Shown: in pieces, positions 1-64,000 of the stretch
Layout: every line of letters begins with the position of its first letter
Numbering within the stretch: position 1 is the first letter of the stretch
Origin: Flavobacterium petrolei
Lineage (GTDB): Bacteria > Bacteroidota > Bacteroidia > Flavobacteriales > Flavobacteriaceae
Reading direction: 5' to 3'
Assembly (NCBI RefSeq): GCF_003314435.2
Contig: NZ_QNVY02000002.1
Span: 124,001-188,000 of the forward strand
DNA length: 64,000 nt
The notes under the pieces: generated by a model
What the model was told of the DNA's origin: nothing
Databases searched by the model: none
Seen by the model: only the letters and a program-made list of their open reading frames with translations
Position numbers and translations under genes: made by a program

Positions 1-1290
1 CAAATTCCGCAACGTTTGATTGATAACGGAACAATTTCGAGATTTGGAGCTGTTGATGATACCGAAGGCGGAAATACATCGCGAACCAATTTTAATGCGA
101 GTTTGAGAAAACCAATTGATGAAAATACATTTTTGAAAGCGAATGCTTTTTATTCGAATTACCAATTTGAATTGTACTCAAATTTTACGTTCTTTTTAGA
201 TGATCCTATAAACGGAGACCAAATCAAACAAAAAGAAAATCGCGATATCTATGGAATGAATGCGGAGTTGAATAAGAAGACGAAAATAAATGATACTGAT
301 GTTTTGTTACAATTTGGAACTGGTTTTCGTGCCGATGCGACAACTGATACAGAGCTTTCACATACTTTAAACAGAAGAACGGTTCTTGAGAATATAAAAT
401 TGGGTGATATTGATGAGTCTAATTTGTTTACGTATTTGAATTCCGAATTCAATTTTGGAAAACTTATGATTAATCCTGCCATTAGATTGGATTATTTCAA
501 ATTTAATTATCAGGATAAATTAATGGAGAATTACAAAACACAATCGGAATCCAAAGTTAAGTTTTCACCAAAATTGAATTTCATTTATTCGCAAAATAAC
601 AATTTGCAGTTTTTTATAAAATCAGGAATGGGTTTTCATTCAAATGATGCTCGTGTAGTGGTTCAAAACAATGGAAAACAGATTTTACCAACGGCAATAG
701 GAACGGATGTTGGTACCATTTGGAAACCATTTCCTAAGTTGATTGTGAATTCAGCATTATGGTATTTGTTTTTGGAACAGGAGTTTGTTTATGTGGGAGA
801 TGCCGGAATTATTGAGCCAAGCGGAAAATCAAAACGTATGGGAGCAGAGCTTGGATTGCGTTACCAATTGAACGATTGGTTGTATTTTGATGCGGATGCA
901 AATTATACGTATGCCAGAAGCATTGATGAACCAAAAGGTCAGGATTACATTCCGTTAGCACCAGATTTTACTACAACCGGAGGATTAAGTTTCCAAAAGG
1001 TGAATGGTTTTTCAGGAGGAATTAGGTATCGTTATTTAAAAAACCGCCCGGCAAATGAAGATAATTCTATTGTTGCCAAAGGCTACTTTATTTCGGATTT
1101 AAATGTTAATTATCAATATAAGAATATCAATTTTGGAATTGCAGTAGAGAATATTTTTGATACTGTATGGAACGAAACGCAATTTGCCACTGAATCTAGG
1201 CTTCAAAATGAACCTGAAAGTGTCGAAGAAATTCATTTTACTCCAGGAACGCCTTTCTTCATGAAAGGAAAAATTACCTATACATTTTAA
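1..1290 (+). CDS. TonB-dependent receptor, C-terminal part (5' end outside window)
   Basis: The reading frame is open from the first base, so the gene starts upstream and about 429 C-terminal residues are visible. The sequence is a run of alternating hydrophobic beta-strands typical of the 22-strand barrel of outer-membrane TonB-dependent receptors. It includes a late segment resembling the receptor C-terminal signature (ENIFDTVWNETQFATESR) and ends in an aromatic terminal strand (KGKITYTF), the usual signal for outer-membrane assembly. Such receptors import siderophores, cobalamin, metals or glycans with energy from TonB-ExbBD. The plug domain is missing from the window, so the substrate cannot be inferred. 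A hairpin terminator follows. Confidence 0.88.
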   Translation, partial: QIPQRLIDNGTISRFGAVDDTEGGNTSRTNFNASLRKPIDENTFLKANAFYSNYQFELYSNFTFFLDDPINGDQIKQKENRDIYGMNAELNKKTKINDTDVLLQFGTGFRADATTDTELSHTLNRRTVLENIKLGDIDESNLFTYLNSEFNFGKLMINPAIRLDYFKFNYQDKLMENYKTQSESKVKFSPKLNFIYSQNNNLQFFIKSGMGFHSNDARVVVQNNGKQILPTAIGTDVGTIWKPFPKLIVNSALWYLFLEQEFVYVGDAGIIEPSGKSKRMGAELGLRYQLNDWLYFDADANYTYARSIDEPKGQDYIPLAPDFTTTGGLSFQKVNGFSGGIRYRYLKNRPANEDNSIVAKGYFISDLNVNYQYKNINFGIAVENIFDTVWNETQFATESRLQNEPESVEEIHFTPGTPFFMKGKITYTF

Positions 1291-1327
1291 ATACCACATT
1301 AAGATTTGTTGTTTATTTGTTTGGAAG

Positions 1328-1361
1328 CCTGGCATTTTCATAGTGTCAGGTTTTCTTTTTT
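1328..1361 (+). terminator. Rho-independent terminator after the TonB-dependent receptor
   Basis: CCTGGCA (1328-1334) pairs with TGTCAGG (1344-1350), with one G-U pair, and is followed by a T-rich tract. Confidence 0.65.
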
Positions 1362-1433
1362 ATTTAACTACTGTTTAACTAAAAATTGCTTTGATAAAAC
1401 AAATTTTTATCTAATTTTATAAAAAATTCAAAT

Positions 1434-2021
1434 ATGAAAAATGTATTATTGCTAGCCAGCTGCGCTTTGTTATTGTTCAGTTGTAAAAATCAGGCACAAC
1501 CTCAAAAATCAGAAACCAATATGAGCACACCATTAGTAGCTAAAGAAACGATTTATCAGTTTAAAGTAGAAGATTTATCAGGAAAGAGTTTTGATTTTGC
1601 TTCTTTGAAAGGTAAAAAAATCATAATTGTCAATACTGCTTCTAAATGTGGGAATACACCACAATACAAAGACTTAGAAGCAACCTATAAGGAATACAAA
1701 GACAAAGGGTTAGTAATTGTAGGTTTTCCAGCTAATAATTTTGCTTCGCAAGAGCCTGGAACCAATGAAGAAATCGCTACTTTCTGTCAAATGAATTACG
1801 GAGTAACTTTCCCAATGATGGATAAAATTTCTGTAAAAGGAGATGATATGGCGGCTATTTATCAGTTTTTGACTCAAAAATCTAAAAATGGCTTACAAGA
1901 TTCGAAAGTAGAATGGAATTTTCAAAAATACCTAATTAATGAAAACGGAGAATTAGAAAAAGTTATTTCTCCGCAAACTTTAGTAACAGATCCAGAAGTA
2001 TTGAATTGGATTAAAGCATAA
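1434..2021 (+). CDS. Glutathione peroxidase family lipoprotein (cysteine type)
   Basis: A 195-residue thiol peroxidase of the glutathione peroxidase family, which reduces hydroperoxides, in bacteria usually with thioredoxin as reductant. The catalytic Cys72 lies in NTASKCGNTPQY, Gln107 in the QEPGTNEE segment, and Trp161-Asn162 in EWNFQKYL, completing the usual Cys/Gln/Trp/Asn site with cysteine in place of selenocysteine. The N-terminus MKNVLLLASCALLLFSCKN is a lipoprotein signal with the lipid-anchored Cys17. The enzyme is therefore predicted to sit on a membrane facing the periplasm, whereas many bacterial homologues are cytoplasmic. It is monocistronic, between two hairpin terminators. 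Confidence 0.92.
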   Translation: MKNVLLLASCALLLFSCKNQAQPQKSETNMSTPLVAKETIYQFKVEDLSGKSFDFASLKGKKIIIVNTASKCGNTPQYKDLEATYKEYKDKGLVIVGFPANNFASQEPGTNEEIATFCQMNYGVTFPMMDKISVKGDDMAAIYQFLTQKSKNGLQDSKVEWNFQKYLINENGELEKVISPQTLVTDPEVLNWIKA

Positions 2022-2023
2022 GC

Positions 2024-2039
2024 AGCTAGCTAGCTAGCT
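2024..2039 (+). repeat. Four tandem AGCT units
   Basis: AGCTAGCTAGCTAGCT begins three bases after the gpx stop codon. It is a self-complementary simple repeat with no evident function. Confidence 0.7.
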
Positions 2040-2057
2040 TTATAAATAAAATATTTT

Positions 2058-2097
2058 AAAAGAGATTTTCAGTCAAATGAAAATCTCTTTTTTTTTT
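2058..2097 (+). terminator. Rho-independent terminator after gpx
   Basis: AAAAGAGATTTTC (2058-2070) pairs perfectly with GAAAATCTCTTTT (2079-2091) across an 8-base loop, followed by a run of T. Confidence 0.88.
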
Positions 2098-2210
2098 GTG
2101 GTTTAAGTAAGTGTCGAATATTTTCTAAACTTTGAACCATTAAGAAATTAAGTTATATTAAGAATCAGCGCTTAATTTTTCTTAATTTCTTAATAGTTTT
2201 ATTTTTTCCT

Positions 2211-3161
2211 TTAGAATTTTTCGTTTTTGAAAATTTCAGCTACAGCAGCTTCGTAATTCCGAATACTTTGCGCTTTTTTTATTTTTTTCAAAACCTTATG
2301 CGGATTTGAAAACGTAGCCGAAAAATATTCCCATAAATGGTACATCTTCAATAAAATATGGGTTGAACCAGAAAGAGATTCGCTATAAATAGCATACAAA
2401 GTATCATGAAAAGCACTAAATAATTCAATTTTGTTGGCAGGATATTCTGAAGTATTATTTTTTATCATACTGGGTAAAAATGGATCCGAAATTAATCCTC
2501 GGCCAATCATCCAATGGTCAATAGTTGGAAAGCGTTGCTGCATTTCATGAAATTTAGCCACCGAGGTTATATCACCATTGTAATACAATTTATGTTTGGT
2601 ATTATCAACACAATGCTGGAAGGCATCTAAGTTTACACCACCTTTATACAGTTGCTTTCCAATACGTGCATGAATCGCAATATTCTTAATAGGATAGGTA
2701 TCTAAAATAGGTAAAACATCTAGAATTTCTTCGCTGTTTTCATATCCTAAACGCATTTTCATAGACACAATAATGTCAGATTCAGTATGGGCTCTGTGAA
2801 GGATATTGTTGATTTTTTCGGGATTACTTATTAAGCCGGAACCCATACCAGACTTAGTCACCATAGGATAAGGACAGCCTAAATTCCAGTTTAACTCTTT
2901 ATACCCCAATTCTCGAACATATTTTGCTACAAATAAAAATTCATCGGCATCGTTTGTTATCACTTGCGGAATTACCTCTAAATCAAGATTATTCTCTGGA
3001 AGCAGGTCGCGTTCGTAAGACGGTTTGATAACCATTTTTCCGTTTAAGCGAATGTAAGGCGAGTAAAAAGTGTCAATTCCTCCAAATAATTTGTTTTGGG
3101 CATTTCTAAAACGAAAGTCGGTAAATCCCTGTAAAGGAGATGAAAGTAAGGTATAATCCAT
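2211..3161 (-). CDS. tRNA-dihydrouridine synthase family protein
   Basis: A 316-residue flavoenzyme of the Dus family (TIM barrel plus helical domain), which reduces specific uridines in tRNA to dihydrouridine with NAD(P)H and FMN. It starts with the family-type MDYTLLSSPLQGFTDFRFRN. The catalytic Cys96 is in NLGCPYPM, followed by SGMGSGL. Lys135 (SMKMRLG) and His164 (IAIHARI) fit the flavin and substrate site, and IGRGLISDPFL is the late phosphate-binding segment. The short form looks most like the DusC/DusB-type single-gene enzymes of Bacteroidota. A promoter element lies just upstream. The gene is convergent with the peroxidase gene. Confidence 0.88.
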   Translation of the reverse strand: MDYTLLSSPLQGFTDFRFRNAQNKLFGGIDTFYSPYIRLNGKMVIKPSYERDLLPENNLDLEVIPQVITNDADEFLFVAKYVRELGYKELNWNLGCPYPMVTKSGMGSGLISNPEKINNILHRAHTESDIIVSMKMRLGYENSEEILDVLPILDTYPIKNIAIHARIGKQLYKGGVNLDAFQHCVDNTKHKLYYNGDITSVAKFHEMQQRFPTIDHWMIGRGLISDPFLPSMIKNNTSEYPANKIELFSAFHDTLYAIYSESLSGSTHILLKMYHLWEYFSATFSNPHKVLKKIKKAQSIRNYEAAVAEIFKNEKF

Positions 3162-3177
3162 GAAATTTTTAGTTGCG

Positions 3178-3185
3178 CAAATATA
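3178..3185 (-). promoter_or_regulatory. -7 element (TATATTTG) for the Dus gene
   Basis: The minus strand reads TATATTTG, a match to the Bacteroidota TAnnTTTG element, 17 bases before the start codon at 3161. Confidence 0.6.
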
Positions 3186-3269
3186 CTATAAAGTCTCAAG
3201 TCTTAAAGTTATAAAATTCATAAAGTCAAAACATAGCACAAAATGAACTACATGATGATAAAATTCGCT

Positions 3270-3767
3270 TTATTCTAAAATCAATTGCATGAACACAGAG
3301 TGCAACCAACGATCAAATTTATAACCGGATTCCTTGATGATTCCCACAGTTTTAAAACCAAATTTCTCATGAAATTCTACACTGCTTTGATTTTCAGCAT
3401 CAATTACGGCAATCATCGTATGTAATTTTTGATTCTTAGCAAGACAGATTAATTCCTGCAGCAGAATTTTTCCAATACCTTTTCCATGGTGGTCTTGGTT
3501 GACATAAATTGAATGTTCAACGGTAAATTTATAGGCTTCGCGAAAACGAAACTCACTATACATTCCAAAACCAACAACTGTCCCATCTAATTCCGCAACA
3601 ATCACCGGGAAGTTTTTTCCAATTTTTTCTTCGAGTATGGCTTTTTGTTGCTCAAAGGTTCGGATGTTGTAATCATATAGCGCTGTGGAGTGCAAAATAT
3701 TGTAATTAATTATGTCTAAAATCTCCTGAGTATCTTCCGTTTTGTAAGCTCGTAATCTAATTTCCAT
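3270..3767 (-). CDS. GNAT family N-acetyltransferase (phosphinothricin acetyltransferase-like)
   Basis: A 165-residue GNAT protein that transfers acetyl from acetyl-CoA to an amino group. The acetyl-CoA pyrophosphate loop is QDHHGKGIGK (91-100). The preceding segment FRFREAYKFTVEHSIYV matches the Pat/Bar (phosphinothricin/methionine sulfoximine acetyltransferase) subgroup. The C-terminus follows the same pattern: AVIDAENQSSVEFHEKFGF, then GYKFDRW. Substrates of such proteins are often free amino-acid analogues; the true one here is unknown. It is monocistronic with its own -7 element. Confidence 0.87.
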   Translation of the reverse strand: MEIRLRAYKTEDTQEILDIINYNILHSTALYDYNIRTFEQQKAILEEKIGKNFPVIVAELDGTVVGFGMYSEFRFREAYKFTVEHSIYVNQDHHGKGIGKILLQELICLAKNQKLHTMIAVIDAENQSSVEFHEKFGFKTVGIIKESGYKFDRWLHSVFMQLILE

Positions 3768-3784
3768 GTGTTGTTTATTTGCTT

Positions 3785-3792
3785 CAAAATTA
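3785..3792 (-). promoter_or_regulatory. -7 element (TAATTTTG) for the acetyltransferase gene
   Basis: The minus strand reads TAATTTTG, a TAnnTTTG match 18 bases before the start at 3767. This gene and menD diverge from the same gap. Confidence 0.6.
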
Positions 3793-3835
3793 AGAAATAA
3801 CCGTTAAAAATAAAGGAAAAAGGGATGCAAGTTTG

Positions 3836-3843
3836 TAACTTTG
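3836..3843 (+). promoter_or_regulatory. menD: -7 element (TAACTTTG) for menD
   Basis: TAACTTTG matches TAnnTTTG. It lies downstream of the first in-frame ATG (3825) and 20 bases upstream of the ATG at 3864, so transcription should begin after 3843 and the 3864 start is the real one. Confidence 0.7.
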
Positions 3844-3863
3844 TATTTCAGAAAATTTACACA

Positions 3864-5537
3864 ATGATTTACCCCAAAATACCTTTAGCACAAAGCATTA
3901 TTGAAATTTGTTTGGCCAAAGGAATCACCACCATAATTATTTCTCCGGGCTCTAGAAATGCCCCGCTTACAATTGGTTTTGTAAACAATCCCGCCTTTCA
4001 ATGTTACAGTATTGCTGATGAGCGTTCGGCTGCATTTTTTGCATTGGGAATTGCACAACAAACCAAGCTACCAGTGGCATTAGTATGTACTTCCGGTTCG
4101 GCTTTATTGAATTATTACCCAGCTTTTGCGGAAGCATTTTACAGCCAGATTCCTATGATTGTGATTTCGGCAGACAGACCGCAAAGCAAAATTGATATTG
4201 GCGACGGACAAACGATTAGACAAGAAAATGTTTTCGAAAACCATTCACTATACAATGCTAATTTGCATGAAGATGTTTCAGCCGAGAATGATTTAAAAAT
4301 TAACGAAGCGATTAATACGGCTATCACTCAAAAAGGTCCTGTTCACATCAATGCTCCTTTTGAAGAGCCCTTATATGAAACCGTTTCTGAGCTTTCAGTT
4401 AAAGTCAATACTGTTGCTTTCGCAAATGCTACTCAGACGATTTCCATTGAAGATGTTACAGAATATGCATCTATTTGGAACAATTCCACCAAAAAAATGA
4501 TTCTGGTTGGCGTGAATGATCCGAATGTTATTACTGAAAAAATAATTGAGGCTTTCGCCAAAGACGAGTCGGTTGTAGTGTTAACCGAAACAACTTCTAA
4601 CTTGCATCATGATACTTTTATCAATAATATAGACACAATAATTACACCTTTTACGAATGAAGATTTTGAAAATTTTCGTCCGGAAATATTGGTGACTTTT
4701 GGCGGGATGGTCGTTTCAAAACGAATCAAGGCTTTTTTAAGAAAATACAAACCAAAACACCATTGGCATATTGATTCTTGGAGAGCGTATGATACGTTTG
4801 GCGCTTTGACTAAGCATTTTGAAGTTGACCCAAATGTATTTTTTGACACTTTCTTGCCACTTACAGAATCAACACAAAGTAATTATTTCGAGCAATTAGA
4901 CGCTGTAAAAGCATTGCGAAAGCTAAAAAGTGATATTTATTTAGACAAAATTCCTTTTTCGGATTTTAAAGTTTTCGAAAAAGTGATGCAGTGTTTACCA
5001 ATCAATAGTCAGTTGCAAATCAGCAATAGTTCAGCGATTCGATATGCCCAATTAATAGATATTGATCCTTCGATTGAAGTGTATTGCAATCGTGGTACTA
5101 GCGGAATCGACGGAAGCACTTCTACGGCTATTGGTGCGGCTGTCTCGTCTTTAGGACGAGATGATAAACAAACTGTTTTTATAACAGGAGATATTGGATT
5201 TTTGTACGATAGCAATGCGTTATGGAACAATTATATCCCAAAGAACTTCAAGATTATTCTAATCAATAATGGAGGTGGCGGAATTTTTAGGATTTTACCA
5301 GGACACGAAGAGAGTCCTGTTTTTAATACATTTTTTGAGACTTCTCATTGTTTAACGGCGGAACATTTGGCTAAAATGTATGGTTTTGAATATAGTATTG
5401 CCAGCGATGAAGCTAGTTTATCAAGAAGTTTGACCGCTTTATATGCTCAAAATGAAAAACCAAGTATTATGGAAGTTTTCACGCCCACATTAAAAAATGA
5501 CAGCATTTTACTGCAATATTTTAAAGAATTAGTCTAA
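3864..5537 (+). CDS. menD: 2-succinyl-5-enolpyruvyl-6-hydroxy-3-cyclohexene-1-carboxylate synthase
   Basis: MenD joins isochorismate and 2-oxoglutarate in a thiamine diphosphate-dependent step of menaquinone synthesis. The protein is 557 residues from the ATG at 3864. SPGSRNAPLT near residue 27 and the catalytic Glu in ADERSAAFF (about residue 53) are diagnostic. The cofactor-binding segment is GDIGFLYDSNALW followed by NNGGGGIFRILPG. A start at 3825 would add 13 unconserved residues and would lie upstream of the -7 element. The other men genes lie downstream on the same strand but are separated from menD by several unrelated genes. Confidence 0.96.
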   Translation: MIYPKIPLAQSIIEICLAKGITTIIISPGSRNAPLTIGFVNNPAFQCYSIADERSAAFFALGIAQQTKLPVALVCTSGSALLNYYPAFAEAFYSQIPMIVISADRPQSKIDIGDGQTIRQENVFENHSLYNANLHEDVSAENDLKINEAINTAITQKGPVHINAPFEEPLYETVSELSVKVNTVAFANATQTISIEDVTEYASIWNNSTKKMILVGVNDPNVITEKIIEAFAKDESVVVLTETTSNLHHDTFINNIDTIITPFTNEDFENFRPEILVTFGGMVVSKRIKAFLRKYKPKHHWHIDSWRAYDTFGALTKHFEVDPNVFFDTFLPLTESTQSNYFEQLDAVKALRKLKSDIYLDKIPFSDFKVFEKVMQCLPINSQLQISNSSAIRYAQLIDIDPSIEVYCNRGTSGIDGSTSTAIGAAVSSLGRDDKQTVFITGDIGFLYDSNALWNNYIPKNFKIILINNGGGGIFRILPGHEESPVFNTFFETSHCLTAEHLAKMYGFEYSIASDEASLSRSLTALYAQNEKPSIMEVFTPTLKNDSILLQYFKELV

Positions 5538-5576
5538 TATTTTTTTCTAATTCGTGAAATGAGATGAATTAATGTT

Positions 5577-5584
5577 TAAATTTG
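5577..5584 (+). promoter_or_regulatory. -7 element (TAAATTTG) for the DUF2853 gene
   Basis: TAAATTTG is a TAnnTTTG match 41 bases before the start at 5626, so this gene is probably transcribed separately from menD. Confidence 0.5.
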
Positions 5585-5625
5585 GTTATATAAAAACCTA
5601 TTAATCAATAACAAAACCTTAATTT

Positions 5626-5967
5626 ATGAGTGCAAGAGAAGAATTAATTGTAAAGTACGCCGCTGATTTAAAAGACAAATGTGGTGTAAGTCCAGACATG
5701 GATTTGTTGACAAAAGTAACTATTGGTTGTGGGCCGTCAATTTATAATGCTGATTCGGCAACGGTAGCCGGAAGTCAGCAATCCGAATTAGATACGGTAA
5801 AAAACAATTTCTTAATTAAGAAATTAGGACTTACTGACGGACCTGAATTAGATGCGGCAATAGACGCCGTGATGGAAAAATACGGTCGTTCTAACAAGAA
5901 TAAATACAGAGTGGTAATTTATTATTTACTGGCTGTTCACTTCAAAAAAGAGAGTGTTTACAATTAA
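5626..5967 (+). CDS. DUF2853 family protein
   Basis: A 113-residue cytoplasmic protein without signal peptide or membrane segment. It matches the DUF2853 pattern: an N-terminal helix (EELIVKYAADLK), a middle SATVAGSQQSELDTVKNNFL segment and a C-terminal KYRVVIYYLLAVHF helix. The family is small, all-helical and of unknown function. It sits between menD and a bidirectional terminator shared with the convergent M28 peptidase gene. No role in menaquinone synthesis can be inferred from position alone. Confidence 0.85.
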   Translation: MSAREELIVKYAADLKDKCGVSPDMDLLTKVTIGCGPSIYNADSATVAGSQQSELDTVKNNFLIKKLGLTDGPELDAAIDAVMEKYGRSNKNKYRVVIYYLLAVHFKKESVYN

Positions 5968-5993
5968 TACTTAATTTGTAAATGATACCCATA

Positions 5994-6026
5994 AAAAAAG
6001 CGTTTGCCTGAGGCAAACGCTTTTTT
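5994..6026. terminator. Bidirectional rho-independent terminator
   Basis: AAAAAAGCGTTTGCC (5994-6008) and GGCAAACGCTTTTTT (6012-6026) form a perfect 15-bp stem with a TGA loop. It has A and T runs on both sides, so it serves both the DUF2853 gene and the convergent M28 gene. Confidence 0.93.
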
Positions 6027-6046
6027 GTTTAGTATTGAACGCTTTT

Positions 6047-7399
6047 TTAACGAATTGGTATTGGAAAAACCGGTAAACTGGAATGTCCTAATGCATCTAC
6101 AGCTTGAACAGCAAAGAAAAAATTGTCTTTAGAATAGGGGATTTCAGCTTTTGTATCTTTTACAAAAATTGTTTTTTCCCAATGTTGCGATGACGTTTCT
6201 CTAATAAGAATGTTATATCCATAAACCGACTTTCCTTCAGGAGCGGTCCAAACTAAAGTAGAAAAATTAGTCAAATCCTTTACTTCAATTCCTACGTTTG
6301 TAGGTGCTTTAGGTGACCAAGCCAAATTGCTGAACGTAGCCAAGTTAGAACAGGTCACTTTCTTCATATATTCAAAGTCCATAAACTCTGCAAGATCGCC
6401 ATATTGAATGTCATTTTCTTTACGTACGTTTTGGTGTTGGTGATCGTAGTTTTCGTTCATTTCACAAAAACGAATCGCTGTAAATCCATTTTGATTGAAA
6501 GGAGTGTGATCGCCTCCACGTAAGAAACGGTCGTTGCGATACACTAAATTAATATCCAGTTGCTCTACATATTGATTCGTAACTGTTTTAATGTATCGGG
6601 CTAATTGTCTCGATGGACTATCATTATCACGATTGGTTGATTTACGCATTTTTGATTCTGCTTCAGTTTCTAAGAATGGAATTGTTTCACTGAAAACACG
6701 AACTTTAGTGTTATCACGTAATAAAGTTCCGCTGGATAAACTGTTTCCAATCATGTCATTATTGATCATCGCAATTACATTCCATTTTCCATCTTTGGCA
6801 ACATCGGCTAAATGTTTGGCTCCATACAATCCTTGCTCTTCACCAACAACAGCTACAAAAATTAAGGTAAAAGGAAATTCTCTTTGGCTCATAATTCGGG
6901 CCAGTTCCATCATGGCAGCTACTCCAGAAGCATCATCATTTGCACCAGGCGCATCTGATTTGGCATCCATTACATCTGAAGCTCGGGAATCTAAATGTCC
7001 GCTTATGATCAATACACGGTCATCTGTAGGATCAGTTCCTTTTAAGGTTGCCATCACATTCCCCAACTGGCTGTCGGTGGCAATACGTCTTCCATCAGCT
7101 TTGATGGTGAAAAAATCAATCACTGAAGTTAGTCTTCCATTTGATTTCACTGCATATTTATCAAATTCTGATTTTACCCAGCGTTGCGCTGCGCCAATGC
7201 CGCGTGTGTTGCTTTTTGTATCGCTCAATGTATGTCGGGTTCCAAAAGATACGAGTTTACGAACTGTAGCTTCCATGTTTTCCGATTTTACTTCGGCAAC
7301 CATTTTTTTTATTTCGGGATCATCGACTGTGGTTTGTGCGTAATTGGTATGAGAAATGAATAGTAGTAGGAACAAACAGAATATTGAGGTTGGTTTCAT
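6047..7399 (-). CDS. Secreted M28 family zinc aminopeptidase with C-terminal fibronectin-like domain
   Basis: A 450-residue exopeptidase. Residues 1-21 form a Sec signal peptide ending NYAQ. The M28 zinc site is visible in order: SGHLDSR (His and neighbouring Asp), PGANDDASGVAAMMELAR (bridging Asp), VGEEQGLYGA (catalytic and ligand Glu), NNDMIG (Asp) and GGDHTPFNQNGF (His). About 90 C-terminal residues (from APTNVGIEVKDL) look like a fibronectin type III module. It probably releases N-terminal residues from peptides in the periplasm or outside the cell. It has its own promoter element and shares the terminator at 5994-6026. Confidence 0.92.
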   Translation of the reverse strand: MKPTSIFCLFLLLFISHTNYAQTTVDDPEIKKMVAEVKSENMEATVRKLVSFGTRHTLSDTKSNTRGIGAAQRWVKSEFDKYAVKSNGRLTSVIDFFTIKADGRRIATDSQLGNVMATLKGTDPTDDRVLIISGHLDSRASDVMDAKSDAPGANDDASGVAAMMELARIMSQREFPFTLIFVAVVGEEQGLYGAKHLADVAKDGKWNVIAMINNDMIGNSLSSGTLLRDNTKVRVFSETIPFLETEAESKMRKSTNRDNDSPSRQLARYIKTVTNQYVEQLDINLVYRNDRFLRGGDHTPFNQNGFTAIRFCEMNENYDHQHQNVRKENDIQYGDLAEFMDFEYMKKVTCSNLATFSNLAWSPKAPTNVGIEVKDLTNFSTLVWTAPEGKSVYGYNILIRETSSQHWEKTIFVKDTKAEIPYSKDNFFFAVQAVDALGHSSLPVFPIPIR

Positions 7400-7421
7400 T
7401 AATAGGTTTTTTTAGTTTTCT

Positions 7422-7429
7422 CAAAGTTA
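7422..7429 (-). promoter_or_regulatory. -7 element (TAACTTTG) for the M28 peptidase gene
   Basis: The minus strand reads TAACTTTG, a TAnnTTTG match 23 bases before the start at 7399. Confidence 0.65.
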
Positions 7430-7522
7430 GTAAAAAAGAAAAAGAAAGTATAAACGAAATTGAGTTTTAGGAATTGTTTACTCTTCTACTATTCGAAATT
7501 CTGAAAAACAAAACGTTCTAAT

Positions 7523-7588
7523 CTAGCCCCGATGGAAGCAAGTATCCCACGCTTTTGGGCGTGGATACTGCGGACAGCGGGACAACTC
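7523..7588. repeat. Dispersed palindromic intergenic repeat, copy 1
   Basis: The copy starts CTAGCCCCGATGGAAGC, has a core hairpin (GTATCCCACGC at 7542-7552 with GCGTGGATAC at 7559-7568, one bulge) and closes with GCGGACAGCGGGAC. The flanks match copies at 14058-14125 and 63133-63190, while the hairpin arms differ. It occupies most of the 7430-7694 gap, which has no credible gene. Confidence 0.75.
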
Positions 7589-7694
7589 GTCATGAAAAAA
7601 GCGGAAAGTTCTGCTCCTAAAAAAGAAAATAGACATCGGATTTGGGCTTTGTTTTTTTGTGGACGGTTTCTTAATTTACTATTTTCAAACTTCG

Positions 7695-7702
7695 TACCTT
7701 TG
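7695..7702 (+). promoter_or_regulatory. -7 element (TACCTTTG) for the cvfB-like gene
   Basis: TACCTTTG is a TAnnTTTG match 21 bases before the start at 7724. Confidence 0.65.
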
Positions 7703-7723
7703 CGCTTTAGAAATTGAAAGAAA

Positions 7724-8578
7724 ATGATTGAAATAGGAAAATACAATACGCTTACCATACTACGCGATACCAAAGTGGGTTTGTTTCTGGGAAATCCTGA
7801 ACAAGATCCTGAAGGAATTCATGACATTCTGTTGCCTAACAAGTACGTTCCCAACGAATTTGAAATAGGTGAGGAATTGATTGTTTTTGTGTATCTAGAC
7901 CACGAAGAAAGACCCGTTGCCACAACATTAGAGCCGTATATATTATTGAATGAATTTGCACTTTTGCGTGTGAATTATACCAATCAAATAGGTGCTTTTA
8001 TGGATTGGGGAATGGAAAAGGATATTTTGGTTCCGTTTAAAGAGCAGGCACGTCCGATGGAAAAAGGAAAACGCTACTTAGTGTACCTTTATATGGACGA
8101 GAAAACCAATCGTTTGGTGGCTTCCAGTAAATTGAATCAGTTTTTAAAAAATGATCACCTAACGGTTGAAAAAGGGGAAGAGGTAGATTTAATTGTTTCT
8201 CATATCACTGAATTAGGAATTAACGTTATCATCAACGAAAAGTACAAAGGTTTGATGTACAAAGATGAAGTGTATGATGATGCGATTCGCACGGGAGATC
8301 GCATGCGAGGGTATATCAAGACAATTCGTCCGGATAATAAGATTGATGTGGCATTGCAAGTTCAAGGATATCAAAGTATCGAACCGAATGCAGAAAAAAT
8401 TCTGGATGAGTTAAGAGCGAGCAGAGGTTTCTTGCGTTTGACTGATAATTCACATCCGGAGGACATTAAAACGGTTTTGAAAATGAGTAAGAAAACCTTC
8501 AAGAAAGCGATAGGAGCTTTATATAGAGAGAAATTAATCGAAATCAAGGAAGACGGAATTTACTTGGTTAAGGAATAA
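7724..8578 (+). CDS. CvfB-like S1 RNA-binding protein
   Basis: A 284-residue protein of the CvfB/YitL family, built of tandem S1-type OB folds and a C-terminal winged helix. S1-like segments are visible near the N-terminus (GKYNTLTILRDTKVGLFLG), at about 75-130 (VNYTNQIGAFMDWGMEKDILVP) and at about 145-215 (VDLIVSHITELGINVIINEKYKGLMY). The winged-helix part is the final 60 residues (HPEDIKTVLKMSKKTFKKAI then GALYREKLIEI). In Staphylococcus CvfB binds RNA and affects virulence genes. Here the role is probably post-transcriptional but unproven. It has its own promoter element and terminator. Confidence 0.87.
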   Translation: MIEIGKYNTLTILRDTKVGLFLGNPEQDPEGIHDILLPNKYVPNEFEIGEELIVFVYLDHEERPVATTLEPYILLNEFALLRVNYTNQIGAFMDWGMEKDILVPFKEQARPMEKGKRYLVYLYMDEKTNRLVASSKLNQFLKNDHLTVEKGEEVDLIVSHITELGINVIINEKYKGLMYKDEVYDDAIRTGDRMRGYIKTIRPDNKIDVALQVQGYQSIEPNAEKILDELRASRGFLRLTDNSHPEDIKTVLKMSKKTFKKAIGALYREKLIEIKEDGIYLVKE

Positions 8579-8583
8579 AAAAA

Positions 8584-8620
8584 AAGAAAGACTAATCGTA
8601 ACGGTTAGTCTTTCTCTTTT
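8584..8620 (+). terminator. Rho-independent terminator after the cvfB-like gene
   Basis: AGAAAGACTAA (8585-8595) pairs with TTAGTCTTTCT (8605-8615), followed by CTTTTT. Confidence 0.85.
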
Positions 8621-9307
8621 TAATGTTGTTTTAGAATATTAAATTCTGGCAACATTAAAATAAATTTGAAGTTCAAAGTAGCTTTATCCGCTTCTAAGCG
8701 CAATAGTATACTCGATACTATTTTAAAAATATTAACTTAAGCGTAAGTACTCTAAAAGATAGTTTTGTCTTTAAATGTACAATCACTTGCTTACGAGTTA
8801 AGAAATAATTTCACAATAAGGCCGTTGGTTTTCTATATATTGGAAGATAATTTTCTAAACAATTGTTTATTAATGTCTCACTTTTGCAAGGACAAGAAAA
8901 TAGTTCTTTAATTAACCGTAGGTATTACTTTTTATTTTTTACTGCTGGGGCAAATGCTAGCATCATTAGCTCGTTTATCGAGGCTTTGAAAATATTTTTA
9001 TAAGTTATTACCGTAGAAAAAGGAGCGACAACATTTTTAATTGCATTCAATACATTCTTTTTTTAGGTTAATAAATCAGTGAAGAATCAATAATTAATCA
9101 AGATAAAGAATTTGTATTCATCTGATTAGCTTGTTCTAAAATTAAAAATAATTTGAATTAGCGACTGTTAAAATGCTATTTTTTTATTGTTTTTTAACAT
9201 TTTAAAGCCTTTAATCAGAGAAGGATTACCACAAGCTTATGCAAATAGAATAGATAAAATGTAAAAAATGATTTATTTTTACACTAAAATAATTTAAATC
9301 AATTGTA
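8621..9307. other. Long gap without a recognisable gene
   Basis: Nearly 690 bases separate the cvfB-like terminator from menB. The only protein-like stretch is on the minus strand at 8925-9050: 41 codons from a TTG, ending PAVKNKK, with no ATG and no recognised family. It could be a gene remnant or chance. The rest is AT-rich with many stops in all frames. No tRNA or riboswitch fold was recognised. Confidence 0.5.
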
Positions 9308-10138
9308 ATGGATTGGATCACTGCTAAAGAATACGAAGATATCACTTATAAGAAATGCAATGGCGTTGCCAGAATTGCGTTCAACAGACCAGATGTGCGC
9401 AATGCGTTCCGTCCTAAAACGACTGCTGAATTGTATAATGCCTTTTACGATGCTCAGGAAGATACTTCAATTGGAGTAGTTTTATTGTCTGCCGAAGGGC
9501 CTTCCTCTAAAGATGGCGTGTATTCTTTTTGTAGCGGTGGCGATCAAAACGCACGCGGGCATCAAGGTTATGTAGGTGATGATGGACAGCATCGTTTGAA
9601 CATTTTAGAAGTGCAACGTTTAATCCGATTCATGCCAAAAGTAGTTATCGCTGTAGTTCCAGGTTGGGCTGTAGGTGGAGGACACAGTTTGCATGTGGTG
9701 TGCGATTTGACTTTGGCGAGTAAAGAACACGCTATTTTCAAACAAACGGATGCCGATGTAACGAGTTTTGACGGTGGATACGGTTCGGCTTATTTGGCTA
9801 AAATGGTGGGACAGAAAAAAGCACGCGAGATTTTCTTCTTGGGACGCAATTATTCTGCTCAGGATGCTATGGATATGGGAATGGTGAACGCTGTGATTCC
9901 GCATGCTGAATTAGAAGATACAGCTTACGAATGGGCACAGGAAATTTTGCAAAAATCTCCAATGGCGATTAAAATGCTAAAATTTGCGATGAATCTTACC
10001 GATGATGGAATGGTGGGACAACAGGTTTTTGCTGGTGAAGCAACAAGACTTGCTTATATGACCGAAGAAGCTAAAGAAGGAAGAAACGCATTTCTGGAGA
10101 AAAGAAAACCGAATTTTGAGAAAAAATGGTTGCCATAA
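9308..10138 (+). CDS. menB: 1,4-dihydroxy-2-naphthoyl-CoA synthase
   Basis: MenB is a crotonase-fold enzyme that closes the second ring of menaquinone from o-succinylbenzoyl-CoA. The 276-residue length is normal. The sequence carries the family markers FNRPDVRNAFRPKT, the oxyanion-hole SGGDQNARG segment, PGWAVGGGHSLHVVCDLTLAS, the active-site loop TDADVTSFDGGYGSAYLA and the C-terminal RKPNFEKKWLP. The downstream genes follow on the same strand with short gaps, so menB may head the menA-containing group, although a palindrome at 10153-10190 could end some transcripts. Confidence 0.97.
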   Translation: MDWITAKEYEDITYKKCNGVARIAFNRPDVRNAFRPKTTAELYNAFYDAQEDTSIGVVLLSAEGPSSKDGVYSFCSGGDQNARGHQGYVGDDGQHRLNILEVQRLIRFMPKVVIAVVPGWAVGGGHSLHVVCDLTLASKEHAIFKQTDADVTSFDGGYGSAYLAKMVGQKKAREIFFLGRNYSAQDAMDMGMVNAVIPHAELEDTAYEWAQEILQKSPMAIKMLKFAMNLTDDGMVGQQVFAGEATRLAYMTEEAKEGRNAFLEKRKPNFEKKWLP

Positions 10139-10152
10139 AAAGTTTAATATTT

Positions 10153-10190
10153 AAAGTTTAAAGTTGTTTTAAAAATGAACTTTAAACTTT
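10153..10190 (+). terminator. Possible weak terminator after menB
   Basis: AAAGTTTAAAGTT (10153-10165) pairs with AACTTTAAACTTT (10178-10190). The stem is perfect but all-AT apart from a few G-C pairs and has only a short T tail, so it may be inefficient. Confidence 0.4.
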
Positions 10191-10221
10191 TATACCTTAA
10201 GCTTTAAACTAAATTTTATAA

Positions 10222-10743
10222 ATGGAAAATTTCACAAACGAAACAATTGATACGCGCCAACTTCCAAAATTTGAGGAAGTCACTTTTACGAATTTACATC
10301 CTAAATACATTTGGGTGGTATTGATTAATTTGGCGTTATTTATTGGAATACTTATTCTTGTTCCAATATTGTTTTCCATGTTTAAACCCGAACTGTTTTC
10401 TGGAAGAGTCTGGTTAATCATAGGTGTCGTGATTCCTATATTCTCAGTTTTGTTGGTAGCATTTTCTATTATTGGATTTAAGAAAAAAGGATTTGCTTTC
10501 CGAGAGCATGATGTGCTTTTCAGGTTCGGATTAATTGCTACAAATACAATTGTAATTCCTTATAATAGAGTACAGCACGTGGCTTTGCATGAAGGATTAA
10601 TTTCACGGTATTTTGGTCTGGCCAAAATTGAAATTTTTACAGCCGGTGGAAGTTCCAGTGATATTGAAATTCCGGGAATCGAAAAAGAACAAGCCGAAAA
10701 TATCAAACAATTGTTAATGGGCAAAATACAAAAGCAATTGTAA
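10222..10743 (+). CDS. YdbS-like bacterial PH-domain membrane protein
   Basis: A 173-residue protein with two membrane segments (about 34-54 and 70-92) followed by a bacterial pleckstrin-homology domain (bPH2, DUF304). Its markers are FREHDVLFRFGLIATNTIVI, PYNRVQHVALHEGLISRYFG, LAKIEIFTAGG and IEIPGI. The stop codon overlaps the start of the next gene (TAATG), and the partner carries the same domain repeated, as in the ydbS-ydbT pair of Bacillus subtilis. In B. subtilis that pair is linked to tolerance of certain bacteriocins. No function can be assigned here. Confidence 0.85.
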   Translation: MENFTNETIDTRQLPKFEEVTFTNLHPKYIWVVLINLALFIGILILVPILFSMFKPELFSGRVWLIIGVVIPIFSVLLVAFSIIGFKKKGFAFREHDVLFRFGLIATNTIVIPYNRVQHVALHEGLISRYFGLAKIEIFTAGGSSSDIEIPGIEKEQAENIKQLLMGKIQKQL

Positions 10744-12257
10744 TGGGAGCCGATTTTAGTCAGCCGCAAAGGCAATCTTCAATAGGAATTTTGGTGATGT
10801 TTTTTTACACGCTTCAGCAATACGCCAGAGCGTTGTGGCCTATGATTGTGATTTGGATTTTCAAGTTTGACGAGGTTAATAAATTGTATTTTTTCCTTGG
10901 GATGATTGCCGTATTTGTAAGTATTGGAGTTATTTCTTATTTGAAATACCTGAATTTTACTTTCTTTTTGGATTCCGAAAATGAAGAATTTATCATTACA
11001 GAAGGCGTTTTTAATAAAACCAAAACCTCGATTCAACTGCGTAAAATCCAACAAGTAAATATCAATCAGTCTTTTATTCAAAAGTTAATTGGGGTTTATG
11101 AATTGGATGTAGACACTGCCGGAAGCAATAAAAAAGAAGGTACAATCAAAGCGATTTCTCATGAATTGGCTTTGGAATTGAAATTCCGTTTATTAGAAAA
11201 TGAAGAGCTAAAGACTACAATTGGAACTGAAACAATTGCATTGGAGGAAACTGAGCAAAAACTATTTGAAGCTGCGCATCCTTTCATAAAAATAAGTTTT
11301 TTGAGTTTGCTGAAAGTTGGAATTACGTCTAATTATGGCAGAAGTATCGCTTTACTGGTGATTTTTTTTACCACGATTTACGAAAATTTTCAAAATTTTG
11401 GAGATGAAAGCAAAGTTTACGAAGAAAAAGTAGGTTCGTACATCGATAAAAACTTAGTGCTGCAAACTATTTTAACATCGATAGTGTTGTTGTTTGTAGT
11501 GGTTTTGGTTGTGAATGTAATCCGTACTGTTTTCAAATATTATGATTACAAAATAACCCGACAAAAAGGGTCTTTGCTATTGTCTTTTGGGTTGTTAAAT
11601 ACGAAAAGTACCATTATCAAACCTGAAAAAGTTCAGATTACGACCGTTAAAAGGAATTATTTCCAAAAGAAAATGGGGATTTTAGAACTTAAAATCAAAC
11701 AAGCGACAAGCGGAGAAAAAGAAGAACGAAAATCAATAATTGAAATTCCGGGATGTAGTGAAGCAGAGAGAGATTCGATATTGAGATTATTGTTTCATAA
11801 AATTCCTGAAAAAGGGTTGATGTTGCAACCTAATTTTCGTAAACTTATTTTTTCTGTTTTTATTTCAATAGGATTACCTTTGTTTGGATTTTTAGGGATT
11901 GGATATTGGCTTGAGCCTATAATTTTTGAATATAGTTATATGGTACCGGTGTATTTAGTTGTTATTGGATTAATCCAGTATTTTAGATTTAAGAATAACC
12001 GATTATTCATTCACGAGAATTTTATAATAAAGCAAAGTGGTGCTTGGGACATCAGCAATGATATTATTGAGCCCAGTAAAATACAAGCAATTACAACGTC
12101 GCAGCTTTTCTGGCATAAAAAGTTGAATATTGGTTCCATAACATTGCATACTGCAGGAGGAAATATTGCTTTTCAGTTAGCGAATTATTCAATAGTAAAA
12201 CAACAAGTCAACCTTTGGTTGTACGAAATAGAAACTTCCGATAGTAATTGGATGTAA
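10743..12257 (+). CDS. YdbT-like membrane protein with repeated PH domains
   Basis: A 504-residue membrane protein with three bPH2 (DUF304) modules separated by pairs of membrane helices. The modules start near residues 75 (FFLDSENEEFIITEGVFNKT), 265 (YYDYKITRQKGSLLLSFGLL) and 410 (NRLFIHENFIIKQSGAWD). Each contains the family pattern of K(I/V)Q followed by an LxxxTAG-like strand. It overlaps the preceding gene by one base and is surely co-translated with it. The position between menB and menA is common to many genes linked only by operon organisation, so I do not infer a menaquinone role. Confidence 0.85.
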   Translation: MGADFSQPQRQSSIGILVMFFYTLQQYARALWPMIVIWIFKFDEVNKLYFFLGMIAVFVSIGVISYLKYLNFTFFLDSENEEFIITEGVFNKTKTSIQLRKIQQVNINQSFIQKLIGVYELDVDTAGSNKKEGTIKAISHELALELKFRLLENEELKTTIGTETIALEETEQKLFEAAHPFIKISFLSLLKVGITSNYGRSIALLVIFFTTIYENFQNFGDESKVYEEKVGSYIDKNLVLQTILTSIVLLFVVVLVVNVIRTVFKYYDYKITRQKGSLLLSFGLLNTKSTIIKPEKVQITTVKRNYFQKKMGILELKIKQATSGEKEERKSIIEIPGCSEAERDSILRLLFHKIPEKGLMLQPNFRKLIFSVFISIGLPLFGFLGIGYWLEPIIFEYSYMVPVYLVVIGLIQYFRFKNNRLFIHENFIIKQSGAWDISNDIIEPSKIQAITTSQLFWHKKLNIGSITLHTAGGNIAFQLANYSIVKQQVNLWLYEIETSDSNWM

Positions 12258-12341
12258 ACAAAATGGTTTAAAGTGTAAGGTTACAAGTTGTATGCGCAAC
12301 AAATCTTAAGTTTTAAGCTGCAAATTTTTAAATAAAAAAAT

Positions 12342-13304
12342 ATGAAACATTGGATTGAAGCCGCACGATTACGAACCTTACCCTTATCGGTTTCTGGAAT
12401 AATAGTGGGTAGCATGTATGCTTTGGCACACCCAACAGATAGTATATTAACGCCAACAGAGGTCTTTAATTGGCGATTGTTTGGATTTGCTATATTGACA
12501 ACATTAGGATTGCAAATACTGTCCAATTTTGCCAATGATTATGGAGACGGAATGAAAGGAACGGATAATGAAGATCGAGTAGGGCCAAAGCGCGCGATAC
12601 AAAGCGGTGTGATTACTCCACAAGCTATGAAACGTGCCATTATAATGACATCAGCCTTGACGTTACTTTCAGCGATGTTGTTGATTTATTATGCGTTTAG
12701 AGATACAAATCTATGGTATTCCTTTTTCTATTTAGTATTGGGAATTCTGTCAATTGTATCTGCCATTCGATACACGGTTGGAAATACGGCGTACGGCTAC
12801 CGTGGATTTGGTGATGTATTTGTGTTTGTATTTTTTGGATTGGTGAGTACTTTAGGAGTGAATTTTTTATACTCCAAACAATTGGATGCGTTGTTGGTTT
12901 TGCCGGCGGTCGCTATTGGATTATTGAGCGTGGGTGTTTTGAATTTGAACAATATGCGAGATGAAGCATCGGATAGAAAATCAAATAAAAACACGATTGT
13001 TGTAAAAATTGGTGGAGCCAAAGCTAAAATATACCATTACATTTTGATTGTAACGGCGATGGTTTTGGTGTTGATTTTTGCATTTATTGACGAATTTCAT
13101 TTTGATCAATACTTGTTTTTATTGGCTTACATTCCTTTAATTAAGCATTTAAATACGGTCTATAAAAATCAAAACGCTAAGGAATTAGATCCTGAATTAA
13201 AAAAACTAGCATTGAGTACTTTTGCACTTTCAGTTTTATTGTCGTTAGGTATGATTTACTTTTTTTCGGATATCATTGTGAATACTTTTTTAGGCGGGAG
13301 ATAA
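12342..13304 (+). CDS. menA: 1,4-dihydroxy-2-naphthoate polyprenyltransferase
   Basis: MenA attaches the polyprenyl tail to dihydroxynaphthoate at the cytoplasmic membrane. The 320-residue UbiA-superfamily protein begins MKHWIEAARLRTLPLSVSGI, as MenA proteins do. The first Asp-rich prenyl-diphosphate site is NDYGDGMKGTDNEDR (about 65-80) and the second is NNMRDEASDRKSNKNT (about 205-220). About eight or nine hydrophobic helices are visible. It follows ydbT by 84 bases and precedes the metallo-hydrolase gene by 45. Confidence 0.95.
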   Translation: MKHWIEAARLRTLPLSVSGIIVGSMYALAHPTDSILTPTEVFNWRLFGFAILTTLGLQILSNFANDYGDGMKGTDNEDRVGPKRAIQSGVITPQAMKRAIIMTSALTLLSAMLLIYYAFRDTNLWYSFFYLVLGILSIVSAIRYTVGNTAYGYRGFGDVFVFVFFGLVSTLGVNFLYSKQLDALLVLPAVAIGLLSVGVLNLNNMRDEASDRKSNKNTIVVKIGGAKAKIYHYILIVTAMVLVLIFAFIDEFHFDQYLFLLAYIPLIKHLNTVYKNQNAKELDPELKKLALSTFALSVLLSLGMIYFFSDIIVNTFLGGR

Positions 13305-13349
13305 ATTAATAATCAAGTAGGGAATTATTCCATTTTTAAATCAATAAAT

Positions 13350-14027
13350 ATGAAAATAACATTTTACGGTCATGCATCATTAGGAATTGAAGTTGGTGGC
13401 AAACACATCATTGTAGATCCTTATATTTCTGCAAATCCAAATGCAGCGCACATTGACATTGACACTTTAAAAGCGGATTATATTTTGCTTACGCACGCCC
13501 ACGGGGACCATATTCTCGATGTCGAGGCAATTGCCAAAAGAACGAATGCGGTAATTGTTTCCAATGCTGAAATTGCGGGTTATTATGGGGCAAAAGGCTT
13601 TCAATCACATCCCATGAATCACGGAGGAAGTTGGAATTTCGATTTTGGAAAACTGAAATATGTAAATGCGATTCATTCCAGTTCTTTTCCTGACGGCAGT
13701 TACGGAGGAAATCCGGGCGGTTTTGTCATCGAGGGAGAACATAAAAACGTATACATCGCTGGTGATACGTCGCTTTCTATGGATATGAAACTCATTCCTA
13801 TGCGAACCAAGCTGGACTTAGCGATTCTTCCGATAGGCGATAATTTCACTATGGATGTCGAGGATGCCATCATCGCTTCTGATTTCTTGGATTGCGATAA
13901 AATTCTGGGCTACCATTACGATACTTTCGGTTACATCGAAATTGACCATGAGGAATCCATTCGTAAATTTTTCAACAAAGGAAAAGATTTGATGTTACTG
14001 GAAATAGGAAGTTCCATAGACTTGTAA
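13350..14027 (+). CDS. UPF0173 metal-dependent hydrolase
   Basis: A 225-residue metallo-beta-lactamase-fold protein of the UPF0173 group. It starts MKITFYGHASLGIEVGG and has the binuclear metal motif HAHGDH (49-54). NHGGSW, GFVIEG, YIAGDTSL and the final GYHYDTFG supply the remaining His and Asp ligands. The substrate of this group is unknown. It follows menA by 45 bases, so it is likely co-transcribed with menA. A hairpin-containing repeat directly downstream may end the transcript. Confidence 0.9.
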   Translation: MKITFYGHASLGIEVGGKHIIVDPYISANPNAAHIDIDTLKADYILLTHAHGDHILDVEAIAKRTNAVIVSNAEIAGYYGAKGFQSHPMNHGGSWNFDFGKLKYVNAIHSSSFPDGSYGGNPGGFVIEGEHKNVYIAGDTSLSMDMKLIPMRTKLDLAILPIGDNFTMDVEDAIIASDFLDCDKILGYHYDTFGYIEIDHEESIRKFFNKGKDLMLLEIGSSIDL

Positions 14028-14028
14028 A

Positions 14029-14125
14029 GTCATTGCGAGTTTTTCGAAGCAATCTCCTGCTATTCGCTTGTATCTTTACTTGCTTAAAAAAGCAAGTAAA
14101 GGATACCGCTGTTATCAGGGCTAGG
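14029..14125. repeat. Dispersed palindromic intergenic repeat, copy 2, with adjacent CATTGCGAG element
   Basis: GTCATTGCGAG (14029-14039) and CGAAGCAATCTC (14045-14056) form a short palindromic element. Next comes a copy of the GGATACCGCTGTTATCAGGG family ending in CTAG near 14125. Its core is a perfect hairpin, TTTACTTGCT (14075-14084) with AGCAAGTAAA (14091-14100). The flanks match copies 1 and 3, the arms do not. Confidence 0.75.
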
Positions 14126-14199
14126 TTAATCGTTGCTATAACACTTTATCAACTTTGCTAAAACTTTGTGTTTAAATTTTAAAGAATTCCAAGTCAATC

Positions 14200-15408
14200 A
14201 TGCATAAAAAGAATTTTATCGTTTTATTTTTGTTGCTAATTACTGCAAATACCGTTTTCTCTCAAAAAGACGGCTATTGGGATAAAACCCGAGCTACAAC
14301 TGAAGAAATATCGGTTTCCGCAAGAGACAGAATCATCATAAAAACCCAAGATTTTCCTGAAGGTACCACCGAAGTCGTTTACAGAATAACACTTTTGGAT
14401 AAAAATCAGCAAATGGCGGGCAGTTTAGTTTCGGTTTTAAAAGCTATTCCAGATCCTACAGGAATAAGTCAAGGTTCAGCAGGAGCAGTTTTTATCTTGT
14501 CAAAAATCTCAGGAGATGACAAATGCAAGTATGCAGTTTTCTCTAGCGCTGAATTAGCTGCAAAATACAAAGAAAACGGAAAAACAGATGATGCTTGTTT
14601 GGTTCAAGATACACCAGTCAGTAAAGACGCCAAGCGACTATCTAAAGAGAAATCTGCTTGTATGCAATCGAATTCAGGGAATTTATGGTTTGGTTTCGAA
14701 AGTAAAAACTGGATTATGAACCAAAAAATCATTCTGGAAGTCGTGCCGTGGGTCGATAATAAACTAAGTCGCGGTTGGACGCTTGAAAACAGAAAAGCAA
14801 TCATCGATCAATGCAAAACGTCTAATTTGGCTCAAAAAATGACCAATTCAGATGATTTTTGCGTTTGTATCCTCGATAGAATACAATCCAAGTACAAGTA
14901 TAAGGAATTCCAAAAATTATTGACTGTAGAGCGTGCTAAAGCGTTCAAGGATTTTGGAAACAGTTGTTTTGGCGAAAGCAGTCTTTCTAAAAGCGTGTAT
15001 GATGATTTGCGCAAGCAAGCCGTTACATTAGCAAAACAAGGAAAGCAAGGCGAAGCTATTCAGAAACTGACAACGATAATCAATGATGGAAAAGCAACTG
15101 CTTTGGATTACAACGCAATAGGAAGTAGTTATGTGTTGACGAAGCAATACGGTAAAGCGATTAAATTCCTGAAAGAAGGCGAGAAGCTTGATGATACGGA
15201 GTTGCTGATAAAGCTAAATTTGGCGCACGCCTATTTATTGAATGATAATTATGCTTCAGCAAAAGCCATTTATAAAGAGTATCTGTCTCAAAACGTTACG
15301 GATAGCTTGAGTTGGACTCAAAAAATAAAACAAGATTTTGCAGCTTTCAAAAAAGCGGGAATAGTTTCCGATGACTTTGAAAGAGTTTTGAAGTTGATGG
15401 AAAAATAG
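14200..15408 (+). CDS. Exported protein with C-terminal TPR repeats, function unknown
   Basis: A 402-residue protein with a clear Sec signal peptide (MHKKNFIVLFLLLITANTVFSQ). The middle has no domain I can name but contains several cysteines (for example CKYAVFSS, ACLVQD, SACMQS and FCVCILDR) that could form periplasmic disulfides. Residues from about 268 to 370 form tetratricopeptide-type helices (AVTLAKQGKQGEAIQKLTTI, AIGSSYVLTKQYGKAIKFL, LNLAHAYLLNDNYASAKAIY). TPRs normally mediate protein contacts. It sits between copy 2 of the dispersed repeat and menC, 133 bases upstream of menC. Confidence 0.78.
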   Translation: MHKKNFIVLFLLLITANTVFSQKDGYWDKTRATTEEISVSARDRIIIKTQDFPEGTTEVVYRITLLDKNQQMAGSLVSVLKAIPDPTGISQGSAGAVFILSKISGDDKCKYAVFSSAELAAKYKENGKTDDACLVQDTPVSKDAKRLSKEKSACMQSNSGNLWFGFESKNWIMNQKIILEVVPWVDNKLSRGWTLENRKAIIDQCKTSNLAQKMTNSDDFCVCILDRIQSKYKYKEFQKLLTVERAKAFKDFGNSCFGESSLSKSVYDDLRKQAVTLAKQGKQGEAIQKLTTIINDGKATALDYNAIGSSYVLTKQYGKAIKFLKEGEKLDDTELLIKLNLAHAYLLNDNYASAKAIYKEYLSQNVTDSLSWTQKIKQDFAAFKKAGIVSDDFERVLKLMEK

Positions 15409-15541
15409 ATTGAAACTTAAATGACTTATATGTTTTAAAGAAGCGATTAATTTGTTTTTACCATATAAGGCATTTAAGTTTTAATAAAATTAGTCAGATA
15501 CAAGTATGTTAGATTAAAAATAACTCATAATTTAAAATTTC

Positions 15542-16588
15542 TTGAAAGCAACCTACCACAAATACATTCTGGATTTCAAACGACCATCAGGAACATCCCG
15601 TGGCGTTATGACCGAAAAAGAAACTTGGTTTATTTTCTTAGAACAGGACGGTAAAAAAGGAATAGGAGAGTGCGGAATCCTTCGCGGACTGAGTATTGAT
15701 GATCGTTCGGATTATGAAGAAAAATTGAAATGGACTTGCGACAATATTAACTTGGGAAAAGACCAGCTTTGGGAAGCATTATTAGAGTTTCCTTCTATAC
15801 AATTTGGAGTCGAAATGGCGTTCCAATCTTTAGTGAGTGAAACTCCTTTTTTACTCTTTCCTTCGGACTTTACAAATGGTACAAAATCCATCTTGATAAA
15901 CGGTTTAGTTTGGATGGGTGAGGAGGCTTTTATGAAGCAGCAAATCGAAGAAAAATTAGCAGATGGTTTTACATGTATCAAACTCAAAATAGGAGCTATA
16001 GATTTCGATAAAGAACTGCAATTATTACACTTTATACGGGAACATTTCACTCCGGAACAAGTCGAAATTCGGGTAGATGCTAACGGTGCTTTTGATTCAG
16101 ATTTAGCTTTAGATAAATTAATTCAACTAACTGAATTTAAACTGCATAGCATTGAACAACCGATACAAAAAAATCATACTGACAGGATGGCAGAGCTGTG
16201 TAAAACCACTCCTTTTCCTATTGCTTTGGATGAAGAGTTGATTGGTGTGTTTACTTTGCCAGAAAAAGAACAATTATTAGAGAAAATCAAGCCGCAATAC
16301 ATCATTTTAAAGCCAAGTTTTGTAGGTGGTTTTCGAGGCACTCAAGAGTGGATTTCATTGGCTGAAAAGCATAAAATCGGGTGGTGGATTACCTCAGCTT
16401 TGGAGAGTAATATTGGACTCAATGCCATTGCGCAATGGACCTTTTTACAGCACAATTTGATGCCTCAGGGATTAGGAACCGGAGCGCTTTATAACAATAA
16501 TTTTGACTGTCCATTGGAAGTTTCAGAGGGACAATTATGGTATAAAAATGAATTGAATTGGGCGTTTGATTTTGCCCTTTTGAAATAG
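15542..16588 (+). CDS. menC: o-succinylbenzoate synthase
   Basis: MenC dehydrates SHCHC to o-succinylbenzoate in menaquinone synthesis. It is an enolase-superfamily protein of 348 residues. The catalytic acid/base lysines are in IKLKIG (Lys147, Lys149). The metal ligands are Asp179 (RVDANGAF), Glu205 (SIEQP) and Asp230 (ALDEEL), and the second lysine base is Lys257 (ILKPSF). The start is TTG: an in-frame TAA lies three codons upstream (15533-15535), and the N-terminus MKATYHKYILDFKRPSGTSR aligns with family starts, so no ATG start is possible. The stop is one base from the stop of the convergent AI-2E gene. Confidence 0.93.
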   Translation: MKATYHKYILDFKRPSGTSRGVMTEKETWFIFLEQDGKKGIGECGILRGLSIDDRSDYEEKLKWTCDNINLGKDQLWEALLEFPSIQFGVEMAFQSLVSETPFLLFPSDFTNGTKSILINGLVWMGEEAFMKQQIEEKLADGFTCIKLKIGAIDFDKELQLLHFIREHFTPEQVEIRVDANGAFDSDLALDKLIQLTEFKLHSIEQPIQKNHTDRMAELCKTTPFPIALDEELIGVFTLPEKEQLLEKIKPQYIILKPSFVGGFRGTQEWISLAEKHKIGWWITSALESNIGLNAIAQWTFLQHNLMPQGLGTGALYNNNFDCPLEVSEGQLWYKNELNWAFDFALLK

Positions 16589-16589
16589 A

Positions 16590-17678
16590 TTATTTCGTAG
16601 TTTTCTTTTGTTCACCGTCTCCCAATAAAACCGATAACGTCTTTAAGCTTGATGTTCGGTCCGCAATCAACTTTGCTATACTGATGAAAGGAATGAACAG
16701 AATCATTCCTGCAGCACCCCATAAAATACCGCCCACAATTACCACAATAATTATAACCAATGTGTTTATTTTCAAGCGACTTCCTACTGCAAATGGAAAT
16801 ATAATATAGGCTTCAAGCAATTGCACGATAGAAAAAACGACAATAACGGCTAACGGATACCAAATGGAATTATACGTTATCCAGGAAACTGCAATGGGCA
16901 AAAGAGCGGATATCATGATTCCGACATACGGAATAAAAGTTAAAATTGAGGCTATAAATCCAAACAGAAAGGGATTTGGTACCCCAATTATCCAAAGTCC
17001 AATGCTGTTTAATAAACCAACTATTAAATAAACTACCAACATTCCTTTAATGAAATTGTAATATTCATGAATAGTTTCCACAAGGATTTCATGAATGGTA
17101 TTTTTTCTTTCAGGAGGAAAAAGCTCATATAAGGCATTCGATAACATCTGGCGATGGAAAAGTATTAATGTAGAGAAAACAGGTATCATGATTAGAAAAA
17201 ATGCTGATTCAGATAGAGAATAAGCGGTGTTTCGAACGATTGAAAGGGCTTGTGAACCGGAGTTGTTGAGTATATTATTAATGAAATCATTTTGTTTTTC
17301 CAAACTAATATCAAATCGTTCCGAAATACAAAGGCTCAATTGATTTACGGTTTCGGTTAATTTTAATCGCAAGGTTTGCCATTCTTGAAGGAATTCTGAA
17401 AATTGCGCGATTAGTAAGTAGATTATTCCTCCAACCAAAAGAGTTACTCCTAAAATAGAAATGAAAATAGCAATTCCTTTGTTTATTCCTTTTGTTTCCA
17501 TCCATTTACAAATAGGATATAAAATAAAACCAATGAGTAAAGAAAAACTTAACGGAATAAATAGTGTTTTGCCAAAATAGAGCAGTAGACAAGCTAAGAC
17601 TATCAACTGAAGAATTTCTAAAACAGAATATTTTCTGTCTGAGTGAAATATAACGGGTGTTTTAGAAGATTGCAACAT
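16590..17678 (-). CDS. AI-2E (PerM) family membrane transporter
   Basis: A 362-residue polytopic membrane protein of the AI-2 exporter/PerM family. It has two N-terminal helix pairs, a central amphipathic region (about 85-150) and a C-terminal group of helices. The marker segments are IPFVGIMISALLP-like (FIPYVGIMISALLPIAVSW) and GILWGAAGMILFIPFISIAK. Substrates in the family range from AI-2 to sodium/proton exchange, so none is assigned. It is tail-to-tail with menC, leaving a single base between stop codons and no room for a terminator. Confidence 0.87.
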   Translation of the reverse strand: MLQSSKTPVIFHSDRKYSVLEILQLIVLACLLLYFGKTLFIPLSFSLLIGFILYPICKWMETKGINKGIAIFISILGVTLLVGGIIYLLIAQFSEFLQEWQTLRLKLTETVNQLSLCISERFDISLEKQNDFINNILNNSGSQALSIVRNTAYSLSESAFFLIMIPVFSTLILFHRQMLSNALYELFPPERKNTIHEILVETIHEYYNFIKGMLVVYLIVGLLNSIGLWIIGVPNPFLFGFIASILTFIPYVGIMISALLPIAVSWITYNSIWYPLAVIVVFSIVQLLEAYIIFPFAVGSRLKINTLVIIIVVIVGGILWGAAGMILFIPFISIAKLIADRTSSLKTLSVLLGDGEQKKTTK

Positions 17679-17786
17679 ACAAATTTGTTTTTAAATCCGT
17701 TTTTACGATTCGTATTGTAATACGATTTTTAATAAAAGTACGAATTTTAACGTGCAGAAATGCGGTAAATTGAATGTTTCTTATAA

Positions 17787-18239
17787 TTAGATTTTAGTAT
17801 CTAATAATCGTCTGTGGTAATTTATTTGTCCTAAATGATAGGCTAAGTGCGTAGTCAAATGGATAAACATAAATTCAGTTGAAGTTTTATTCTCGAAAAC
17901 TAAAAGGGGATATTCTGTATTTAAATCTTCTTCAGAAATACCATTAAGCGCATTGTTAACCGCAATTCTCGTTGCTTCGATTTTTGAAAGCAATTCTGTT
18001 TTTGGGATGTCTTTCAGTGAAAATTCGAGTGCTCTGTTTCTGATATATCCGGTTTTTCCAAACTGCGCACCAATGTAAGTATTTAAGTTTCCAATTAAAT
18101 GCAAACACAGATTTCCCGCTGAATTGCTAATGTTACTTTCAATTTTCCAAAGATTAGTTTCATTTTGGTACGATTCAATTTCAAATTTTAGCATGTTTAA
18201 ATCCCTATTGAAAAGTTTTTTTAGAGTTTCAATCAGCAT
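17787..18239 (-). CDS. DinB-superfamily protein (DUF1572-like)
   Basis: A 150-residue protein with the DinB four-helix fold. A conserved histidine in the second helix (LCLHLIGNLNTYIG) and the final HLTTHLAYHLGQINYHRR segment give the usual three-histidine metal site. Relatives include thiol-dependent transferases and proteins of unknown function. The start overlaps the stop region of the upstream SnoaL-like gene by 11 bases, so the two are an operon. Confidence 0.83.
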   Translation of the reverse strand: MLIETLKKLFNRDLNMLKFEIESYQNETNLWKIESNISNSAGNLCLHLIGNLNTYIGAQFGKTGYIRNRALEFSLKDIPKTELLSKIEATRIAVNNALNGISEEDLNTEYPLLVFENKTSTEFMFIHLTTHLAYHLGQINYHRRLLDTKI

Positions 18240-18708
18240 GACGGGTATCTTTATATTTTTTCAGAGATAAGAGTGCTTTTTTGTGAATTTTTTTCTGAAA
18301 AAAACCTGTCCATCCAAATAGATGTCCGGTAATTCCAAAAGCTTGTTTCGACCACTTAAACAGGTCAAATTCATCTGTATGTTTAATTATTAGTCCGTCT
18401 TTGAACTGAAATTGTGCCTGAATTACGTTGACTACTTTTCTATTGGTTTTGCTGAAGTTGTAAGTGGCAATCCATTGTGCAGAACCTAAATACTCAGTGG
18501 CTTTTATAGCTGAGTACTCGATTTTAATATTTCCGTTACTTTTTTCTATCAACATTTTCCACATTTGGCAAACATCATTTCCTTTCAATAATCCGAAAAC
18601 AGGATCGCGAAATTGTATCGTTGAATCGTAACATTCACACATTGTTGCCGCATCGGCATTTGAAAAAGCAGAATAGAATTTTACCAGGGTTTTCTCGTTG
18701 TCAGTCAT
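18229..18708 (-). CDS. SnoaL/NTF2-like fold protein
   Basis: A 159-residue protein whose first 110 residues match the NTF2-like cone fold: KTLVKFYSAFSNADAATMCE, DPVFGLLKG, VNVIQAQFQFKDGLIIKHTD and EFDLFKW. The family includes small ligand-binding proteins, isomerases and many proteins of unknown role. The C-terminal 35 residues are basic and helical (HKKALLSLKKYKDTRHAD). It is the first gene of a two-gene operon with the DinB-fold gene. Confidence 0.82.
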   Translation of the reverse strand: MTDNEKTLVKFYSAFSNADAATMCECYDSTIQFRDPVFGLLKGNDVCQMWKMLIEKSNGNIKIEYSAIKATEYLGSAQWIATYNFSKTNRKVVNVIQAQFQFKDGLIIKHTDEFDLFKWSKQAFGITGHLFGWTGFFQKKIHKKALLSLKKYKDTRHAD

Positions 18709-18882
18709 ATTTTACATTAATTGAGTAGTAAAATTACTAATTTTTTGCGAAAATTCACACTTTCAAATCTAATTTGGAACTTGCAATAATAAACGAAACG
18801 CTTTTATTATAAAATTATTAAAAAAATAATGATTCCAATCCATTGGATTATGAAGCATTTATACTTTTAAATTTTGAACAAA

Positions 18883-18917
18883 AAAAAGGATAGAATTTTA
18901 AGTTTCTATCCTTTTTG
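18883..18917 (-). terminator. Rho-independent terminator after the ompA-like gene
   Basis: AAAAGGATAGAA pairs with TTCTATCCTTTT around a 7-8 base loop. On the minus strand the stem is followed by a run of T (A run at 18881-18887 on plus), so it ends the 22841-to-18943 transcript. Confidence 0.85.
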
Positions 18918-18942
18918 TGTATTTATAAAATGTATTCTCTAC

Positions 18943-20976
18943 TTATTTAACAGCAGGGATGATATCAATAATTACGGTACGGTTGTAAAAACGTTCCTCT
19001 GGAGTTTTATTTTCAAAAGGAGAATTATTTTCATTTTCACCAAAGCCAGAAACTTCAAATTTGACATCATTTCTACCAGTTTTAGCTAAAGCATTTGCAA
19101 TGATATTTTTTGCATCATTTGCACGTGCAAGAGATAATCCTTGATTATACACTTCTTCACCAATAATATCAGTATGCCCTTTTATAAGAACCGTTGCTCC
19201 TACAGGAATTTTTGGTGTAACTACTTCAGTAAGGTATTTTTCATACATCGTAATTGCTTTTGACGTATTGAATTCATAAATGATACTGTAGCGCATGCCA
19301 TCTTCCATTTTTGCAGGGGTCCAAAGTGTCACGTGAACCGGAATTTCTTTCTCTATAATTTTACCACTTTTAGTTTGACCAATCATTTTTACTTTATAAT
19401 CTCCTTCTGGACGACTACCTAAAATTGATTTTCCAGGAATTTTAACTTCTTCCTCAGTATAAGGTCCAAAAGATTTTACTTTTCCTTGTTCATCAGCTAT
19501 TTGTAATGACCAAGACGATAATGCTTCACCAGCTCCTTTATTATTAAAGGTTACATAACTGTCAACTGGTGCTTCTTGTAACGCAACAATCTGAACTGGT
19601 TTCAATGGTGCATCAGGGCCACTTTGAAATTCCATCAATAAATCAGTACTATTACTTTCAATAGAAACTCTGCGATCTCCTTCACGTAATAATACTAATT
19701 CTAGAGTTCCTCCAGGTTGTTCGGATGGGATATTTGGCTTATCTTGACCTTTAGTTGTAATTCTAATTGCATTTATAGCAAATACGTTTACTAAATACGT
19801 TTTCACTGATTCTGCCATTGCAAGACCATCTGTATTGCCATTATTAGATGAACCCACCAAAGTAATTGTCGCTGAAGGATTTTTTTGCATACGATCTCCA
19901 AGGATGTTCAACACGTTATAATAAACGGTCATTTGACGTTTAGAGCGATCTGATAAATTTTTAGGAGCAAATGTTTCCAATTGATCTTCTTTGAAATCTT
20001 TCACTTGATCTTTTGTCAATGAAACATAACGGTTTGGAATTTCAGTTGATCCTTCATTAAAGAAAACATAATTTCTAAGTGGGAAAACTTCAGTCATTCT
20101 TTTTTCACCTTGAACATTGCTAGGCGAATTTACAGTAAAATCAACCTCACGGTCTTTTACCATATCCGTAGCTTCTTGGATATTTTGTCCTTGACCAAAT
20201 TTAAGGGCTACACCGGCTCTAATTGTAGTGTTGTTCCATGTTTCTGTAGACCGTGGATTTTGACCAAAATAGGGTTGGAACGAAACAAAAGGAGATAAAA
20301 CAAATTGTGTTTTGTTGCTATCAGATGAAAGTGGAATATCATATCCAGCGCCAATTTGCATGGACAAAATAGTTTTTTCAATTTCACTAAAGTCACCCGG
20401 AACCGCAGGAGAAGCCTCCTGGTCAGGAAATGCCGGATTAATACCTAATTGATACTCAAATGATTTATCCAGATTGAAAGCTAAACGTGGACCGCCATAA
20501 AGGTAGAAATTAGATTTAAACGGAGCAAAACGCACGCTAGGTTCTACCGTGATGTAGCTAAGATCAGTAGATAAATCTGCAGGGCAGTCGCAATCGGTAA
20601 GCACCTGATCAAAAGATCCTTTACGGCTATCATAACCTGCTTGTAACATAACTCCCCATCTGGAATCAGCCGGACGATATTCTAAAAGTGGCGCAATAAA
20701 AAGTCCAACACCGTCTCCATCATGAAAAGTAGCAGGAGGTGTAAAAGCAGCATTTAGCTGATTTGTAGAACCACGGTAAAAATTAAAATTTGATCCACCA
20801 GCAACACCAAAGTACCAAGAAGGTTTTGCATATTTAACTGCTTGTGCTTCCTGTGCTTGTATAGGTGTTTGAGCACTTAACCATGACAAAGCAATTATCG
20901 CAACGCTTTTAATTTTAAGGTGATTCGGAGACCATGCAACACATGGTTTCTCAGTATATTTAGTTTTTGATTTCAT
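18943..20976 (-). CDS. Outer-membrane beta-barrel protein with OmpA-like peptidoglycan-binding domain
   Basis: A 677-residue envelope protein. An unusually long N-terminus precedes a signal peptide (SVAIIALSWLSAQTPIQAQ). Residues about 50-275 look like a porin-type barrel (WYFGVAGGSNFNFYRG, then many alternating strands). A middle region of about 300 residues follows, and the C-terminal 120 residues form an OmpA/MotB domain, with KGHTDIIGEEVYNQGLSLAR and the late YNRTVIIDI. It probably links the outer membrane to peptidoglycan. It lies 77 bases after the ice-binding lipoprotein gene, with no promoter recognised between, so the two probably share the stress-type promoter at 22879-22943. Confidence 0.87.
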   Translation of the reverse strand: MKSKTKYTEKPCVAWSPNHLKIKSVAIIALSWLSAQTPIQAQEAQAVKYAKPSWYFGVAGGSNFNFYRGSTNQLNAAFTPPATFHDGDGVGLFIAPLLEYRPADSRWGVMLQAGYDSRKGSFDQVLTDCDCPADLSTDLSYITVEPSVRFAPFKSNFYLYGGPRLAFNLDKSFEYQLGINPAFPDQEASPAVPGDFSEIEKTILSMQIGAGYDIPLSSDSNKTQFVLSPFVSFQPYFGQNPRSTETWNNTTIRAGVALKFGQGQNIQEATDMVKDREVDFTVNSPSNVQGEKRMTEVFPLRNYVFFNEGSTEIPNRYVSLTKDQVKDFKEDQLETFAPKNLSDRSKRQMTVYYNVLNILGDRMQKNPSATITLVGSSNNGNTDGLAMAESVKTYLVNVFAINAIRITTKGQDKPNIPSEQPGGTLELVLLREGDRRVSIESNSTDLLMEFQSGPDAPLKPVQIVALQEAPVDSYVTFNNKGAGEALSSWSLQIADEQGKVKSFGPYTEEEVKIPGKSILGSRPEGDYKVKMIGQTKSGKIIEKEIPVHVTLWTPAKMEDGMRYSIIYEFNTSKAITMYEKYLTEVVTPKIPVGATVLIKGHTDIIGEEVYNQGLSLARANDAKNIIANALAKTGRNDVKFEVSGFGENENNSPFENKTPEERFYNRTVIIDIIPAVK

Positions 20977-21053
20977 TTTTGTGTCTTAATTATTAGGTTT
21001 CATTCAAAAAATTCCCGCCCCAAGACGGGAGATTTAAATCTGATAGTAGTTGT

Positions 21054-22841
21054 TTAGTTAGCAGGAATATTAATAATCGTATTTACCATAGTTACCGAGG
21101 AAATTAAAGAAATAGCTCTTCCGTTCAATACTGTTTCTTGACCAACAAGCGTTGTGCTGTTAGCTGGAGAAGACAATGTAACTCCTTCTTCTGCAATGAT
21201 GTTTCCAACCATTACACCACCACCTGCGTAATTAATTACTGCTGTACTACCTACGTACCAATAAACATTTTTAGCCAAAGCTCCACCTATCAATTTAACA
21301 TTTCTTGAAGCTGATGGAGAACCAACTGTTAATGAAGACTCTGCTTGGAAATACCAAACTGCATTTGGATTACCTTGGGCATCTAATGTAAGATCACCAT
21401 TAGTGATTTTATAAGCACCACTAGCTGATTTATAAGTACCAGGTGCCAATGTTAAGGCTCCTAATTCACCAGATCCTTGATCACTTCCTCCTGGTTTTGA
21501 AGCCGGGGAAATACTATTATATAATGCTCTTGCTTCATTTAGTCCTTCTAATGCTTTTTGTGCTTTTGTAGCATTTCCTGGTGCAGGTGCAGCAGTAAAA
21601 ATTCCACCAAAAACAAGTCCGTTATTAAGCGGAGTAATATCATAAAATTCATTTGGAGAAGCTAATTTATCAGTAAATCCAGTTACTAATGTAGAAGCTG
21701 CAGTTGTTCCGATTCCTCCGTTATTAATTCTAGTGTTAAGACCTTGATTCGTAATTCCAGCGTTTCCACCAAATATTCCGAAGAATAAACCTGCAGTAGG
21801 AGCAGGGGAATTAGTAACCAATGTAGTAAAGCTCCAAACAAAGTCATTTGCCAAAGCATTACCTGCAACATTTTTTGCACCAGTTGAAATTGTAGCTGTA
21901 TAAAGTGTACCCTCTAATAAATCACTTGTCGGATTAAAAGTGGCTGTAGTTCCAGAATAACTTAAGGCTCCAGTAATAGTTGTTGTACCTTGTCTTAAGG
22001 TAAAAGTTGTTCCATTAATTGTTAACGGATCCATAATCATACTGAAGTTAGCAGTAATCGATTTATTAAGACTTATTCCCGTTGACATGTTAATTGGATC
22101 TGTAGATGATACAGTAGGGGCAATCAAAGAACCTGTAGTAAATTGCCATACATAATCAGCCATTAAAGCTGTATTGTCTAGATTTGTTACTGCTTTAGAA
22201 ATAGTAGCAGTATAAACAGTATTAGCTGCCAAAGGCGCAGATGGAATGAAAGTCGCTGTTGAACCACTATACGTTACAGTTCCGGAAACAGCTGTAGTTC
22301 CTTGTTTTAAAGTATAAGAAGTTGTTGAAATAGTTGAAGCCTTCATCGGCATATTGAAGGTAACACTTACTAATTTATTTAAAACCACATTATTAGTTTT
22401 ATCTTCAGGATCAGTAGTTGCAACCATTGGAGTAACTGTTAAACCAGTACTGAAAGTCCAAATAGTTTCTGTTTGTAAAGCATTACCTGTAAGATCTTTT
22501 ACTGTTCTTGCTATTCTTGCAGTATAAGTAGTGTTAGGAGCAAGTAAAGCTGATGGGGTAATCGTTGCTGTAGTACCAACGTAAGTAACTACGCCTGGTA
22601 TTTGTGAAGTACCGTTAAATAAAGTAAATGAAGACTCATTAATTGTTTCAGGATTCATTTCTTCATTAAAAGTGACCGAAATTAATTGATCAAGTGGGAT
22701 ATTTGTAGCTCCATTTGTTGGAGTAGTAATTGTTACAGCCGGACATACGCCATCGATTTCTTGGAAATCATCTTTGGCACAACCGGTAACTAGTGCAATA
22801 AAAAGTATTGCAAAGGTTAATGGTAATTTTTTTGTTTTCAT
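21054..22841 (-). CDS. Ice-binding (DUF3494) lipoprotein with three Ig-like domains
   Basis: A 595-residue lipoprotein. The signal MKTKKLPLTFAILFIALVTGC gives lipid-anchored Cys21. Three tandem bacterial Ig-like (Big_5) modules of about 100 residues follow, each with TNxxLxxxxxVTFNxxM, TxxxTY/FTL and LxxNTxYTATI. The last 245 residues are a DUF3494 domain (GIFGGNAGITNQGLNTRING-like start, SISPASKPGGSDQGSGELG, LTLAPGTYKSASGAYKI and NAVWYFQAESSLTVG). DUF3494 is the ice-binding beta-solenoid of antifreeze and ice-adhesion proteins. The layout fits a cell-surface ice-binding adhesin held away from the membrane by the Ig modules. Activity is inferred from family only. Confidence 0.9.
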   Translation of the reverse strand: MKTKKLPLTFAILFIALVTGCAKDDFQEIDGVCPAVTITTPTNGATNIPLDQLISVTFNEEMNPETINESSFTLFNGTSQIPGVVTYVGTTATITPSALLAPNTTYTARIARTVKDLTGNALQTETIWTFSTGLTVTPMVATTDPEDKTNNVVLNKLVSVTFNMPMKASTISTTSYTLKQGTTAVSGTVTYSGSTATFIPSAPLAANTVYTATISKAVTNLDNTALMADYVWQFTTGSLIAPTVSSTDPINMSTGISLNKSITANFSMIMDPLTINGTTFTLRQGTTTITGALSYSGTTATFNPTSDLLEGTLYTATISTGAKNVAGNALANDFVWSFTTLVTNSPAPTAGLFFGIFGGNAGITNQGLNTRINNGGIGTTAASTLVTGFTDKLASPNEFYDITPLNNGLVFGGIFTAAPAPGNATKAQKALEGLNEARALYNSISPASKPGGSDQGSGELGALTLAPGTYKSASGAYKITNGDLTLDAQGNPNAVWYFQAESSLTVGSPSASRNVKLIGGALAKNVYWYVGSTAVINYAGGGVMVGNIIAEEGVTLSSPANSTTLVGQETVLNGRAISLISSVTMVNTIINIPAN

Positions 22842-22878
22842 TTTTTTTTAATTTAGGGGATTAAGTATTTTGTAAAAA

Positions 22879-22943
22879 CAAAGGTTGTTTTATAAAAGTC
22901 AGTTAGTATTATACAATTAGGAAGATAAGTTGTAAGATTCACT
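22879..22943 (-). promoter_or_regulatory. Two-box stress promoter upstream of the ice-binding/OmpA operon
   Basis: In plus coordinates box 1 is GTTGTAAGATTCACT (22929-22943), box 2 begins ATTATACAA at 22908, and CAAAGG at 22879 gives a -7 TTTG on the minus strand. Boxes are 21 bp apart and box 2 is 29 bp from the -7. The gene starts at 22841. It is one of nine such promoters; the rest of the 22842-23230 gap shows nothing else. Confidence 0.8.
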
Positions 22944-23230
22944 GTTTATAAATACTTATAAGCTGTTATTTTGTTGTAAATAAAGTAGTTGTATTTTTAT
23001 TATTTGAATAAAAGTTTATTAGACCTATTGAAAAAATCAGAAAATAAGACAGGTAATTGTTCTAAAAATATCATTTAGAGCACTACTTTAGAAGGGAAGG
23101 TGAATTTGAAAAAAATGTAGAGAGCAATTAAAATTGAGTATCAATAGTCAAAACAAAAAGTTGAATACATTGAATTGTATTTTTAGAATAGAAAAAATAT
23201 TTAAGGTTTTAATTCTTAAATCTCTGTATT

Positions 23231-23581
23231 TTATTCCCCTTTTTGGTTAGAGCTAAAAATAAAAACAGTGACCTCTTTGGTGTAAGTATCACGAGTCAAA
23301 GTAGATTTTTTCGTTTAAACTAATGATTTTTTCAATTCTTCGGGTGAAGTTTAAGGTTGATTCAGGAATTAAGAAATGCGTAAAATAGTAGTAATGGGTA
23401 AAGCAAGTTCTTTATTGGCAATAATTAATTCAGCGGCACGCTTTTCTTTTTCTAGGTTTTGAAAAACAAGTTCTTTATTGGCAATAATTAATTCAGCTGC
23501 ACGCTTTTCATTTTCTTGGTTTTGAAAAGCAAGTTGATTATTTTGAATTATTAATTCTTCCTTGTTTACTCTTTTAATCAT
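23231..23581 (-). pseudogene. Decayed coiled-coil sensor/histidine-kinase-like gene fragment
   Basis: The first 70 codons from 23581 encode a coiled coil with 22-residue repeats (KRAAELIIANKEL), like the linker of the large kinase at 47516-51034. The same frame then continues through three in-frame stop codons (after ILRIS, NQP and KSLV) and still reads TSPEELKKSLV and STLTRDTYTKEVTVFIF, ending at 23231. From memory, the end resembles the C-terminus of Flavobacterium coiled-coil sensors (PEELKK, then FTRELTTFI). There is no frameshift, only stops, and the sensory N-terminus is missing, so I call it a pseudogene; the first 70 residues could still be translated. Confidence 0.7.
23402..23533 (-). 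repeat. 66-bp tandem repeat inside the pseudogene
   Basis: Two adjacent 66-bp units share AAGTTCTTTATTGGCAATAA and most of the rest. They encode the 22-residue coiled-coil repeat. Confidence 0.8.
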
Positions 23582-23692
23582 CTTACTTCAATTTAAAATT
23601 TTTAATAAAAAAATTTTTTTAAATAGGACAAAAAGCTTGAAATTTCCTATCAAAAAATTAAAGATAACAATTAAAAAAGTATTAATTTAAAA

Positions 23693-24049
23693 TTAGCCAT
23701 TTTGCAAGTCGTTTTCCTTTACTTTTTCAGACTGTTTTGTAACAATGTTGGTTATTACAAATTGTAACACTGTTCCCAATATTCTTTTTATTGGATTGTG
23801 AGTAGATCCTAGCAAAACTTTTTTAGTTATGTATCCAGTAGTCATTCCTACAACATTGCTGAGGATATTCCCTTTAATTTCTGGGGACGTAGCTATAATG
23901 CCAAACGCATTTTTTATGAGATTTAATGGTTTTAAGCTTTCAACGGTATAATGATACTGATCTTTAAGTTGTACTAATTCATCAGCTTGTTTCATTTTCA
24001 TTAATACGATAGTTTCCTTAAGAATTTCTGTTTGGTTTATCTTTTTCAT
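23693..24049 (-). CDS. Small hypothetical protein of the YtxH/holin operon
   Basis: A 118-residue protein, recognised by position and composition rather than family. The N-terminal half is a charged helix (EILKETIVLMKMKQADELVQ). The C-terminal half has moderately hydrophobic stretches (NILSNVVGMTTGYITKKVLL and ILGTVLQFVITNIVTKQ) that could be membrane-associated. The ATG at 24049 is one base after the stop of the upstream gene. An in-frame ATG at 24076 would overlap that gene by 26 bases and is less likely. It is the last gene of the presumed six-gene stress operon beginning at 25829. Confidence 0.7.
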   Translation of the reverse strand: MKKINQTEILKETIVLMKMKQADELVQLKDQYHYTVESLKPLNLIKNAFGIIATSPEIKGNILSNVVGMTTGYITKKVLLGSTHNPIKRILGTVLQFVITNIVTKQSEKVKENDLQNG

Positions 24050-24050
24050 A

Positions 24051-24398
24051 TTAATTTTTTTTAAGCATTTTAACAATCATGAAATTACTGATAGGCATTT
24101 TAATCCACTCATTTTTAAAGATGTAAAGAATTATTGCGATAAGTAAATAAAAGCTAGATACGATGAAAAAGCCATAATATATTTTTCCAACTAATTCTCC
24201 AATCCATAAGGAAAGACCAATATTGACCAAAAAGGCAAACATCGCAAAAACAATAGAAACAGCTATTCTAGAAATTAGAGAGGATACAACATCAGCAGTT
24301 TTATCTACTACATTTAACCTCGCCAATTCTACTGTTGTTTTGGTGTAATTCTCTGCTCTTTCGAAAAGCATTTCTATTGTTGTCGCGTTATTTTCCAT
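24051..24398 (-). CDS. Phage-holin-III-like small membrane protein (DUF1469/Holin-X type)
   Basis: A 115-residue protein with a soluble N-terminal helix (TIEMLFERAENYTKTTVELA) and two membrane helices (about 46-66 and 76-97). This matches the Actinobacterial Holin-X/holin superfamily III pattern. Despite the name these are host genes, commonly found next to YtxH and YqjD-type stress proteins. No phage genes are near. It lies 52 bases downstream of the YtxH gene and one base upstream of the next gene. Confidence 0.82.
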   Translation of the reverse strand: MENNATTIEMLFERAENYTKTTVELARLNVVDKTADVVSSLISRIAVSIVFAMFAFLVNIGLSLWIGELVGKIYYGFFIVSSFYLLIAIILYIFKNEWIKMPISNFMIVKMLKKN

Positions 24399-24450
24399 GA
24401 TATAATGTGTAATGAATTTAATTTTGAAATCTTAAAAATGGAATATCTAA

Positions 24451-24783
24451 TTAGATATTTGTATTTTTAATTTCGTTTTTAGCATCGTAAAATTTAGATT
24501 TTCCTTCAGCAAGTAAAGTTTCTCCTTCACTTTTAGCATCGTAAAATTTAGATTTTCCTTCAGATACTAAAGATTCACCTTCTTTCCAAATTTTCTCATA
24601 TTTCTGAGTAATTGTACCTAATAAAGTATCTAATTTACCTTTCAATTCGTCAGCGTAATCATTGCTTTTGTTCATGATTTTGTTTCTTGTTTTGTCTCCT
24701 TTTTCAGGGGCAAACAATACTCCTAATAATGCTCCTACAGCTACTCCGCCTAAAACTCCTAATATTATTTTATCTGCTTTCAT
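24451..24783 (-). CDS. YtxH domain stress protein
   Basis: A 110-residue protein starting with a glycine-rich membrane helix (ILGVLGGVAVGALLGVLFAP followed by EKGDKTR), the YtxH signature. The rest is a charged helix that ends in a duplicated module: EGKSKFYDAK occurs twice, 18 residues apart, encoded by a near-exact 54-bp DNA repeat. YtxH proteins are general-stress proteins with one membrane anchor and unclear function. It is the fourth gene of the operon driven by the two-box promoter at 25862-25926. Confidence 0.88.
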   Translation of the reverse strand: MKADKIILGVLGGVAVGALLGVLFAPEKGDKTRNKIMNKSNDYADELKGKLDTLLGTITQKYEKIWKEGESLVSEGKSKFYDAKSEGETLLAEGKSKFYDAKNEIKNTNI

Positions 24784-24817
24784 AATTATTTATTTTATTA
24801 TTAATTTAAAAATTGAA

Positions 24818-24970
24818 TTAGATACCTCTACCTTGAATAAGTCTAAAAAGTATTGCTATTACTGCAATAACAAGAAGTACATGTATAATTGATCCTAGGC
24901 TGAATGCAAAAAATCCGATTGCCCAAAAAATTACTAAAATTACTGCGATTGTATAAAGAAGATTTCCCAT
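24818..24970 (-). CDS. lmo0937-family small membrane protein, copy 2
   Basis: A 50-residue protein, MGNLLYTIAVILVIFWAIGF onward, with two short membrane helices and the C-terminus FRLIQGRGI. It matches the lmo0937 family of very small stress-associated membrane proteins. An upstream extension to 25060 exists but would run into the paralogue upstream, and the family starts at this methionine. It is 83% or more identical to the gene at 25020-25172 over its whole length, so the pair is a tandem duplication. Confidence 0.88.
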   Translation of the reverse strand: MGNLLYTIAVILVIFWAIGFFAFSLGSIIHVLLVIAVIAILFRLIQGRGI

Positions 24971-25019
24971 TTTGTTTTTTTTTAATGATTTATAATTTTG
25001 ATTTTTTAGTAGTCTTGAA

Positions 25020-25172
25020 TTAAATTCTTCTACCTGATATAAGTCTGAATAAGATTGCAATTACTGCAATAACTAGAAGAATGTGAATAATTGATCCTGC
25101 ACTGTATGCAAAGAATCCAATTGCCCAAAAGATAACTAAGATTACTGCGATGGTGTAAAGAAGGTTGCTCAT
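25020..25172 (-). CDS. lmo0937-family small membrane protein, copy 1
   Basis: A 50-residue protein starting MSNLLYTIAVILVIFWAIGF and ending FRLISGRRI, nearly the same as the next gene downstream. Two membrane helices cover most of it. The start ATG is at 25172-25170 and the stop at 25022-25020. It follows the porin-like gene by 33 bases in the same operon. The proteins are thought to be stress-induced from their occurrence beside YtxH and CsbD genes; the mechanism is unknown. Confidence 0.88.
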   Translation of the reverse strand: MSNLLYTIAVILVIFWAIGFFAYSAGSIIHILLVIAVIAILFRLISGRRI

Positions 25173-25205
25173 GATTTTTAGTTTTAAATGATTAGTTATT
25201 ATTTA

Positions 25206-25829
25206 TTAGTTTAATCTCAATCCTACGTAAACGTTAAAAACACTGTTTTTTGCGTCAGATGAAGTAAAGCTATTGTCTTTTCCTATTTTAGTTAAACCGT
25301 AGTTGTAACGAACACCAAAATTTACTACATCTAAATCAATTCCTAGACCACCAGAGATACCAGCGTCAAATTTGTTGAAATCATCAGTGTTTAATTCACT
25401 TTCAGAAGAGCCGAAATTAGAATCATTTGATGTTTTTCCACTAACCATGTAGGCTGCGTATGGACCAACATGCACATTGAAATTATCAGTTAAATTTGCA
25501 ACTAATAAAATTGGTACTTCAATATAATTGATGTTGAATTTTGATGTTCCCTGAACTATTGCGTTATCGTATATTTGCTCAGAACCTTTTGTTGTGTAAT
25601 TAATTTCCGGTTGAATTGCAATACTATTTGTAATGGGGAACTTAGCGTATAAACCAGCATTGAAACCTGTAAGTATGTTACTGTCATCTACATTATCTGT
25701 ATAAAAATTAGAAAAGTTTAGTCCACCTTTAAAACCGTAAGAAGGGGTTTTTTCTTGCGCTTGTGCGCTCGTAAAGTTCATAAAACTTAATACCAATGAA
25801 GCAAAAATCAGTTTTTTTGAATTTTTCAT
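25206..25829 (-). CDS. Outer-membrane beta-barrel (porin family) protein
   Basis: A 207-residue protein with a Sec signal peptide (KLIFASLVLSFMNFTSAQAQ) and an eight-strand-type barrel of the OMP_b-brl_2 family. It begins YGFKGGLNFSNFY, has GFNAGLYAKFPI and IQPEINYTTKGS in the middle, and ends with the aromatic VYVGLRLN. Such proteins are common in Bacteroidota and lack a defined substrate. It is the first gene of the operon continuing into the two lmo0937 genes, ytxH, the holin-like gene and the gene at 23693, and it has the clearest two-box stress promoter. Confidence 0.87.
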   Translation of the reverse strand: MKNSKKLIFASLVLSFMNFTSAQAQEKTPSYGFKGGLNFSNFYTDNVDDSNILTGFNAGLYAKFPITNSIAIQPEINYTTKGSEQIYDNAIVQGTSKFNINYIEVPILLVANLTDNFNVHVGPYAAYMVSGKTSNDSNFGSSESELNTDDFNKFDAGISGGLGIDLDVVNFGVRYNYGLTKIGKDNSFTSSDAKNSVFNVYVGLRLN

Positions 25830-25861
25830 TTTGTTTGTTTTTTAATTGAATTATTATATTA

Positions 25862-25926
25862 CAAATATCCGCATCTTACCTTAGCCTATTGTTACATTAC
25901 TTTTATTTAAAGTTACATTATTCACA
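25862..25926 (-). promoter_or_regulatory. Two-box stress promoter upstream of the porin-ytxH operon
   Basis: On plus, GTTACATTA occurs at 25891 and again at 25912, an exact 9-base direct repeat 21 bp apart. The second copy continues into TTCACA (25921-25926). CAAATATCC at 25862 supplies the -7 TTTG, 29 bp from box 2 and 33 bases from the start codon. Confidence 0.85.
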
Positions 25927-25987
25927 CTTTAGAGTACTTTAATAAATAGTTAAATTGTTAAAATATTGATAGTTAAATTATTAACAA

Positions 25988-26018
25988 AAAAAAGGCGAGT
26001 TCTAAAACTCGCCTTTTA
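25988..26018 (-). terminator. Rho-independent terminator after the lipoprotein gene
   Basis: AAAAGGCGAGTT (25990-26001) pairs with AACTCGCCTTTT (26006-26017). On the minus strand a T run follows the stem. It ends the gene at 26025-26486. Confidence 0.9.
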
Positions 26019-26024
26019 CATTTT

Positions 26025-26486
26025 CTATTTATTATCTACTGTCAAGTTTTTCATTGCAGTACCTAATTCATCCATATCTCGATTGTATTCTTCTTTGAAA
26101 GATTGCCAGTCGCTATTAGTGTCATTTTTGTATTCTTGCACTTTTAATTTGATGTTTTTATTTTTTAGCTCTAATGCTTCAATTTGTTTAGCATACGCTT
26201 CATCAATAGATTTACCAGTTTTTTTCATTTTGGTTTTCATTTCTGCAATGCGAATTTCATTTTGCGTAATAGTAGCATTCGTACTTTCTTTGAATTCATT
26301 CCATTCTTCCTCGGTAGCAGCGGCTCTAGCATCTGATAATTCTTCTTTTGCATCATCTAGATTATCTCTTGCTTCTTCTACGTTATCTTTGGCAGCTTCT
26401 TCTTTTTTTGAAGTGTCCTGGCATCCTACTAAAAGAGTTCCAGCCATGAATGTTGTAATTGCAAGTGTAAAAAATATTTTTTTCAT
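26025..26486 (-). CDS. Coiled-coil lipoprotein, function unknown
   Basis: A 153-residue lipoprotein with signal MKKIFFTLAITTFMAGTLLV ending at a lipobox Cys (VGCQD). The mature part is highly charged and helical. An Asp/Glu/Ala-rich heptad segment (KDNVEEARDNLDDAKEELSD) comes first, followed by two shorter helices with conserved Trp (EEEWNEFKE and SDWQSFKEEYN). It may be a periplasmic stress or envelope spacer protein. It lies downstream of the CsbD-like gene with a 146-base gap and ends at a strong terminator. Confidence 0.82.
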   Translation of the reverse strand: MKKIFFTLAITTFMAGTLLVGCQDTSKKEEAAKDNVEEARDNLDDAKEELSDARAAATEEEWNEFKESTNATITQNEIRIAEMKTKMKKTGKSIDEAYAKQIEALELKNKNIKLKVQEYKNDTNSDWQSFKEEYNRDMDELGTAMKNLTVDNK

Positions 26487-26632
26487 TTTGTGTTTTTTTT
26501 AAATTATTGATTTGATTTATAGTTTATTGTGTTTTTTTTTTGGTAAAATTATTAAAGTATTGAAATTATTTTTTGGACAAAATTTTAATTTTTCAATACA
26601 GCAATTTAAGAGTAGTCAAAGAATGATAGAAC

Positions 26633-26818
26633 CTATAAACCTTCAAATATTTTAAGTAATTCTTTTCTGCTTATCCCAAGTTTTGCTTGGTATTTTTTTA
26701 GCATTTCGTCTTTTTTTTCCTCTGAAAAAAGTGATTTATTATTGGTTAAAGCTGCAAACTTTTCTTTTAACCTTTTTTTTTGTTCTTCCCAGTTTCCCCC
26801 TCGCTCTATCGAATCCAT
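26633..26818 (-). CDS. CsbD-like stress protein
   Basis: A 61-residue soluble helical protein. NWEEQKKRLKEKFAALTNN resembles the CsbD core NW...KxKLKxKFxxLT of the general-stress family, and KYQAKLGISRKELLKI matches the final helix. CsbD in Bacillus belongs to the sigma-B stress regulon; its molecular role is unknown. The gene has its own two-box stress promoter at 26858-26922, which supports a real expressed gene. Confidence 0.82.
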   Translation of the reverse strand: MDSIERGGNWEEQKKRLKEKFAALTNNKSLFSEEKKDEMLKKYQAKLGISRKELLKIFEGL

Positions 26819-26857
26819 TGTTTTTTGTGTATTGTCTGTAAAATAGTTTTCACTTTA

Positions 26858-26922
26858 CAAAGTTCGGCCGTTTACAAAGGGAAGCAGTTATATAACTTTA
26901 TAGATTAGTTTCATTATTCACT
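26858..26922 (-). promoter_or_regulatory. Two-box stress promoter upstream of the CsbD-like gene
   Basis: On plus, box 2 GTTATATAACTT starts at 26887 and box 1 GTTTCATTATTCACT spans 26908-26922, 21 bp apart. CAAAGTTC at 26858 supplies the -7 TTTG at the invariant 29-bp distance. The start codon is at 26818. Confidence 0.82.
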
Positions 26923-27026
26923 GATTCAATAGATTACAATACAGATTAGTAGAAAATGTAAAGAAATAAAAGAATGTTTTTTTTTACTAAGAATTCAGAT
27001 GCGAATTATGTAGTTGCATTTTATGT

Positions 27027-27233
27027 TTATTTATGGCTTGAAATATATTTCTCTATTATATTCACAAGTGATTCATGATAATCGCTCAATACTTTAATAG
27101 TCATTTCGGGATTTTCAACGTCGGGAATTGTCACTGGCATCTCCGATAAATATTTAATTAATTCTGGATATTCTGTACGTATTTTCATAGTAATTTCGAG
27201 TATCGCTTGATTTATTTCTTTTTCTCTTTTCAT
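27027..27233 (-). CDS. Small hypothetical protein
   Basis: A 68-residue acidic soluble protein (KINQAILEIT-like N-terminal helix, then EYPELIKYLSEMPVTIPD and a final amphipathic helix). I do not recognise a family. It follows mlaD by about 110 bases with a possible weak hairpin between. Its codon use resembles its neighbours and it is bounded by clear intergenic DNA, so it is probably real. Confidence 0.62.
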   Translation of the reverse strand: MKREKEINQAILEITMKIRTEYPELIKYLSEMPVTIPDVENPEMTIKVLSDYHESLVNIIEKYISSHK

Positions 27234-27282
27234 GATAAATTATATGTAATGAATAAAATGGGTTGCTTTTGAAAATAAAATC

Positions 27283-27318
27283 TAAAACATCTTACTTGTT
27301 GAGATATACGATGTTTTA
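27283..27318 (-). terminator. Possible hairpin after mlaD
   Basis: TAAAACATC (27283-27291) pairs with GATGTTTTA (27310-27318) around an 18-base loop. The T tract is weak. Confidence 0.35.
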
Positions 27319-27343
27319 AATCATTAAATATTGAGATTTCTAA

Positions 27344-28228
27344 CTATTTTAAAGAATCGTTTTCAGCACCAATTTTTAATTCTCTTTTCATTTCTTCCTC
27401 TTCTAAATCAGTTGCTGCTTCCTGCTTTTTTCCTTCTTCTTTTTTCTTTTTATTGAAATAACCTCTCAATAAGAAATTATGTTTAGCAGCTTCAATAACT
27501 TCATTTACACCTTTGGTTGCTGATTTAACATTCGTCAATGAAGAATCTATCACTTTTCCCATTCTTTCATCGCTAACCAGTTTTGATAAAGCTCCTTTTC
27601 CGTTATTCATATTTACTGTAAATCTTTTGAATTCCATAGAACTATTCTCAAGATTGGTTACCATTGTTTTTATGCTGTTTCCAAATTCTTCATCAGAAAC
27701 TAATCGGGATAGTGCACCGTTTCCATTATTCATACTATAACTAAATTGCGCCAACTGAGCAGTAATAACGCCAGCATTATCAGCACTTTTTTTGACACTC
27801 ACCATTAAATCATCCATTTCTATCGATCTTTTGGAAGTTATATAGTTATTGTTTTCAACAATTACATTAGAATTTTTACCGGATGAAATGGTTAAAATTT
27901 TATCACCCATTAAACCATCGGAATTAATACTCGCAACAGCGTCTTTCTTGATGTATTTGCGAACTTCCTCTTTTATGACTAATTTAATTACCACCGCGGT
28001 ATCATTCAAAAAATCAATCTCTTCAACCGTACCAATATTTATCCCTGACAAGCGAACATTATTTCCAACTTCAAGTCCGTTAACCGAATTAAATTTTGAA
28101 TATAATTCAAACGTGGATCCAAATAAATTTTTTTGCTTTCCAACGAAATATATGGTTCCAACAAATAGTACCAATCCAATAATTACAAACATCCCCAATT
28201 TCCATTGGTATCCAGATTCTTTATTCAT
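27344..28228 (-). CDS. mlaD: MlaD-like MCE-domain lipid transport protein
   Basis: A 294-residue protein with one N-terminal membrane anchor (LGMFVIIGLVLFVGTIYFVG) and an MCE domain at about 38-115 (VNGLEVGNNVRLSGINIGTV, SDGLMGDKIL). A long helical C-terminal part contains a duplicated segment, NGxGALSxLVSDExxG, near residues 170 and 205, and ends in a Lys/Glu-rich tail. MCE proteins bind phospholipid and feed the MlaFE-type ABC importer between outer and inner membrane. It is the third gene of mlaE-mlaF-mlaD, 18 bases after mlaF. Confidence 0.9.
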   Translation of the reverse strand: MNKESGYQWKLGMFVIIGLVLFVGTIYFVGKQKNLFGSTFELYSKFNSVNGLEVGNNVRLSGINIGTVEEIDFLNDTAVVIKLVIKEEVRKYIKKDAVASINSDGLMGDKILTISSGKNSNVIVENNNYITSKRSIEMDDLMVSVKKSADNAGVITAQLAQFSYSMNNGNGALSRLVSDEEFGNSIKTMVTNLENSSMEFKRFTVNMNNGKGALSKLVSDERMGKVIDSSLTNVKSATKGVNEVIEAAKHNFLLRGYFNKKKKEEGKKQEAATDLEEEEMKRELKIGAENDSLK

Positions 28229-28246
28229 TTTTTATTTTTTTATTGG

Positions 28247-29023
28247 TTAGATGAAAAAAGAACGAACCCATTCATCGTCGCTTTTTTCTAATTCTTCATA
28301 CGTTCCTTCAATATGTATTACGCCTTCTTTCAAAATAACGATACGATCGCTAGTATGCTTTGCGCACGGCATATCATGTGTAATTATGATAGAAGATGTT
28401 TTATTTTTCTTTTGGATTTCCAGTATAAGTTCACTGATTTCTCTAGAAGTTATCGTGTCTAATCCTGTAGTGGGTTCATCATATAATATAATTTCAGGTT
28501 TTAGGATGAGAGTTCTTGCTAATCCAATTCTTTTGCGCATACCACCGGATAGTTCCGAAGGCATCTTGTCAATGGCTTCACTCAAACCAACGCTTTCTAA
28601 AACTTCAACAATTTGGTTTTCTAATTCCTCCGCAGATAAATCTTTAGCATGCCTTTTTAAAGTAAAGCCAAGATTTTCGCGAACACTCATAGAATCATAT
28701 AAAGCTGCGTTTTGGAACAAAAAACCTATTCTGATTCTAATTTTGTTAAGCTCGGTATTGTCTAATTTTGTGATGTCAGTTCCAAAAACATTTATTTCTC
28801 CTTTATCAACTCCTATTAAACCAACTAAACATTTTATTGTAATTGATTTTCCTGAACCGGATTTTCCTAATACCACAAGGTTTTCACCTTTGTTTACGAT
28901 TAAATTAATCCCTTTTAGAACTTCGTTTTTTCCGAAGGATTTATAAAGATCTTTTATTTCTATAACTGGAGCATTTGTTTTAGAAATAGGAGTATGGTCT
29001 GTTGTTGTTATTTCTTGCATCAT
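28247..29023 (-). CDS. mlaF: MlaF-like ABC transporter ATP-binding protein
   Basis: A 258-residue ABC ATPase. Walker A is LGKSGSGKSITIK, the Q-loop is FLFQNAALYDSM, the signature is ELSGGMRKRIGLAR, Walker B is ILYDEPTTGLD and the switch His is in IIITHDM. The phrase PSELSGGMRKRIGLART is typical of the MlaF subgroup. It powers lipid movement by the MlaE permease, with MlaD as binding protein. It starts one base after the mlaE stop and precedes mlaD by 18 bases. The functional direction of transport is not shown by sequence. Confidence 0.93.
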   Translation of the reverse strand: MMQEITTTDHTPISKTNAPVIEIKDLYKSFGKNEVLKGINLIVNKGENLVVLGKSGSGKSITIKCLVGLIGVDKGEINVFGTDITKLDNTELNKIRIRIGFLFQNAALYDSMSVRENLGFTLKRHAKDLSAEELENQIVEVLESVGLSEAIDKMPSELSGGMRKRIGLARTLILKPEIILYDEPTTGLDTITSREISELILEIQKKNKTSSIIITHDMPCAKHTSDRIVILKEGVIHIEGTYEELEKSDDEWVRSFFI

Positions 29024-29024
29024 T

Positions 29025-29816
29025 TTAGAAAAATAAATCAGTTATTTGTACCGCAAGCATATCAATGATAAATATGGTGAGCGATGCAGTCACTACTGCA
29101 GAATTAGCTGCTTTACCAACACTTTCGGTTCCATTAGCAGCATTATATCCTTTATAGCAGCCAATCATACCTATGAAAAAACCAAAGAAAAAAGTTTTTA
29201 TAGTTGCCGGAAATATATCCAAAAAAGTTATTGATTCTAACACTTGAGCCAGATAGCGATACAAACTTACTTCTCCATGAATATTTATGCCTGCATATCC
29301 ACCAATAATTCCAATACCATCAGCATAAATTACTAGTAATGGGATCATAAGCGTAGTAGCCAAAATTCTGGTAACAACTAAATATTTATAAGGATTGATG
29401 GCAGAAACTTCCATGGCATCAATTTGTTCTGTTACTTTCATAGAACCTAATTCAGCGCCAATACCTGAGGAAACCTTACCTGCACAAATTAAAGCAGTTA
29501 TTACCGGAGCTATTTCTCTAATAAGCGATAATGCAACCATACTTGGAAGCCAGGATTCTGCGCCAAACTTAGCTAAAGTAGGTCTTGATTGTAAGGTCAA
29601 AACTAATCCCATAATGAAGCCAGTAATAGTCACTAATGGTAATGATTTGTAGCCAATGTTATAACATTGCTTGATGAATTCCTTCATTTCGTATGGAGGT
29701 TTTAAGACCTCTTTAAAGAAACGTGTGGCAAACAAGGTAACTTTACCTACATCATTAAAAGTATCTTTTAAATAGCTGATTATACTTTCTTTTTTTTCGG
29801 TTACTGTTTTATTCAT
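29025..29816 (-). CDS. mlaE: MlaE-like ABC transporter permease
   Basis: A 263-residue permease of the MlaE/YrbE family with about five membrane helices. The markers are YNIGYKSLPLVTITGFIMGL, LSLIREIAPVITALICAGKV and SSGIGAELGSMKVTEQIDAM, the conserved cytoplasmic loop. It is the first gene of the mlaEFD operon for retrograde phospholipid transport and outer-membrane asymmetry. MlaA, MlaB and MlaC are not encoded nearby. The 233 bases upstream hold no stress-type promoter and no gene I trust. Confidence 0.93.
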   Translation of the reverse strand: MNKTVTEKKESIISYLKDTFNDVGKVTLFATRFFKEVLKPPYEMKEFIKQCYNIGYKSLPLVTITGFIMGLVLTLQSRPTLAKFGAESWLPSMVALSLIREIAPVITALICAGKVSSGIGAELGSMKVTEQIDAMEVSAINPYKYLVVTRILATTLMIPLLVIYADGIGIIGGYAGINIHGEVSLYRYLAQVLESITFLDIFPATIKTFFFGFFIGMIGCYKGYNAANGTESVGKAANSAVVTASLTIFIIDMLAVQITDLFF

Positions 29817-30050
29817 TTATCATTACTATTATTTATGATTTTTTGGATGTATCTAATCTCTTATATTAATTGTAGCGCAAGAATAGTAAAAAGGAAAAAA
29901 GTGGTTGTCAGAAAAGAGTTTGCAATTTTAGAAAAATGCAGAGTTCGTTTTGATGAAATTCTGGAATATAATTTCTGTTTTCAAGTCAATAAATTTAAAA
30001 TTTTAAATGACGAAATGACAAAAAAGTAAAAATCACATCATATTTATAAT

Positions 30051-30509
30051 TTATGATAACATCAAATCGCCTAGCCTTTTTACTTTATCATGATCCGCTG
30101 TCAATAAAATTTGTTGCGATTTAATCAAGATATGAAGTTCTGCGGTAAGATGATCGAAATTACCAGACAAGGAATCTTTATAACTTTTTATAGCTACAAA
30201 TTCGTTGTATTCCATTGTATTCAAAATATCTTCTCTGTCTTTTCCGATAAATTTCGATTTAAAATTAATCCAAAGTCTTTTCAACAAACTGTTATTTCTA
30301 CATTCAAAAACAGGAACCCCTCCCATTTTATGAACCTCTTCAATAAGTTCTGATTTGAATATTGTGCTGGTATTTTGAAATTCAGAAAATAAATCTTTCA
30401 AATCGTTTTCTTCTGTTGCTTTTTTAGCTGTTTTGTAAATCTCAATTCTTTCGTTATTGATTTCAATAAGATTATTTAAAACTACAATTGATTTTTCTTT
30501 ATTCATCAT
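30051..30509 (-). CDS. PA2169-type four-helix-bundle protein (DUF2383)
   Basis: A 152-residue soluble protein of the DUF2383/PA2169 family, related to ferritin-like bundles. The markers are VVLNNLIEINNERIEIYKTA, DLFSEFQNTSTIFKSELIEE and LNTMEYNEFVAIKSYKDSL. The conserved glutamates and histidine (HILIKSQQILL, HDKVKRL) could line a metal site but I cannot confirm one. Such genes commonly accompany CsbD, YtxH and Dps genes in stress clusters. The 225 bases upstream carry no two-box promoter, unlike most neighbours. Confidence 0.85.
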   Translation of the reverse strand: MMNKEKSIVVLNNLIEINNERIEIYKTAKKATEENDLKDLFSEFQNTSTIFKSELIEEVHKMGGVPVFECRNNSLLKRLWINFKSKFIGKDREDILNTMEYNEFVAIKSYKDSLSGNFDHLTAELHILIKSQQILLTADHDKVKRLGDLMLS

Positions 30510-30734
30510 CTTAACTATTGCGTATTTATCTAACTTCGAACATAATTTTTGGGTAGGGAATTTTTGGTGAATAATAGTGATTTATCGTTACTCTTAAATC
30601 AGTTTCTTCTAATTCCTTAAAGATATTTTTCGATCGTTTTATAATAAAAATATTATTAATTTTTTTTCAGAACAGTATAATCAAATAAATTGGTCAGTAA
30701 CAATCTGCTTAATAAATTAAAATTTTTAATTAAA

Positions 30735-31175
30735 CTAAAATCTATTTGTTGTCAGAATTAGTTGCATTCCAGGATACTTTACATCTGCATTATCTTCTGC
30801 GGAAATAAATATTTTTGAAGGCTCAAATGACGTAACCGTTTCAAAGGTGGCTTTAAGTTTTGAGGACATAAATCCGGTGTCGCTTTTTATTTGTCCAATA
30901 TTTTTCACAACAGAATTTTCGGTTTCCATCCAAACAACGTAAACGTTTTTTGAAGGTTGCAACCGGTTAACTTCGGCTAAATTTGATATTTTTATTCCAA
31001 TCGAATAATTTTTGTTACTGTCTTTTTTTACACTCACTTTTCCCTCTGCGGCGGGAACTACTGAGGAGTTTTGAAAAGCTATATTCTTCCCGCATGATGC
31101 AAAAGACAACAACATAATTAGTGCTAAAAATCCTGTAAATAATTTTTTAATATTTGAATTTAATCGAATTGTCAT
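30735..31175 (-). CDS. Lipoprotein of unknown function
   Basis: A 146-residue protein with signal FTGFLALIMLLSFASCGKN, giving a lipid-anchored Cys after SFAS. The mature part is beta-rich (KNYSIGIKISNLAEV, NVYVVWMETEN and SKLKATFETVTSFEPSKIFI). The pattern NVYVVWMET...VKNIG is seen in small exported Bacteroidota proteins and in the C-terminal part of anti-sigma-K-like proteins, but I assign no function. It is monocistronic under the two-box promoter at 31204-31268. Confidence 0.75.
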   Translation of the reverse strand: MTIRLNSNIKKLFTGFLALIMLLSFASCGKNIAFQNSSVVPAAEGKVSVKKDSNKNYSIGIKISNLAEVNRLQPSKNVYVVWMETENSVVKNIGQIKSDTGFMSSKLKATFETVTSFEPSKIFISAEDNADVKYPGMQLILTTNRF

Positions 31176-31203
31176 TGTATGTTCCTTGAGTTGTTTTACG
31201 ATA

Positions 31204-31268
31204 CAAATTTCAATAGTATAGAGTTAAGATATGTTATATAAATATTATAAAAATTTACATTATTCACA
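31204..31268 (-). promoter_or_regulatory. Two-box stress promoter upstream of the 31175 lipoprotein gene
   Basis: On plus, box 2 GTTATATAAATA starts at 31233 and box 1 TTTACATTATTCACA spans 31254-31268, 21 bp apart. CAAATTTC at 31204 supplies the -7 TTTG, 29 bp from box 2 and 29 bases from the start codon at 31175. Confidence 0.8.
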
Positions 31269-31294
31269 CGTAAATAATCACAGTCTAAAATAAT

Positions 31295-31516
31295 TTATCC
31301 GTTTTTTTTGTTGCCAACCACTAATAAAACAACGCCTCCTACAGCGAGTACAATTCCTATAATAGGAGACCAAGCTACGGGATGATTTACTTCTTTGTTT
31401 ACTTGAATTGGACCTATATCAACCACTTTTTCGGTAGTTGTAAAATTGAAGCTATTGTAAAACAACATTAGTATTCCTAAAACAATCAAGATAATTCCTA
31501 TGGGTTTCGTTTTCAT
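31295..31516 (-). CDS. DUF3185-like small membrane protein
   Basis: A 73-residue protein with two membrane helices (IGIILIVLGILMLFYNSF and WSPIIGIVLAVGGVVLLVVG) joined by a periplasmic loop FTTTEKVVDIGPIQVNKE. This layout fits the DUF3185 family. It follows the gene at 31568 by 51 bases and should be co-transcribed from the promoter at 32020-32084. It is a probable stress-associated membrane protein of unknown role. Confidence 0.75.
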   Translation of the reverse strand: MKTKPIGIILIVLGILMLFYNSFNFTTTEKVVDIGPIQVNKEVNHPVAWSPIIGIVLAVGGVVLLVVGNKKNG

Positions 31517-31567
31517 ATGTAATTTATTTAAAGTTATTTTTTTTAAAGTGATTTTAGGTGTTTAATA

Positions 31568-31951
31568 TTATGCTTCGGAAAAGTATTCTTTTACAAAATT
31601 ATGTTGCTGGCTTGCGGTCATCTTGTCCGTGTTTTTGATTTCAAATTTAATCTTCAGAAAACGCTCGTCTTCACTAAGAAGATCAAAAAGTTCTACTTTG
31701 GCATTGGTAGGACCAAAGAGGATTACGCGTTTGTAGTTTTTAATTGTTTCTCCTATTTTTTTGTAATAGTCGTACAATTGTTTTTTCTCTTTTTCAAGCA
31801 TCAAATTTTCATTTTTTGCCAAATGTTTTTTCTTCTCCTTGAGTGAAAACTTTGATTCAATTGTTTCAATCTCAAAATGTTTTGATGTGAATTCCATTAA
31901 ATGGGCAAAGGAATGATCCATCCAAATCCCTAATTTTTTTGATGCCGTCAT
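31568..31951 (-). CDS. Soluble protein of unknown function (release-factor/host-attachment-like fold suspected)
   Basis: A 127-residue cytoplasmic protein. It starts KLGIWMDHSFAHLMEF, has a Lys-rich middle helix (SLKEKKKHLAKNE then EKKQLYDYYKKIGETIKNYK) and ends with RVILFGPTNAKVELFDLLSE followed by IKNTDKMTASQQHNFVKEYF. The last part recalls the C-terminal region of eRF1/pelota-type and host-attachment proteins (LFGPxxAKxxLxxxL, then TDKMT). That resemblance is a pattern match from memory, not an established assignment. It heads a two-gene unit under a two-box stress promoter. Confidence 0.7.
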   Translation of the reverse strand: MTASKKLGIWMDHSFAHLMEFTSKHFEIETIESKFSLKEKKKHLAKNENLMLEKEKKQLYDYYKKIGETIKNYKRVILFGPTNAKVELFDLLSEDERFLKIKFEIKNTDKMTASQQHNFVKEYFSEA

Positions 31952-32019
31952 AATAATCTGTTTTTGGAAATAATAAATTTACATGTTTTAATAGATTACG
32001 ATAATTAATTATAAAAGTC

Positions 32020-32084
32020 TAAAGTTCAGTTATTTGTTCTTGATTTTTATTATATAAATTTAGATAAAACTTATATAATTCACA
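32020..32084 (-). promoter_or_regulatory. Two-box stress promoter upstream of the 31951 gene
   Basis: On plus, box 2 ATTATATAAATT starts at 32049 and box 1 CTTATATAATTCACA spans 32070-32084, 21 bp apart. TAAAGTTC at 32020 gives a degenerate -7 (TTTA) at 29 bp. The rest of the 31952-32261 gap shows no gene. Confidence 0.72.
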
Positions 32085-32261
32085 TGTAAATTCTTTATGA
32101 AAAGGTAATCAAATTTAAAATCACGCTCAATAATTTGCATCTCCTTTCAATGGTAAAGGAGTAGTTGGGCAATGAGTTGTTTTGTATTTTTTCTTTGAAT
32201 AGTCATCAGAAACTAGATTTTCTGGATCGTTTTAATAAGTGCTCATCTCACTGTAAAGCAT

Positions 32262-32292
32262 AAAAAAAGGGCTGTTGTTTCCAACAGCCCTC
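32262..32292 (-). terminator. Rho-independent terminator after the TSP3-OmpA gene
   Basis: GGGCTGTTG (32269-32277) pairs with CAACAGCCC (32282-32290). The A run at 32263-32268 gives a T run after the stem on the minus strand. Confidence 0.9.
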
Positions 32293-32325
32293 AACTAACC
32301 AAACCAAAAACCCAACTTAATCTTA

Positions 32326-33708
32326 TTATTTTTCGTAGGTCATTTTCAACTCTACTCTTCTATTTTTTGCACGTCCAATAGCCGTTGCATTTGTAGCAAT
32401 CGGTTTGCTTTCGCCATAACCTACTGCTGTAACTCTTGATCCTGAAACTCCTTTTTCCATTAAATAATTTTTAACAGATTCAGTACGTTTTTGAGATAAT
32501 TCTAAGTTCAAAGCATCGCTACCATTGCTGTCAGCATGTCCTTCAATAACTAAGTTAGATGCATCATATTTATTAATGATAGTTACTAATTCATCTAATT
32601 GCGCTAATGAACCTATTTTTAATTTAGCACTATTGTTCTCAAAGAATATTTTACTTCCTAAGTATGTAATTCTTTCAACATCTTGTTTTGTAATTTCAGG
32701 ACAACCTTTGTTTTCCATAGTTCCTTTAACGGTAGGACAACGGTCATCAATATCAGCCACACCATCTCCATCAGAATCTGGACAACCATTTAAACTCATT
32801 GGACCAGCAACATCAGGACAACGGTCTAAATCATTAGTAATTCCATCTTTGTCATTATCCATAGCACACCCAGTAGCATCTACTTTAGTTCCTGGTTTAG
32901 TATCTGGACATTTGTCATTAATATCAGCTACACCATCATTGTCTGAATCAGGACAACCGTTCAATAGAGCAGAACCTGCAGTATCTGGACAAGCGTCTAA
33001 GTAATCAGCAACACCATCTTTGTCTCTGTCTAATGGACAACCATTTTCATCAACAACTACACCAGCCGGAGTTTCAGGACAGGTATCATTACGATCTGAA
33101 ACACCATCATTATCAGCATCTTTTTTATCACCTAAATTGAAAGTTAAACCAGCCATGTGAGATAAATAAGCGTCTTTTTTGCCATTATCAACACCGTCTC
33201 TTCTGTCTTTATTTGAAAAACTAAAAGTTTCTTGTAGGTTTAATGTAATTACATCATTCAATTTGAAATTTATTCCACCACCCGCTGTAGGTAAGGCGTA
33301 ATCAATTCTATCTTGATCAAAGTTTAGGTCTTTGTCAAATAACATAGCACCAACTCCTGCAAATGCATAAGGTCTTACAATAGATTCAGGACCTGTCATG
33401 TTAAATCTTAAATTTAACGCAACTGAGTTGAAATCGCTTTTAAAACTTCCTGAAGGGCTGTTGTTATAACCAATTGTTCCTTTTGAAGCCAAAAAATTTA
33501 AATCGAAATAACGACCTAAATATCTAGAAACAGAGATACCACCAAAACCGTAGAATGCTTTATCAGTTTTATAAAAATTATTTCCTAAATCACCTTGGTA
33601 TTGTGTTACACCTCCGTGAAGACCAATATTCCATTTTTTGTCTGCGGTTTGCGCTTTTGAGATAAATGTAAATGCTAAGCATGTACACAGTAATAGGATT
33701 TTTTTCAT
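32326..33708 (-). CDS. OmpA family outer-membrane protein with thrombospondin type 3 repeats
   Basis: A 460-residue protein: Sec signal MKKILLLCTCLAFTFISKAQ, an eight-strand barrel (about 25-200), five or so calcium-binding thrombospondin type 3 repeats rich in DxDxDGVxDxxDxCP (about 202-340), and a C-terminal OmpA domain with VIEGHADSNGSDALNLELSQ and GRAKNRRVELKM. It is a typical major OmpA of Flavobacteria, linking outer membrane and peptidoglycan. The ATG at 33708 is chosen because an in-frame ATG at 33798 lies inside the promoter boxes upstream of the -7 element. It is monocistronic with a strong terminator. Confidence 0.92.
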   Translation of the reverse strand: MKKILLLCTCLAFTFISKAQTADKKWNIGLHGGVTQYQGDLGNNFYKTDKAFYGFGGISVSRYLGRYFDLNFLASKGTIGYNNSPSGSFKSDFNSVALNLRFNMTGPESIVRPYAFAGVGAMLFDKDLNFDQDRIDYALPTAGGGINFKLNDVITLNLQETFSFSNKDRRDGVDNGKKDAYLSHMAGLTFNLGDKKDADNDGVSDRNDTCPETPAGVVVDENGCPLDRDKDGVADYLDACPDTAGSALLNGCPDSDNDGVADINDKCPDTKPGTKVDATGCAMDNDKDGITNDLDRCPDVAGPMSLNGCPDSDGDGVADIDDRCPTVKGTMENKGCPEITKQDVERITYLGSKIFFENNSAKLKIGSLAQLDELVTIINKYDASNLVIEGHADSNGSDALNLELSQKRTESVKNYLMEKGVSGSRVTAVGYGESKPIATNATAIGRAKNRRVELKMTYEK

Positions 33709-33734
33709 CTTTATTTTTATTATATTGTTTGATG

Positions 33735-33799
33735 CAAAGGTTGACAACATTGGGCTAACGATTGTTATATAACTATTGTAATAAGTTGTATCATTCACA
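33735..33799 (-). promoter_or_regulatory. Two-box stress promoter upstream of the TSP3-OmpA gene
   Basis: On plus, box 2 GTTATATAACTA starts at 33764 and box 1 GTTGTATCATTCACA spans 33785-33799. CAAAGGTT at 33735 supplies the -7 (AACCTTTG), identical to the one of the ice-binding operon, at 29 bp. The start codon is 27 bases on. Confidence 0.85.
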
Positions 33800-34023
33800 C
33801 ATTGGGAAGAATTTTTCCTTTTTTATTCTAAATGTATACCATCAATTAACCATTAGTTAATCGGCAAAAAAAAGAACTATTTAAAAAAATCATTCTTTTG
33901 TTAACTGCTCATGGAGAAAGTTTTGAAAGAAGTTTTTTTTAATAGTTCTAATTAATTTTTTAAAAAGTTTACATTTTTTGTTTAAAACAAAAAAGGCTGC
34001 AGATTCTCTTTATTGACTAAATA

Positions 34024-34146
34024 TTACTTTTGAAAATCCTTTTCTGGTGTCAGTTCAGATTCTTCAATATATTCTTTAGCAGTTATTTTTCCAACTCTGC
34101 AATTACTTCTTGACGTGTAGGGCATATCTGATTCTAAATTTTCCAT
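34024..34146 (-). CDS. Possible 40-residue protein downstream of dps
   Basis: An ATG-started frame of 40 codons (MENLESDMPYTSRSNCRVGK, then ITAKEYIEESELTPEKDFQK) lies 24 bases after the dps stop on the same strand. Composition is protein-like: charged, soluble, with no membrane segment. It recalls other very small Flavobacterium proteins with a YTSRxNCRVGKIT segment, a match from memory only. It would be co-transcribed with dps. The rest of the 33800-34023 gap shows no gene. Confidence 0.5.
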   Translation of the reverse strand: MENLESDMPYTSRSNCRVGKITAKEYIEESELTPEKDFQK

Positions 34147-34170
34147 TATAACAAGGACTTTGTTTATAAA

Positions 34171-34644
34171 TTATTCTAAATATCTTCTCAATGTCCAAGC
34201 CATTGTTTCGTGAGCTAACATCAATCCAGTTAGGAAATCAGCTGTTCCTGCATCTTTATTTTCGTCAGCACTTGCGTCAACATCTTTTCTCAACTGAACG
34301 ATTAGTGTTTCATGATCTTCTACTAATTCTTGAAGCATTTCTTTTTGACCTGGATACTGATTTGGAGATTCCTTGATAATTGTTAAATCTGAAAACTCTT
34401 TCATTGTTCCAATCGTTTTTCCACCTAATTTACTAATACGTTCTGCCGTTTCGTCAATTGAAACTTCCAGTTGTGTATATTGTCCTTCAAACAATTTATG
34501 TAATTCCATAAAACTTTGTCCAGATACATTCCAATGAAATTTTCTTAATTTAATATATAGCGTCATTTCATTTGCTAAAATTGAAGAAAGGATTGAAATA
34601 CTGTTTTTTAAATGCGCTTCTGTAATTCCGATTTTAATTTTCAT
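34171..34644 (-). CDS. dps: Dps family DNA-protecting ferritin
   Basis: A 157-residue Dps protein. It forms a 12-mer that oxidises ferrous iron with peroxide and stores it, protecting DNA in stress and starvation. The inter-subunit ferroxidase residues have the exact family spacing: His37 (KFHWNVSG), His49, Asp64 and Glu68 (SIDETAERI). The N-terminal DNA-binding tail is short (MKIKIGITEAHLKNSI). A two-box stress promoter lies at 34752-34816, giving a leader of about 100 bases. Confidence 0.93.
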   Translation of the reverse strand: MKIKIGITEAHLKNSISILSSILANEMTLYIKLRKFHWNVSGQSFMELHKLFEGQYTQLEVSIDETAERISKLGGKTIGTMKEFSDLTIIKESPNQYPGQKEMLQELVEDHETLIVQLRKDVDASADENKDAGTADFLTGLMLAHETMAWTLRRYLE

Positions 34645-34751
34645 GTTTTCTAAATTTTATTTTGATTACTTATATTTTGTAAAATAATTTGTTTTTATCT
34701 TCTTAATAGAACTAAAAACTTGTTTTTGTTTTATCCAAGAAGTGCTGTATA

Positions 34752-34816
34752 CAAAGATCACTTTATTGCTTAAAAAAAGTATTATAAGATTACAAGAATT
34801 AGTTACATCTTTCACA
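34752..34816 (-). promoter_or_regulatory. Two-box stress promoter upstream of dps
   Basis: On plus, box 2 ATTATAAGATTA starts at 34781 and box 1 GTTACATCTTTCACA spans 34802-34816, 21 bp apart. CAAAGATC at 34752 supplies the -7 TTTG at 29 bp. The start codon is 108 bases on, a longer leader than most others. The remainder of the gap to 34975 holds nothing I trust. Confidence 0.8.
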
Positions 34817-34975
34817 CTTTTAAATTAATAACTATTTATTAATCAATAATTTAAATAATAAATAGGTTCGATGTTGTAATATGTGTGGATTTAAAACTCT
34901 ATTTTCTAATGGAACTTTTTCCTTTTCTATAAATAATTTCAAAGGTGATTGTGTCAGTTCAAAATTAAATATCAA

Positions 34976-36037
34976 TTATGCAATTGACACTTCTTTGGCT
35001 AAGTAAATTTCTTGAACGGCATGAATGAGCTCAACACCTTCATGGAACGGCCGTTGAAACGCTTTTCTTCCCATAATCATTCCGGCTCCGCCAGCTCTTT
35101 TATTTATTACTGCTGTTTTTATGGCTTCCACCAAATCAGATTTGCCTTTAGATTCACCTCCTGAATTAATCATCCCAATTCTGCCGGAATAGCAATTCAT
35201 AACTTGATATCGGCATAAATCTATTGGATTTGAACTGCTTAACTTCGTGTACATTTCTGGATTTGTTTTTGCAAAGTGTATTGAGCTAAAACCCCCATTA
35301 TGAGTTGGTAATTTTTGCTTGATGATATCTGCCTGAATTGTAACCCCTAAATAATTGGCTTGCCCGGTGATGTCTGCCGCCGTGTTATAATCGATTCCTT
35401 CTTTTATAAAAGCATCATTTCTGGAATAACACCAAAGAATAGTTGCCATTCCTAAAGTATGCGCTTCTTCAAAAGCTTTTGCAACTTCAATTATTTGCCT
35501 ATCAGATTCAGCTGAGCCAAAGTAAATTGTTGCACCTACAGCCACAGCTCCCATATTCCAGGCATCTCGAACGCTCCCAAACATGATTTGGTCAAATTTA
35601 TTGGGATAAGTCAATAGTTCATTATGATTTATTTTTACCACAAACGGAATTTTATGGGCGTATTTTCTGGAAAGCATTGCAAGACCGCCCATTGTTGAAG
35701 CAACTGCATTGCATTCCGCTTCAATCGCTAACTTTATTATGTTTTCTGGATCAAAATAGATAGGATTTGGAGCAAATGAACTTCCTGCTGTATGTTCTAC
35801 TCCCTGATCTACTGGTAAAATTGAAAGATAACCCGTATCCGAAAGTCGACCGTGATGGTATAGCTGTGTTAAACTCCTAATGGTTTGTGCATTTCGATTG
35901 CTATCTAAAAAAACGGAATCTATTTGCGATGAATGCGGTAAATGAAGCTGCTCTTTAGAGATTGTTTTACAAACGTGACTTAATAAAACGTCTTTTTCGT
36001 CTCCTAATAAAGCTAGCAATTGAGAGATATCTTTCAT
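34976..36037 (-). CDS. fbaB: Class I (DhnA-type) fructose-bisphosphate aldolase
   Basis: A 353-residue aldolase of the archaeal/FbaB type, which cleaves fructose 1,6-bisphosphate through a Schiff base. The family sequence is clear: LSILPVDQGVEHTAGSSFAP, ECNAVASTMGGLAMLSRKYA, IPFVVKINHNELL, FGSVRDAWNMGAVAVGATIY, ATILWCYSRNDAF, and a phosphate-binding end INSGGESKGKSDLVEAI then GAGMIMGRKAFQRP. It lies 51 bases downstream of the old yellow enzyme gene and is probably co-transcribed. In many bacteria this isoform serves gluconeogenic or stress conditions. Confidence 0.92.
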   Translation of the reverse strand: MKDISQLLALLGDEKDVLLSHVCKTISKEQLHLPHSSQIDSVFLDSNRNAQTIRSLTQLYHHGRLSDTGYLSILPVDQGVEHTAGSSFAPNPIYFDPENIIKLAIEAECNAVASTMGGLAMLSRKYAHKIPFVVKINHNELLTYPNKFDQIMFGSVRDAWNMGAVAVGATIYFGSAESDRQIIEVAKAFEEAHTLGMATILWCYSRNDAFIKEGIDYNTAADITGQANYLGVTIQADIIKQKLPTHNGGFSSIHFAKTNPEMYTKLSSSNPIDLCRYQVMNCYSGRIGMINSGGESKGKSDLVEAIKTAVINKRAGGAGMIMGRKAFQRPFHEGVELIHAVQEIYLAKEVSIA

Positions 36038-36087
36038 TTTAACTTTGCTTTTAAATGAGTTGTTAAAAATCGAAAAATAGAGTGGAA

Positions 36088-37176
36088 TTAGATTTTATAA
36101 ACTGGATAATCAGTATATCCTTTTTCATCAGCCGTATAAAATAAATCCATATTGAGGTCTTCTGATAAAGGCCAATCGTTTTGAAATCTTTCTACTAAAT
36201 CTGGGTTATTGATGAAAGGCCTTCCAAAAGCAACAAGATCTGTAAGTCCTGATTCCAGCGCTGATTCTGCACTTTCTTTGGTATAACCACCGCAGGTAAT
36301 TAAGGTATTCTTGAAGTTATGACGAATTAATTTTTTGATTTCATTGGGAACTGTTGGCGCACCCATTGCCGAATGATCCACAAGATGGATGTGCGCAATA
36401 TCAAGTTTGTTAAGTTCTTTAGATAAATAATCGTAAGTAGCGTCAATTTCAGGATAATGTGGCATATCACTAGCTACACCATATGGAGAAAGTCTAATTC
36501 CGGTTTTTTCTTTCCCAATGGCATGCGCTACGGCGGTAACCACTTCAATCACAAACTTGCAACGATTTTCTATGCTCCCTCCATACTCATCGGTTCGAAT
36601 ATTGCTTATTGGGGAAAGAAATTCTTCTAATAAATACCCGTTGGCAGCATGCAATTCGACACCATCAAACCCTGCAAAAAGAGCATTCTCTGCGGCAGAA
36701 ATAAATTCGGTTTTCGCATGCAAAATATCTTGAAGCGTCATTTCATTTGGAACTACAAAATCTTGTAAACCATTGGCATCAGTCCACATTTGCCCAGCTG
36801 CCTTGACTTGCGAAGGTGCAAATATATACGTGCCTTTGGGCATATTCAGTGGATGACTGATTCTCCCGGAATGCATCAGTTGAACAATTATTTTCCCTCC
36901 ATTTTTATGGACAATACTTGTGGTTTTTTTCCAGCCTTCTACTTGTTCAGCATTAAAAACACCTGGAATTCTTGCGTATCCTAATCCATTTGGAGATGGT
37001 GAGGTTCCTTCGGTTATAATTAGTCCAGCACCAGAACGTTGTAAATAATATTTAGCCATTAGTTCATTGGGAATATTATCAATCGCTCTGCATCTTGTCA
37101 TAGGCGCCATTACAATGCTATTTTTAAGGTCGGTAGAACCCCATTTTTTTGGTGTAAATAATTCAAATGTCTCCAT
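36088..37176 (-). CDS. Old yellow enzyme family alkene reductase (NADH:flavin oxidoreductase)
   Basis: A 362-residue FMN enzyme that reduces activated C=C bonds such as enones and maleimides. It starts METFELFTPKKWGSTDLKNS, then VMAPMTRCRA. The substrate-binding His/Asn pair is in ELHAANGYLLEEFLSP, followed by NIRTDEYGGSIENR, GIRLSPYG and the C-terminal FMN phosphate site TCGGYTKE/AFGRPFINNPDLV. The ATG at 37176 is taken because the family begins there. An extension to 37266 would add 30 unconserved residues. It is often an electrophile-stress enzyme; the gene shows no two-box promoter. Confidence 0.92.
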   Translation of the reverse strand: METFELFTPKKWGSTDLKNSIVMAPMTRCRAIDNIPNELMAKYYLQRSGAGLIITEGTSPSPNGLGYARIPGVFNAEQVEGWKKTTSIVHKNGGKIIVQLMHSGRISHPLNMPKGTYIFAPSQVKAAGQMWTDANGLQDFVVPNEMTLQDILHAKTEFISAAENALFAGFDGVELHAANGYLLEEFLSPISNIRTDEYGGSIENRCKFVIEVVTAVAHAIGKEKTGIRLSPYGVASDMPHYPEIDATYDYLSKELNKLDIAHIHLVDHSAMGAPTVPNEIKKLIRHNFKNTLITCGGYTKESAESALESGLTDLVAFGRPFINNPDLVERFQNDWPLSEDLNMDLFYTADEKGYTDYPVYKI

Positions 37177-37452
37177 GATTTTTTTATAAATTGTTGATAT
37201 AAAGATACTTATATTTAGTAAATTATAAATTAAAATATCAGTTAAAATAACGTTGTGGCCTTGCAACCTGTTCTTAAGCTTTAAAAATATTGTAAATAAA
37301 AAGCTTTTGTGAATATTTAAACTTATAGTTAGTCTTCATTTCGTTTCAAAATGATTTTATATTTACAAAGGATGAGGCATTGTTTAAATATACTTTTTGT
37401 TTAAACATAATTTTAAACAAAATCTTTGAAAATACTAAAAACTAAAAATTAA

Positions 37453-37598
37453 GTTAGGCAACATTCTTTTTTATTATTCTAATTAACGGGTATCAAGCTC
37501 GTGTACCTATTCGTTGGTCATAGGCGGAAGATTGGAAAACCCCTATGTTCTTGATGCCGTTGCGCCAATCTGGCAAATCAGAAAAAATGCTACCTAAC
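37453..37598. other. Structured intergenic element with nested inverted repeats (attC-like?)
   Basis: Outer imperfect arms are GTTAGGCAACATT (37453-37465) and AATGCTACCTAAC (37586-37598), 11 of 13 paired. Inside them AACGGGTATCAAG (37485-37497) pairs with CTTGATGCCGTT (37550-37561), and AGATTGG (37529-37535) with CCAATCT (37565-37571). The inner part is GC-richer than its surroundings. The shape, with GTTAGGC-type ends, resembles integron attC-like sites, but no integrase is present. The rest of the 37177-37629 gap shows nothing. Confidence 0.5.
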
Positions 37599-37629
37599 AA
37601 AATATATTTCTATTTTATTCTAATTAAAT

Positions 37630-39012
37630 CTACAAAGGATCTGAAAGCCCGCTAATACGAATGAGTTTCTTGTTTACAAATTCTTGAATTCCTAATTCAG
37701 ATAATTCTCTTCCGTAACCTGAATTTTTAGTTCCTCCAAAAGGCAGATCAGCTTGGGTCCAAGTTGGGTGATTGATAAATACCATTCCAGTATCAATTTT
37801 ATCAGCGATACGTTTACCACGTTCTATATCTTGAGTAAATATCGAACATCCTAATCCAAAACTGGAATCATTTGTCAAAGTTATTGCTGCTTGTTCATCT
37901 TTGACTCTGTAGAAAGAAGCTACAGGTCCAAATATCTCTTCATAATAAGCAGGGATTTCTGGCTTTAAATCGGTTAGAATAGTAGGCTGCACGAAAGCAC
38001 CTGGAAGATCAGACCGAGTTCCACCAAGCAAAATGGTTGCTCCAGCCTCAACAGATTTTCTTATTTGATCTATAATGTGTTCGGCAGCTTCTTCGCTGCT
38101 CATCGGTCCTAATTCTGTTGTGGAGTTCATTGGGTCACCAACAACTAAGTTGGACATTTTTTCTTTGAATTTTTCAATGAATTCATCTGCAATTGCTTCT
38201 ACAGCTATAAATCTTTTAGACGCTACACAACATTCGCCATTATTATTGATTCTACCTACAACTGCCCATTCAACAGCTTTATCAATGTCGGCATCTTCAA
38301 GAATGATGAAAGCATCGCTACCACCCAATTCCAGTACTGATTTTTTTAAATATTTTCCGGCTTCTGATGCTATACTTGCACCAGCTTCCTCGCTTCCAGT
38401 TAGCGAAACTCCTTTTATTCTTTTATCTGCAACTAAAGAAGATGCACGTTTTCCTGAAATAAATAGATTCGTATAAAGACCTGTTGGTGCTCCGGCTTCA
38501 TTAAATAAATCTTCAATAGCAATAGCACATTGAGGAACCATCGACGCGTGTTTTACCAGAACGGTATTTCCAACCATAATGTTTGGAGCAGCAAAACGCG
38601 CCACTTGATAAAACGGAAAATTCCATGGTTCAACTCCTAATATTACACCAATGGGACTACAACGAACGTAAGCGCTGCCATATTCGGGTTCCAGATGTTT
38701 GTCTGCTAAAAATTTCGCAGCATTAGTAGCATAATAATCAAAAATATCAGCGCTTAATAAAATTTCACCTTCAGCCTGAGCAATTAATTTACCCATTTCG
38801 AGCGTGATAATTTTTGCAAGGTGTTCCTTTTTTTCGCGCATCAAAGAAGCTACTTTGTGCAATATTTGAGCACGTTGCTCGTAATTAGTTTCTTTCCAGG
38901 TATTGAATGTTTTTGCGGATTGTGCAACCAACATATCAACACTTTTATCAGTCATCTCTTCAAAAGAGCGTACGACTTTATTGGTGTAAGGATTAACAGT
39001 TTGAATAGCCAT
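37630..39012 (-). CDS. NAD(P)-dependent succinate-semialdehyde dehydrogenase family protein
   Basis: A 460-residue aldehyde dehydrogenase of the GabD/SSADH group. Cofactor and catalytic elements are visible: VEPWNFPFYQVARFAAPNIM, GSEEAGASIASEAGKYLKKS, the catalytic Glu in LELGGSDAF, the nucleophile Cys in NNGECCVASKRF, and EEIFGPVASFY near the end. It oxidises succinate semialdehyde or a similar aldehyde to the acid. It begins 3 bases after the DUF892-like gene, so it is transcribed with it from the stress promoter at 39424-39488 and may detoxify stress-derived aldehydes. Confidence 0.92.
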   Translation of the reverse strand: MAIQTVNPYTNKVVRSFEEMTDKSVDMLVAQSAKTFNTWKETNYEQRAQILHKVASLMREKKEHLAKIITLEMGKLIAQAEGEILLSADIFDYYATNAAKFLADKHLEPEYGSAYVRCSPIGVILGVEPWNFPFYQVARFAAPNIMVGNTVLVKHASMVPQCAIAIEDLFNEAGAPTGLYTNLFISGKRASSLVADKRIKGVSLTGSEEAGASIASEAGKYLKKSVLELGGSDAFIILEDADIDKAVEWAVVGRINNNGECCVASKRFIAVEAIADEFIEKFKEKMSNLVVGDPMNSTTELGPMSSEEAAEHIIDQIRKSVEAGATILLGGTRSDLPGAFVQPTILTDLKPEIPAYYEEIFGPVASFYRVKDEQAAITLTNDSSFGLGCSIFTQDIERGKRIADKIDTGMVFINHPTWTQADLPFGGTKNSGYGRELSELGIQEFVNKKLIRISGLSDPL

Positions 39013-39015
39013 TTT

Positions 39016-39384
39016 TTATTTTTTAGAAGGATTAATTGTAATTTCTTGTTTTTTTTGTGGGGTAACCAAACCGTACATTGCTTCGTATTGTAACATGATG
39101 TCTTTTTCGCCAATGGAATTGAAGAATTCTTCCAAGCGTTTGATGTGGTCTATCGTAAATTGAAGATGTACTTTGAGTGCATCTGCTAGTTCATCAGTGA
39201 CAGCATTTTTAATCAATACGGGAATCGAGATAATCAGTGCTTTTTCTGTAAAGTAAATTTCTTTTAGTTCCTCTACAAAAATATTTCGACAACCTTCACT
39301 AGTTTTAGAAGATATTTCATTTGAATTTCCTTTCCCTTTTTCTAGCATGACTTTTTTATCAGTTTTGGTTACGGTACTTTTCAT
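39016..39384 (-). CDS. Half-length DUF892 (YciE-type ferritin-like) protein
   Basis: A 122-residue protein. After a charged N-terminus (30 residues), NIFVEELKEIYFTEKALIIS and LKVHLQFTIDHIKRLEEFFN match the first two helices of the DUF892/YciE family. The family normally runs to about 165 residues with four helices, but here it stops after YEAMYGLV and a short basic tail (PSKK). The second half of the bundle, with half of any metal ligands, is missing, and the next gene begins 3 bases on. It may act as a dimer or have lost ferroxidase function. It heads the operon with the aldehyde dehydrogenase. Confidence 0.8.
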   Translation of the reverse strand: MKSTVTKTDKKVMLEKGKGNSNEISSKTSEGCRNIFVEELKEIYFTEKALIISIPVLIKNAVTDELADALKVHLQFTIDHIKRLEEFFNSIGEKDIMLQYEAMYGLVTPQKKQEITINPSKK

Positions 39385-39423
39385 TTGTTTTTTATTTTAT
39401 TGAAGTACATTAATTCGATATCG

Positions 39424-39488
39424 TAAAGTTGGGGTTATAACAGTTCTAAAGTATTACACAATTAATGTTATGTATTACATCTTTCACA
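39424..39488 (-). promoter_or_regulatory. Two-box stress promoter upstream of the DUF892-aldehyde dehydrogenase operon
   Basis: On plus, box 2 ATTACACAATTA starts at 39453 and box 1 ATTACATCTTTCACA spans 39474-39488, 21 bp apart. TAAAGTT at 39424 is a degenerate -7 (TTTA) at the invariant 29 bp. The start codon is at 39384. Confidence 0.75.
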
Positions 39489-39834
39489 TATTATCAAATT
39501 AATCTTTTGAAATCAATCAGGAAATAATTTTTATAATTCCGTTCCTTATTAAAGTACAAAAGCCATTTAGATTTTGATAAAAAGAATGAAGGATTGCAGC
39601 GATACAACTCACTATAGGTTGAAGGTCAGCTGTTATTAAAGGATTTTTATTATTTTGATAAATCACCTGATTAATATCAAATGAAATTAGAGTCTTTGCG
39701 GAAAAGACTTTGGAAATGAACAGAAATATTTGTAGGCTATAAAATAAAAAGCTGTAAGTTAAAAAAATGGGAGCGGTTTATTTGGTGTTTTAAGTTCGGT
39801 AATGCAAAAAAAAGCAATTACGATGGAAATAAAA
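39489..39834. other. Gap without a gene; contains a T7-like sequence
   Basis: No protein-like frame longer than about 20 codons is seen. CGATACAACTCACTATAGGT (39600-39619, plus) matches the T7 RNA polymerase promoter at 16 of 20 positions, including the core ACTCACTATAGG. No phage polymerase gene is present, so it is most likely chance. Confidence 0.4.
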
Positions 39835-39866
39835 AAACTTCCTTTTATATAGTAAAAAGGAAGTTT
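39835..39866 (-). terminator. Rho-independent terminator after the 39947 gene
   Basis: AAAACTTCCTTTT (39835-39847) pairs with AAAAGGAAGTTTT (39854-39866). On the minus strand a T run follows (A run at 39832-39838). Confidence 0.82.
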
Positions 39867-39946
39867 TGGCTTGTAGTCAACTTATTTGTGCTTGTCTGTT
39901 TCAATTTGTTTTAAAAAAAATAGAATCATAAAAGCAAAAATATAAT

Positions 39947-40141
39947 TTATGATTCGTCTTTAGTTGTTCGAACTAAGCTAATTCCTGAAACAAAGAATAA
40001 TATACCTAAAACTCCGTAAATGATTAGCGCTTTAATATCAGTTGTTTCGCCTGAAGTACTTGCAAATATAACTGCAGTGTAAATAAGTCCACCTATTCCA
40101 AGAGCAGTAAGTAATGCTCCAAATATTCTTTTTAGATTCAT
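39947..40141 (-). CDS. Small two-helix membrane protein
   Basis: A 64-residue protein with two membrane helices (IFGALLTALGIGGLIYTAVI and ALIIYGVLGILFFVSGISLV) and a charged C-terminus RTTKDES. I recognise no named family, although it resembles other small stress-linked membrane proteins in this island. Expression is supported by the two-box promoter at 40258-40322 and a terminator at 39835-39866. Its predicted leader is unusually long (about 110 bases) and begins with a hairpin. Confidence 0.75.
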   Translation of the reverse strand: MNLKRIFGALLTALGIGGLIYTAVIFASTSGETTDIKALIIYGVLGILFFVSGISLVRTTKDES

Positions 40142-40215
40142 GATTTTTATTTTTAAAATTTATACTTTTTTTAGCGACTGTTTTTAACTAAATTAGTTTA
40201 AAGACAAACACTTTT

Positions 40216-40255
40216 AAGTAATTAACCTTCCGTTTTAAGAAGGCCCTAATTACTT
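40216..40255 (-). other. Leader hairpin at the predicted transcription start
   Basis: AAGTAATTA (40216-40224) pairs with TAATTACTT (40247-40255) and the inner CCTTC (40226-40230) with GAAGG (40239-40243). It begins within three bases of the -7 element, so the transcript of the 39947 gene would start with this stem. Confidence 0.55.
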
Positions 40256-40257
40256 CA

Positions 40258-40322
40258 CAAATGTATTTTTATGGAACATTCAAAGTGTTACACAATTGTT
40301 AATAAAAGTTATATCATTCACA
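40258..40322 (-). promoter_or_regulatory. Two-box stress promoter upstream of the 40141 gene
   Basis: On plus, box 2 GTTACACAATTG starts at 40287 and box 1 GTTATATCATTCACA spans 40308-40322, 21 bp apart. CAAATGTA at 40258 gives a perfect TAnnTTTG (TACATTTG) at 29 bp, which identifies the TTTG of the other eight as -7 elements. Confidence 0.85.
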
Positions 40323-40419
40323 GTTTAAAGTCAATCTGATAAATTTTCACACTAAAATATTATTCTTAGATCATTGATCATGAGTATAAAGAAGTAGTTT
40401 TTTTGCTGTAATGGAGTTG

Positions 40420-43400
40420 TTATTTGTTCCTTTTGTTTTTTGTTAGATCCACAATTTTTGCAAGTAATAATTGTTCGTCAACGGGTTTAGCGATATAATC
40501 ATCTATTCCTATGGCTTTACATTTTCCTAAATCTACTGTAGTTACATCAGCAGTAAGCGCAATTATAGGGATTTTTGAATTCATTGTGTTTCTAATATAT
40601 TCAGTGGCTTCAAATCCATTCATTACTGGCATTTGTAAGTCCATTAAAATAATATCGTACGATTTGACTTGTAGTTTTTCGATAGCGATTTTTCCATTTT
40701 CAGCAACATCTCGTTCAAAACCGAAATCATCTAATATTGTTTTCATCAATAATTGGTTAAGAGCGATATCTTCGACAATTAATACTTTGATATTTTTTAA
40801 AGGTGTAGATGATCCTACTAAATCAGTTTCTAAATCTGTAAAATCTAGTGTTTTTTCAAAAGGTAAGGTAAAACTAAATGTTGAGCCTTCGTTAATTTTA
40901 CTTTTGACACGAATGGTTCCTCCTTGAGATGTCACTAATTGCTTAACAATGGCTAATCCTAAACCAGTCCCTCCATATTGATGAGAAGTTCCGTTGGTAG
41001 CCTGTTGAAAGTTTTCAAATATTACCTCTATATTATCTTCGGGGATACCAATTCCACTATCCGTAATTTCAAATTCAATAATTATTTTTTCTTCTTCCTC
41101 AAACAATATATTGGCACTAACTATTATTTCGCCTTTCGATGTAAATTTCACAGCATTACTAACCAGATTTAATATAATTTGGTGTAATCGAATAGAGTCT
41201 CCTAAAAGAACTTCAGGTATTTTAGGGTCATAATTTACAACTAATTTTAAATTTTTTTCCTGAATCTTTGTATCAAACAATTGAAGCATTGAAGCTAATG
41301 AAACTGCCATTTTAAATGGTTTCTTTTCGAAAATCATTTTACCAGCGTCTACTTTTGCTAAATCAAGTATGTCATTTATAAGTGCAATTAAAGTGTCACC
41401 ACTTAATTTAATTGCATTTAAATATTCTTTTTGTTTATCAGACAACTCTGTTTTTAATATCACTCTGGTAAATCCAATAATTGCATTCATAGGAGTCCGA
41501 ATTTCATGACTCATATTAGACAAAAATTGTTGTTTTGCTTTCATTGCATTTTCCGCAATTAGTGTGGCCTGTTCTGCTTTAATTTTTTCGCCTTCAGCTA
41601 CTAAAGTGGCCAATTCTGCAAAAACTTTAGATTCTATTAATTCGGATTCAATTCTTTTTTGATCGGTTACATCTCTGGCAACAATAACGACACCTAAAAC
41701 ACCTCCTTTATCATCTTTATAAACGGATCCGTTTAATAAAACATCGGTCAGTTTGCCACTTTTGTGACGAAGTTTAAGAGGAGAATTGGTAATATAACCT
41801 TTTGCAAATACTTCTTTATAAATTGCACGAGCTTTTGCAGGTTCTGTAAAATACCCGAAAAAATCGGATCCTTTTAATTTTTCACGGGATAAACCAGTTA
41901 TGTTTACAGTTGCCCGATTCATATCTGTAATTTTACCTTCATTATTTATAGTGGTTAATGGATCCAGGCTTGCTTCAATAAGACTAAGTGAATATTTCTC
42001 TTTAAGATAATAACGAGAGCGATCCGTTATGTCTTCAATGGCAAGAAGAATTAATGGTTGACTATTTTTCTTTTGAATAATCAAATGAGCATTAAGCAAC
42101 ATTATTCGTTCTCCAATTCCAGAGAAAGAATGGGTAACTTCAAAGTCTTCAAAACTACTATTTTTTACAAAAATTTCATTTAGAACTTTGCGAAGTTGTG
42201 CAATATTCCATTGCTTGTTTCCTAAATTAAATAACAGTTTCCCTTCCGTTTCTTCCTTACTAACCTTAAACTTTTTGTAAAAAGATTTATTAGCTGATAT
42301 TACGTGAAAATTTTTATTAAGAATAAGCATTGGTTCATGAATGGTGGCAATAATAGCTTCTGAGTATTCGTGGGATTCTATTAATAAATCATGACGCATT
42401 TGCAATTCCTGATTAGTCGAAATAAGCTCTTCATTAGTAGCTTCAATTTCTTCTTTTGAGGTTTCAAGCTCTTCATTCAGAGTTTGGAATTCTTCATTTG
42501 AGGAAACTATTTCTTCATTTGCGGCTTGCAATTCCTCATAAATAGTTTCTTGAGTTTCAACAATAGCAATCATCTCTGTACGTGCACTATTCAGCTCCTC
42601 CGTCAGTTTTTTTATTTTTAAATCTTTAAGTGTGCTATTATTTTCTGTATCTGAATTGTTTTCAATAAAATTTTCTAGGAGTTCCTGAGGTTTAAACACA
42701 ATAAGTAATAAAGGTTCGTCCCATTCAATTTTAAGAGGACAAACTTCAAATGACATCATTCGCAAAACCGAGTCAATTTTTATTTCAATACCGGATTTAC
42801 AGACCGTTTTTTTTGTTTCCAATGCTTTATTAATAGCATTACGAAGTTCAAAAGCAAATTCTGGTCGGGCCATTTTCAAAATATTAAGACTTGCTTTTCC
42901 AGAAGCATGTTCAAGGTAGGAGGAAACTGCACCTCTGAACTGCAGGATTTCCATGTCTTTATTGACTACAGCACAGGCAGGCATATAACTGGTAAGAAGT
43001 GTTGAATCAATAGCGTTTTCAATACTTTCCTGATTTACGTTTACGTTTTTAGAGGGAGTACTTGCTTTTTTATTAGTCATAGTAGTACGTGTGAAACGAG
43101 GTGTCAAATCAAGAATTTTTTTCACTCCCAAATTATTTTTTCGGGAATAAATTTTAAATTTATTATTTACTATGGTGAAAAGCAGTGAGGATGTCCCAAT
43201 ACTTTCGGCTTTGCCAAGCATCAAATAGCCTCCGTCATTCAAGGCAAAATGCAAGGATGCAAAGACTTTTTTCTGGGCAGCGGAATCAAAATAGATCAGG
43301 AGATTACAGCAACTAACAAAATCCATTCGAGAAAATGGAGGATCACGTAAAATATTGTGAGGTGCAAATATGCACATTTCACGAAGTTCTTTAATAATGC

Positions 43401-44622
43401 GATAATTGTCGCCCTCTTTAGTAAAAAAGCGGGTTAAATATTTTTTGGGAAGAGATTCCACATCGCTTTGAGAATATTCTCCATTACGAGCATTCCTGAT
43501 TGCCTCTTCGCTTAGATCAGTTGCAAAAATCTGGATTGGTACTTTATTCGTTTTAGTATCCTGCAATTCGGCAATAATCATTGCAATGGAATACGCTTCT
43601 TGTCCTGTAGAGCAGGCTGGAACCCATATTCTTAAAGTCTCTTCTGTCGATTTACTTTTTAAAAGTTTTGCTAAAAGATCTGTTTTTAGAAATTTGAAGG
43701 TTTCAGTTTCTCTAAAAAAACTGGTCACATTAATTAATAAGTCAGTATAAAGAATTTCAATTTCATTATTTTTTTGGAGTAAAAGCTTTACATATTCCTG
43801 TATCGTTTTTATTGCATATTGTTGCATTTTATGACTTATTCGTCTCTTAATCGTGGGCATTTTATAATGACTAAAATCCACCCCGGTTTCTTTAAGTAAT
43901 AGTTCAAAAATGGTATTTAGATCATAATTATTATTTTCGATAGTTATTTCTTTGGTGTTTTCTTTTTCTTTTTCATTATTTATGGAAATACCTTTTTTAC
44001 TGATGCGAACCAATGCAGCAGCGATTTCTTCTGGAGACAAAATATAATCAACCACACCTAAAGTAATAGCTGAATTTGGCATACTGGTTGCTTGCGCTGT
44101 ATTATCCTGCGCAAAGGTTATACCTCCAGCATCTTTAATGGCTTTAAGCCCAATCATTCCATCACTGGCATAACCGGAAAGCACTACACCGATAACATTT
44201 TCTTTATGTGTTTCAGCTAGAGAGGAAAAAAGAACATCAATAGTCAGATTTGGGATATTTTTTTTAATGCGGGGATACAATCGAATGTGTCCATTAACTA
44301 CCTCAATAACTTTATTGGGTGGTATCACATAGACATTATTGGGTTCCATTTTCTCCATATTATCAATTTCCTGCACTTTCATTTTAGTGATCTTAGAAAG
44401 AATTGAAGTCAGTAAACTTTTATGGTCTGGGCTTAGGTGTTGCACATAAATATATGCCATACCGGTATCAACGGGTAACTTTTTTAATAAAAGACTAAAA
44501 GCTTCCAGTCCTCCGGCTGAGGCACCAATAGCTACAACCGTAAAAGATTTTGCTTTTGCTTCTTCTTTTAGATCTTTGTTTGGTATCGATTTTGTTGATG
44601 AGGACTTTTTGGATGATTCCAT
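40420..44622 (-). CDS. CheB-CheR-PAS hybrid histidine kinase with C-terminal receiver
   Basis: A 1400-residue cytoplasmic signalling fusion. The order is: CheB methylesterase (about 25-215; GASAGG, VQHLSPDH, LSGYASDGMIG), CheR methyltransferase (about 235-495; VPACSTGQEAYSIAMI), a PAS-like domain (about 535-640), a long coiled coil (about 665-745; ELQAANEEIVSSNEEFQTLN), two PAS domains (about 755-1005), HisKA with His1039 (MSHEIRTPMNAIIGFT), HATPase (GGTGLGLAIVKQL) and a receiver (DIILMDLQMPVMNGFE). No membrane segment is seen. With no flagellar or MCP genes here, the Che modules probably act within stress signalling. Its PAS-kinase-receiver part is a close paralogue of the next kinase. Confidence 0.93.
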   Translation of the reverse strand: MESSKKSSSTKSIPNKDLKEEAKAKSFTVVAIGASAGGLEAFSLLLKKLPVDTGMAYIYVQHLSPDHKSLLTSILSKITKMKVQEIDNMEKMEPNNVYVIPPNKVIEVVNGHIRLYPRIKKNIPNLTIDVLFSSLAETHKENVIGVVLSGYASDGMIGLKAIKDAGGITFAQDNTAQATSMPNSAITLGVVDYILSPEEIAAALVRISKKGISINNEKEKENTKEITIENNNYDLNTIFELLLKETGVDFSHYKMPTIKRRISHKMQQYAIKTIQEYVKLLLQKNNEIEILYTDLLINVTSFFRETETFKFLKTDLLAKLLKSKSTEETLRIWVPACSTGQEAYSIAMIIAELQDTKTNKVPIQIFATDLSEEAIRNARNGEYSQSDVESLPKKYLTRFFTKEGDNYRIIKELREMCIFAPHNILRDPPFSRMDFVSCCNLLIYFDSAAQKKVFASLHFALNDGGYLMLGKAESIGTSSLLFTIVNNKFKIYSRKNNLGVKKILDLTPRFTRTTMTNKKASTPSKNVNVNQESIENAIDSTLLTSYMPACAVVNKDMEILQFRGAVSSYLEHASGKASLNILKMARPEFAFELRNAINKALETKKTVCKSGIEIKIDSVLRMMSFEVCPLKIEWDEPLLLIVFKPQELLENFIENNSDTENNSTLKDLKIKKLTEELNSARTEMIAIVETQETIYEELQAANEEIVSSNEEFQTLNEELETSKEEIEATNEELISTNQELQMRHDLLIESHEYSEAIIATIHEPMLILNKNFHVISANKSFYKKFKVSKEETEGKLLFNLGNKQWNIAQLRKVLNEIFVKNSSFEDFEVTHSFSGIGERIMLLNAHLIIQKKNSQPLILLAIEDITDRSRYYLKEKYSLSLIEASLDPLTTINNEGKITDMNRATVNITGLSREKLKGSDFFGYFTEPAKARAIYKEVFAKGYITNSPLKLRHKSGKLTDVLLNGSVYKDDKGGVLGVVIVARDVTDQKRIESELIESKVFAELATLVAEGEKIKAEQATLIAENAMKAKQQFLSNMSHEIRTPMNAIIGFTRVILKTELSDKQKEYLNAIKLSGDTLIALINDILDLAKVDAGKMIFEKKPFKMAVSLASMLQLFDTKIQEKNLKLVVNYDPKIPEVLLGDSIRLHQIILNLVSNAVKFTSKGEIIVSANILFEEEEKIIIEFEITDSGIGIPEDNIEVIFENFQQATNGTSHQYGGTGLGLAIVKQLVTSQGGTIRVKSKINEGSTFSFTLPFEKTLDFTDLETDLVGSSTPLKNIKVLIVEDIALNQLLMKTILDDFGFERDVAENGKIAIEKLQVKSYDIILMDLQMPVMNGFEATEYIRNTMNSKIPIIALTADVTTVDLGKCKAIGIDDYIAKPVDEQLLLAKIVDLTKNKRNK

Positions 44623-44946
44623 TGTATTAGATATATATTTTGTTTCATAGTTTCAAAGAATACCTATGAGATTTGTTAAAATTATTTTTTTAACCTATTG
44701 ATATTAAATCAATCAAAAATATATACGATTAATCTGTAAAATACACAATTCATTAAGAATTTTTATATTTTGTATATTTCTCTAATTACTTACCAATGTA
44801 AGGATATGTTTTAACTTTTGTAACTAAATTAAGTTAATTTAAATGTAGAAATGGAAATTAAGAACTTTGAATATTTAATTAATTGCTTCTTAATTTAAAA
44901 AATACGAAAATACTTTATCAAAATATCTGAGTTATAGTGTTATTTT
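44623..44946. other. AT-rich gap between two kinase genes
   Basis: No gene, terminator or two-box promoter was found. Only very short frames are present. Confidence 0.5.
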
Positions 44947-47400
44947 TCAGCTTCTTAAATTGTTAAGTTCCTCCTGTAATTCGTTACAGGCTTGAAGACA
45001 AATTTCTTCAATTTGCTGCACTAATTCATGTATTTCTTTAGATTTTTCTTCTGCTGTGGCTAATTCCTGAATTTTCTTTGCCATATTTTCATAATTTGCA
45101 CTGATTCCCACGATGGAAAAGGACGGTATCATTTTATGTGCCGAAGCAGCTAATAAAGACCAGTTTTGGTCGGCAAGACTTTGTTTCATAGTTTGCACTA
45201 ATGGCGGAACTTGTCCTAAATACAGTGCTATCATTTCCATCATTAATTTTGGATTTGATTTTGTTCTCTGGTTTAAATACACGAGATTAATACATCTTGT
45301 TTTTTCCCCGGTCACCATGCTATCTTCTAATTTATCACTATGTTTTTGAGGAAACGTATCAAGATGTGACTTATTTAAAATACTAACTATTTTATTATAC
45401 AATTGTTTTTCGTCTACCGGTTTTGCAAGGTAATCGTCCATTCCTACTGCTTTGCATTTTGCTAAATCGACTGTTGTAACATCAGCAGTCAATGCGATTA
45501 TTGGAATAGTTGATTTCATTGTTTTACGAATGTATTCTGTAGCTTCAAATCCGTTCATTTCTGGCATTTGCAAGTCCATCAATACAATTTCGTATTCTTT
45601 TTCTTTTAATTTTTCGATAGCGATTTTACCGTTTTCGGCTATGTCACGCTCAAATCCAAAATCATCCAGTAATGTTTTCATTAATAATTGATTCAACGGA
45701 ATATCTTCAACTACTAATACTTTTATATTTTTTAATTCAGATTCTATCTTTGTCACTTCGTTTTCCAGTTGAGCTTTGGCATTCGTTTTTTGGAAAGGCA
45801 AGGTGAAACTAAATGTAGAGCCTTCGTGCATAATACTTTGTACACGAATTGTTCCTCCTTGTGGTTCTACTAATTGTTTTACAATAGCAAGGCCAAGTCC
45901 AGTTCCTCCATACAATTTTGAAGTTCCGCTTGTTGCCTGTTGAAAATTTTCAAATATCGTATCTATTTTTTCTTCTGAAATTCCGGTCCCAGTATCAGTT
46001 ACAGCAAATTTGAGGATCACTTTTTCAAGATCTTCATGCAGTAAATCTACACGTACCGTAATTTTTCCTTTGGATGTAAATTTAACAGCATTGCTAACTA
46101 AATTTAAAACAATTTGATGCAAACGAATTGGATCTCCCACCAAAACATCAGGAATTTTATTGTCGTATTCTTTTACTAATATTAAGTTTTTTTCCTGAAT
46201 TTTATTTTCAAATAAATGAAGCATAGCCAAAATAGAAGATTCCATTTTGAAAGGCGTTTTCTCAAACGTCATCTTTCCGGCGTCTACTTTTGCCAAATCT
46301 AAAATGTCATTAATCAGAACGATTAAGGCATCACCACTTATTTTGATTGCGCTTAAATATTCTTTTTGTTTAGAGGTCAAATCTGTCCGGAATAATACTT
46401 TTGTAAATCCAATAATTGCATTCATCGGTGTCCGGATTTCGTGACTCATATTCGACAAGAATTGCTGTTTTGCTTTCATAGCGTTTTCAGCAATAGCTTT
46501 AGCATTTTCAGCATTTATTTTTGCTTCTTCTGCAATTTCCGTGGCTAATTCTGCAAATATTTTAGCTTCAATTAATTCAGTTTCAATTCTTTTTTGATTG
46601 GTTACATCTCTGGCAACAATAGCAGCTCCTAGAACATTCTCCTTATCATCTTTGTATACGGCACCATTGAATAATACATGAATCAGTTTGCCGTTTTTAT
46701 GACGAAGAACTAAGGGTAAATCAGCAATAAATCCTTTTTCAAATACTTTTCTATAAACTTCTAGAGCTTTTTCTGGTTCTGTAGAATATTCAAAAAAATC
46801 GGTTCCTATTAATTCCTGTCTTGTTTTACCAGTTACTTCAACCGCTGCATAGTTCATATCTGTGATTTTTCCTTGCGGTGAAATTGCAAATAAGGGGTCA
46901 TGGCTCGCTTCGATAAGACTAAGAGCATAATCAGAACGTAATTTTTGGGCGGTAAGATCGGTATTCAGTTTTTTTAGTTGTTGTGCCTGAAGTAGTAATT
47001 CTTGATTTTTGGTATGCAAATCTACAAAAACAGCCACTTTTGCTCTCAATATCTCTGGAGAAAGCGGTTTAATCATGTAATCAACGGCTCCCGCCTGATA
47101 TCCTTTGAAAATTTGGACCGAATTATCCATGCTAGCCGTCAAAAAAATAATGGGAACATGCTTAAGTTTGTCGATTTGTCGAATTAATTCTACGGTTTCA
47201 AATCCATCCATCATCGGCATTTGCACATCTATTAAGATGAGTGCAAAATCTTGTTGGTGAAGCAGAATTTTTAAAGCTTCGTTACCGGAATTTGCTTTGA
47301 CACATGAATAATTTTCGTCAGAAAGTATAACTTCTAAGGCGAATAAGTTTTCGGGTAAGTCATCGACCAATAAAATTTTAACAGGGCTATTTATTTTCAT
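44947..47400 (-). CDS. Hybrid histidine kinase: REC-PAS-HisKA-HATPase-REC-HPt
   Basis: An 817-residue cytoplasmic phosphorelay protein. An N-terminal receiver (Asp58 in LILIDVQMPMMDGFE) is followed by PAS (about 160-275), HisKA (His about 321, MSHEIRTPMNAIIGFT), HATPase (GGTGLGLAIVKQLVEP), a second receiver (IVLMDLQMPEMNGFE) and an HPt domain (about 715-815; ASAHKMIPSFSIVG). All four phosphorelay stations lie on one chain, so it can relay to a separate regulator through the HPt. The central 500 residues are highly similar to the end of the CheB-CheR fusion, and a decayed third copy lies at 52991-53552. Confidence 0.94.
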   Translation of the reverse strand: MKINSPVKILLVDDLPENLFALEVILSDENYSCVKANSGNEALKILLHQQDFALILIDVQMPMMDGFETVELIRQIDKLKHVPIIFLTASMDNSVQIFKGYQAGAVDYMIKPLSPEILRAKVAVFVDLHTKNQELLLQAQQLKKLNTDLTAQKLRSDYALSLIEASHDPLFAISPQGKITDMNYAAVEVTGKTRQELIGTDFFEYSTEPEKALEVYRKVFEKGFIADLPLVLRHKNGKLIHVLFNGAVYKDDKENVLGAAIVARDVTNQKRIETELIEAKIFAELATEIAEEAKINAENAKAIAENAMKAKQQFLSNMSHEIRTPMNAIIGFTKVLFRTDLTSKQKEYLSAIKISGDALIVLINDILDLAKVDAGKMTFEKTPFKMESSILAMLHLFENKIQEKNLILVKEYDNKIPDVLVGDPIRLHQIVLNLVSNAVKFTSKGKITVRVDLLHEDLEKVILKFAVTDTGTGISEEKIDTIFENFQQATSGTSKLYGGTGLGLAIVKQLVEPQGGTIRVQSIMHEGSTFSFTLPFQKTNAKAQLENEVTKIESELKNIKVLVVEDIPLNQLLMKTLLDDFGFERDIAENGKIAIEKLKEKEYEIVLMDLQMPEMNGFEATEYIRKTMKSTIPIIALTADVTTVDLAKCKAVGMDDYLAKPVDEKQLYNKIVSILNKSHLDTFPQKHSDKLEDSMVTGEKTRCINLVYLNQRTKSNPKLMMEMIALYLGQVPPLVQTMKQSLADQNWSLLAASAHKMIPSFSIVGISANYENMAKKIQELATAEEKSKEIHELVQQIEEICLQACNELQEELNNLRS

Positions 47401-47515
47401 TTTTAATTGTAAAATAAAAGTTTGAATGTCGTGTGTTCTTTAAAAATATTGAAATAACAACAAAAAAATTAACATAATGACTTTGGGGATATACCACCTT
47501 TTTGATATCGTTTTA

Positions 47516-50500
47516 TTATTTACTTAACCAAACGCGCATCAATGAGAGTAAACGTTCTACATCAATAGGTTTAGTGATATAATCGTTTGCGCCTGCATCA
47601 ATACATTTTTGTTTGTCGTCTTTCATCGCTTTTGCGGTTAGTGCAATTATGGGTAAGTTTCTAAACTTTATTTGAGAGCGGATGCGTTTCATGGCTTCGT
47701 AACCATCCATTTCGGGCATCATAATGTCCATTAAGACTAGATCAATATCAGAATGTTCTTCTACCATTTTTAAGGCATTTTTACCGTCTTCGGATTTAAT
47801 GACTTCCATTCCGCGTTCTTGTAGTATTTTTGATAAAGCAAAAATATTTCGCATGTCATCATCAACTAATAAGATTTTTTTTGAATGAAATATAGCCTCT
47901 TTATCGTGCAAATTATGGATCATCATTTGTTTTGATTTTGGCAAACTACTAATGGTTCGGTGAAGAAAAAGCGCGGTTTCATCCAGCAATCGTTCTTCTG
48001 ATTTTATACCTTTTATGATAATACTGTCTGAGTATTTGTGCAGTAGATTATTTTCTTCTTTGGTAAGTTCTTTTCCGGTGTATACGATGATCGGAGGAAG
48101 GTTGTGGCCTTTCATTTCGCTCAGCGTATGGATCAGTTCAAAGCCAGTCATGTCAGGCAATCCAATATCCAGAATGATACAATCTATATGATTATTCTCA
48201 AATAATGCTATCGCCTCTTTTCCAGTTGCTGCTTCGTAACATTCTACATCACCGGTACCAATGAGTATTTTAATTGCTTTTCTGGAATTTTCACTGTCTT
48301 CAATAATCAACAGTTTTTTTATTTTTCTGTCAACAAAATTCTCAATCCTATTGAAAGCCTGTTCCAGTTCCTCCTTTGCTATTGGTTTCATCAGATATTC
48401 TACTGCACCTTCTCTAATGGGTTCCAGCGAACGGTCATTTGCGGATATAATATGGACCGGAATATGTCGTACAGAAGGATTTACTTTTAATTCATGTAGC
48501 ACTTGTTTTCCATTGATTCCAGGCAATCCCATATCGAGAATGATGGCTTGCGGTTTGTATTTTATAGCAAGTAAAAGCCCGTCTTCGCCAGAAGAAGCGG
48601 ACAGACATTTGAATCCTTTTTTGTTGGCTTGTTTTAAAAGTATAGCCGCAAAATTGCGATCATCCTCAATAATCAGCACTATTTTATCATCGGTTTTTAT
48701 GAGCTCTCTGTCGTCTTGAATGGTCGGATAATTTAAATATTTAACGTCATTCTCCGAGCGTCGAGGAGCTGAAATTGGTTGCACTGGAATTTCTTGCTCA
48801 GACTCTTGTGCAGGATAAATTGCTAGTGGAATAATAAGAGAAAAAGTAGATCCTTGGTTTAAATTACTGCCTACTTTTATTTCCCCTTCCAATAATTTGG
48901 CGAGTTCTCGTGAAATAGAAAGTCCAAGTCCTGTACCACCATATTTTCTAGAAGTACCGCCTTCCGCTTGCTGAAAAGCTTCGAATATTGCCGATTGCTT
49001 GTCTTCTGATATTCCAATTCCTGTATCAGTAACAGAAATGTTTAAAGTAGTTTCCGTATAAGGTTCGATGCGTATGGTCACACTTCCATTTTCGGTAAAT
49101 TTGATCGCATTAGATAAAAGATTTTTCAATATTTGATTCAAACGTTGAGAATCGGTATGGATGAAATCAGGTAAATCTGATGCTAATTCACACAGTATAG
49201 TTAATCCTTTTTGTTCCGCTTGATGTTTAAAATCACGAAGTAAATTATGACTGAAATTTTTGAGGGATACTTTTTCAATATTTACATTCATTTTTCCGGC
49301 TTCAATCTTGGATAAATCCAATACTTCGTTTATTAATACCAGAAGATCATGACCACTTTTATAAATTATTTCTGCGCTTTCAACCTGTACAGCATCTAAA
49401 TTTTTCTTTCTGTTCTCGGATAAATCTTTGGAGAGAATTAACAAACTATTCAGAGGCGTTCTTAATTCATGCGACATGTTTGCAAGAAATTCCGATTTGT
49501 ATTTACTGCTAATTTCGAGCTGTTTTGTTTTCTTTTCAATATCATTTTTTGAAGCTTCAACTTCTTTGTTTTTCTCCTCCAATGATTGCGTCTGCTCTTC
49601 TAGTTCTTCGTTGGTCATCTGCAATTCCTCTTGCTGTTGCTTGAGATTTTGCGCTTGCTGTTCCAATTCTTCATTTAACTGTCTGAGTTCTTCTTGTTGA
49701 ATTTGAAGTTCTTCTGCTTGATTTGAAAGTTCTTTGTTTGCAAAACTTAATTCAACAGCTCTTTTTTCTTTCTCTTGATTTTGATAGGCGAGTTCTTCAT
49801 TTGCAATCGCTAACTCTGCTGCTCTTTTTTCTTTTTCGTCATTTTGATGCGCCAATTTATTATTGGCAATTGCTAATTCTGCGGCTCTCAATTCTTTTTC
49901 TTCTGCTTGTTGAACAGTATTTACACTGATAGCAATACTTCTCATTGATACATCAATGAATTCTTTTTCAGTTTCGGTAAAATCACTAAGCTTACCAATT
50001 TCTATAACACCTATGGTTCTGCCGTCAAGTAAAATAGGAGTAATAAGCAAGCTTTTTGGTTTCGCATTCAATACTGATGATGTAATACGGATCTGATCTT
50101 CTGAAATATCTGTTAATGAAATTTGTTTTTGTTCCCACGCTGCCTGACCAATTAATCCTTCATTCAATTTGAAAATTTCGGTGGTATCTTTGGCTGAAGT
50201 AAAAGCAAATTTTCCAGTTAATATCAAGGTATTGTCCTTTTCATTAAGTAGGTAAACGGCTCCAATATTGGCTTTAAGATAAGTACATAAAAAACTAATC
50301 GTACTATTTGCCAATTGTAGTATGTTTTGATTTCCAATAAGTTTTTTGTTAAGTTCAGAGTTACCTGTAAGCAACCAATTTTTTCCAGCAGTTTGTGCCT
50401 CAGAATTTTTAAGTGCTTTCAAATTTGTTGCAATGATGGTGTATACAGCGATAAGAATCATCCCAATAACCAACAATAATACAGCAAAAACAAAATTAAA

Positions 50501-51034
50501 CTTACTGGCATCATCCTGACTTTCCTGAATTCTTTGAGCAAGTAATGTGCGTTCTATTTCCTGCGCCTGTTCAATTATTTTTCTTATTTCATCTTGAATT
50601 TGTTTTCCTTCACGTGAAGCAACAAAAGCTCTGGCTTTCTCAAAATTAATTTTGCGATATGTAACTCCTGTATTTAAATTCTCTAACCTAAGTTTGATTT
50701 GTTTTGAAAGCTCCTCAATATTTTTTTGTTGAGTAGAATTGTCTTTCGTTAATTTTTTTACCTTTTCAATTTTCTCAATCAACTTTGAATTTGCTGATGC
50801 AAAGGTTCTCAAAAAAATAGCATCACCAGTTATGATATATCCTCGTACGCCAGTTTCTGCATCAATGGAATATTTCAGTATTTGTTCGAATTCATATAAA
50901 ACAGTATTGGAATGGTTTACTAAAGTATTTGAAGCAACAAATTTTTCAGTATTTTTAAATGAAAAAATCGCAACACCAAAAAGTACTATCGCACAAGCAA
51001 TAAATCCAATAATTATTTTTCTTCCTAGGTTCAT
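47516..51034 (-). CDS. CHASE3-GAF hybrid histidine kinase with three receivers
   Basis: A 1172-residue membrane sensor. Membrane helix 1 (IIGFIACAIVLFGVAIFSF) and helix 2 (FAVLLLVIGMILIAVYTIIA, about 183-203) enclose a periplasmic CHASE3 domain (DAETGVRGYIITGD). A GAF domain follows (about 235-385), then a coiled coil with 22-residue repeats (KRAAELAIANEEL), HisKA with His522 (MSHELRTPLNSLL), HATPase (GGTGLGLSISREL) and three receivers with Asp in AIILDMGLPGINGKQ, CIILDIGLPDMTGFE and LVLMDIMMPEMDGYE. It is followed upstream by CheB and CheR genes 31 bases away on the same strand. Ligand and output are unknown. Confidence 0.94.
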   Translation of the reverse strand: MNLGRKIIIGFIACAIVLFGVAIFSFKNTEKFVASNTLVNHSNTVLYEFEQILKYSIDAETGVRGYIITGDAIFLRTFASANSKLIEKIEKVKKLTKDNSTQQKNIEELSKQIKLRLENLNTGVTYRKINFEKARAFVASREGKQIQDEIRKIIEQAQEIERTLLAQRIQESQDDASKFNFVFAVLLLVIGMILIAVYTIIATNLKALKNSEAQTAGKNWLLTGNSELNKKLIGNQNILQLANSTISFLCTYLKANIGAVYLLNEKDNTLILTGKFAFTSAKDTTEIFKLNEGLIGQAAWEQKQISLTDISEDQIRITSSVLNAKPKSLLITPILLDGRTIGVIEIGKLSDFTETEKEFIDVSMRSIAISVNTVQQAEEKELRAAELAIANNKLAHQNDEKEKRAAELAIANEELAYQNQEKEKRAVELSFANKELSNQAEELQIQQEELRQLNEELEQQAQNLKQQQEELQMTNEELEEQTQSLEEKNKEVEASKNDIEKKTKQLEISSKYKSEFLANMSHELRTPLNSLLILSKDLSENRKKNLDAVQVESAEIIYKSGHDLLVLINEVLDLSKIEAGKMNVNIEKVSLKNFSHNLLRDFKHQAEQKGLTILCELASDLPDFIHTDSQRLNQILKNLLSNAIKFTENGSVTIRIEPYTETTLNISVTDTGIGISEDKQSAIFEAFQQAEGGTSRKYGGTGLGLSISRELAKLLEGEIKVGSNLNQGSTFSLIIPLAIYPAQESEQEIPVQPISAPRRSENDVKYLNYPTIQDDRELIKTDDKIVLIIEDDRNFAAILLKQANKKGFKCLSASSGEDGLLLAIKYKPQAIILDMGLPGINGKQVLHELKVNPSVRHIPVHIISANDRSLEPIREGAVEYLMKPIAKEELEQAFNRIENFVDRKIKKLLIIEDSENSRKAIKILIGTGDVECYEAATGKEAIALFENNHIDCIILDIGLPDMTGFELIHTLSEMKGHNLPPIIVYTGKELTKEENNLLHKYSDSIIIKGIKSEERLLDETALFLHRTISSLPKSKQMMIHNLHDKEAIFHSKKILLVDDDMRNIFALSKILQERGMEVIKSEDGKNALKMVEEHSDIDLVLMDIMMPEMDGYEAMKRIRSQIKFRNLPIIALTAKAMKDDKQKCIDAGANDYITKPIDVERLLSLMRVWLSK

Positions 51035-51065
51035 TTGATAGTATTATTTGTAATGGTAATGCTGA

Positions 51066-51638
51066 TTATTTGTTCTTTTGATCTATTGTTAGCAGTAACT
51101 CAATTATTTTCTCTAATGACAAAACATAATCCGGGATTATGGCTGCAATTGCTGACTTTGGCATATATTCAGATTCAGCTGTTGTTGGGTCTTGAATAAT
51201 AGCTAAACCACCGTATTTTTTTATTCGAATAATTCCATTTGTTCCATCACTGTTAGATCCTGTAAGTACTATGCTAATTAATTTATTTTTAAAGACCTCG
51301 GCGGCTGATTCAAATAACACATCGATGGATGGTCTGGCAAAATTTACACGCTCGTCAATTGTAAGTGAAAAAGTTTTATCCTTTTCAATCATCAAATGAT
51401 AGTTTGGAGGAGCAATGTATATGTAGCCTTTTGTGATTTTTTCTTTTTCATCAGCTTCTTTTACATTCAGATGACTTTTGTCATTTAAAAGATGAATCCA
51501 TTGACTATCAGATTGTGCGCTTAAGTGCTGCACAATGATAATTGGAATACTAAAATATTTCGGTAAGGATGATGATAAAAATTTTAAAGCTTTCATTCCT
51601 CCCGAAGAAACGCCTATTACAATTGCCTCATAATACAT
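51066..51638 (-). CDS. CheB methylesterase catalytic domain protein without receiver
   Basis: A 190-residue protein containing only the CheB catalytic domain. The Ser/His/Asp triad segments are visible: IGVSSGGMKAL (Ser), IIVQHLSAQSD (His) and VLTGSNSDGTNG (Asp). Classical CheB has an N-terminal receiver that gates activity; here it is absent. It starts 2 bases after the CheR stop. In Bacteroidota, CheB/CheR pairs next to hybrid kinases occur outside chemotaxis, presumably modifying sensor coiled coils, but the substrate is not known. Confidence 0.91.
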   Translation of the reverse strand: MYYEAIVIGVSSGGMKALKFLSSSLPKYFSIPIIIVQHLSAQSDSQWIHLLNDKSHLNVKEADEKEKITKGYIYIAPPNYHLMIEKDKTFSLTIDERVNFARPSIDVLFESAAEVFKNKLISIVLTGSNSDGTNGIIRIKKYGGLAIIQDPTTAESEYMPKSAIAAIIPDYVLSLEKIIELLLTIDQKNK

Positions 51639-51640
51639 TC

Positions 51641-52465
51641 TTAATATTTCTTTTTGAATATTCGTTGTTTTGTGTCTAGCTCGATATAATGGGCGTACAA
51701 ATCAGAAAATCGTAAACTTTCTTTTGATCCCAAACATAAAACCCCACCATTTATAAGGCTGTTATAAAAAAGAGTTTGAACTTTATTTTGTAAATTTTTA
51801 TCAAAATAAATCAGCACATTACGACATAAAATCAAGTTTACTTCTGCAAATACACTGTCGGTTACTAAATTATGATTGGCCCAAACAATATTTTTTTTTA
51901 ATGATTGATTCATAATAACGTGATCATAATTGGAAGTGTAATAATTCGAAAAAGATTCTTTTCCTCCAGCCAATTGATAATTAGACGTATATTCTTTAAT
52001 CATTTTATTCGAAAAAATACCATCTTTGGCGCGATTCAAAGCCATTTGGTTAAAATCAGTTGCGTATATGGTTGTGCGGTCATACAAACCTTCTTCTTGC
52101 AATAATATAGCCATGGAATAGGCTTCTTCTCCAGTAGAACAGCCAGCATGCCATATTTTTATAAAGGGATAAGTTTTCAAAATAGGGATAACATTTTCTC
52201 GTAATGATCTGTAAAATAAAGGATCACGAAACATTTCTGTTACCGTAATGGATAAATCTTGTAACAGTTCTGAAGTAAATGTCGCGTCATTTAAAACCTT
52301 TGATTGGATTTCAGCAACATCTTCAAATTGCGACACCGCCATTCTATTCATAATCCTGCGCTTGATATGGGCTTGGGAATACTCTCTGAAATCATAACCA
52401 TGTTTCTGATAGATTGCTTCCAATAACAATGAAATTTCCAAGTCTGATGTCTCTTTATTTCGCAT
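51641..52465 (-). CDS. CheR family protein-glutamate methyltransferase
   Basis: A 274-residue SAM-dependent methyltransferase. The N-terminal helical domain contains GYDFREYSQAHIKRRIMNRM, and the SAM site is IWHAGCSTGEEAYSMAILLQ. IYATDFNQMALNRAKDGIFS and NLILCRNVLIYFDKNLQNKV complete the CheR pattern. The normal partner is a methyl-accepting receptor, but none is encoded in the window. It is co-transcribed with the CheB gene downstream and probably with the receiver gene upstream (90-base gap). Confidence 0.93.
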   Translation of the reverse strand: MRNKETSDLEISLLLEAIYQKHGYDFREYSQAHIKRRIMNRMAVSQFEDVAEIQSKVLNDATFTSELLQDLSITVTEMFRDPLFYRSLRENVIPILKTYPFIKIWHAGCSTGEEAYSMAILLQEEGLYDRTTIYATDFNQMALNRAKDGIFSNKMIKEYTSNYQLAGGKESFSNYYTSNYDHVIMNQSLKKNIVWANHNLVTDSVFAEVNLILCRNVLIYFDKNLQNKVQTLFYNSLINGGVLCLGSKESLRFSDLYAHYIELDTKQRIFKKKY

Positions 52466-52555
52466 CTTTTTTTAACAATTTTGGTTTTTAATTTGGAACA
52501 AATTAAAAAAACCAGTTTTAATCTTTACCTTAATTTCGAACAAAATCAGCATGCA

Positions 52556-52990
52556 TTACATACGATCCATGTACCAATTTAATTCTTTCTCCATTTTTTG
52601 ATATTTAAAAATAGCGGTAATTATTTTTTGCAGTCGAACGAAAGCAGTCTCGCTTTTTACTACATAATCAAACGCTTTGTGATGCATGCAATTTACAGCT
52701 ACTTCAATTTTATCTTGAGAGGATAACATTATAACCGGAATTTCAGGATTGAAAGCCTTTACTTGGTCCAAAGTCTCGAGACCATTCATAGCGTTTTCTA
52801 CAATACCATCAAGTTGATAATCTAATATTACTACATCAGGATTATTAGACAAATTTGCTATGCAGAGTTCTCCAGTTGGATAGGTTTCGACTATGAAATC
52901 AGCATTTTCTAAAAAATCGATTTCGAGGGATTTCAAAAACAATGCATCATCGTCTACAAGAAATATTTTTACTTTATTGTTGGTGTTCAT
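52556..52990 (-). CDS. Single-domain response regulator
   Basis: A 144-residue receiver protein. The acidic pair is in FLVDDDALFL, the phospho-acceptor Asp in DVVILDYQLD, the Ser/Thr switch in VIMLSSQDK and the Lys in YVVKSETAF. A short charged helical tail follows (KYQKMEKELNWYMDRM) with no DNA-binding domain. It could act as a phosphate shuttle or sink for the neighbouring hybrid kinases, especially those with an HPt domain. The ATG abuts the stop codon of the pseudogene upstream (TAAATG), so the intact ancestor was co-transcribed and probably translationally coupled. Confidence 0.9.
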   Translation of the reverse strand: MNTNNKVKIFLVDDDALFLKSLEIDFLENADFIVETYPTGELCIANLSNNPDVVILDYQLDGIVENAMNGLETLDQVKAFNPEIPVIMLSSQDKIEVAVNCMHHKAFDYVVKSETAFVRLQKIITAIFKYQKMEKELNWYMDRM

Positions 52991-53552
52991 TTATATGGCA
53001 TTTTTAATTATGTTTAATTCTTCCTGAAGTTCCTCGCATGCTAGTAAAAAATTTTTTTTCAATTCCAAAACCAGATTTGCTACTTCTTTAGTTTTGTCTT
53101 CTGTAAAATTAATGCACTTGTCTTAGTTCTTTGGTTTAAATTGACCAAGTCAATATGTTGTATTTTTTGGATACAGTTTCTTCTTTATCTTTAACTTTCC
53201 TATTAAATTGCAAATGTTGGATTTATTAAAAAGGTGTAATTTTATTATGAAATATTGTTAGTTTCCCATTTTTGCGATGAAGTGTAAGAGGAGCATCCGT
53301 GACGCATCCATTTACAACAGCGTATTGATATACTGCTTTTACTTTTTGAGGGTTGATTAAATTATTAAAGTAATCACAACCAATTAAACTGTTACGATTA
53401 ATTCCCGTAATGTTTATTGTTTCATTAACGTCCGAAATTTTTACTGCAGGATTTAATGAGATTGTAGGGTCTAGAATGACTTCAATCAAGTTTCTGGTAT
53501 ATTTTGATACGTAACTATATATGATTTCTATTTTTATTAAATTTTTTATCAA
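52991..53552 (-). pseudogene. Remnant of a third PAS-kinase-REC-HPt hybrid kinase
   Basis: Three pieces align in order with the kinase at 44947-47400 and its paralogue. From 53552 a PAS domain (VNETINITGINRNSLIGCDY, then LTLHRKNGKLT) ends at a stop near 53226. After a large deletion of the kinase and receiver, IDLVNLNQRTK (near 53150, compare INLVYLNQRTK) marks the start of the HPt. After another deletion and frame change comes EDKTKEVANLVLELKK then LLACEELQEELN (compare EEKSKEIHELVQQIEE, LQACNELQEELN), with a stop at 52991. The catalytic core is gone. The first 108 codons could still be translated as a PAS-like peptide. Confidence 0.82.
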
Positions 53553-53573
53553 AAATTGATTTAACTATTTTCT

Positions 53574-54140
53574 CTACTTACCAATTTCTTCAATTGGGTT
53601 GCGTCTTTTGTCTTTTAGTTGTTTAAAATGAGAAGGGGATAGGCCTGTAACTTTTTTAAATTGGCTGGATAAATGAGCCACACTACTATAATTCATTTTC
53701 CATGCAATTTCCGTAATATTCAATTCGCCATAAATTATCAACTCCTTGATGCGCTCCGTTTTATGGGAAATTATAAATTGTTCAATCGTGGTTCCTTGCA
53801 CCTCCGAAAATAAGTTAGACAAATAGGTGTAATCATGATTGAGTTGTTCGCTCAAATAATCCGAAAAATTAATTTTAATGGGTTCAACCGTATGATGCAC
53901 CATTTGTATAATTACATTTTTAATTTTTTCGATTAACATGGATTTTTTATCATCCATCAATTCTAGTCCAGAATCTAAAAGTGCCGCTTTTAAGAGTTGT
54001 CTTTGTTCCATAGAAATATTTTCCATGATTTCTACTTCGCCAAGATCAACAACCATAAAGTGAAGTTTTAGCTTTTTCAATTCCTCTTTCACTGCCATTT
54101 TGCAGCGATTGCTTACCATGTATTTTATATATAGTTTCAA
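53574..54140 (-). CDS. AraC-family regulator with HMA-like N-terminal domain
   Basis: A 188-residue DNA-binding protein. Residues 1-70 (MKLYIKYMVSNRCKM, then LKLHFMVVDLGEVEI) resemble the small ferredoxin-like domain fused to AraC helix-turn-helix domains in Bacteroidota. There the first loop is usually VCxRC; here the first Cys is Ser and only Cys13 remains. Residues about 92-180 are two AraC HTHs (DYTYLSNLFSEVQGTTIEQF, INSAEIAWKM-like LNITEIAWKMNYSSVAHLS, FKKVTGLSPSHFKQLK). It could respond to a metal or thiol signal. It is a candidate activator of the nine two-box promoters, because AraC proteins bind direct repeats about 21 bp apart. Confidence 0.88.
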   Translation of the reverse strand: MKLYIKYMVSNRCKMAVKEELKKLKLHFMVVDLGEVEIMENISMEQRQLLKAALLDSGLELMDDKKSMLIEKIKNVIIQMVHHTVEPIKINFSDYLSEQLNHDYTYLSNLFSEVQGTTIEQFIISHKTERIKELIIYGELNITEIAWKMNYSSVAHLSSQFKKVTGLSPSHFKQLKDKRRNPIEEIGK

Positions 54141-54163
54141 ATATTTTTATTTTACAGTTTGCG

Positions 54164-54171
54164 CAAATTTA
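54164..54171 (-). promoter_or_regulatory. -7 element (TAAATTTG) for the AraC-family gene
   Basis: The minus strand reads TAAATTTG, a perfect TAnnTTTG match 24 bases before the start at 54140. No two-box motif lies at the expected distance, so no autoregulation through it is seen. The rest of the gap to 54461 shows no gene. Confidence 0.65.
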
Positions 54172-54461
54172 CTTTTTCAATTTAAAGATACATCATAAAA
54201 TTATAGTTTTAAGTTATTAAATAATCTGTTGTCAAGTCTATTTTGCTTTTTTAGACTGATACTTCAAATTAAATTATATTTAAAACACGACTATTTGTCT
54301 GATTTTATTAATTTTACGTTGTGTTTCTTTATGTAAAAATAATCCTTTAGAAAAAAATCACTTTGTTTTTATATGTTTTTTTCTATTTAATTTTTCTAAT
54401 TCTTTTCTCGTAGTTTCATTTAACAAAGAAACTAATATCATTTTTAATTATAAAGTGTATT

Positions 54462-54824
54462 TTAATTCTCGTATCCGTTTTTTATCGTTGTTGAAATCAT
54501 TTTGAACTGGACATTCGCATTAAAAGAATGGGTGCAATGTGCCGGTATAATTATTCCATCTCCCAATTTGAGATTGTGTTTTATTTCATCAATAAATACT
54601 TCAGCTGTGCCGTCTATTATCTGAACATAGGAATCAAAAGGGGAAGTACGTTCTGCTAATTCTTCGCCTGCATCAAATGAAGAAGCAGTTATGTTACCAG
54701 TTGTTTTTTTTATAATAGTTCTACTTAAAACGGCATTGGGAACATATTGAATGATTTCTACTATAATGTGGGATTCTGATTTTTTTAACTCGCTATTGTC
54801 GAATGAATTGATCTTTAAGGACAT
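54462..54824 (-). CDS. Cupin domain protein
   Basis: A 120-residue single-domain cupin. The first motif region is SSFDAGEELAERTSPFDSYV with VQIIDGTAEVFIDEIKHNLK, and the second is LGDGIIIPAHCTHSFNANVQ. The first motif lacks the usual HxH pair (the expected histidines are replaced around RTSPFD), while His in HCTHSF is kept, so metal binding may be altered. It is monocistronic; the substrate is unknown. The 258 bases upstream hold no recognised element. Confidence 0.85.
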   Translation of the reverse strand: MSLKINSFDNSELKKSESHIIVEIIQYVPNAVLSRTIIKKTTGNITASSFDAGEELAERTSPFDSYVQIIDGTAEVFIDEIKHNLKLGDGIIIPAHCTHSFNANVQFKMISTTIKNGYEN

Positions 54825-55082
54825 ATTTTTTTTATTTCTTTAGGTAGATATTATATGAGGGTTTAAAGGTAATTTCAGGGAATTAAAAATTTGTTACATA
54901 ATTATTTCTAAAGCTTGTTTAATTATCACTATTGTTTTCCTGCTAATTGGCAGTGTTTTTTGGACAAATAACTTCTTGTTTTGAAAGGCCAACATAATTA
55001 AAATCCGATGTTTTATTCTTATTTTTCGATTAAAGCGGGAATTAATAGCCAGCGGATTTTATAAAAAAAATTTAATTGGTAT

Positions 55083-55553
55083 TTAATCCAGAGGAAAAGA
55101 ATTAATCCAATCTAATGATTTTATGGAAGCTACTTTATTTTCTGCGTTCATCGTAACTCGAAGTTCTTTATTGGCGACTTTTTTAGAGTACAAAGCTTTA
55201 TAGCGAAAAACGGTTGTGTTTTCGAAGTTATTTCTATAAGCTTCCACTAATTGAAGATCAATAAAAGTTCCATAATATTGACGAAATCTATTACATGTTT
55301 TTGATAACCGCTCAACAGTCGTGTTTTTAATTACTGATGGCGTTGCCTCACTTGAAGTAAAAGGTTTGAATTTAGAGGTGTTACAAGTCATCAAAACTCT
55401 TTTTCCTAATTCATACGCTTTACTCTTTTGGTTTTCACTAATTTCAGCTAATCCAATTTTTTCGATTTTAGCTACTTCGGGTTCAGTGACCACTTTTTTT
55501 GATTTACATCCAATAAGTAAAAGAATAGTTAAAACAATAATTAATTTTTTCAT
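55083..55553 (-). CDS. Lipoprotein of unknown function (DUF3887-like)
   Basis: A 156-residue lipoprotein with signal MKKLIIVLTILLLIGCKSKK, Cys16 being the lipidation site. The mature part resembles DUF3887-type modules: ELGKRVLMTCNTSKFKPFTS, then RFRQYYGTFIDLQLVEAYRN and YKALYSKKVANKELRVTMNA. Two cysteines (TCNTS and TCNRF) may pair in the periplasm. Its start is 3 bases after the M23 peptidase stop, so the two genes form an operon. Confidence 0.78.
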   Translation of the reverse strand: MKKLIIVLTILLLIGCKSKKVVTEPEVAKIEKIGLAEISENQKSKAYELGKRVLMTCNTSKFKPFTSSEATPSVIKNTTVERLSKTCNRFRQYYGTFIDLQLVEAYRNNFENTTVFRYKALYSKKVANKELRVTMNAENKVASIKSLDWINSFPLD

Positions 55554-55556
55554 GAT

Positions 55557-56234
55557 TTATTTTATTTTTAATAAGATATTAGGGTCTGGACAGTTTTCTA
55601 AATAGTGATTCAAATCACTTGCACTGCAGACACCGGGATAATCGCCAAAGGAATTTATAATTTTTTTTATAATTTGAAAATGTAAATGCGGGGCATAATC
55701 CCCATTTACGGTAGCATCACCCAAAGTGGCTATTTGCTGTCCTTTTTCATAAAGATCTCCAATTTCAATGTGACTGATACTTTCTAAAGACAAGTGCCCA
55801 TATAACGTATAAAAGGTGTACTCTTCAATTTTATGTTCTAAAATTATAGTTGGACCATAATCTCCCACGCCTGTATTGTAATTAAAACTATGGATAAATC
55901 CGTCAACTGCAGCTAAAACAGGTGTTCCCGCTTTAATCCATAAATCTAAACCAATGTGAATATTACGTTCTTCAGTTTTTGAATCGTTGAAGATTTCACT
56001 TCTTTTGTATAAATTTCTTATTTCGTTATAACCTCCGTAGGCTACTTTGGCATTGTTTTCCGTCAAATAGTTTTCGATATATTTTTCGAAATCTACGGCA
56101 TTGTCAATATTACGTTCTCTGAGGGTTTCGTTTTTAATGGATAAATCCAAAGGAACGTATTGATTGTAATCAATTTTTGCGTCTATCACTTTAACATTTT
56201 CAATGTAGTGTAAGAGCGTTTCTAATGCTATCAT
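55557..56234 (-). CDS. M23 (LytM-type) metallopeptidase
   Basis: A 225-residue peptidase whose C-terminal two thirds form a LytM domain. The zinc ligands His and Asp are in NIHIGLDLWIKAGTPVLAAV, YTLYGHLSLESI follows, and the catalytic HxH is in APHLHFQII. No signal peptide is visible, which is unusual for a peptidoglycan hydrolase, so a cytoplasmic or non-classical role is possible. Close relatives in Bacteroidota have this same signal-less form. It is the first gene of a two-gene operon with the lipoprotein gene. Confidence 0.88.
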   Translation of the reverse strand: MIALETLLHYIENVKVIDAKIDYNQYVPLDLSIKNETLRERNIDNAVDFEKYIENYLTENNAKVAYGGYNEIRNLYKRSEIFNDSKTEERNIHIGLDLWIKAGTPVLAAVDGFIHSFNYNTGVGDYGPTIILEHKIEEYTFYTLYGHLSLESISHIEIGDLYEKGQQIATLGDATVNGDYAPHLHFQIIKKIINSFGDYPGVCSASDLNHYLENCPDPNILLKIK

Positions 56235-56272
56235 GTATAGTATTTTTTTTAAAACACTAAATTTAAATAAAA

Positions 56273-56303
56273 AATGCCAACATAAAAATTTTACGTTGGC
56301 ATT
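56273..56303 (-). terminator. Rho-independent terminator after the 56420 gene
   Basis: AATGCCAAC (56273-56281) pairs with GTTGGCATT (56295-56303), with a T-rich tract on the minus strand. Confidence 0.75.
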
Positions 56304-56419
56304 ATAACTTATAATTTAGAATTAAGCCATTCAATTATTTAGAAAACTAATTTTAGAATAGCATTGAGTTTCTTAATCTTGTAAACAAAGCTTTCCCTTT
56401 TGTGAAATCTATTCTATTA

Positions 56420-56695
56420 CTATTTTTTTATCTCCACTTTAGCTTCTCCGCCAGAAACATTCACGCTGGTTTTAGTTTTTCCATCTTTGGTAGTTACGTT
56501 TACTCCATCAGTACTTATTTTTATGGCAGTACTGTCTTTGGCTTCAGTAGAAACTGTGGTAGTTTTTTGGTCAGAAGTTTCATTTGAAGTTTCTGTTTGC
56601 GTTTCAGGTGCAGGTACAACGGCATCTTCTTTTTCTTTGCAGGAAACAATAGTAATCATTGCTATCATTCCTAAAATTAACCTTATTTTTCTCAT
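56420..56695 (-). CDS. Small lipoprotein, function unknown
   Basis: A 91-residue protein with signal MRKIRLILGMIAMITIVSCK (lipid-anchored Cys19). The mature part is Thr/Glu/Lys-rich and low in complexity (TETSNETSDQKTTTVS), ending in a beta-like segment ISTDGVNVTTKDGKTKTSVN then GGEAKVEIKK. No family is recognised. It lies between terminators and is monocistronic. Confidence 0.7.
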   Translation of the reverse strand: MRKIRLILGMIAMITIVSCKEKEDAVVPAPETQTETSNETSDQKTTTVSTEAKDSTAIKISTDGVNVTTKDGKTKTSVNVSGGEAKVEIKK

Positions 56696-56756
56696 TTTGT
56701 TTATATTAAAATTGTTAAATTATTAAACAAGGTAACGTTTTATTTGTTTGAATTTA

Positions 56757-56794
56757 AAATAAAAAAAATCCTAACCATTGCTGATTAGGATTTG
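56757..56794 (-). terminator. Rho-independent terminator after the E1 gene
   Basis: AATCCTAA (56767-56774) pairs with TTAGGATT (56785-56792) and a T run follows on the minus strand. Confidence 0.8.
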
Positions 56795-56810
56795 TATCTT
56801 AAAATAAATT

Positions 56811-59219
56811 TTAGTAAAGACTAGGATATTTTGAAGGATTTACTTCATTCATCATTTTATAAACTTTTTCAAAAATATCTTCTGCAGAAGGTTTAGAGAA
56901 ATAATCTCCATCGGTTCCATAAGCAGGCCTATGAGCTTTTGCAGTTAATGTTTGCGGTTTACTGTCTAAATAATTGTAAGCGTCTTGTTGCTCAATTACT
57001 TGTTGTAAAATATAAGCTGAAGCCCCACCAGGAACATCTTCATCAATTACTAACAGACGATTTGTTTTAGCAATACTTTTCACCACATCCTGATTGATAT
57101 CAAATGGAAGCAAAGATTGTAAGTCGATTATTTCACAATCAATTCCAACTTCAAGTAATTCTTTGGCGGCTTGCTGAACTAGTCGTAAAGTTGAACCATA
57201 CGAAACTAATGTAATATCAGTTCCCTGTTTCAAGGTTTCTACAACTCCGATTGGTGTTTTAAATTCACCATAATTTAACGGCATTTTTTCTTTTAATCGG
57301 TAGCCATTCAAGCATTCAATCACTAAAGCAGGTTCATCACATTCTAACAAACTGTTATAAAAACCGGCTGCTTGTGTCATATTTCTAGGTACCAAAACGT
57401 GAATCCCACGGATGGCATTGATAATCATTCCCATAGGAGAACCAGAATGCCAAATTCCTTCTAAACGGTGGCCACGCGTACGTATAATTAATGGTGCTTT
57501 TTGTTTACCAACTGTTCTATATCGTAGTGTTGCCAAATCGTCACTCATGATTTGAATAGCATACAATAAATAATCTAAATATTGAATTTCGGCAATTGGA
57601 CGTAAACCTCTCATGGCCATTCCAATTCCTTGACCTAAAATAGTAGCTTCACGAATTCCGACATCGGCAACGCGAAGTTCTCCGTATTTTTCCTGCATCC
57701 CTTCTAAACCTTGGTTTACATCGCCAATAGCTCCTGCGTCTTCTCCAAAAATTAATGCTTCAGGATATTTGGTGAAAATAGCGTCAAAATTATCACGCAA
57801 AATCATTCGTCCATCAGTATCTTCTTTGGCATCTTCAGGATAAACTGGTAAAACTTTTTCAACAGAAAACACATTTAATTCAGTTTCTGAAAATAAGTTG
57901 CTGCTAAAATTCTTTTGGGTTTTAATTGTATAATCTGTAATCCATTGCGATAATTCTTGCTTTCCATTTTCATTTAGGATTAAACGCAATACTTTTCGGG
58001 CTGTTACCAAAATTTCCTTTTTCAAAGGAGATTTGATTCCGCTTAAATCAGCAATGAATTTTAATATTGTTTCCTTATTATTACTGGATTCCCCTATTTT
58101 TTGCAATAAAACAACTAATTCTTTTTGCTCTTCAACTATAGGTTCTATAAAAGCATTCCAAGCGGCTTTTTTAGCTTCTAAAACGTCTTTTTTAGCTTGA
58201 ACATCAATAGCTTCGATTTCCTCAGGTGATGCAATATTAATCGCAATCATCCATAATTTCATTTGACGAATACAATCAAAATCTCTTTCCCATGCCAATC
58301 GGTCAGCGTTTTTGTATCTTTCGTGAGAACCTGAACTCGAATGTCCTTGAGGTTGCGTCAATTCATTTACGTGAATCAAAACTGGAATATGATTTTCTCT
58401 GGCAATTTCAGCAGCTTTCTCATAAGTAGCAATCAAGTCTGCATAATCCCAACCCTTTACTCTTAAAATTTCAAAACCATTGGTATCATGATCTCTTTGG
58501 TATCCTTTTAAAATTTCGGATATATTTTCTTTTGTAGTTTGGTGTCTGGCATGAACAGAAATTCCATATTCATCATCCCAAACACTCATTACCATAGGAA
58601 CTTGTAAAACTCCAGCGGCATTTATTGTTTCAAAAAACAATCCTTCGGATGTACTTGCATTCCCAATGGTTCCCCATGCAATTTCATTTCCTGCATTAGA
58701 AAAATTCATAGCATTTGGTATTCCTGTAACTTGTCTGTATATTTTTGATGCTTGAGCAAGACCTAATAATCTTGGCATTTGTCCGGCTGTAGGAGAAATA
58801 TCGGCACTAGAGTTTTTTTGCTTTGTTAAATCTTTCCAAGAACCATCTTCGTTCAAACTATGCGTGGCAAAGTGACCGCCCATTTGTCTTCCGGCTGACA
58901 TCGGATCTTGTTCAATATCAGTATGACCGTATAGTCCGGCAAAAAATTGTTGCATTGTAAGTTCACCAATAGCCATCATAAAAGTTTGATCGCGATAATA
59001 TCCAGAACGGAAATCGCCATTTTTGAAAGCTTTTGCCATTGCCAGTTGTGGCACTTCTTTTCCATCACCAAAAATCCCAAATTTGGCTTTTCCAGTCAAT
59101 ACTTCCTTACGTCCTAATAAGCTGCATTCTCTGCTTATTATGGCTGTTGTATAGTCCTTTAAAACTTCAATTTTGAAATCTTCAAATGTCAATGTACTAT
59201 TGGTTTTTTCTTTTATCAT
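56811..59219 (-). CDS. Fused alpha/beta 2-oxoacid dehydrogenase E1 (branched-chain type)
   Basis: An 802-residue thiamine diphosphate enzyme with the E1-alpha and E1-beta chains joined. The alpha part holds GKAKFGIFGDGKEVPQLAMA, QMGGHFATHS and the cofactor segment GTIGNASTSEGLFFETINAA. The beta part from about residue 470 holds LIFGEDAGAIGDVNQGLEGM, VGIREATILGQGIGMAMRGL, RTRGHRLEGIWHSGSPMGMI and DEDVPGGASAY. Fused forms of this kind are widespread in Flavobacteria and decarboxylate branched-chain 2-oxoacids or related substrates for the E2 lipoyl carrier. E2 and E3 are not nearby. It has a clear -7 element and terminator. Confidence 0.92.
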   Translation of the reverse strand: MIKEKTNSTLTFEDFKIEVLKDYTTAIISRECSLLGRKEVLTGKAKFGIFGDGKEVPQLAMAKAFKNGDFRSGYYRDQTFMMAIGELTMQQFFAGLYGHTDIEQDPMSAGRQMGGHFATHSLNEDGSWKDLTKQKNSSADISPTAGQMPRLLGLAQASKIYRQVTGIPNAMNFSNAGNEIAWGTIGNASTSEGLFFETINAAGVLQVPMVMSVWDDEYGISVHARHQTTKENISEILKGYQRDHDTNGFEILRVKGWDYADLIATYEKAAEIARENHIPVLIHVNELTQPQGHSSSGSHERYKNADRLAWERDFDCIRQMKLWMIAINIASPEEIEAIDVQAKKDVLEAKKAAWNAFIEPIVEEQKELVVLLQKIGESSNNKETILKFIADLSGIKSPLKKEILVTARKVLRLILNENGKQELSQWITDYTIKTQKNFSSNLFSETELNVFSVEKVLPVYPEDAKEDTDGRMILRDNFDAIFTKYPEALIFGEDAGAIGDVNQGLEGMQEKYGELRVADVGIREATILGQGIGMAMRGLRPIAEIQYLDYLLYAIQIMSDDLATLRYRTVGKQKAPLIIRTRGHRLEGIWHSGSPMGMIINAIRGIHVLVPRNMTQAAGFYNSLLECDEPALVIECLNGYRLKEKMPLNYGEFKTPIGVVETLKQGTDITLVSYGSTLRLVQQAAKELLEVGIDCEIIDLQSLLPFDINQDVVKSIAKTNRLLVIDEDVPGGASAYILQQVIEQQDAYNYLDSKPQTLTAKAHRPAYGTDGDYFSKPSAEDIFEKVYKMMNEVNPSKYPSLY

Positions 59220-59244
59220 AATTGAAAAGTATAACTTTGAATTG

Positions 59245-59252
59245 CAAATTTA
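59245..59252 (-). promoter_or_regulatory. -7 element (TAAATTTG) for the E1 gene
   Basis: The minus strand reads TAAATTTG, a perfect TAnnTTTG match 26 bases before the start at 59219. Confidence 0.7.
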
Positions 59253-59405
59253 CTTAAAAACAACCTATTTTCATAGTACATTAAAAAAAATAGAATTTAA
59301 TTTTTGTAATTTATTCTATGAAAAAGAACTTTATTTTTTTACTATATGTAATTTTATACTTTAATTACTAAGAATAGTTCAATAAATAGGGATAATAATA
59401 TTGGA

Positions 59406-62234
59406 TTAGAACCATTTTCGATTAAAAAGATTGATTAATGTTTTAGGAGAAAAAGTTACAATAAAACGTATTTTTTCATTGTAATTATCTTGTGAAATTT
59501 CCCATCCATTGTTAGAGTACACCGGAAAATACAATTCAAAATAGTCTGTGACTAAATTTAGCCGAATTCCACTGTCATAAACAAATCGTTGTTTCACATC
59601 CTTATTTTTAATAAACCCAACATCACCATATACTTCAATCCAGTTCCAAATACTATAACTTGCATTAAAGCTGGTAATCCATCGATTGGCAAAAGGTGTT
59701 GCAATTTTTGATTTAAAACCACCTTCCGCTATTACGTATTGTTGACTAAAAAGTCCAGTGCTTTCGGATCTTCCAAAATAATTGTAATCAAAAAGGTAAT
59801 CCGTTGGTCTGTCTAATGCAAAACTGAAAAAATCGGATTGCGTCTTATTGTACAAAAAACTTCCCGCATAGAAGCGCAAATTAATTTGGCGATTGTCTTC
59901 AAAGAGTTTTCGGTATTCAATTTCACCAGTGATTTTTCCGAATTTTCCAGAAATTTGTAAATCCGTAGTAAAATTGAAATGATTGGTAACCTCCGTTTTT
60001 GTATTAATGTATCGCGCATTAAAAACTGAATAATTTTCAGGGGAATTATCAATTACCAAAGCACTTTTCTCTTTATTCACAATTACTTGTCGAAACAAGA
60101 AAAGTTGTTTTCTGTTATCTCTAAAATTAGGTTCTCTAATTCGCAACTGTATGGCCGGATTCAGTCTAAAATAAGAAGCATCTTCTGCATAATGAAAATA
60201 AGAACCGCTGATAGAATATCGGGCATTGTATAGGTTACTTTTTCTAAAATTTTGGTTGACTACAAATACAGCAGAACCGGATAAATTATTCGATTTAGTA
60301 GAGTAGGACGGATTCACATCAAAAATAAATGGTTTTTCCAGAATGGTTTTATTGTGCAGTCGAAGTCCCGGAGTTATACCATCGTATAAATTGTAATATA
60401 TTGATGGAACATATAATACTTGATTGTAATAGGGGTCCTCCAAGTCTTTCATAAATACAAATTTAACGGGACGATTATTCGGAAAAAAACCTTCTAATTT
60501 TTTCCAGTTATTTCTTAAATTGTACTCTGGTACTTCGTTTTTCAGATTTAATACGATCTTATCAATATTATTTCGAGGAATTGTAAAAGTGCTGTCACAT
60601 TCTTCGATATCCAGCCATTGCTTAAAAACAATTTCTCCTTTTTTGGTACCATAAATTGGAATAGGAATCGGAGCTCCTGTGCGGTTTTTGACAGAAAAAG
60701 TGATACTGTCTTTGGTTTTTGTTACACTCGAAAATTTATAATCAATGATGTCTCTTGAATTAATAATGGTATTAAAAAACCAATTGATATCCTTATTGCT
60801 GTTTGATTTTATGATTGTTTCAAAATCAGATCTGGAAACCTGCGTAATTCGATTTTTTTCGTAAAATTGTTTAATACTGTTCAGCACAGCATTGCTTTGT
60901 AAATAGTCATCAAGAAACCGAATACTTAATCCCGCTCGATATTTACTTGCTATTTGTTCGTTGAATTTCACTAAAGTGTTTTTTGGATCTCCCAACGGCT
61001 GATCGAGATTTTTTCGAGCCATCAACATATAAAAATAGCTGTATTGACCATTAAAATCAATATTAGTTAGATTGAAACTTTTAAGCAAGCGGATGTTGGA
61101 GGCACTTCCCATCATTTTTGCTTTGGGATGATTTTCGTCCATATATTTCATCATTGCAAAAACCTGAATTCCATCATAAATCCAATTATCTTTTCTTGGA
61201 TCCAAGTGCAAACTCTTTTTTAAATATTCATTTAAATAGGTTTTCAAAAATTTAATTTCGAAAATAAATTCATCTGGAAACGGACTTAAAAACGACGGAA
61301 GTTGATTCAATCCATAAAAAGGATTTTTTTCGTAATCCGTTTGCGAAACTATAATCTTATCGTAAGGATATTTTCCAATTAAATTATGGGCAAAGTTTAC
61401 AATTCTATCAATTACAATCGCTTTTTGAATATTGTCTAATTTGTTGTTTTTTAAATCAGTCAGCACTTCAACGGAGCTATTTTTGTAACTCTCAAAACTG
61501 GATTTAGGTTCAATAATAAGACTGAAATCAGTTCGGTTATTTCCTGATAATCGGTAATATAAAAAGTCATCATTTCCAGTTGTTTTCTCGCTATTTAAGT
61601 CGGAAGTGGCGACTAATGTTTTAGGAATTTTAAGGTCAATTTCAAAATCAGAAACAGCATTGGCAATATCATCCAGATTGTTATTACTGTTTTTTACAAA
61701 AGAATGATTTTCATATCGGGCAGGAGTAAGGTACCAGTTTTTGAGGTTAAAACTACCATTGTTAGTATAACCATATTTAGTAAACTTGTCACTAGGAATT
61801 TTGGTGATGTAGGAAAGATGTAAAACTACTTTTTGATTTGGAAGTAACGAATTTTTAAGTTTAACAACAATATAATCAGGATTATTATCTGTTCTTTCCC
61901 AAGATAAAAACTGTTGAGTGGCATCATTAATAATCAAATTTATTGTACTACCGCGTTCCTCTTCTTTGGCTAAATGAAAACCTCTGTAAAATTCATCCGA
62001 AAACCGCTTGGCAAGTGGTGTATTTTTATTGGAAAATGCATGATTCCAGTCATTCAAAACAATCGAATTCAAAGTATCATCCGACTGATTAACAAAAATA
62101 ATTTCCTGCTTAATAGCTAGTGTTTTATTAGCAGCATTAACCTCAACTTTCATCTTAGATTGATGTTGGGCATATTGATTGAATGACGTTAATAAAATAA
62201 GGAATTGAAATATTATTTTAAGATATGCTTTCAA
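59406..62234 (-). CDS. M1-peptidase-like protein lacking the zinc motif, fused to an outer-membrane barrel
   Basis: A 942-residue exported protein with signal MKAYLKIIFQFLILLTSFNQ YAQ. Residues about 25-560 follow the M1 aminopeptidase layout: an N-terminal beta domain (AANKTLAIKQEIIFVNQSDD, SDFEIDLKIPKTLVATSDLN) and a catalytic-like domain. Where M1 enzymes have HExxH, about residues 320-330 read FIFEIKFLKTY, and no HExxH exists anywhere. The counterpart of the WLDEG segment is NWIYDGIQVF. From about 610 the sequence is beta-strand rich with aromatic ends (FRLNPAIQLRIREPNF, GEIEYRKLF, VYGDVGFIKN) like a surface-antigen barrel. I infer a non-proteolytic surface protein. Confidence 0.8.
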   Translation of the reverse strand: MKAYLKIIFQFLILLTSFNQYAQHQSKMKVEVNAANKTLAIKQEIIFVNQSDDTLNSIVLNDWNHAFSNKNTPLAKRFSDEFYRGFHLAKEEERGSTINLIINDATQQFLSWERTDNNPDYIVVKLKNSLLPNQKVVLHLSYITKIPSDKFTKYGYTNNGSFNLKNWYLTPARYENHSFVKNSNNNLDDIANAVSDFEIDLKIPKTLVATSDLNSEKTTGNDDFLYYRLSGNNRTDFSLIIEPKSSFESYKNSSVEVLTDLKNNKLDNIQKAIVIDRIVNFAHNLIGKYPYDKIIVSQTDYEKNPFYGLNQLPSFLSPFPDEFIFEIKFLKTYLNEYLKKSLHLDPRKDNWIYDGIQVFAMMKYMDENHPKAKMMGSASNIRLLKSFNLTNIDFNGQYSYFYMLMARKNLDQPLGDPKNTLVKFNEQIASKYRAGLSIRFLDDYLQSNAVLNSIKQFYEKNRITQVSRSDFETIIKSNSNKDINWFFNTIINSRDIIDYKFSSVTKTKDSITFSVKNRTGAPIPIPIYGTKKGEIVFKQWLDIEECDSTFTIPRNNIDKIVLNLKNEVPEYNLRNNWKKLEGFFPNNRPVKFVFMKDLEDPYYNQVLYVPSIYYNLYDGITPGLRLHNKTILEKPFIFDVNPSYSTKSNNLSGSAVFVVNQNFRKSNLYNARYSISGSYFHYAEDASYFRLNPAIQLRIREPNFRDNRKQLFLFRQVIVNKEKSALVIDNSPENYSVFNARYINTKTEVTNHFNFTTDLQISGKFGKITGEIEYRKLFEDNRQINLRFYAGSFLYNKTQSDFFSFALDRPTDYLFDYNYFGRSESTGLFSQQYVIAEGGFKSKIATPFANRWITSFNASYSIWNWIEVYGDVGFIKNKDVKQRFVYDSGIRLNLVTDYFELYFPVYSNNGWEISQDNYNEKIRFIVTFSPKTLINLFNRKWF

Positions 62235-62311
62235 ATTTTGGTATTATTTATTAAAAAAATAAATATACTTATAATTCGATATAATTATTCAGATGTTCAC
62301 TAAAATTAAGC

Positions 62312-62345
62312 AAAAAAAGAAGCTGTTTTTGAGGCAGCTTCGTTT
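62312..62345. terminator. Rho-independent terminator after the LOG gene
   Basis: GAAGCTG (62319-62325) pairs with CAGCTTC (62335-62341). An A run precedes and a T run follows on plus, so it works in both directions; on minus it ends the LOG gene. Confidence 0.83.
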
Positions 62346-62348
62346 TTA

Positions 62349-63077
62349 TTAAAAATTTGGTGATAAATCGTATTTCTTATAAAATGCATTCAATACATCA
62401 ACCACTTCATCCTCTGTATCTACAATTTTAAATAAATTCAAATCTTCCGCATGCACTGTACCTTCTCTTTCTACTAATACTGTTTTTATCCAGTCAATCA
62501 ATCCCGTCCAGAAACTGCTCCCAACCAATATGATTGGGAATTTGGCTATTTTTTTAGTTTGAATCAAAGTCATCGCTTCAAACATTTCGTCCAAAGTACC
62601 AAAACCTCCTGGCATTACCACAAAGCCTTGAGAATATTTTACAAACATTACTTTTCGAACAAAGAAATAATCAAAATTCAAATTTTTATCACTGTCAATA
62701 TATGGATTATAATGTTGCTCAAAGGGTAATACAATGTTAAGTCCCACTGAGGTTCCACCGCCTAAATGCGCTCCTTTATTACCCGCTTCCATAATTCCTG
62801 GTCCGCCGCCAGTAATCACTCCGTAACCAGCTTTACTGATTTTATAAGCAATTTTTTCGGCAAGCAAATAATATTCATGCTCTGGTTTTGTTCTAGCAGA
62901 GCCAAAAATAGTTACGCAAGGACCTATGCGTCCCATGCTCTCGTAACCGTTCACAAATTCGGCCATGATTTTAAAAATAGCCCAACTATCATTGGTTCTA
63001 ATTTCGTTCCAAGTTTTTCTTTTTAATCGGTCTTGGATTACTTTATCCTCGTCATTATCAAAGTCTTCTAATCTCAT
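62349..63077 (-). CDS. LOG family protein (TIGR00730)
   Basis: A 242-residue Rossmann-like protein of the LOG/lysine decarboxylase-like family. GGGPGIMEAGNKGAHLGG and PGGFGTLDEMFEAMTLIQ are the two diagnostic motifs that form the nucleotide-binding active site. Characterised members are cytokinin riboside 5'-monophosphate phosphoribohydrolases; many bacterial ones act on AMP-type nucleotides. The ATG at 63077 (MRLEDFDNDEDK) is chosen because the frame upstream starts only with TTG at 63131 and runs into the dispersed repeat. Confidence 0.92.
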   Translation of the reverse strand: MRLEDFDNDEDKVIQDRLKRKTWNEIRTNDSWAIFKIMAEFVNGYESMGRIGPCVTIFGSARTKPEHEYYLLAEKIAYKISKAGYGVITGGGPGIMEAGNKGAHLGGGTSVGLNIVLPFEQHYNPYIDSDKNLNFDYFFVRKVMFVKYSQGFVVMPGGFGTLDEMFEAMTLIQTKKIAKFPIILVGSSFWTGLIDWIKTVLVEREGTVHAEDLNLFKIVDTEDEVVDVLNAFYKKYDLSPNF

Positions 63078-63132
63078 ATTCTCTATTTTAAATCTTATTT
63101 TTTTGGAGCCACTTCCAGCTATTCGTTTCAAT

Positions 63133-63190
63133 CTTAATCGCCGAACCCCGGCTCATAAGGATTTCCGCTGCTATCTGGGCTAGGGCTCTC
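63133..63190. repeat. Dispersed palindromic intergenic repeat, copy 3
   Basis: Contains GGATTTCCGCTGCTATCTGG and GCTAGGGCTCTC, the same conserved flank as copies 1 and 2, with a hairpin arm (CTTAATCGCCGAACCCCGGC) unlike theirs. Confidence 0.72.
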
Positions 63191-63197
63191 AATTACT

Positions 63198-63247
63198 AAA
63201 GTAATTCTTTTTTCAAAAACTGCGCCGTATAGCTCTTCTTAATTTTT
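63198..63247 (-). pseudogene. Detached second copy of the uvrA 3' end
   Basis: This 50-bp stretch matches 63912-63961, the end of uvrA, with three substitutions before a one-base length change. On the minus strand both encode KSYTAQFLKKELL and a stop. The three differences are all synonymous (AGC/AGT, ACG/ACT, CAG/CAA). It lies on the far side of the DUF559 cassette and is not joined to any uvrA coding sequence. Confidence 0.88.
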
Positions 63248-63297
63248 TATAATTTTTACAAGAAGTTATTTTCACATCGAGTTGTTATTGTATTTTT

Positions 63298-63337
63298 CCC
63301 CTCATTTGGAGGGGTGCCCGTTAGGGCGGGGTGGTTT
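63298..63337. repeat. Left inverted repeat of the DUF559 cassette
   Basis: Starts CCCCTCATTTGGAGGGGTGC and is itself internally palindromic (CCCCTC...GAGGGG), so it can also fold alone. Confidence 0.85.
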
Positions 63338-63350
63338 TATTGTCTAAATT

Positions 63351-63791
63351 TCAACAAATAGCCTCTTTATTTCCAAATTCTAAAACAATGTAGCTTTCCA
63401 GTTCCAACATTACATTATTCAAATCATGTTTTACCCTTAAATTAGATATTCTGTAAACCTTTAATCCTAAAGAAACGAGATAATCTTCTCTTGTTTGGTC
63501 GTAATCTTCTTTATTATTATGGCTTGAACCGTCAATTTCAATTACTAAACCTAAGGTTTTTACATAGAAATCTACAATATAATTACCAATGATTCTTTGT
63601 CTGTCAAAATCTATTTTCCAAAACATTCCTTTGTGCACTTGCAACCAAAAAATAACTTCTGACAACACACCTGCTTTGCGCAATGCTCGTGATCTAGCTT
63701 TTAGTTTTATGTTATACGGTAAGTTTTCAATGAAATTTCTATAAATAGGCTGCATGTTTATATAAGCCGTTATCTCGCCATTGTTTTCCAT
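63351..63791 (-). CDS. DUF559 domain endonuclease-like protein
   Basis: A 146-residue protein. RSRALRKAGVLSEVIFWLQV resembles the DUF559 entry helix (ARxLRxxxTxaExxLW). IIGNYIVDFYVKTLGLVIEI then DGSSHNNKEDYDQTREDYL carries the restriction-like catalytic pattern (Asp in IVDFY, Glu-x-Asp in VIEIDG, then His). GLKVYRISNLRV and the final helix complete the fold. DUF559 proteins are related to very-short-patch-repair (Vsr) and homing-type nucleases. The gene is the only one between the inverted repeats of the cassette, so it may help that element copy or move. Confidence 0.88.
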   Translation of the reverse strand: MENNGEITAYINMQPIYRNFIENLPYNIKLKARSRALRKAGVLSEVIFWLQVHKGMFWKIDFDRQRIIGNYIVDFYVKTLGLVIEIDGSSHNNKEDYDQTREDYLVSLGLKVYRISNLRVKHDLNNVMLELESYIVLEFGNKEAIC

Positions 63792-63865
63792 AATCGTTGT
63801 TTCTATTCCCTTTTTTTGGAACGGAACCTACGAATAAATTTACAAAAAGAAAACACTAATAGTAA

Positions 63866-63907
63866 AGAAAACCAACCCGCCTTTCAGGCACCCCTCCAAA
63901 TGAGGGG
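63866..63907. repeat. Right inverted repeat of the DUF559 cassette
   Basis: Complement of the left repeat. Its outer end CCAAATGAGGGG is two bases from the uvrA stop codon. Confidence 0.85.
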
Positions 63908-63909
63908 AA

Positions 63910-64000
63910 TCAAAGTAATTCTTTTTTCAAAAATTGCGCAGTATAACTCTTCTTAATTTTTATGATTTCTTCAGGTGTTCCTTTGGCGATAAGCTGTCCA
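63910..64000 (-). CDS. uvrA: Excinuclease ABC subunit A, C-terminal end (rest outside window)
   Basis: The minus strand from the window edge encodes GQLIAKGTPEEIIKIKKSYT then AQFLKKELL and a TGA stop at 63912-63910, the typical UvrA C-terminus (GTPEEI, then SYTGxFLKxxL). UvrA is the damage-recognising ATPase of nucleotide excision repair. The last codons are duplicated at 63198-63247, on the other side of the DUF559 cassette. Confidence 0.9.
   Translation of the reverse strand, partial: GQLIAKGTPEEIIKIKKSYTAQFLKKELL

Follow-up and report, generated by a model that had tools for sequence, protein, structure and literature searches.

An AraC-type protein with a predicted copper-chaperone-like N-terminal domain is a candidate activator of nine stress-type promoters in Flavobacterium petrolei

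The window, that is the whole 64,000-nucleotide stretch of Flavobacterium petrolei DNA that was analysed, carries a gene for an AraC-type regulator and nine promoters with a common site (Table 1). As the initial annotation held, the gene is real and of AraC type, since its product matches the Pfam families HTH_18 (E=4.2e-16, residues 96-174) and HTH_AraC (E=1.2e-8), and its TTG start is supported because most ortholog matches start at the same residue. The protein had also been described as the sole sequence-specific DNA-binding regulator of the window. Indeed, no second one was found among the 36 window proteins scanned with Pfam, the only further HTH-like domain being a CvfB_WH beside S1 domains, and the remaining ORFs (large kinases, membrane and enzyme genes) were surveyed by eye. 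Directly upstream of the AraC-type gene, a small cupin-like protein is encoded (54462-54824), whose likeness to AraC_binding lies below the Pfam cut-offs and which is present in 6 of the 80 related loci described below.

Table 1. Features of the AraC-type module and of the nine promoter sites (window coordinates; amino acid residues for the protein domains)
Feature	Position	Strand	Remark
AraC-type regulator gene	53574..54140	-	188 aa, TTG start
Protein domains			predicted: 1-61 ferredoxin-like (copper-chaperone-like), 64-82 linker helix, 92-179 AraC HTH domain
Single-domain response regulator (receiver only)	52556..52990	-	partner of the AraC gene, conserved downstream of it in other genomes
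Histidine kinase remnant, PAS piece	53226..53552	-	53256-53474 matches residues 1-74, longer stretch 257-354, of the 933-aa L050 kinase
Kinase remnant, C-terminal pieces	52994..53169	-	match L050 kinase 813-840 (E=0.001) and 899-933 (E=8.5e-7)
Decayed self-promoter site	54191..54226	-	best upstream position, -13.6 bits, 50 bp before start; orthologs intact there
Site	22907..22944	-	upstream of Big_5/ice-binding-domain gene 21054-22841
Site, 0 mismatches	25890..25927	-	upstream of OMP beta-barrel gene 25206-25829
Site, 2 mismatches	26886..26923	-	upstream of 61-aa CsbD-like ORF 26633-26818 (likeness by eye; no Pfam match)
Site	31232..31269	-	upstream of 146-aa gene 30735-31175 (no Pfam match)
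Site, TTTA for TTTG	32048..32085	-	upstream of 127-aa gene 31568-31951 (no Pfam match)
Site	33763..33800	-	upstream of OmpA gene
Site	34780..34817	-	upstream of Dps/ferritin-like gene 34171-34644
Site, TTTA for TTTG	39452..39489	-	upstream of DUF892 gene 39016-39384
Site	40286..40323	-	upstream of 64-aa membrane-protein-like ORF 39947-40141

The domain boundaries come from an AlphaFold2 model computed with 36 sequences (pLDDT 89). Using Foldseek, the HTH part of this predicted model matched AraT, MarA, Rob and the DNA-binding domain of AraC. Shorter matches of ~ 65-70 columns were obtained with Atx1, GolB and HAH1 (probability 0.94-1.00, TM-score by target 0.57-0.68, E-values of 0.06-0.2, hence weak by E-value) and were assigned to residues 1-61 by their length and order of elements, the Foldseek output giving no matched range. 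The N-terminal domain is thus predicted to adopt a copper-chaperone fold, the beta-alpha-beta-beta-alpha-beta arrangement being present in the model with a final strand of just two residues. No Pfam family was found for residues 1-95, HMA (PF00403) giving no match at E<=0.1, and the likeness of this region to HMA domains is drawn from the structure prediction and from the paralogs that bear CxxC. Neither a cupin effector domain as in AraC (Pfam on residues 1-95, and a predicted ferredoxin-like fold) nor a LytTR domain (Pfam) was found in the protein. The metal-binding motif CxxC is not kept and reads SNRC; given that one cysteine is left, metal binding in the manner of Atx1 appears unlikely.

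The neighbourhood of the gene was compared with that of its relatives, of which at least 540 were found by one search and the 80 best ones from named records, with 79-96% identity, were kept. These 80 loci belong to Flavobacterium, Lutibacter, Paludibacter, Labilibaculum, Prolixibacteraceae and others, including one Ignavibacteria MAG. The usual order is AraC, histidine kinase and response regulator on one strand, with a PAS histidine kinase in 67/80 loci and a receiver-only regulator in 65/80. No DNA-binding domain was found in the partner regulator of the window by Pfam, which places receiver and HTH on separate proteins with no receiver-HTH fusion. The kinase is full-length in relatives, whereas in the window it has lost its middle (52994-53552); as the L050 kinase has a repeated PAS sequence, the PAS piece of the remnant fits either of two stretches of it. 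Since only a remnant is found here, another kinase probably serves the module in this genome, for instance the hybrid kinase 44947-47400, which by eye has PAS and C-terminal sequence in common with the lost one. In eight loci (L066, L076, L081, L086, L099, L106, L115 and L141) AraC-type genes were observed as tandem pairs in the same orientation, the second copy being 63-69% identical to the window protein.

The nine promoters, proposed from a reading of the sequence, proved to be real. A position weight matrix built from six seed sites chosen by eye found all nine, all on the minus strand and between 21 and 41 kb, and in its first round, the only one used, the weakest of them scored 20.0 bits compared to 11.4 for the next match in the window and 14.4 for the best of five shuffles. 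Later rounds, forced to ten members, brought up 46822-46859 as a tenth site, which was rejected as a false match in coding sequence. The consensus GTGAATnATRYAACTT is followed 21 bp further by a second half-site, ARTTRTRTAACA, and at a fixed spacing by a sigma-A -7 box; the two direct half-sites with a 21-bp period that had been described are both present. At position 61 from the site start the -7 box reads TTTG in seven sites and TTTA in two. In F. psychrophilum, TAnnTTTG is the -7 box of sigma-A promoters according to PMC9723704, the main text of which holds no occurrence of "AraC". No title on the regulator or the motif was found in the literature searched, a body that mostly excludes subscription journals. 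One site lies inside the OmpA ORF when this is read as 32326-33798 with a GTG at 33798; the ORF is therefore likely overlong, and its start is probably the ATG at 33708.

Within the genome of F. petrolei itself (3.74 Mb, 22 contigs), 17 matches with up to two mismatches were observed compared to 1 for the reversed pattern. All 8 matches with at most one mismatch fall inside the window cluster, and the ninth window site is among the nine matches with two mismatches. Given that the best sites are confined to one cluster, the motif is devoted to it, which points to a local regulator. By the content of its genes, the regulon would serve in stress or in protection of the envelope. Among the families that bear the motif in the 80 loci are the AraC family itself (42/89 copies), ice-binding-domain proteins (19/29) and CsbD (9/16), as assigned by Pfam on representatives, as well as small membrane, YtxH-like and outer-membrane proteins, grouped by eye; a family resembling ORF 39947-40141, also by eye, carries it in 7/19 copies.

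When the pattern derived from the window was applied with up to two mismatches to the flanks of these best 80 of at least 540 relatives (1.31 Mb), it gave 191 matches against 1 for the reversed control, with a few places counted on both strands (L074, L083) and all loci centred on the gene by design. In the 191 sites the -7 box keeps its fixed distance, with T at position 61 in 97% and at position 62 in 98%, though it was no part of the search pattern. Furthermore, in 41/80 loci the 250 bp preceding the AraC gene contain a site, and in 37 of these 41 it stands 46-61 bp before the gene. Because none of the nine window sites lies at the AraC gene, these self-promoter sites are an independent finding. 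At the corresponding position the window has the decayed site of Table 1. Decay is also observed in closely related species (F. sandaracinum, F. xanthum, F. sinopsychrotolerans and F. glaciei), whereas the site can still be made out in F. yafengii, F. urumqiense, F. gawalongense and others. Nine of the 80 loci display no site, the flanks ending at 10 kb while the nearest site of the window is 13 kb from the gene.

The joint occurrence of gene and motif, which the initial annotation had suggested checking across genomes, was examined in 150 Flavobacterium genomes and 296 genomes of the phylum as well as in the 80 loci, and was borne out in each. With a homolog cut-off of at least 60% identity (46 genomes with, 104 without) and at most one mismatch, two or more sites were found in 32/46 genomes with the homolog compared to 5/104 without it (Fisher p=1.2e-16, a value that is too small, as are the other p-values, since genomes of common ancestry overstate independence). 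Four or more sites were found in 15/46 compared to 0/104, and at least one in 38/46 compared to 31/104. The direction of the association across Flavobacterium is thus clear. The partner response regulator tracks the motif too, 30 of the 31 genomes that have it showing at least one site. Where the AraC gene is present without this partner, two or more sites occur in 6/15 genomes against 5/104 (p=5e-4), and at least one in 8/15 against 31/104, which is not significant (p=0.08). In six genomes of one or two contigs (G010, G036, G045, G058, G076 and G139), 20 of 24 sites are no more than 25 kb from the ortholog, the homolog of G058 and G076 being 61-62% identical to the window protein. In the phylum set, the exact pattern was found in 11/296 genomes, 7 of which have a homolog of at least 65% identity (G000, G029, G176, G215, G273, G289 and G398).

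Genomes with the motif and without this gene had been named as what would speak against the proposal, and such genomes were found in a few cases. Four phylum genomes carry the exact pattern with no homolog of at least 65%: G060 and G390, in which a 44-46% paralog adjoins the site, G425, with one strong site and a homolog of 45% only, and G165, a MAG of 94% completeness. In the latter, 6 sites were found, four of which share a contig of 26 kb; the best homolog it encodes, 37% identical, is located near an ATPase with HMA domains; two sister genomes likewise have homologs of 37-39% only. Either the assembly of G165 may lack a part that holds the AraC gene, or the motif may be read there by another protein. 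On one contig of this genome (C17, loci L210-L211), stress-type genes form a cluster in which variants of the motif occur, GGGATAAATGTAAC being one of them, and the assembly contains no close AraC homolog. In G001, which has 2 sites and no homolog at 1e-10, the partner response regulator beside the site is truncated, and so the module looks to be decaying. Five Flavobacterium genomes show two or more sites and lack a homolog at the 60% cut-off; of these, G015 and G124 count against the proposal. Several of the sites in the 31/104 genomes with at least one match lie, in those looked at, beside a 44-46% paralog, as do the single sites of G008 and G102 (44%). That single matches in large Flavobacterium genomes (GTGAATTATGMAACG...) are coding sequence was ruled out by translation of L021, where the site is located between Dps and CsbD genes (Pfam) with a 44% paralog alongside; such paralogs may therefore use the motif too. 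Conversely, 8/46 genomes with the homolog have no site at one mismatch, G110, G014, G095 and G032, with homologs of at least 70%, being included.

A tree of 66 homologs, midpoint-rooted for drawing and hence giving no direction of the cysteine change, is split by one branch (support 99/98) into a copper-side set of 17 rows, in every one of which the N-terminal domain retains CxxC, and a set of 49. The latter includes the window protein and has SxxC in most rows, NxxC in a branch found next to CsbD and Dps genes in the loci inspected, and CxxC in four rows (L177, L178, L156 and the long-branched L173 of the own genome). Directly downstream of the CxxC paralog, a P-type ATPase carrying HMA and HMBD domains is encoded in each of the three loci checked with Pfam, L172 and L174 of the own genome and L175 of G075. 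These CxxC paralogs may form a family of copper regulators in Bacteroidota.

A sister site, GTAAATCTTACAA-n-CC-n-AATTnnACAA or a close variant, was found behind the AraC-type gene in 16/20 regions with paralogs that share 49-56% identity with the window protein; 17 of the 20 regions were taken without translating the paralog itself, and two of the 20 (L172 and L234) have nearly identical sequences. Here, too, one half-site follows the other after 21 bp, and TTTG stands at position 61 in 12 regions and at position 60 in 4. The pattern, applied with up to 5 mismatches in 21 positions (13 of 2000 shuffles reached that), was written after viewing L234, L228 and L219 of the same regions and is in that respect partly circular; the TTTG spacing formed no part of it. 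No sister site was found in L226, L229, L230 and L174, and before the ATPase it is present in L172 and L175, not in L174. In genomes of a single family (f23; L150, L151 and L153), the variants GTGATTTATGTAA or GTGACATATGTAA adjoin homologs whose first recognition helix is altered (DIFSEVKG, NTFSEVKG, NIFSEVKG), a possible co-variation of site and specificity.

The AraC-type protein had been put forward as candidate activator of the nine promoters, and it is supported in this role by the co-occurrence, by the self-promoter sites of relatives and by the geometry found with the paralogs, as the same geometry beside two kinds of paralogs would be difficult to account for if the AraC-type protein were not the binder. 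We estimate at about 88% the probability that it acts as their direct transcriptional activator, both binding and activation being inferred from sequence. In such a mechanism, the AraC-type DNA-binding domains would contact the two direct half-sites on one face of the DNA, 21 bp corresponding to two helical turns. The second half-site ends ~ 24 bp before the TTTG of the -7 box, and the pair would thereby cover the -33 region, from where the bound protein would recruit sigma-A RNA polymerase in a class II activation. Binding could be tandem or dimeric, and control would be exerted by the partner kinase and the single-domain response regulator, perhaps via the copper-chaperone-like domain.

That the protein represses the promoters whose sites it binds, or requires the response regulator as co-activator, would fit the conserved kinase and regulator beside its gene, but it is improbable: sites placed directly before the -7 box and over the -33 region are typical of activators at class II promoters, and sites are also present in genomes with no ortholog of the response regulator. 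Even less credit is given to another AraC-type paralog of the subfamily, with a common binding mode, as the main activator in F. petrolei. By eye the recognition helices of the paralogs are very similar, a site of the same geometry lies behind paralogs, and G165 has the motif with no close ortholog. However, two of the three paralogs examined in the own genome (L172, L174) adjoin the metal P-type ATPases, the best stress-type score around L172-L174 is 14.4 bits, at an ATPase promoter, and in relatives the stress sites cluster around the ortholog of the window gene. LytTR-type response regulators, which bind 9-bp direct repeats ~ 21 bp apart and had been named as a non-exclusive alternative, are the least probable binders and not favoured, since the own genome does have 7 LytTR matches but the domain is present in 150/150 Flavobacterium genomes, with or without the motif, and cannot explain its presence or absence, while Pfam showed no such domain in the 36 window proteins scanned, none of the recurrent gene families around the 80 loci is LytTR-like by eye, and the site variant elsewhere lies behind AraC paralogs.

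Taking the AraC-type protein as the activator, we lean slightly towards a wider reading in which an AraC subfamily with a copper-chaperone-like N-terminus would control stress regulons across Bacteroidota via one promoter architecture, the stress and copper branches having a common ancestor and a metal sensor having become a general-stress activator, or the reverse. The stress branch would be the one with a metal-ligand cysteine missing and a kinase and receiver alongside, and the copper branch the one with CxxC kept, beside metal P-type ATPases. To our knowledge, Bacteroidota have neither RpoS nor SigB and their stress regulators are poorly known. With a named gene, a site at base level and a promoter geometry predicted together, the regulon as a whole, with its Dps, OmpA, CsbD-like, ice-binding-domain and outer-membrane genes, can be put to the test, and the paralogs with the sister site offer a natural experiment on changes of recognition.

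Compared with known systems, the protein resembles LytTR regulators such as AgrA and ComE in the direct repeats, spaced by ~ 21 bp, that it would bind, but those have another DNA-binding domain and do not track the motif. Response regulators of the YesN/AraT type rank among the solved structures nearest in sequence to the DNA-binding domain, whereas receiver and DNA-binding domain are on separate proteins in the window. With copper chaperones and HMA domains (Atx1, GolB, HAH1) it has in common the fold predicted for residues 1-61, although it lacks a Pfam HMA match and its CxxC is reduced to SNRC. The likeness to the AraC/XylS family (AraC at araI1-I2, MarA/SoxS/Rob) lies in the C-terminal double-HTH domain and, for AraC at araI1-I2, in the two direct half-sites, 21 bp apart by the promoter, that it would bind. 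It differs from that family in having, instead of the cupin sugar-binding domain, an N-terminus with a predicted copper-chaperone fold, and in being partnered, in most loci, with a histidine kinase and a receiver-only regulator.
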